From a virus: 20,579 nt of DNA. The stretch covers positions 1-20,579 of the IMG/VR virus record IMGVR_UViG_3300001683_000278. One strand, written 5' to 3'. Under the pieces are notes generated by a model. That model saw nothing but the letters and a program-made list of their open reading frames with translations, had not been told where the DNA came from and did no database searches. Both the position numbers and the translations under genes were made by a program. The first letter of the stretch is position 1, and every line of letters begins with the position of its first letter. Positions 1 through 20,579 of this stretch are shown here, in pieces.

Positions 1-1
1 C

Positions 2-766
2 GGCCCCATCCCGCTTCTCGGGATCTCTAACTCAGCGCTCGCGATCTACCGCGGCGAGGCTGACTTCCGCCAGACCCTTCACATGCTTGGCCAGGACACC
101 CTGGTCATGATTGGTGATGCTCCGGGTACGGATCTGGAGGAGGAAGAGCCCACGCGCATTGGCGCCGGTGCCAAACTGAACATCGCCGAAGGCGGTGACG
201 CAAAGTTCATTGGAATCTCCTCCGACGGTCTGCCCGAACAGCGCAGAGCCTTGGAAGACGATTATAAGCGAGCCATCGCAATGGGTTCCAGACTCCTGGA
301 AAACACTGCATCGCAGGCTGAATCCGGGGAAGCTCTCCGGGTCAGAGTGGCAGCTAAAACCACTACTCTCCACTCCATCGCGCTCTCTAGCGCAGCTGGA
401 CTGGAACAGGCTCTCAAGCAGATGGCCCTTTGGGTCGGAGCAGACGCTGACGAAGTACGCGTCTCCCCGAACACTGACTTCGTCGAAGACGCAGCCAGCC
501 CCGAACAGGCACTCAAGCTCGTTGAAGCCCGTAACGCAGGACTCCCGATCTCCTTGTCCTCCATTCATGAATGGGCAAGCAAGAACGAGTTCACCCAGAA
601 GACCTGGGAAGACGAACTCGCTCTGATCCAGGAAGACTCTGCGATCATTAACATCATCAACGGCGGAGCCCCGGTCGACCCGACCGCGGTCACCGAGGCC
701 CCCGCCATGGAGAACGATAACACCGAAGACAGTTCCGAAACCCCCGAGGAGGAGGACGAGGCATAA
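2..766 (+). CDS. Portal protein, DUF4055-like, C-terminal part (5' end outside window)
   Basis: The frame is open from base 2, so this is the last 254 codons of a longer gene; the ATG at 83 is internal. The fragment begins PIPLLGISNSALAIYRGEAD, continues with a segment ending TLVMIGDAPG, and later has a helical stretch around LPEQRRALEDDYKRAIAMGSRLLEN followed by TTTLHSIALSSAAGLEQALK. This order (leader helix, beta segment, long 'GSRLLE' helix, Ser/Ala-rich helix) is what I know from DUF4055 phage portal proteins. Such portals form the dodecameric ring at one capsid vertex, through which DNA is packaged and to which the neck attaches. The C-terminus is a Glu/Asp-rich tail that is probably disordered. 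The scaffold gene follows after 60 nt, as expected for a portal. Family assignment is by pattern recall, not by a search. Confidence 0.82.
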   Translation, partial: GPIPLLGISNSALAIYRGEADFRQTLHMLGQDTLVMIGDAPGTDLEEEEPTRIGAGAKLNIAEGGDAKFIGISSDGLPEQRRALEDDYKRAIAMGSRLLENTASQAESGEALRVRVAAKTTTLHSIALSSAAGLEQALKQMALWVGADADEVRVSPNTDFVEDAASPEQALKLVEARNAGLPISLSSIHEWASKNEFTQKTWEDELALIQEDSAIINIINGGAPVDPTAVTEAPAMENDNTEDSSETPEEEDEA

Positions 767-826
767 GCCTCTCCCCTCATCAGCTTTAGGGCAATGTTGC
801 CCCACCCAATCCATGAGGATTACACC

Positions 827-1657
827 ATGCTGAAAGCAATTTATGACAACGCAGAAGAGATTCCGACTGAGTTCTCTTCGCTCTACACCGAGCGCAATGG
901 TCAGTTTGAGTTGACCGGCGTCGAGGGTATCAAGACCTCCGGCGACGTTGACCGACTCCAGACCGCACTCGCAAACGAGCGCACTGCCCACAAGTCCACC
1001 AAGTCCCAGTACACCTGGGTGGGTGACTTGACCGCAGATGGCGTCCAGAGCCTCCGGGACGCACAAGAGGACCTCACGCACCAGCTGTCCGTCCAGCCCC
1101 AGGGCTTGACCGACGCACAGGTCGAAGAGCGAGCCAACACCATGGCAAGCCGACAGACCCGTGCAATGGAGCGCGAACTCGGAACCATCCGTGCAGAGCG
1201 CGACGCTCACGCACAGGCCATTAGCTTGCACGAGGGCGCAGCTGCCCAGCGGAGTATCCGCGACGCAGTCGACTCAGCACTCTCCGGCAAGGGCGCACTC
1301 CCGATCATTGACTCCGCACGAGAGGACATTGTCCCCTTCGCAGAGCGCATTATGACCGTGGACGCATCTGGCAATGTTGTTACCAAGGACGGCGTAGGCT
1401 TTGAGCCCGGCCTTCCCTTCGGCGAAGTTCTCGCTGAGCTACAAGCAGGCGGACGCCGCTCGCACTGGTTCCCCGCGAACCAAGGTGCAGGCGCGGCAGG
1501 TTCTGCTCCTGGCAATGCCCCCGCGATTGGGTCTAACCCTTTCCACGCGGATTCCTTTAACCTCACTGAGATCGGCAAAGTCGTTACGGCTGACCCGACC
1601 CGAGCCCGCACCATGGCGAAAGCCGCAGGCGAGGATCCGGCGAAGTTCGGACTTTAA
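827..1657 (+). CDS. Capsid assembly scaffold protein
   Basis: A 276-aa protein lying between portal and capsid genes. I chose the ATG at 827 because GAGGA at 815-819 lies 7 nt upstream; an in-frame ATG at 794 has no ribosome site. The N-terminus (MLKAIYDNAEEIPTEFSSLY, then ERNGQFELTGVEGIKTSGDVDRLQ) matches the usual start of phage scaffolds. The middle (about residues 45-160) is charged, helical and Gln/Arg/Ala-rich. The C-terminal block NPFHADSFNLTEIGKV, followed by an 'ADPTRARTMAKAAG' helix, resembles the conserved coat-binding tail of this scaffold group ('NPF.k.tfNlTeqgri...nPalA..la..AG'). Scaffolds guide procapsid assembly and then leave or are degraded. No protease domain is visible in it or next to it. 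Confidence 0.85.
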   Translation: MLKAIYDNAEEIPTEFSSLYTERNGQFELTGVEGIKTSGDVDRLQTALANERTAHKSTKSQYTWVGDLTADGVQSLRDAQEDLTHQLSVQPQGLTDAQVEERANTMASRQTRAMERELGTIRAERDAHAQAISLHEGAAAQRSIRDAVDSALSGKGALPIIDSAREDIVPFAERIMTVDASGNVVTKDGVGFEPGLPFGEVLAELQAGGRRSHWFPANQGAGAAGSAPGNAPAIGSNPFHADSFNLTEIGKVVTADPTRARTMAKAAGEDPAKFGL

Positions 1658-1680
1658 GATCGATGTGAGAAGTGGACTCT

Positions 1681-1703
1681 CGGGGCCCCAAGTCGGGGCC
1701 CCG
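1681..1703 (+). terminator. GC hairpin after scaffold gene
   Basis: Perfect 9-bp inverted repeat: CGGGGCCCC at 1681-1689 pairs with GGGGCCCCG at 1695-1703 around a 5-nt loop. It lies 24 nt past the scaffold stop. No T-run follows, so it is either a weak terminator or a 3'-end stabiliser/processing stop. It is one of six similar intergenic hairpins in this window. Confidence 0.6.
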
Positions 1704-1765
1704 TAATAGTAGGTACCGGAATGGTTCTGGTGCCGCCACGCCCCAGCAAGTTGCTCCATAAACCC

Positions 1766-1781
1766 GTGACCACATGGTCAC
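1766..1781. promoter_or_regulatory. Dyad in capsid gene leader
   Basis: GTGACC (1766-1771) and GGTCAC (1776-1781) form a perfect 6-bp dyad with a 4-nt spacer, 26 nt before the capsid start codon and about 12 nt before its ribosome site (AGGGA, 1796-1800). The 150-nt gap 1658-1807 is the longest in the head core and otherwise holds only the hairpin at 1681-1703. The dyad could be an operator half-site pair or an RNA hairpin in the leader; the sequence does not decide. I could not place a convincing promoter here. Confidence 0.3.
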
Positions 1782-1807
1782 ACTGATACTCAGAAAGGGA
1801 CTTTAAA

Positions 1808-2842
1808 ATGTCTCAGACTCAGATCAGCGACGTGGTTGTGCCCAGCGTTTTCGCACCCTACGTTCAGCTTCTCTCGACCAACCTGTCTCTCCTCGTGAAG
1901 ACCGGCGTCATCGCATCTAGCCCCGCCCTCTCCAGCTTCCTCGCTGGCGGTGGTACCTTCATCGACATGCCGCACTTCGACGACCTCAGCGACACCCTCG
2001 CCAACATCTCCGGCGACGCAGGGTCCGACAACATCCGGCCTTCTAACGCAGCAGCTGGCAACGACGCTACTCCCGAGAAGATCACGACCGGCCGCACCGT
2101 TGCAATCCGCAACAACCGCAACCAGTCCTGGTCCGCAATGGATCTCGCATCCCAGCTCGCAGGTCCCGACGCAATGGACGCAATCGCATCCCGCGTTGCT
2201 TCCTACTGGGTTCGGCAGGATCAGCTCCAGCTCAACTCCGTGATCAAGGGTCTCGTTGCAGGCAACGCATCCCTCGTGAACGACATCTCCGCAGCAGACG
2301 GCGTTGACGCAGTCGCAGCAGACCTCTTCTCTGCTGACGCACTGCTCGACACCTTCCAGCTCATGGGCGACCACAAGCAGAACATCTCTGCAATCGCCGT
2401 CCACTCTGCAGTGCACACCGCAATGCAGAAGCTCAACCTCATCGACTTCGTTGCAGCATCTGGCGCAGACGTTGGGTTCGGCACGTACCTCGGCAAGTCC
2501 CTCATCGTTGATGACGGCCTCGCAATCACCACTGACACCGACTCCGGTGCTCAGGCCCGTAACCAGTACTTCACCATCGCATTCGGCGCATCCGCGTTCG
2601 CATACGGCACTGGTTCCCCCCGCGTTGCAGCCGAAGTTTCCCGGCAGGCACTCGCAGGTAACGGCGGAGGCCAGGAAGTCCTGACTTCTCGCCGCGAGTA
2701 CGTTCTCCACCCGGCTGGCTTCACGGTTAACTCTTCCGTGGCCGCAGCTCAGAGCCCGACGAACACCGAGCTTGAGGCTTCTGACGCATACTCCATGACC
2801 TTCGACCGGAAGCTCGTTTCGTCACCAACGGCTAATCCTTAG
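1808..2842 (+). CDS. Major capsid protein (HK97-fold type)
   Basis: A 344-aa protein directly after the scaffold gene. The start at 1808 follows AGGGA at 1796-1800. The N-terminus (MSQTQISDVVVPSVFAPYVQ) and the block ISGDAGSDN...ATPEKITTGRTVAIRNNRNQSW, followed by SAMDLASQLAGPDAMDAIASRVASYW, are the layout I know from phage coat proteins of the type often labelled Gp13-like: an extended E-loop near residues 40-100 and a spine helix near 110-150. The segment DISAADGVDAVAADLFSADALLDTFQLMGD, followed by 'AIAVHSAVHTAMQKLNLID', fits the A-domain. Hundreds of copies would form the icosahedral shell. There is no obvious N-terminal propeptide like the HK97 delta domain, in keeping with the separate scaffold gene. 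Codon use is strongly biased to C-ending and GCA codons, as expected for an abundant protein. Confidence 0.9.
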   Translation: MSQTQISDVVVPSVFAPYVQLLSTNLSLLVKTGVIASSPALSSFLAGGGTFIDMPHFDDLSDTLANISGDAGSDNIRPSNAAAGNDATPEKITTGRTVAIRNNRNQSWSAMDLASQLAGPDAMDAIASRVASYWVRQDQLQLNSVIKGLVAGNASLVNDISAADGVDAVAADLFSADALLDTFQLMGDHKQNISAIAVHSAVHTAMQKLNLIDFVAASGADVGFGTYLGKSLIVDDGLAITTDTDSGAQARNQYFTIAFGASAFAYGTGSPRVAAEVSRQALAGNGGGQEVLTSRREYVLHPAGFTVNSSVAAAQSPTNTELEASDAYSMTFDRKLVSSPTANP

Positions 2843-2869
2843 CCCCAAGTGGTATGCAGCTCTAAAACT

Positions 2870-2891
2870 CGGGGGCCCTTCGGGGCCCCCG
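2870..2891 (+). terminator. Rho-independent-type terminator after capsid gene
   Basis: A 9-bp perfect GC stem (2870-2878 with 2883-2891) is closed by a TTCG loop, the highly stable C(UUCG)G tetraloop in RNA, and is followed by TTTATA. It sits 27 nt past the capsid stop. This is the second best terminator candidate in the window. Confidence 0.75.
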
Positions 2892-2904
2892 TTTATACCC
2901 CCAC

Positions 2905-2926
2905 TACGCAGCAATGTCGCTGCGTA
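2905..2926 (+). promoter_or_regulatory. Leader hairpin before coiled-coil gene
   Basis: TACGCAGC (2905-2912) and GCTGCGTA (2919-2926) pair perfectly over 8 bp with a 6-nt loop. The ribosome site AAGGAG (2931-2936) starts 4 nt after the stem. It may protect the 5' end of a transcript processed after the capsid terminator, or tune initiation. No T-run follows, so it is unlikely to be a terminator. Confidence 0.35.
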
Positions 2927-2942
2927 AACGAAGGAGTCAATG

Positions 2943-3371
2943 ATGACTGATTTCGATAAGCTCCTCGGCGATAATGACAAGACCGAGACCATCCCCAACG
3001 CATCCGCGCCGACCGAGAAGGCCAAGAAGACGGTCAAGAAGGCGGCGAAGCCGACCCCCGAGGTCGAAGACTACCTTAACCCTGTCCCGAACGCCCCGGA
3101 GATCAACGGTCTCCTCCCCGGGCAGAAGGGCTACAACTACAATGCAGCAGTCAAGTCTCTCCAGACCGAGATTGCTGACCTGACCAAACAACTTGAAGGT
3201 CTCCGCGCCGCATCCCGAGACGTTCAGGTCATGCGTAACTCCAGAGTCAAGCCCCTGTCCGCTACCGACGGCAATGCCGCACTCCGCCGACAGAACCAGC
3301 GCATCGCCGCTGAGGCTCAGGAAAAACAAGCCAAGATCGCTGCAGTCCTGAAAGAGATGGGACTGGCGTAA
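2943..3371 (+). CDS. Hypothetical coiled-coil protein downstream of capsid gene
   Basis: A 142-aa protein of unrecognised family. Two adjacent ATGs (2940 and 2943) follow AAGGAG at 2931-2936; I prefer 2943 because it gives a 6-nt spacing, where 2940 gives 3. Residues about 20-45 are Lys/Ala/Pro-rich (KAKKTVKKAAKPTPE) and probably disordered. A short conserved-looking stretch (YLNPVPNAPEINGLLPGQKGY) follows, then helical heptad-like sequence (SLQTEIADLTKQLEGLR and, after a basic linker, AALRRQNQRIAAEAQEKQAKIAAVLKEMG). Position after the capsid gene and before a strong terminator suggests a virion or capsid-associated role, but nothing in the sequence proves it. Membrane segments and signal peptide are absent. 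Confidence 0.75.
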   Translation: MTDFDKLLGDNDKTETIPNASAPTEKAKKTVKKAAKPTPEVEDYLNPVPNAPEINGLLPGQKGYNYNAAVKSLQTEIADLTKQLEGLRAASRDVQVMRNSRVKPLSATDGNAALRRQNQRIAAEAQEKQAKIAAVLKEMGLA

Positions 3372-3425
3372 GCACCCGGAGCGAGAGGTAGAGTCCTTCC
3401 TGCAGATGGCACTCCCCTCACTCCC

Positions 3426-3460
3426 GCGCCCCGCTAGGCCTATTGTGCCTAGTGGGGCGC
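3426..3460 (+). terminator. Strong rho-independent terminator
   Basis: A 14-bp stem (3426-3439 with 3447-3460, one G-T wobble) with a 7-nt loop is followed immediately by TTTT at 3461-3464. It ends the head-core transcription unit and separates it from the accessory structural block. It lies in the 122-nt gap 3372-3493, which holds no gene. Confidence 0.85.
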
Positions 3461-3493
3461 TTTTACTCGTTTCTACCCCCTGAAGGAGCCACC

Positions 3494-4186
3494 ATGGCTA
3501 AATCACCGTACCTGACCGGAAAAGCAACCAGCTCCTGGTTCAGTCGCCGCGCCGGGTCCAACACTGGCGGGTCACACCCCCGGCACAACAATGAAGGGTT
3601 CCTGGTCGATGAGTTCGGCCACACAGTCCTTGATGGCGCCAACGCGCCCATTGAGTTGGGACGGACCACTACCACTTTCCCGGAATACTTCGAACACTAC
3701 AGCGAAGATTTCCCGAACGAGGCTAACGAGCTGGACAGCCTGAACGGCTGCACCACCGAGGGCCTGCTTTTTTCAGCCAGCTCCAATGACGTGTCCATCA
3801 ACTTCACCTCCGACCTCGTGAATCCTCCGGTATTCACCTTGCCGCCCCTCAACATCAACCTGGGCCTGAGCAACAAGGCCGCTCTCTCATGCGCAATGAA
3901 GTGGCGTATTCGGGATACGAACCTCAATGCCAACGTCCCCGATTTGGAGTACCCGGACATTTCATTGGTCGGGACCCTTACGAATGGGATGCAGACCAGT
4001 GCCGCCAGTTCGGTTACAGTGGGGCACCCGACGGACCCCACCCGAAAGCTCACTACCTGGAAGGCAGCTCCCGGAGACCCGTTCGGTAAATTGGTCGGAC
4101 TCTCCGTCCATTTCGGGGCTCCTTTTATTAACTCCGACTGGCTCCTTCAGATCTCTTACATCCTTATCACCGAAGGTGCGGCCTAA
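3494..4186 (+). CDS. Hypothetical phage structural protein (230 aa)
   Basis: The start at 3494 is set by AAGGAG at 3483-3488; an upstream in-frame TTG at 3443 lies inside the terminator stem and is not credible. I do not recognise the family. The N-terminal 40 residues are polar and Gly/Ser/Arg-rich (SSWFSRRAGSNTGGSHPRHN), followed by VDEFGHTVLDGANAPIELGR. From about residue 80 on the sequence alternates polar and hydrophobic residues with many Thr/Ser/Pro (LLFSASSNDVSINFTSDLVN, PPVFTLPPLNINLGLS), which suggests beta structure. There is no transmembrane helix or signal peptide. As the first gene after a strong terminator in a run of fibre-like genes, it may be a virion surface or attachment component; this is inference from position only. 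Confidence 0.7.
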   Translation: MAKSPYLTGKATSSWFSRRAGSNTGGSHPRHNNEGFLVDEFGHTVLDGANAPIELGRTTTTFPEYFEHYSEDFPNEANELDSLNGCTTEGLLFSASSNDVSINFTSDLVNPPVFTLPPLNINLGLSNKAALSCAMKWRIRDTNLNANVPDLEYPDISLVGTLTNGMQTSAASSVTVGHPTDPTRKLTTWKAAPGDPFGKLVGLSVHFGAPFINSDWLLQISYILITEGAA

Positions 4187-4219
4187 CCCGCCCCTTCTCC
4201 TCTAAAAGGACCATATATC

Positions 4220-4615
4220 ATGGCAAACGCATCAAACTTCCTCCGCACCCAGATCGGGACGGAGTTCCTGAACATTGGCGCTGCTACCCTCCCGACTGTC
4301 CTCTACGTCGCACTCTTCACGGACTCCGTGAACGCAGCTGGCACGGGCACCGAGGTTACGGGCGGTTCTTACGCTCGCAAGCAGATTTCCGCATCCTCCT
4401 TCACCGATGATGGCGTTGGTGGGTTCTCCCTCAACACCGCTCTTGAGTTCGTCACCGCGACGGCTTCCTGGGGCACCATCGTCAGCATGGGCATCTATGA
4501 TGCTTCCGGCGCTGGCAACCTCATCGTGTTTGATGATCTCGCAGCAACCAAGACCATCGCAAACGGCGATGCTTTCCGGTTCAACTCGGGTTCCATCATT
4601 GTCAACATCAGCTAA
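4220..4615 (+). CDS. Small beta-rich phage protein, Gp80/tail-fibre-type
   Basis: A 131-aa protein; ribosome site AAAAGGA at 4204-4210, start ATG at 4220. The layout is a common phage family: an N-terminal helix (ASNFLRTQIGTEFLN), then LPTVLYVALFTDSVN, a Gly/Thr-rich turn (GTGTEVTGGSYARKQI), then TATASWGTIVSMGIYDASGA, LIVFDDLAATKTIANGD and FRFNSGSIIVNIS. Members are usually annotated as phage 'tail fibre' or hypothetical proteins; I believe the Pfam-type name is Gp80, but could not check. It is probably a small beta-sandwich virion component. It sits 17 nt upstream of the giant repeat protein, so the two are likely co-translated and may act together. Confidence 0.75.
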   Translation: MANASNFLRTQIGTEFLNIGAATLPTVLYVALFTDSVNAAGTGTEVTGGSYARKQISASSFTDDGVGGFSLNTALEFVTATASWGTIVSMGIYDASGAGNLIVFDDLAATKTIANGDAFRFNSGSIIVNIS

Positions 4616-4632
4616 TTTCCTAGGAGTCCACC

Positions 4633-7600
4633 ATGGGCGCAGATCTCGAAATCATTAGAGGGGTTACTCACGTACCCTACTCTACTTCTGCGTCCACGGT
4701 GGACACCCAGATCTTCCTCGCATACCCGTTCTCCGCATACACCGCCCCTCGTTGGGCCTTTGTCCGGCTCCTGTCCAACAATGGGTATGTGCAGGCTGTC
4801 AACAAAGATGGCCTTGACATGCCTCAGGGCTGTACCGCGGGCGACCAGTCCGCCGTTGTGTCCCTCCACGCCAACCTTACCCTTATGATGCCGCAGATCC
4901 TCGTCCGCGTAGAGTGTGGTCCGTCCACGGCTACGTGGAATGCTGGCGTCACTGAGGTCGACAGGTACGTGGCATGGGAAGTGTGGGAGTACGTTGGGGA
5001 CATTGACGCAGATGACGAGCTTTACATCCCGGGAGCAACCCCGGAAAGCGAGGAACTCCTCCTTGAGCATCAGTTGAACCAGACGGGTGGGCTTACGCTC
5101 GCCCAGGTCCCCAAATGTATCTCGTTCAACCGAGGTATCTCCTGGGAGCAAGAGACCGCAGGGGCAGGCATCCCCGGCGGCTACACCGACGAGACCAAGT
5201 ACGGCTGCTTCAGCGCAGCGTCCATTGACCTCTTCGGAAACCCGGGCACCCTCGTGTCTAACTCCGCCAACGGAGGAGGCCTCCACGCCACTGAGCGGGC
5301 CACCGCCCACTTTGATACGGTGTGGTTCAAAGGCTCTAACTGGGACGTTACGTTCTTCAACGTAGACAATCTAGGCAACCGCATGGCTGCAGGCTCCGGC
5401 ACGTATGACCTGACGCAGTTTGGGCCCTACGCCCCCGCGGACTGGTCCAAGACCGCAATCATCAATGGTGGCCACCGCTGGAGTTCGGACAACGACGCCG
5501 ACGCGGGCTTGGTGGTCTACCCCCATTACGATGACCTGGACACCCTGCAGATGAGCTGCGCCGTGGGCGACACCTTCGCCACTAATGACGGCCTGCCCAT
5601 CACCCTCCTTGAGAACGCAGGGGGCGGTATGTCCGTGACGAGGTTCGATAACCTCTCGACGGGCAAGAACAACGTAGACTTTACCGGGGAAACTGTGTCT
5701 GGAAAACGACACACGTATGACATCCCCTTGAACTTCGACTTCTACCGGGAGAATTTGTCTGGCACCTTCCCGGCCCTGAACCAGTACGCGTCCCTCACGG
5801 GCACCTATGGTTCTCTCGATAGCTCTCGCCCCACCGTGGCAGCGACTTTCGAGAACGTAGATTTCGGCGCTGACAGCATCAAGCTGTACCTCTGCGACAC
5901 AGATGGCGTGACAGACGAGGATGACTTCATCTTCGCTGTCGAGTGTCTCGACTTCGCTGTAGCCGGAACCGGCTCCGAATTGGAGCCCCGCCCCATCGCA
6001 AAGGATGGCGAGGCCAACGCGATCCTTACCGCTCTGGGCGACCCCATTGTCGATGACATGATCTTCTGGGACGGCGACGAGTACAACTTCATATGTAACA
6101 CCGCTACCGAAGGACATGTCACTGACTTGACCATCGCCGGAGGCGGCTCCTGGGAAGCAACCAGTCCCGGGGCAGGCCTCGAAACCGGGGCGTGGGTCTC
6201 CACGGACTTGGCGGCTATTGGCCGGTCTTGGGTTGGCGACGAGGATGACGAGATTGTTGTCACCTTCAAACCGGGCAACCGGGGTAGCGCATTGGCCGTA
6301 GGCCAGCTGACCCTGAAGACGGCAGACGCCACCCTCGCCTTCAATGCCAACATAGAATTCACCGAAAACATATGGGACGCCAGCGAAGGCGAACTCATGG
6401 AGTTGGTGTACAGCACGGGCTTTGAAGAAGGTCACGTGCCGGACCCCGACTACCTCGGCAAAACGATCACCGAAATGACCTTCCACGGTTGGACCTCCTT
6501 CATCACTGGCACTCCGACTAATATGGGTCTCCATAGCATTCGCGTACGCAAGCGCGTGCCCCACGGGTTCCAGTTCGCCACCAAAACTGGCGTCAGTGTT
6601 GGCTCCGTCGACACGGACTTCTCACCTGTCCTTAGGTGCGAAGGCGAAGTGCCCATCCCCTTCATCACGTGCGAGGTCTTCTATGGCCCCCACGGAACGA
6701 TGATCGGTGGCGGCACGTCCTCCCCGATATCTATGGTCACAGGCGAGCCCAAGATTGACACCCTGGCCCTCTGGGAAAACGAATACAACTTCACTGGCAG
6801 TGCTACCACTTCGCTCGTCATCCGGGCACAGGGCTTCCCTGGCGGCGGGTTCTACCTGCTAGCCTCCCCGGGCACTGGCCTGGAGTCCGGCCTCATCACA
6901 TCTACCGACCTCGCAGCCATTGGCAGCGACTGGGTTGGTGAGGCGCAAGATCGCCTCATAGTGACGCTTATTCCCGGGACTAGATCCCCCGGCACAGCGA
7001 TCAGTGGGCAGCTCAAGCTGACCAATGCTAGCGGCGACGTGATCACCTATGTCCCGCCCGTCTGGTTCACCGACTCGTGGTGGGACAGCCACTACCTACA
7101 GGCTGTAGACATCCCCTATGAAGTCGGCTACCACTCCAACTTAACCAAACGTGAGGAGTACATCGGCGACGTTATCGAGCAGATGCAGTTCATCGCCTAC
7201 GTGGACTTCACGTCCGGCGGGGGATCTACCGCAGGCATCACCTCAATCCGCGTCGAGCAGAACATCCCGCAGGATGTGCAGCTACTCCAGGGCGGCTCCG
7301 TCGATCCCGACGTGCAGCACATACTGGGAGCTTCGCTCAACGCAGAGTTCCGCGCGAACTCCACTTCGGACGTGATCCACACGGCTACCTCCGCGATCAA
7401 TGCCGCCCTCGGCTCAGAGGTCGACCCCACGGTCGACCATGATGCCGCCTCGGCGATCAACGCAGAGTTCCGTGGCGACACCTTCGGGTACATTAACCAT
7501 GACGTAGATGGCACTGGCAACTTCCTCGCAAGAGGGGACGCAGACCCCACGGTCATCCATGACCTCACGGGCAACGCGAACGCTGCCGTAAGCGGCGGCT

Positions 7601-9645
7601 CCATTGCTTCCAACATCATACACCTGCTTACAAGCAACCCCGTGGCAACACTCACGGGGGATGTGGACCCCACTGTAGTCCACACTGTAGACGGGGTTGG
7701 TAACGTGGTTCTTGGTGGCGACACCTCTAACTCCTTCCCGACCATCGTCCATGCAGTGGTCTCTACGGGTTCCGGCAACTTCGCAGGTTCAGCAGATCCT
7801 ACAGTCATCCATGACCTCACGGGCAACGCGAACTCCGTCCCTGGCGGCTCCGCAGACCCCACGGTCATCCATGACCTGACTGCTAACGCTAACGCTAAGG
7901 TGAGTGCATCCACTCCCCTCCTGTCAGTTGTACATGCTGCTTCCGCAGCCATCAATCGGACCTTCGGTGGGACCTCGGTCTCAACGGTCATCCATGACCT
8001 CGTCACGGCAGCAGTCGCGACGATGAGCGGATCGGTTGACTCGGACATCGTCCACACGGTGACGGCCTCCGTTGACAAGATCATCGGGGGGTCGGCAGAC
8101 GCGGCTGCGTCCCTCATCTCCGTACGAGGTGGCGACGTAGATTCTACGGTTGTCCATGACCTTGCTGCGACGCTCAACGGCATATTCCGTGCCGAGGCGG
8201 ACGCGACAGTCGTTCACGATCTCACGGCATCCCTCTCCGGCTTCTTCGGCGGGCAGGCCCTGTCGAGTATCGTGCATCTGGTCGACGCTACTCTGAGGAC
8301 GGCCTTCGGTGGAGTCACTGACCCCACGGTTGAGCATGACCTGACAACCGCACCTACAGCTACACTCACGGGCGACACCTTCGGCTACGTTACTCATAAC
8401 GTGGACGGCACAGGCAACGCCCTCCTGGTCGGCTCCGCTGACCCCACAGTAATCCACGCCGTAGATGGCATCGGTAACTTCCGCGCAAGCGGAGACGTTG
8501 CCGCAGACATCGCACTGCAATCCACAGCCACCCCGGTCGCGCTCCTCGTGGGCGCGGTCCTCTCGGACATAATCCACGTGATGGATTCGACCGGGACGCT
8601 CCTGAGCGGCGGAGGCTGCTCCGCCAACCCCATCATCGGCATCGATGCTGATGGTACGGCGAACTTCCTGGCAGTGGGCTCTTCAGCCCCTACGGTACAG
8701 CATCTAGTAGATGGCAATATCAATCTGCTCCTCGGACTGGGATCTAGTCCCTCCGTGGTCCACGATGTATCCGCCCTGGCCAATATCCTGGCTGGCGCGT
8801 CAGTCTCCTCAGCGACGATCAAGCACACCGCAGCGACCTCTCTGGCTCGCATGTTCGGCGGTGTGTCGGATCCGAACATCGAGCACATCGTGACTTCCTC
8901 CTCGACTGCCACGCACTCCGGGCAGGCGATAGGGAAGATAGTGCACTCCTTGGCCGCGTCGGTCTCCACCGCCTTTGGCGGCGACTCCGATCCCACGGTT
9001 GTACATGACCTCGTGTCCCAGCTAGCCGCCCTCCTCAACGCAGAGGCAGACGCATCCGTTATCCACACGGCAACCGCCAGTATCACCAAGATCCTTGGCG
9101 GGATTGTCGAGGCCTCTATCGAGACCGAGACAGCGTCCCTGGCTCAGCTGATTGCTGGCGCATCTACTGACTCCAACATCGAGACTACACTCACGCCCAC
9201 GCTGGCGGCGATCATCTCCCAGGCAATAGCCGAGGGCACGATCACCGTTGATGCTGAAGCCTCTGCGTCCTTCGATATCGCGTGCATCGAAGACCTCATT
9301 GGCAAGAACATCACTCTCACGGTGGGCACGGCACAGGTTCTCCTGCAGGAGGCCCTGACCGCTCAGGCCTCCACGGTCGCAGAGCTTGTCGGCACGTACA
9401 TCTCGGAAGGCACCCTGGGTGGTAGCACCAACACTACCCTGATCACAGTCGCAGAGCATTCAGCAGTGATGACCGCCTCGGCGGCAGCTTCGGCTCCCAT
9501 CATCCTGACGGCTACGCGGAACGACACCACCTCACTCACCGGGACCAGCACCGACTCCACAGACCTCACCGGGTCTGTCGAGGAGGCCACGGACCTGACG
9601 GGCGAGGCACTCACAACTACTGACCTTGACGGGTCACCCTGCTAA
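4633..9645 (+). CDS. Giant repeat-containing fibre-like structural protein (1670 aa)
   Basis: AGGAG (4622-4626) sets the start at 4633. Visible architecture: (a) residues 1-470, non-repetitive, aromatic and Asp/Gly-rich, probably several beta domains; (b) residues about 473-645 and 707-883, two diverged copies of one domain, both with EYNF, 'STDLAAIG..WVG', a 'PG.R' turn, 'G(Q)L.L' and 'SIRV'; (c) residues 887-1529, about 32 tandem units of mostly 20 residues with consensus like [DS]-x-D-P-T-V-[IV]-H-[DT]-[LV]; (d) residues 1530-1632, Ala/Thr-rich helical-looking region; (e) residues 1633-1670, four 10-residue 'T[DS]LTG' repeats. No signal peptide, transmembrane helix or enzyme motif is seen. 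Length, Thr/Ser/Asp-rich repeats and phage context suggest an elongated fibre, possibly a head or side fibre since the gene precedes the connector genes. I do not know a named family for the repeats. Confidence 0.85.
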   Translation: MGADLEIIRGVTHVPYSTSASTVDTQIFLAYPFSAYTAPRWAFVRLLSNNGYVQAVNKDGLDMPQGCTAGDQSAVVSLHANLTLMMPQILVRVECGPSTATWNAGVTEVDRYVAWEVWEYVGDIDADDELYIPGATPESEELLLEHQLNQTGGLTLAQVPKCISFNRGISWEQETAGAGIPGGYTDETKYGCFSAASIDLFGNPGTLVSNSANGGGLHATERATAHFDTVWFKGSNWDVTFFNVDNLGNRMAAGSGTYDLTQFGPYAPADWSKTAIINGGHRWSSDNDADAGLVVYPHYDDLDTLQMSCAVGDTFATNDGLPITLLENAGGGMSVTRFDNLSTGKNNVDFTGETVSGKRHTYDIPLNFDFYRENLSGTFPALNQYASLTGTYGSLDSSRPTVAATFENVDFGADSIKLYLCDTDGVTDEDDFIFAVECLDFAVAGTGSELEPRPIAKDGEANAILTALGDPIVDDMIFWDGDEYNFICNTATEGHVTDLTIAGGGSWEATSPGAGLETGAWVSTDLAAIGRSWVGDEDDEIVVTFKPGNRGSALAVGQLTLKTADATLAFNANIEFTENIWDASEGELMELVYSTGFEEGHVPDPDYLGKTITEMTFHGWTSFITGTPTNMGLHSIRVRKRVPHGFQFATKTGVSVGSVDTDFSPVLRCEGEVPIPFITCEVFYGPHGTMIGGGTSSPISMVTGEPKIDTLALWENEYNFTGSATTSLVIRAQGFPGGGFYLLASPGTGLESGLITSTDLAAIGSDWVGEAQDRLIVTLIPGTRSPGTAISGQLKLTNASGDVITYVPPVWFTDSWWDSHYLQAVDIPYEVGYHSNLTKREEYIGDVIEQMQFIAYVDFTSGGGSTAGITSIRVEQNIPQDVQLLQGGSVDPDVQHILGASLNAEFRANSTSDVIHTATSAINAALGSEVDPTVDHDAASAINAEFRGDTFGYINHDVDGTGNFLARGDADPTVIHDLTGNANAAVSGGSIASNIIHLLTSNPVATLTGDVDPTVVHTVDGVGNVVLGGDTSNSFPTIVHAVVSTGSGNFAGSADPTVIHDLTGNANSVPGGSADPTVIHDLTANANAKVSASTPLLSVVHAASAAINRTFGGTSVSTVIHDLVTAAVATMSGSVDSDIVHTVTASVDKIIGGSADAAASLISVRGGDVDSTVVHDLAATLNGIFRAEADATVVHDLTASLSGFFGGQALSSIVHLVDATLRTAFGGVTDPTVEHDLTTAPTATLTGDTFGYVTHNVDGTGNALLVGSADPTVIHAVDGIGNFRASGDVAADIALQSTATPVALLVGAVLSDIIHVMDSTGTLLSGGGCSANPIIGIDADGTANFLAVGSSAPTVQHLVDGNINLLLGLGSSPSVVHDVSALANILAGASVSSATIKHTAATSLARMFGGVSDPNIEHIVTSSSTATHSGQAIGKIVHSLAASVSTAFGGDSDPTVVHDLVSQLAALLNAEADASVIHTATASITKILGGIVEASIETETASLAQLIAGASTDSNIETTLTPTLAAIISQAIAEGTITVDAEASASFDIACIEDLIGKNITLTVGTAQVLLQEALTAQASTVAELVGTYISEGTLGGSTNTTLITVAEHSAVMTASAAASAPIILTATRNDTTSLTGTSTDSTDLTGSVEEATDLTGEALTTTDLDGSPC
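6061..7281 (+). repeat. Duplicated ~175-residue domain in the giant protein
   Basis: Two protein-level copies lie at about 6049-6570 and 6751-7281. Shared landmarks in the same order are W.(G)(D)EYNF, then SPG(A/T)GLE(T/S)G, STDLAAIG, a (R)SWVG/SDWVG motif, 'D.(I/L)IVT(F/L).PG.R', 'GQL.L', a 'FT(E/D)..WD' segment, then 'Y(L)G..I..M.F' and 'SIRV'. The copies are clearly diverged at DNA level, so this is an old tandem domain duplication. They probably form two stacked globular beta domains ahead of the repeat array. Confidence 0.7.
7291..9219 (+). repeat. Array of about 32 tandem 60-bp (20-residue) repeats with conserved His
   Basis: In-frame repeat array coding residues 887-1529 of the giant protein. 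By hand I segment 32 units: 19 are exactly 20 residues and most others 18-23. The typical unit reads [DSE]-[AV]-D-[PS]-T-[VI]-[VI]-H-[DT]-[LVA]-T-x-x-[AG]-N-x-x-[FL]-x-G. Of units 1-30, 27 carry the His at or near position 8; the exceptions are units 14, 21 and 23. Units 31-32 have Glu near that place. Unit 14 (8092-8133) is shortened to about 14 residues. Some units are near-identical at DNA level (7549-7578 against 7861-7875 and parts of 7801-7836), so part of the array expanded recently. The regular period suggests a solenoid or intertwined beta fibre. Confidence 0.85.
9529..9642 (+). repeat. Four 10-residue T-[DS]-L-[TD]-G repeats at the giant protein's C-terminus
   Basis: The last 38 residues read as TTSLTGTSTD, STDLTGSVEE, ATDLTGEALT and TTDLDGSPC: a 30-bp in-frame period distinct from the 60-bp array. 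It could be an extended tip, a linker or a docking peptide. The last unit is partial and ends in Cys. Confidence 0.7.
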
Positions 9646-9646
9646 A

Positions 9647-9668
9647 GCCGGGGCCCAAGGGCCCCGGC
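9647..9668 (+). terminator. GC hairpin after the giant fibre gene
   Basis: GCCGGGGCCC (9647-9656) and GGGCCCCGGC (9659-9668) are perfect complements starting 1 nt after the stop codon. No T-run follows. The next ribosome site (CAGGAGG, 9685-9691) begins 16 nt later, so read-through probably continues, and the hairpin may act as attenuator or 3' stabiliser. Confidence 0.6.
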
Positions 9669-9696
9669 GATTCCTTACCCCCTCCAGGAGGCCCAG

Positions 9697-10269
9697 ATGG
9701 CTATCGGACCCCAGCAAGACATATCCCTCCATTCGGGAGACTCCCGCATCCTTCGCGTCACCGTGAACGACGATGCTGGAACCCCTCTCGCTTTGACGGA
9801 CGCAACCTTCATCTGGCAGCTGTCCAAGAAGGCTAGCGACTCGGTTGCCCCTAAGGGGACTTCCATTCTCAGCAAGGACACCGGAGTCCCCGGTCTCCCC
9901 GCCGTGGACACATGGGTCGCAGAGACCCTGTACAACGAAGATGACGAAGTTGTATCTGACGGGTACCTCTGGATCATGGGCGTTTTAGGCACCGCCACCT
10001 CCGGTCTCATCGCACCCAATGGCACCGACTCCCCGTTCTTCGACGGAGACTGTATCTGGAACAATCTTGGCACCGCCCCGTCCCAGCCCGCAGTTCCCGG
10101 CGACATCGTTATCACTGACACCCCGAACGGGATCATCGAGATCACGGTTGCCCCGGCAGACACCGACGCCCTCGCAGGCGAGTACTACCACGAGCTTCAG
10201 ATGGCCCAAGGTGGGAACATCTCTACCGTCCTGTATGGTCAGGCCACTATCGTTAAGGACCTCATCTGA
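9697..10269 (+). CDS. BppU/LtfC-like beta-sandwich protein with inserted carbohydrate-binding-like segment
   Basis: A 190-aa protein; CAGGAGG at 9685-9691 sets the start. The N-terminus (DISLHSGDSRILRVTVNDDA, then GTPLALTDATFIWQL) and the C-terminus (ALAGEYYHELQMAQGGNIST, then VLYGQATIVKDLI) match the two halves of the small beta-sandwich domain found in phage baseplate/long-tail-fibre connector proteins (BppU N-terminal and LtfC types). Between them, residues about 65-130 read WVAETLYNEDDEVVSDGYLW, then GTATSG..P and DG.CIWNNLG. That resembles the common 'W...Y..GD.V...G..w...GtSG..P...DG...W...G' module that phages use as a carbohydrate-binding-like insert. It probably joins or decorates a fibre, plausibly the giant protein just upstream. 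Its stop overlaps the next start (TGATG). The domain names are recalled, not searched. Confidence 0.7.
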   Translation: MAIGPQQDISLHSGDSRILRVTVNDDAGTPLALTDATFIWQLSKKASDSVAPKGTSILSKDTGVPGLPAVDTWVAETLYNEDDEVVSDGYLWIMGVLGTATSGLIAPNGTDSPFFDGDCIWNNLGTAPSQPAVPGDIVITDTPNGIIEITVAPADTDALAGEYYHELQMAQGGNISTVLYGQATIVKDLI

Positions 10270-10835
10270 TGGCACTCACAGAAACCGATCTGGTAGTCGA
10301 AGACGGCACTGGCCTCTCGACTGCTAACACATACGTGTCCTTGACGGACGCGACGGAATACCACCGACTCAGAGGGAATGACATCTGGGCCGACGCTGAC
10401 GAGAGCGACCAGTGCATCGCACTGATCCGCGCCGCTCAGTACATCGATGAGCGCTGGGTCTTCCAGTCCATCATCTTTGAAGACGGCGATGATGCGACCG
10501 ATCCCCAGTCCCTGCAGTTCCCCCGGTATGAGCTTTATGACCGAAACGGAACCGACGTATCTGAGACCGTCCCGGTCGAGATCGTCAACGCAGCCAGCGA
10601 GTACGCTCTCCTGGTCCTCGGAGACGGCAGCGCTACCGTGCAGCTATCCCCGACCCTGGACGCTACTGACCCGGGCAACATCTCTTACAACCGCGAGAAG
10701 GTCGGCTCCTTGGAGACCGAAGTCCGGTACGATTCGGGCCGAGGCACCAAGGTCACCGCGACCTACCCCACCGCCGACAGGATCGTCCTGCGCAGTGGCT
10801 TCCTCCGCAGCAAGGGAGGAGGGGTTATTAGATGA
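10269..10835 (+). CDS. Head-tail adaptor, DnaT-like family
   Basis: A 188-aa protein starting in a TGATG overlap with the gene before. LVVEDGTGLSTANTYVSLTD, ATEYHRLRGNDIWADADESD and ALIRAAQYIDERWVFQ, then LQFPRYELYDRNGTDV and VPVEIVNAASEYALLVLG, follow the order known from the 'DnaT-like ssDNA-binding protein' phage family. That name is historical; in phages these act as the adaptor ring under the portal (helical bundle, head-tail connector). The C-terminal 'NREKVGSLETEVRY' and the final 'RIVLRSGFLR' segment also fit. It overlaps the head-closure gene by 4 nt (ATGA), which couples their translation. Confidence 0.8.
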   Translation: MALTETDLVVEDGTGLSTANTYVSLTDATEYHRLRGNDIWADADESDQCIALIRAAQYIDERWVFQSIIFEDGDDATDPQSLQFPRYELYDRNGTDVSETVPVEIVNAASEYALLVLGDGSATVQLSPTLDATDPGNISYNREKVGSLETEVRYDSGRGTKVTATYPTADRIVLRSGFLRSKGGGVIR

Positions 10836-11221
10836 GCCTAGCAGATACCGCTAAGTCCATGATCCAGAAGAATGGCAGGTTGATCAAGATCCAGACGGAC
10901 ACCACGGTTCTCGGCGACGCCGACAAGCCCTGGGGCTCTTCGACGGATACGGTCTCCTCCTCCTTCGTCACCACCTACGGCGTTTTCCAGAGCGAGAACG
11001 CACGGGACCTTCAAGCCCGCCTCTCGGCGGTTTCACGCCTTGTCCTTTCACCCGTTGAGACTGATTCTGTAATCATCCTCATCGCGGCCAAAGGGCTAGC
11101 CAAGGCACCCACCATCCAGGACAAGATCGTAGATGGCAGCAAGACCTGGGAGATTAAACAGGTCGGAGTAGAGCAGCCGGGCAACGAGCCTTTCCTTTAC
11201 ATTCTGAAGGTGGCTAACTAA
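10832..11221 (+). CDS. Head closure (stopper) protein
   Basis: A 129-aa protein whose ATG overlaps the previous stop by 4 nt. Features typical of the siphophage stopper family: an N-terminal strand region (GRLIKIQTDTTVLGDADKPW), a central VILIAAKGLAKAPTIQDKIV, then DGSKTWEIKQVGVEQPGNEP and a final FLYILKVAN strand. The 'P...D.I.....tWei..v....PG.....y.l.v' tail end is common in these small SH3-like/beta-barrel proteins that close the portal channel and bind the tail terminator. No catalytic motif is present. Position between adaptor and terminator is the standard one. The family is inferred from order and pattern; individual stopper proteins are poorly conserved. Confidence 0.72.
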   Translation: MSLADTAKSMIQKNGRLIKIQTDTTVLGDADKPWGSSTDTVSSSFVTTYGVFQSENARDLQARLSAVSRLVLSPVETDSVIILIAAKGLAKAPTIQDKIVDGSKTWEIKQVGVEQPGNEPFLYILKVAN

Positions 11222-11655
11222 TGGCAAACGCAACTACTCAGATACAAGCCGCGGATGCGGTACTCACTCTGGTCCACGAGACCTGGGAGGCGAACGCTAA
11301 TGGCGCTCCCCTCTTCTATGACAACAAAGGCGCAGACAGGCCGGAAGTTCCGGCCCTCTTTGGTCGAGCCGTTGTGCGACACACTTTCGGAGAGCGTGCT
11401 TCCCTAGGGAGCGCAGGATCCGGCAGCAAAGTCAACCGCAGGTACGCGGACGTATACGTCCAGATCTTCGTACCGCAGGAAAGCGCGACCGACACGATTC
11501 GCACCCTGGCAGACGCTATGGCTTTCGCCCTGGAAGACGCTGACCACACTCTAGGTGTACGCATCCGCGATACACAAATCAATGAGCTGGGTTCTGACGG
11601 TACCTACTGGCAGATCAACGTAGTAACCAGCTTCACTTACGATAGAATATCCTAA
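11221..11655 (+). CDS. Tail terminator protein
   Basis: A 144-aa protein; its ATG shares one base with the previous stop (TAATG). N-terminal helix (QIQAADAVLTLVHETWEANA), strands VVRHTFGERASLG and YADVYVQIFVPQ, then helix DTIRTLADAMAFALED and final strands YWQINVVTSFTYDRIS. This alpha/beta order (helix, beta hairpin, 'v.vqif.p' strand, helix, final strand) is that of tail terminator proteins of the lambda gpU/DUF4128 type, which cap the tail tube after it has reached full length and bind the head stopper. Its stop overlaps the ribosome site of the tail tube gene. Alternative: another small neck protein. Confidence 0.72.
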   Translation: MANATTQIQAADAVLTLVHETWEANANGAPLFYDNKGADRPEVPALFGRAVVRHTFGERASLGSAGSGSKVNRRYADVYVQIFVPQESATDTIRTLADAMAFALEDADHTLGVRIRDTQINELGSDGTYWQINVVTSFTYDRIS

Positions 11656-11666
11656 GGAGATACTTA

Positions 11667-12281
11667 ATGTCCGATACTAATCGCGTATCAATCCGAGCCA
11701 TTGAGGAGACCACGTACGGAACCACTCCGAACACGGGCAACCTCAAGGCCGTCCCCTTCACCTCCGCTTCGGACCTCGGCTTCACCCCCGAGACCGTTAC
11801 TTCCGGCATTATCCGTGATGACCGACAGGTTTCCGACCTCGTCCTCGTCGGCGGATCCACCGCTGGCGGTTTCGACTCCGAACTCGCTTACGAGATCCAC
11901 AACGAGCTTCTGGAAGGCGTCATGCAGTCTGCATGGGTCTCCAACGCAGCAGCTGACATCGCAGCAACTGACATCGCAATCACCGCCACCGAGATCACCA
12001 CCGTCGGTGAGGACTTCACCACTCTGGGCCTCGTCCAGGGCGACTGGATCCGCGTTTCCGGGTTCGCTGACGCAACCCTGAACGGCACCGCTCGTGTCAA
12101 TGGCACCGTGACCACCACGGAGATCCCGGTTGAGCGATCCGTCGCAGCCAACCCCGAGATCGCAGGCGCTTCGACAACGGCTCCACTCAGAAGTCCTACT
12201 CCATTGAGCGGACCTTCAACGACCAGGCCACCGTCCTGCATGAGTACCTCCGCGGCATGGTTCCGGGAACTTTCTCCCTGA
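11667..12281 (+). CDS. Tail tube protein, N-terminal part (reading frame broken near 12170)
   Basis: AAGGAG at 11654-11659 sets the start. MSDTNRVSIRAIEETTYGTT, then VPFTSASDLGFTPETVTSGI and 'RDDRQVSDLVLVGGSTAGGFDSELAYE' match the phage tail tube family I know as Phage_tube_2: 'VTSeeIrsDRqv.D...vG..a.G.f..Els'. The protein forms stacked hexameric rings around the tape measure. The homologous sequence stops at about residue 168 (IAGA, 12162-12170). Beyond this the frame codes an unrelated Pro/Ser/Thr-rich stretch and stops at 12281. The family's second half is found in the -1 frame, ending at 12829. The expected full product would be about 387 aa. The break is most simply a missing T in GCT-TC (a 1-nt deletion). 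Confidence 0.85.
   Translation: MSDTNRVSIRAIEETTYGTTPNTGNLKAVPFTSASDLGFTPETVTSGIIRDDRQVSDLVLVGGSTAGGFDSELAYEIHNELLEGVMQSAWVSNAAADIAATDIAITATEITTVGEDFTTLGLVQGDWIRVSGFADATLNGTARVNGTVTTTEIPVERSVAANPEIAGASTTAPLRSPTPLSGPSTTRPPSCMSTSAAWFRELSP
12168..12172 (+). other. Frame break inside tail tube gene
   Basis: Family-like sequence passes from frame 11667 to the -1 frame at about GCTTC (12168-12172). Adding one T (GCT TTC GAC) would give ...IAGA-FDNGS... without interruption. No X XXY YYZ slippery heptamer is present here, and both halves are needed for one fold, so a single-base deletion in the assembly or in the phage is more likely than programmed frameshifting. Confidence 0.75.
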
Positions 12282-12829
12282 GCGCAACGGCCAAGGAACT
12301 CGTCACTTGCTCCTTCGGTTTCACTGGATCCACCCAGGAATACACCACTACCCGCGTCTCCGGTCTCACTGACACCGACGCAACCACATCCGGCCAGTTC
12401 GACGTGTTCAACGCGTCCAGCAATGTCGGGTCGATCACCGAGGGCGGAAACGTCATCGACGGTGCTAACTTCGTCATGGAAGCTACCATCGAGATCGAGA
12501 ACAACCTTCGCGAGCGCAACGCCGTTTCTTCCCTCGGCGCTGTCTCCATCGGTTCCGGCGAGTTCGTCGTTACTGGTACCCTGAACACCTACTTCGACAA
12601 CAAGGACCTCGCAGACAAGGTTGTGGCTAACACCGAATCTTCCTTCTCGATCTCCTTCAATGACAACGCTGGCAACACGCTCGTGTTCGATCTGTCTCGG
12701 ATCAAGTTCTCCGAGGGTTCCCCGGAAGTCGGAAACAAGGACGAGGACGTTATGTTGAACCTCACCTTCCAGGCTATCCTGAACGCAACCACCGGTTCCA
12801 CCCTGAAGATCACGCGGTTCGACGCGTAA
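12257..12829 (+). CDS. Tail tube protein, C-terminal part (-1 frame continuation)
   Basis: The frame is listed from its first ATG, but family-like coding clearly starts upstream at about 12170 (FDNGSTQKSYSIERTFNDQA). That segment corresponds to the usual 'ngs.krSysiErqf.d...y..frGmv' of Phage_tube_2 proteins, followed by VPGTFSLSATAKELVTCSFG and FTGSTQEYTTTRVSG. No ribosome site precedes 12257. The remainder (MEATIEIENNLRERNAVSSL, 'GSGEFVVTGTLNTYFDNKDLADKVV', 'SFSISFNDNAGNTLVFDLSRIKF') is the typical C-terminal half of the tube protein. It is therefore not an independent gene but the second half of the gene starting at 11667. Confidence 0.82.
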   Translation: MVPGTFSLSATAKELVTCSFGFTGSTQEYTTTRVSGLTDTDATTSGQFDVFNASSNVGSITEGGNVIDGANFVMEATIEIENNLRERNAVSSLGAVSIGSGEFVVTGTLNTYFDNKDLADKVVANTESSFSISFNDNAGNTLVFDLSRIKFSEGSPEVGNKDEDVMLNLTFQAILNATTGSTLKITRFDA

Positions 12830-12835
12830 TCATCT

Positions 12836-12862
12836 AGGGGCCCCTCACACTGAGGGGCCCCT
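12836..12862 (+). terminator. GC hairpin after tail tube gene
   Basis: AGGGGCCCCTCA (12836-12847) pairs with TGAGGGGCCCCT (12851-12862), 12 bp with a 3-nt loop, starting 7 nt after the tail tube stop. Only CTAG follows, with no T-run. It probably limits transcription from the abundant tube gene into the chaperone gene, or stabilises the tube mRNA. Confidence 0.65.
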
Positions 12863-12905
12863 CTAGTACCGTCCACAATTAAATGAATCACGGAGACAAC
12901 CCCCA

Positions 12906-13319
12906 ATGTCCATTTACTCCCTATTCGACAGCAATGAAAAGGCCGAAATTAACGGCTTCATGTACACCGTCCAGGACGGCGCAATCGAGATCAGCTTCCT
13001 CCTGGCACGCGCAGGCGGCGCCAACAAGCAGTTCACCAAGAAGATGGCCGAGGCCCTTCGTCCCCACCAGCACGCCATGAACGCAGGCTCTCTTGATGAG
13101 GACCTCATGATCAAGCTCCAGATCGATGTTATGTCGGAGACCCTGGTCCTGGACTGGGCGAACTTGGCAACCCGAGACGGCGAAGAGATTGACTACTCCA
13201 AAGAAGAGTGCGTCAAGCTCCTGACCGCCCTCCCCGCCCTTCGCGACCTGCTCTTTGAGCAGTGCAACAACCGCGCGAACTTCGCACACGAAGAGCGAGA
13301 AGAGTCGGCAAAATCCTAA
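12906..13319 (+). CDS. Tail assembly chaperone, first frame (gpG-like)
   Basis: A 137-aa, acidic, mostly helical protein between the tail tube and tape measure genes, the standard place of the lambda gpG equivalent. GGAGA at 12892-12896 lies 9 nt before the ATG. Sequence landmarks: NGFMYTVQDGAIEISFLLAR near the N-terminus, 'MIKLQIDVMSETLVLDWANL' and 'EECVKLLTALPALRDLLFEQ' in the middle, and a charged end. 'lvldW' followed by 'y..e.......p.lr..l' is common in short tail-chaperone frames. The chaperone binds the tape measure and recruits tube subunits and is absent from the finished virion. The stop at 13317-13319 lies right after an AAAA run, where a -1 shift would join it to the next frame. 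Confidence 0.78.
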   Translation: MSIYSLFDSNEKAEINGFMYTVQDGAIEISFLLARAGGANKQFTKKMAEALRPHQHAMNAGSLDEDLMIKLQIDVMSETLVLDWANLATRDGEEIDYSKEECVKLLTALPALRDLLFEQCNNRANFAHEEREESAKS

Positions 13320-13702
13320 AGGAGTTCCTGGGGTGGCAGGCGAAGTGGGGGGAACACGCCCCCAAGATCGCAGCCGCCGCGACTGACGCAGGGGTCCCCA
13401 TTCCGGCTAACGCAATAGCGCCGGTAGTGCCCCCGCACCTTATGGGGTACATGGGGATCTTCTGGAAACTCCACACTTGCAGGTCCATGGGCTTCGGCCC
13501 GGGACCCATCCCGTGGACCGCAATCGACAAGTACGCGGAACGTCACGGAATGCTTGACGATGAGGTCCTGTACGATGACCTAATCTTCATCATCATGGCT
13601 CTGGATCAACACTGGCTAAATCAGGTTCAAGCTGAGCAGGCCAAGACCGCCAAGACGGCGGATGGCGCACAGCCGAAATCGAATCTGAAACCCACATGGT
13701 AA
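13262..13702 (+). CDS. Tail assembly chaperone, second frame (gpT-like, expressed by -1 frameshift)
   Basis: This frame is open from a GTG at 13262 that has no ribosome site and overlaps the previous gene by 58 nt. The first codons are probably not translated in this frame. The part past 13313 looks real: ILKEFLGWQAKWGEHAPKIA, VVPPHLMGYMGIFWKLHTCR and 'DKYAERHGMLDDEVLYDDLIFIIMALDQHW', ending in a Lys/Ala/Gln tail. Tail chaperones of siphophages are typically made as a short form and a -1 extended form. Here a shift at AAA (13311-13313) would give a fusion of about 265 aa (...ESAK-ILKEF...). 'Y..l....F..Wl..Q' style helical content is typical of the gpT part. Confidence 0.7.
   Translation: MQQPRELRTRRARRVGKILKEFLGWQAKWGEHAPKIAAAATDAGVPIPANAIAPVVPPHLMGYMGIFWKLHTCRSMGFGPGPIPWTAIDKYAERHGMLDDEVLYDDLIFIIMALDQHWLNQVQAEQAKTAKTADGAQPKSNLKPTW
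13307..13319 (+). other. Candidate -1 programmed frameshift site
   Basis: Zero-frame codons TCG GCA AAA TCC TAA (13305-13319). The run AAAA at 13310-13313 lets tRNA-Lys slip back from AAA to AAA just before the stop. The heptamer G GCA AAA is not the classical X XXY YYZ pattern, as the P-site codon would re-pair poorly. A GC stem of six pairs (13346-13351 with 13359-13364, 7-nt loop) lies 33 nt downstream, rather far for a stimulator. The arrangement of the two frames supports the shift more than the site itself does. Confidence 0.5.
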
Positions 13703-13705
13703 CCA

Positions 13706-13725
13706 GCGGGGCCTTCGGGCCCCGC
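13706..13725 (+). terminator. GC hairpin with TTCG loop after chaperone gene
   Basis: GCGGGGCC (13706-13713) pairs with GGCCCCGC (13718-13725) around a TTCG tetraloop, 4 nt past the stop. No T-run follows, and the next ribosome site (GGGAGAT, 13731-13737) begins 6 nt later. It is probably an attenuator or mRNA stabiliser and not a full stop. Confidence 0.6.
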
Positions 13726-13741
13726 CTACCGGGAGATCACA

Positions 13742-14176
13742 ATGGCACGTAAGCCTGTACGATCCAACGCAAAGGCCGTAGCGGCCAAGTACTCTGCCTA
13801 TGGCACAGCCGTCTCTGGCAACGCAAAGCGGGCCGTGGCAGTCATCGGCAAGGAGTTCCTCAAAGAGGTAACCGAGAAGACCCCCCGCCTGACGGGCGCG
13901 GCGCAGTCCTCCTGGGAAGCCACCCGGAACTCGGGTCCCAAATGGACCACCGAAGCCAACGCAGACAAGGGCTCCGCAGGGGGCACCTACTCTCGCGGGG
14001 CGAGCAAGATCGGCGCGACAGCCGAGCGCGTAGACATCACCAACGCTGTCGGGTACATCAACAGACTAAACGCGGGGTCCTCCACCAAGGCCCCGGCAGG
14101 CTTCGTCCAGTCCGCCTTCGCTAAGGCCCTGGCAAAAGCCAAATCACTTTCACTTATTCGCAAAGTACGCAGCTGA
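13742..14176 (+). CDS. Neck / tail completion protein, HK97 gp10-like
   Basis: A 144-aa basic protein. KRAVAVIGKEFLKEVTEKTP, RLTGAAQSSWEATRNSGP and, near the C-terminus, VDITNAVGYINRLNAGSSTK, then APAGFVQSAF give the hallmark of the gp10-like family: an N-terminal helix, 'TP..tG.a...W', then 'I.N...Yi..L..G.S..aP.Gfv'. These proteins usually connect the head stopper to the tail terminator. They normally lie before the terminator gene; here the gene lies between the chaperone frames and the tape measure. The ribosome site GGGAGAT at 13731-13737 sets the start. The internal Gly/Ser-rich segment (ADKGSAGGTYSRGASKIGAT) is the usual long loop. Function is recalled from the family, position is what is seen. 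Confidence 0.75.
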   Translation: MARKPVRSNAKAVAAKYSAYGTAVSGNAKRAVAVIGKEFLKEVTEKTPRLTGAAQSSWEATRNSGPKWTTEANADKGSAGGTYSRGASKIGATAERVDITNAVGYINRLNAGSSTKAPAGFVQSAFAKALAKAKSLSLIRKVRS

Positions 14177-14195
14177 TTCCCTGGAGGGATAAACA

Positions 14196-16484
14196 ATGGC
14201 AACTTCAACAGATCGACTACATCTGTCAATTACCTCGTCCGGCGCGAAATCCGTGACCCGCAACCTCAAGGGCATGTCCGTCGCAATGCTCGCCGTCGGC
14301 TACGCCGCTGTCCGCATGGGCTCAAGCCTCGTTCAGTCCGTCGACACCATCACCAACCTGAAGAACCAGACGAACGTGTTCGCAAAGTCCCAAGAGGGCG
14401 CGAACTATCGTATGGAGCAGGCAACCCGTATCGCCCGTAAGTGGAACATTCCGCTCAAGGGTGTCGGTGACGTGATGCAGCGCGTCTCCATCGCGCAGGA
14501 TGCCGCAGGCATCGGCGACGAGACCGTCGTTAAGGTCGTTGAGAACCTGACCGCAGCCGTCCAGCTTTCCGGTGCAACCGCACAGGAAGCCGAGGGTGCA
14601 CTCCGTCAGTTCGCCCAGGGTATGGCAGCAAACCGCCTGTCCGGGCAGGAACTGAACTCCGTGCTAGAGCAGACTCCCCTCGTGGCGTCCCTCTTGGCCG
14701 ACAGCATGTCCGCAATGGGCACCTGGGGCAAGGTCGCGATTGGTGACCTCCGACGCCTCGGTGAGACTGGCAAGATCACCACTGCCGTCCTCGTCAAGAC
14801 CTTTGGCGCAGAGATCCCCAAGCTGGAAGAACTCTTCAAGAAGTACCACTTCCCCATCTCCGCACTGATGAAGTCCCTTGGCAACGAGTGGGACATCTTC
14901 GTTTCAAACTTCGGCGAGACTACGGGCATCTCCAAGTCCTTCACCGACTCCCTCAAGAGCATCAAGCTCTGGGGCGCCGCAATCAACTCCGCCATGTCCA
15001 AGGGCGAGCTTGACGTTTCTAGGTTCACCAAAGCCGGGTCCGGCATGGTCAAGATGTTCATCGCCTGGAAGGCCGCAACGCTGGCCTGGGGCATTAGCCT
15101 CGGCATCGTCCGCATGGCAATCATTGGCGGGCAGGGCCTGATCGGGGCCTTCACCAGCTTCCGCGCCCTGATGATCCGAATGCTCCCCGTCATGGGCGCG
15201 TTCTACGCCCCGCTCCTCGCCATCGCTGGCGTGGGCATTGCTATCGCCGTCGGCATGAAGGCCGCAGGCATGGGCTTCGAAGACTTCAAGAAGATGGGTA
15301 TCGACGCCGTTGTTGCTCTGAGCAACAAGTGGAACGACATGCTCGCTGCCTTCCAGACCATCAAGGACTACATGGGTGGCAAGGTCGGCTTCGGCGACTG
15401 GACCGAGAGTTTCGAGCGCAACCGCTCTGGCCTCTCCAACATCACGGCTGAGACTCTCGTAGACCCCAGCGGCTCCCTCGGCGGAGCCATTGGCGACTAC
15501 CTCTCCGAGAAGATGAGCGAAGGCATGGACACCCTCAAGGGTGCACTCCCCGGAATGGCCGGAGGCTTCATGGACTTCTTCGGCGCAGCCGATGACTTCA
15601 TCATGCCCGGCGTCATGAACGGGAACGTTCCTGGCGGCGCTACCTCCCTCGGCGCAACTGGCACCCCGGATGGGGATCCGCTAGGCGTCAAGCTGGGGTC
15701 CATGACCGCAGATCAGCTGTCCAAGTATGACACGCTCATGAGCAAGATCAGTCCGCTGATCGGCCTCACCAAGCAGTACACCGACGCAGTCGAACTCCTG
15801 CAGGCTCAGTTCAGCGCAGACGGCCCGTCTGGCGTCGAGAACTTCGTCATGAACATGAATCTCCTGGACGAGACCATCGGTCGCAACCTAGTTTCCATGC
15901 AGGCACTGTTCGCCCTCGGCGACGAAGACTCCTTCATGTTCAACTTCGGCGCACGCATGGTCGAGAACTTCTCGGACGCAGCCAACGCAGCAGAAACCTT
16001 CGGCACCATCGCCGCGGACGCCTTCTCTGGCGCACTGGACCACCTCACCGAGTTCACCCTGACCGGCAAGATGGACATCAGGTCCTTCGCTCTGGACACT
16101 ATCGCCCAGCTGCAGAAGGTCATCATGAAGATGCTCTTCATTAAGATGCTGGAAGGCGTCTCCGGTGGAGGCGGCTTCGGGTCTGGGATCGCAGGCAGTT
16201 TGCTTGGCGCAATCACCGGCGGCAGAGCAACGGGCGGTCCGGTCCAATCGGGCAAGGCTTACATGGTCGGCGAGAGGGGTCCTGAACTCTTCGTTCCGCC
16301 GTCCGGTGGCTCCATCAAGAACGCAACTGCTACCGCAGGCATGGCTCAGGCCGCTGCTCCGCAGATCACCATCGTCAATTCGGATGACCCGGCCTCTATC
16401 CCCGCAGCCATGAACACGGACGCGGGCGCTGAAGTCATTCTCAACGTCCTCCAACGAAACCCGGAAGCCCTCAGGCCTCTCTAA
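14196..16484 (+). CDS. Tape measure protein
   Basis: A 762-aa protein with a GGAGGG ribosome site at 14183-14188. Residues about 120-215 contain the conserved tape-measure domain: AEGALRQFAQGMAANRLSGQ, ELNSVLEQTPLVASLLADSM and 'LRRLGETGKITTAVLVKTFG'. Residues about 284-365 are strongly hydrophobic with Gly (AWKAATLAWGISLGIVRMAI, LLAIAGVGIAIAVGMKAAGM), the usual membrane-interacting region. The C-terminus has the classic GGPVQSGKAYMVGERGPELF motif near residue 680-700. It sets tail length and travels through the tail at infection. At 1.5 A per residue, 762 residues would predict a tail near 114 nm, so the phage is a siphovirus with a medium-length tail. No lysozyme or peptidase motif is seen in it. 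Confidence 0.95.
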   Translation: MATSTDRLHLSITSSGAKSVTRNLKGMSVAMLAVGYAAVRMGSSLVQSVDTITNLKNQTNVFAKSQEGANYRMEQATRIARKWNIPLKGVGDVMQRVSIAQDAAGIGDETVVKVVENLTAAVQLSGATAQEAEGALRQFAQGMAANRLSGQELNSVLEQTPLVASLLADSMSAMGTWGKVAIGDLRRLGETGKITTAVLVKTFGAEIPKLEELFKKYHFPISALMKSLGNEWDIFVSNFGETTGISKSFTDSLKSIKLWGAAINSAMSKGELDVSRFTKAGSGMVKMFIAWKAATLAWGISLGIVRMAIIGGQGLIGAFTSFRALMIRMLPVMGAFYAPLLAIAGVGIAIAVGMKAAGMGFEDFKKMGIDAVVALSNKWNDMLAAFQTIKDYMGGKVGFGDWTESFERNRSGLSNITAETLVDPSGSLGGAIGDYLSEKMSEGMDTLKGALPGMAGGFMDFFGAADDFIMPGVMNGNVPGGATSLGATGTPDGDPLGVKLGSMTADQLSKYDTLMSKISPLIGLTKQYTDAVELLQAQFSADGPSGVENFVMNMNLLDETIGRNLVSMQALFALGDEDSFMFNFGARMVENFSDAANAAETFGTIAADAFSGALDHLTEFTLTGKMDIRSFALDTIAQLQKVIMKMLFIKMLEGVSGGGGFGSGIAGSLLGAITGGRATGGPVQSGKAYMVGERGPELFVPPSGGSIKNATATAGMAQAAAPQITIVNSDDPASIPAAMNTDAGAEVILNVLQRNPEALRPL

Positions 16485-16506
16485 GGGTAAGGATAAGGAT
16501 TAAATC

Positions 16507-18144
16507 ATGTCTCATCTTGACCTCTCAACCCTCGCGGGCGGAAGCATCCCCCGCTGGGGTGTCACTCCCTTCCTGGGAACCTGGGCTTCGGGCTCTCCCG
16601 CAGCACTCCATACGCTCATTCAGTTCATGAATGGGGCCCCGATTGTGGACTACGGGTCGATCTCTGTGGACACCATTGCTGGCGCGAATGGCAAGGTCTC
16701 TGCCCTTGACAGCCGAGCAGGCGACAAGTATCTGACCCCCACCACCGGCACGAGCGGGTACACCCCGCACGTTGTCGAGACTTGGACCTTTGAGTTCCAG
16801 TCTGCGACTACGTTTGACATGATTGGGTCCGTCTCTGGCACCCAGGGTACATTCAACTGTGACGCTGACGCCATCGTCAAGGACCTGATCTACACCCGGA
16901 TCGAATCGGGTGCGTCCATCGACTGGGTCGGCAAGATGACCGCAGTCGCAATTGACATCACCAGCGGCGACCCGGTAGTCCTCATCGCGGACACCACGGG
17001 CCTGGAAGTTGGGTATCCCGTAACCGGTGCAGAGATCGCGGCCTCCACTACGATCCTCTCCATTGACCCCAACGTCAGCATCACCTTGTCTAACAACCCC
17101 ACTGGCACCAATGCCACGGGCACCTTGGACATGGCAGGCGACTCGATCACCGTGAACTTCATCAACAACCCGAACAACTCCGTGTCCTCCCCGGGTACGC
17201 AGTGGCTCGACCCCGAGCCCTTCGCCACCTACCTCGGCTCAGACAACGTCTGGCCGGAAGAGACCGACATAGACGGTAGGCCGGACATGCGCAACTACCG
17301 CCCGCTCTTCATCGACGCTGGTGGAGTCGCGGACCCCGCGGACTACGTGTACATGGCCCTCATGTACTACGCTATCGATTCGAGCCCGGACCTGCAGAAC
17401 TGGGGCATCCAGGGCATGACCGGCTGGTCTGCTGACGGAAACCACCCCACCCCCAGCGGTGTCCATTACCTCTTCATGCCGGAGTCCGGCGAGATCTTCG
17501 GCAACTACATTTGCGACCAGTTCCGGTTCACCGCAGCGGTCAACTACCAGAGCAAGTGGAACATGTGCCACGCTGGCCTCATCAATCCCTTCCGCACCAA
17601 GGAGGAGTACGCGTACCCCTTCCACCTCTTCGCGAACAACAACGCCCCCATCAAGCAGTCCACCGCGACCGTCACGAGCTACAGTTCCTTGGTGGCTTCG
17701 TACTACCGGGACTGCGGGCAGCACCTGGGAGCAGACGGAATCTGGCGCAGCTCCATCGGAACTGGCACAACGAACATGGCAGCACAAGGAGGCATCGGTC
17801 GCCTGGACCCCCTGACCTCCGCCTACTCAACGCGCAACAGGGCGAGTTATGTCGGGGTCAAGTACGCTCCGCCCCGCTCCGGTGACTCGCAGATCCCCAT
17901 CATGCCCATCACGTGCTCTAACTTCACGGCCACCGGTATCCCGGTGATCGGCCAAAACCCGCACTGCTACCTCGACAACCAACCCGCAGGCGAAGTCCGC
18001 GGAGTATGGTGCACGGGCGTCCAGAATGGAACCGACGGCGACATCTTGACCATCAACGGGGTCGACTACCTCCTTGTCCGCGGATTCTGGGGGCCTGCCG
18101 TCCTCAATGACCGATTCTACCGACTCGCAATCCGGCTTGCATAA
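16507..18144 (+). CDS. Distal tail structural protein, unrecognised (545 aa)
   Basis: First gene after the tape measure, where distal tail, baseplate or tip proteins usually lie. AAGGAT at 16495-16500 precedes the ATG. I do not recognise the whole protein. Residues about 145-220 look like an inserted Ig-like module: VLIADTTGLEVGYPVTGAEI, AASTTILSIDPNVSITLS and a 'TGT..ATGTLDM' end, a pattern ('l.vG..v.G..i.agT.i.sId....itlS') common in phage structural proteins. The C-terminal half is aromatic and Cys-containing (DQFRFTAAVNYQSKWNMCHA and NPHCYLDNQPAGEVRGVWCT, final RFYRLAIRLA). No signal peptide or transmembrane segment. The next gene has a similar style and may be a partner subunit. Confidence 0.75.
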   Translation: MSHLDLSTLAGGSIPRWGVTPFLGTWASGSPAALHTLIQFMNGAPIVDYGSISVDTIAGANGKVSALDSRAGDKYLTPTTGTSGYTPHVVETWTFEFQSATTFDMIGSVSGTQGTFNCDADAIVKDLIYTRIESGASIDWVGKMTAVAIDITSGDPVVLIADTTGLEVGYPVTGAEIAASTTILSIDPNVSITLSNNPTGTNATGTLDMAGDSITVNFINNPNNSVSSPGTQWLDPEPFATYLGSDNVWPEETDIDGRPDMRNYRPLFIDAGGVADPADYVYMALMYYAIDSSPDLQNWGIQGMTGWSADGNHPTPSGVHYLFMPESGEIFGNYICDQFRFTAAVNYQSKWNMCHAGLINPFRTKEEYAYPFHLFANNNAPIKQSTATVTSYSSLVASYYRDCGQHLGADGIWRSSIGTGTTNMAAQGGIGRLDPLTSAYSTRNRASYVGVKYAPPRSGDSQIPIMPITCSNFTATGIPVIGQNPHCYLDNQPAGEVRGVWCTGVQNGTDGDILTINGVDYLLVRGFWGPAVLNDRFYRLAIRLA

Positions 18145-18170
18145 GCCGACTTTAGGAAGGAACCTCCGAC

Positions 18171-19391
18171 ATGTTCGCATCAGGAACAGAAACTACTTGG
18201 GCAGGGCTCCGAGACGCCATGAATACCTTCATGACTGTCACCATGGGCACCTACACCAAGACCTTCGACAACGGCGTTGGTATTGACGGCCTCGCAGGCA
18301 ATCAGACGTGCTGGGAACACACCTCCACGGGTCAGTTCTTCATCTATGACTCGGGAAACCCGAGCCTCCAGCCGGTCAGTTGGCAGCGGGAGGCCGAAGC
18401 CCCCACCGACGATTTCATTATCGGAATGATGGTCGAGCCGGGTGTTACCCCTCTCAGTACCGCGTCCTTCAATGATCACCCCGGCGGCCCCTACGATACC
18501 GCCAACGGCGGAGACGGAGGCTATGAGGCCACTCACACTGGCAACTTCCTCCCCGGCTACTACCCCTGCACCGACATGGTGCAGTACTCGGGCGGCGTCA
18601 ACTACTGGTTCTTCGGGGACACCCCGGGAGGCGGTGGCGAGGACTACTTCAACATGGTCCTTGAGATCCAGCCGGGAGTCTTCTCCCACTGGTGGACCGG
18701 GCAGGTCAACGACGGACCGACCGAGATGGTCAGCCCGTACGGCGGAAACATGGGATGCTCCGGCCCCTGGCGGGACGACAGCTACGATGAGTGGTGCACA
18801 CCCCACCGATCCTACCGCTCCAGTGGCACAATCAAAGCTAGCTTCCTGTACTTCCCGGAAGGCAACTCCGCTGGCCAGATCGACTCGGGCTCTGGCCTCT
18901 ACAAGAAAGAGCCGGTCTACAAGTACAACTCCACGGTCTACGGAGTCGGCGCGACCAACTGGTCCGTGCAGGTCAATGGGACCGACTCTTATGACAACAC
19001 TGGCCCCTGGGTCTGCGGTGCGGACGCTCTGTCTGGCCGCACCATGCTTAGCTCCATCCCCATGTCCTTCAAGAAGACGTACAACACCAACATCTCCTAC
19101 TCCACCAGCACCAACACTTCTGGAGATGAGTGGACCTACCTGGGCACCGTGCCCGGCACCGCACAGGTGACCATCGACCGGTACTTGGCAGGGGAAGAGC
19201 TTACCCTCAGTGCCGACACGTGGGTGGTATTCCCGTGCGTGACCAGAAGCACCGAGTCAGGCATCTGCTCCCATCCGGGCACGGTAACGCCGGGCTCCTT
19301 TGCCCTCTCTGGTCAGGCATCTGCAACTGCAACCGGTAAGATTTCCACGGGCGCGAACACTGCCCTTGAAGGCTGGGCCTACCGGAAGTAA
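18171..19391 (+). CDS. Distal tail structural protein, unrecognised (406 aa)
   Basis: AGGAAGGA at 18154-18161 sets the start; only 26 nt separate it from the gene before. The sequence is Gly, Trp, Tyr and Cys-rich: QREAEAPTDDFIIGMMVEPG, 'GGVNYWFFGDTPGGGGEDYF', LEIQPGVFSHWWTGQVNDGP, and near the C-terminus 'GEELTLSADTWVVFPCVTRS' and EGWAYRK. The 'eitigsdtWvvFP......GwAYRK' ending and the 'pGvFsHww.G' stretch remind me of hypothetical tail proteins in marine phages, without a known function. It is beta-rich and likely part of the tail tip or baseplate. It shares its general style with the preceding 545-aa protein (aromatic/Cys content, 'W..g..F' motif), but I could not show homology by eye. Confidence 0.72.
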   Translation: MFASGTETTWAGLRDAMNTFMTVTMGTYTKTFDNGVGIDGLAGNQTCWEHTSTGQFFIYDSGNPSLQPVSWQREAEAPTDDFIIGMMVEPGVTPLSTASFNDHPGGPYDTANGGDGGYEATHTGNFLPGYYPCTDMVQYSGGVNYWFFGDTPGGGGEDYFNMVLEIQPGVFSHWWTGQVNDGPTEMVSPYGGNMGCSGPWRDDSYDEWCTPHRSYRSSGTIKASFLYFPEGNSAGQIDSGSGLYKKEPVYKYNSTVYGVGATNWSVQVNGTDSYDNTGPWVCGADALSGRTMLSSIPMSFKKTYNTNISYSTSTNTSGDEWTYLGTVPGTAQVTIDRYLAGEELTLSADTWVVFPCVTRSTESGICSHPGTVTPGSFALSGQASATATGKISTGANTALEGWAYRK

Positions 19392-19412
19392 TACCCCAAG
19401 GAAGGGCGAGTC

Positions 19413-20363
19413 ATGACTACTTTCATCTCCACGAGAACCCCCATCATCCTGGGTGATGGGCTACAGATAACCGGTATGGTTACGCCCGCGAATGACAGAT
19501 GGTCCTTCATGATCCCCGACCACTCCACCTCCCTGACGCTTGGGGCGGACGGCTCCGGGCTCGCCACGAGCGCGGATGCGGGAATCGTCCCGGTTAGCTC
19601 TGGGGTCACCTCCCATACACTGGTCCAGCCCTGGAGCATCAGCTACACCTCCACCAACGACTCCCAGCTTGATGGGTGGCACTACGGAAACCTGTTCTTC
19701 GAGCGCTACCACGTCTTCCCGGCATCGGAAGACCTCGGCACGATCCTGTCGGACACCCAGTCCTCCTTCCAGGTACACAACGCGTTCCGCGAACTCCACG
19801 ATACCCTGAACGACCTCACTATTGGAGGCACGGGCGGCGAAGGCACCACCGTCACCCTGAGCATCTCCGGCGAGGACTACTCCACCGCGCTACCGCTCCT
19901 CCTCCAGGCACTCCGGTCCCACAAGTTCGACTTCACGGTCCTGGGCTCCGGCGCGTCCACCTTCGACATTTCGATTACGCCGGTGATGGCCTCCGCGCAG
20001 TTCTTCCCCTCCTTCAACGTGACAGGGTCCCGCGCCCTCGTCTTCCCGTTCATCCCGCAGCGCCCGGTCAGTGAGAACATCCAGTTCATGACCTCCGTCC
20101 TGACCTCCAAGGACGGGACCGAGAACCGTTTGGCAGAGCGCAAGAACGCTCGCCAGTCCTTCAACATGAAGTACCTGATCGACCAGCAAGATCCCCAAAT
20201 GTACCAGAACGCGCAGGCCATCGGGGGTTGGTATGTGGCACCAGACCCGCAAGCTAACCTCGTCAGCCGCTGTATCAGACACCGAAGTTCTGCTGGATAC
20301 CGCGGACCTAGACTTCCGCGTAGGCGGGTACGGGCTCTTGTGGAGCGACTGGAATCAAACTGA
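19413..20363 (+). CDS. Tail protein, N-terminal part (frame shifts by +1 near 20240-20265)
   Basis: AAGGAAGGG at 19398-19406 precedes the ATG. The N-terminal 210 residues are beta-rich (TRTPIILGDGLQITGMVTPA; TALPLLLQALRSHKFDFTVL). Residues about 212-270 contain VFPFIPQRPVSENIQFMTSV, LTSKDGTENRLAERKNARQS and FNMKYLIDQQ, a pattern ('P..p..e.l.f.T.v..s.dGtE.R...R..pRq.f.m.y') I know from phage tail proteins that follow the tape measure. The last about 40 residues in this frame (RHRSSAGYRGPRLPRRRVRA) are Arg-rich and out of character, while the +1 frame carries a natural continuation to the window end. The gene is therefore probably longer than shown and the stop at 20363 false. Confidence 0.72.
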   Translation: MTTFISTRTPIILGDGLQITGMVTPANDRWSFMIPDHSTSLTLGADGSGLATSADAGIVPVSSGVTSHTLVQPWSISYTSTNDSQLDGWHYGNLFFERYHVFPASEDLGTILSDTQSSFQVHNAFRELHDTLNDLTIGGTGGEGTTVTLSISGEDYSTALPLLLQALRSHKFDFTVLGSGASTFDISITPVMASAQFFPSFNVTGSRALVFPFIPQRPVSENIQFMTSVLTSKDGTENRLAERKNARQSFNMKYLIDQQDPQMYQNAQAIGGWYVAPDPQANLVSRCIRHRSSAGYRGPRLPRRRVRALVERLESN

Positions 20364-20579
20364 GGTGGTACGCATCGCCACAATCGCGGCCGACCGGCTC
20401 ACCCTGGAATCCGACCTGGAGTTCGCCTGGGACGCGGCCGATACATATGTTGTGCCGGTCCAGCTGTGCGTGTCCGAGGACATGCCCTCCGTGCACCGCA
20501 GGCAGACCAACGTGGCCACCCTCGACATCAACTGGACCTCTACAGAGGACACCAGTACCCTGGAAGTCAACGACCTGTA
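20251..20579 (+). CDS. Tail protein continuation in +1 frame (runs off window end)
   Basis: Coding from about 20251 in the +1 frame reads KLTSSAAVSDTEVLLDTADL, DFRVGGYGLLWSDWNQTEVV, RIATIAADRLTLESDLEF, and stays open to 20579. 'i..dt.d.dfr.GgyglLW.d.n..EvvrIa.i..d.ltLes.' is the usual next part of the same tail protein family after the 'dGtEnR' block, so it belongs to the gene at 19413. No ribosome site or start codon is found at the frame change. The 3' end is outside the window. The start coordinate is approximate. Confidence 0.68.

Follow-up and report, generated by a model that had tools for sequence, protein, structure and literature searches.

What kind of protein carries 32 tandem units of about 20 residues with a histidine at the same place in nearly all of them, and does it stand alone or belong to a wider class? 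The units lie in a giant gene of a 20,579-base virus record, analysed here over its whole length and called the window, which holds a siphophage's structural gene block, including a capsid protein of Chi/lambda type, a scaffold, a head closure protein and a tape measure. The reading that we favour, with a probability of about 0.6, is that the array, enlarged by duplication and equipped with a unique histidine ladder that is predicted to point inward, forms the shaft of a virion fibre and belongs to a widespread repeat class encoded beside Gp80 genes.

The giant gene and its repeat array

The relevant features of the window are:

1808-2842, + strand: major capsid protein, Chi/lambda type (phrog_247, 1.1e-84; relatives in 724 phage records)
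4220-4615, + strand: Gp80-family protein (PF23140 / phrog_240), homologous by profile match to chain a of PDB 8jou
4633-9645, + strand: giant virion-type protein, 1670 aa, one ORF with ATG start and AGGAG upstream
4633-6039, + strand: N-terminal part, aa 1-469, conserved in locus L005, without family match
6040-6600, + strand: ~185-aa domain, copy 1, aa 470-656 (34% identity to copy 2, E 1e-35)
6715-7284, + strand: ~185-aa domain, copy 2, aa 695-884, immediately before the repeats (34% identity to copy 1)
7291-9216, + strand: 32-unit, 20-residue array with the His ladder, aa 887-1528, a predicted parallel beta-solenoid
9520-9642, + strand: 10-residue repeats T-D-L-T-G-x5 at the C-terminus, to the protein end (lag-10 identity)

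The giant gene lies in the head/neck gene block, between the capsid and connector genes, and its start at 4633 is directly downstream of the Gp80 gene end at 4615. Residues 1-310 of its product are 46% identical to a truncated (partial) orthologue in L005, a locus with the same gene order in which the orthologue also follows Gp80. Protein searches gave no direct relative of the giant in annotated phages or in viral contigs, and a search with the alignment of its N-terminal part returned none besides L005. Orthologues spanning the repeat region were not found in the phage and viral contig searches either. Searches with the duplicated ~185-aa domain gave no relatives and no Pfam or PDB match. 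Upstream of Gp80, a 247-aa gene without family (3443-4186) has a divergent counterpart in L005, which shows a weak DUF5879 match.

The 32 tandem units counted in the preliminary description are confirmed at nt 7291-9216 (aa 887-1528), and its count of a histidine at one position in 27 of the first 30 units is exact. Most units are exactly 20 aa long, a few have 19, 21 or 23, and one is truncated to 15 aa (aa 1151-1165). Self-identity of the array is 0.254 at lag 20, 0.204 at lag 40 and 0.149 at lag 60, compared with a largest value of 0.140 over all lags in 300 shuffles. The hand-registered units give the consensus G-[GA]-x-x-D-P-T-[VI]-[IV]-H-[DT]-[LV]-[TD]-...-[LF], in agreement with the one first proposed. 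Of 28 histidines in the array, 27 occupy the ladder position, filling it in 27 of the 31 alignable units, and one lies elsewhere; Thr stands at the ladder position in the last two units. At 4.2 bits, the His column stands above every other column of the unit. The array is followed by ~90 aa and then by four C-terminal 10-residue repeats T-D-L-T-G-x5, whose lag-10 identity of 0.438 in the last 42 aa was reached by none of 2000 shuffles.

The repeat pattern is old and is maintained by selection. Identical residues in different units share the same codon in 40.1% of cases, compared with 41.5% expected from the codon use of the gene. Since codon sharing does not exceed expectation, the array is not a recent expansion and its units diverged long ago. 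Synonymous codons are thus randomised between units, so the conserved residues, above all His, have been kept by selection. A larger tandem duplication inside the array, covering ~15 units (299 aa) at 41% identity, is saturated at synonymous sites as well (0.377 against 0.419 expected).

Sequence searches with the array in Pfam, PHROG and PDB were empty or gave chance matches, so the initial statement that no family could be named stands for these curated libraries. A motif scan of the giant revealed no adenovirus shaft, RTX, pentapeptide, hexapeptide, YadA, CsgA or collagen pattern, and the GGxGxDxUx motif of RTX-type Ca-binding beta-rolls has 0 matches. Looking for DPTV[IV]HDL in viral contigs, or for paired T[VI][VI]H in the genomes of bacteria, gave no homologue, and no search produced a match to the His ladder. 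A DNA-level search of viral contigs for V[VI]H recurring with period 20 turned up chance reading-frame matches, tracts of low complexity and two further phage repeat proteins (L076 and L049). The former belongs with phage minor tail proteins (L076:1-714; L078:5932-7680, McProf gp72) that have repeats of ~20-23 residues such as SVIHTRAFGT and SIPSAEAFGT, with His in most units of L076; kinship of the array with these EAFG/RAFG repeats, which occur in minor tail proteins of mycobacteriophages, is not supported. The latter is a 323-aa phage protein (L049:4853-5824) with period 20 (identity 0.49); several of its units contain VVH, and it adjoins a region of 16-residue repeats.

A period-20 repeat class beside Gp80

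The ORF at 4220-4615 matches Pfam Gp80 (PF23140, E 6.9e-31), the PHROG 'head protein' (phrog_240, 3.5e-17) and, by profile, 8jou_a from the podophage GP4 (E 3.5e-21). The fibril that connects an adhesin with the tail collar of GP4 is formed by a chain in 8JOU (PMC13243795). The GP4 fibre module (PDB 8JOU) contains Gp80 as chain a and the fibril as chain g; the neighbour gene in the window is homologous to chain a, and the giant itself has no sequence match to any 8JOU chain. GP4 is a podophage, whereas the window carries a tape measure gene. By homology and position, the Gp80-like protein is likely an adaptor beside the fibre.

With the Gp80 alignment, 80 IMG/VR loci were gathered, 72 of which have a gene directly downstream, and a 20-residue period was called at z>4 at lag 20. 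The period was present in 42 of the 72 genes directly after Gp80 and in 9 of 429 other ORFs. With redundancy removed, the period occurred in 28 of 50 genes after Gp80 and in 8 of 279 other ORFs (Fisher p 5e-20). A protein of this period occupies the position in many unrelated phages. Almost every period-20 ORF of the background is itself such a repeat protein, placed one or more genes further from Gp80, and a period-20 protein is adjacent to or near Gp80 in 51 of the 80 loci. Annotated phages show the same arrangement. The gene after Gp80 encodes a 'serine-rich adhesin' in ct2t2046 (lag-20 identity 0.258, shuffle maximum 0.160), UOF82909 in ctjtQ328 (0.282) and the 'tail protein' gp59 in Methylophilales phage MEP401 (0.243). 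Weaker cases occur in phiM5, OH and C72C1, and no 20-residue period is found in the corresponding gene of Lietuvens, PVJ1, DB2 and ACP17. The class is not in Pfam, and PHROGs barely touch it, those that do being mostly of unknown function. A literature search of open papers gave no description of it, which is weak evidence. This widespread phage repeat class is missing from curated libraries and is recognisable by its position after Gp80 together with its period, not by sequence.

Further repeats were noted in other loci. The longest family protein of this regular kind encountered, apart from the giant, is a 416-aa period-20 protein soon after Gp80 (L279:4828, identity 0.44). The genes after Gp80 in Roseophages CRP-5 and CRP-4 (L187:2112-2936 and L195:2447-3208) carry RITESGDTR-type repeats of 8-10 residues. 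A 516-aa protein at the equivalent place before a phrog_1084 gene (L025:8447-9997) ends in 11-residue GDLTRRTTVAA repeats.

The window array shares with this class the gene position directly after PF23140, the 20-residue period and C-terminal repeats of ~10 residues; the profile likeness of the units is weak and marginal. In a comparison with hhalign, the 60-column profile of window units scored 17.7 against a profile of 331 family units (P 0.0011, with a probability of just 20%), and 300 permutations with period and composition preserved all fell short of this score (best 17.5). HMMER unit profiles did not detect Gp80-linked proteins above shuffles. Other traits set the giant apart. Gp80-linked proteins usually have 4-10 units (one has 18), are mostly 180-330 aa long and contain almost no His (10 in 11,159 residues in the proteins adjacent to Gp80), whereas the giant has 32 units, 1670 aa and a His ladder. 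The terminal 10-mers have Trp in Gp80-linked proteins and Leu at that place in the giant. Membership of the array in the class is likely, judging from these features, but not proven. The giant looks like an oversized, His-rich outlier of a common, unnamed kind of phage repeat protein. The suggestion that it represents an undescribed structural system in its own right is not supported as a stand-alone novelty: many other phage genes after Gp80 share its period, and a weak profile match, tested against controls, connects it with them.

Alternatively, the array may be unrelated to the Gp80-linked proteins and merely alike in coil length. About 20 residues is a common coil length among solenoids, and the sequence similarity is marginal, as the hhalign probability of 20% and the lack of a HMMER match indicate. 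Against such convergence stand the same place in the gene order, a common period, 10-residue repeats at both C-termini and a weak match above all permutations. We regard it as possible, though clearly the less probable account.

Predicted fold and the histidine ladder

AlphaFold2 monomer models were computed from alignments built solely from the window's own repeat segments. The model of 120 aa of the array has a pLDDT of 63.6 and a pTM of 0.56, and that of 323 aa has a pLDDT of 65.2 and a pTM of 0.59. Both show two beta strands per 20 residues, in the longer model over 14 units, and 14 of its 15 histidines lie within strands. Each unit is thus predicted to form one coil of a parallel beta-solenoid, at a modest model confidence (pLDDT 64-65). 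In Foldseek searches against the PDB, neither model had a match below E 0.03, and the 120-aa model had none below E 0.099 in a viral library. With VIA-align, nearly all structures listed for the 323-aa model are beta-solenoids or beta-helices. The best low-rmsd match is MpAFP (3p4g; Z 21.8, rmsd 3.0 over 264), CsgA is poor in spite of Z 22.8 (rmsd 9.4), and the tailspike beta-helices of P22, 9NA and Sf6 reach Z ~17.5-18 (P22, Z 17.9). Absence from structure-search lists is not counted as proof of a new fold.

Two known systems resemble the model in part. MpAFP RII (3p4g) is a Ca2+-bound RTX-type beta-solenoid with a coil of 19 residues, similar in size to that of the window model, and has a row of ligands along the solenoid. 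Its row consists of Ca2+ bound in turns, whereas that of the window consists of His in predicted strands without an RTX motif. Phages with beta-solenoid adhesins are already known. Phage tailspikes (P22, 9NA, Sf6) place a parallel beta-helix in a virion adhesin, as predicted for the array, but their coils are irregular, and they are trimers, often enzymatic, without sequence similarity to it.

The original proposal of a solenoid with a ladder of His is borne out in part. The repeat segment, modelled as a monomer as had been suggested, shows regular beta strands in coils of 20 residues, with His at the same strand place in nearly every coil (pLDDT 64-65). HxH metal sites in phage fibres likewise put His in the shaft, yet the HxH motif occurs nowhere in the giant. 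Around the ladder His, position -2 is Ile or Val in 100% of units and position +2 is aliphatic or Ala in 90%, while DEKRNQ residues make up 29% at -1 and 45% at +1. By this alternation of side chains, the His would face the core, on the same side as -2 and +2. We infer that it points inward together with the Val/Ile at -2 and the Leu/Val at +2. In the gap-free profile match to the Gp80-linked units, the His column is aligned next to the inward position of the family and not with it, so this match does not confirm the inward facing.

A different geometry would be a trimeric beta fibre, either a triple beta-helix or a beta-spiral, in which each layer brings three His together on the axis, where they bind metal or anions. 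Phage fibre shafts are mostly trimeric, such a fibre is equally compatible with a short, regular period and alternating hydrophobics, and the Ala/Val/Thr alternation of the Gp80-linked family would suit such shafts. Against this, the monomer models give a continuous solenoid without partners, and the giant lacks adenovirus-shaft, collagen and YadA patterns; neither point is decisive. A trimer seems to us rather improbable, with perhaps one chance in four.

For the array as the fibre shaft of the Gp80-linked class, we suggest the following. The array is most likely a rod-like virion fibre shaft, its location in the virion being suggested by synteny. One 20-residue unit would form one coil, with a strand at 7-12, a turn and a strand at 16-21, and 32 coils at ~0.48 nm would make a rod of ~15 nm by simple arithmetic. 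The Gp80-like protein may anchor the fibre to the virion at the head, neck or tail. The gene order favours attachment on the head-neck side, but Gp80 genes adjoin tail genes in podophages, so a place at the tail may be considered as well. The N-terminal region with the duplicated ~185-aa domains would be the exposed and perhaps receptor-binding part, binding being most plausibly the task of the N-terminal domains. The C-terminal 10-residue repeats may be an end module common to the Gp80-linked family. Along the rod, as the strand alternation suggests, the 27 imidazoles would form a stacked ladder in the interior and lend it stability; the stack could also render the rod sensitive to metal or pH. 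Asn or aromatic ladders stabilise other solenoids. The giant offers a concrete outlier for probing the role of a buried His ladder in a beta-solenoid.

The ladder could instead have been selected as a device, binding Zn, Ni, Cu or Fe between rungs or unzipping on His protonation. Retention of His in 27 of 31 units at codon-saturated divergence, beside a family with next to no His, marks a specific and maintained departure, and from general geometry a rung spacing of ~4.8 Å would permit a metal between successive imidazoles. The missing HxH motif speaks against such a device, and a buried structural role accounts for the conservation of His equally well. We consider it unlikely. More doubtful still is the specific form in which a shaft within the Gp80-linked solenoid class holds an internal stack of more than 25 His with a linear metal chain or a cooperative pH zipper. 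If metal is indeed bound by the ladder, the virion would contain a natural one-dimensional array of metal. That the array is a low-complexity artefact or a pseudogene-like expansion without structure is scarcely credible: its composition is rich in Ala, Ser, Thr, Val and Gly, but the ORF is open over 1670 codons, its N-terminus has an orthologue in place in L005, and synonymous saturation with conserved residues contradicts it.

Other genes of the window

Elsewhere in the window, the tail-tube gene (11667-12829) is split over two ORFs (11667-12281 and 12257-12829) that overlap in different frames, while it is a single ORF in relatives such as L009; the split is probably an assembly indel or a broken gene. 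An overlapping tail-assembly chaperone pair of 137 aa and 146 aa lies in different frames at 12906-13702, as in the G/GT arrangement, but their overlap lacks a canonical XXXYYYZ slippery site. At 19413-20577, the C-terminus of ORF 19413-20363 is in another frame than the ORF that continues after 20233, a frame change that is a probable indel.
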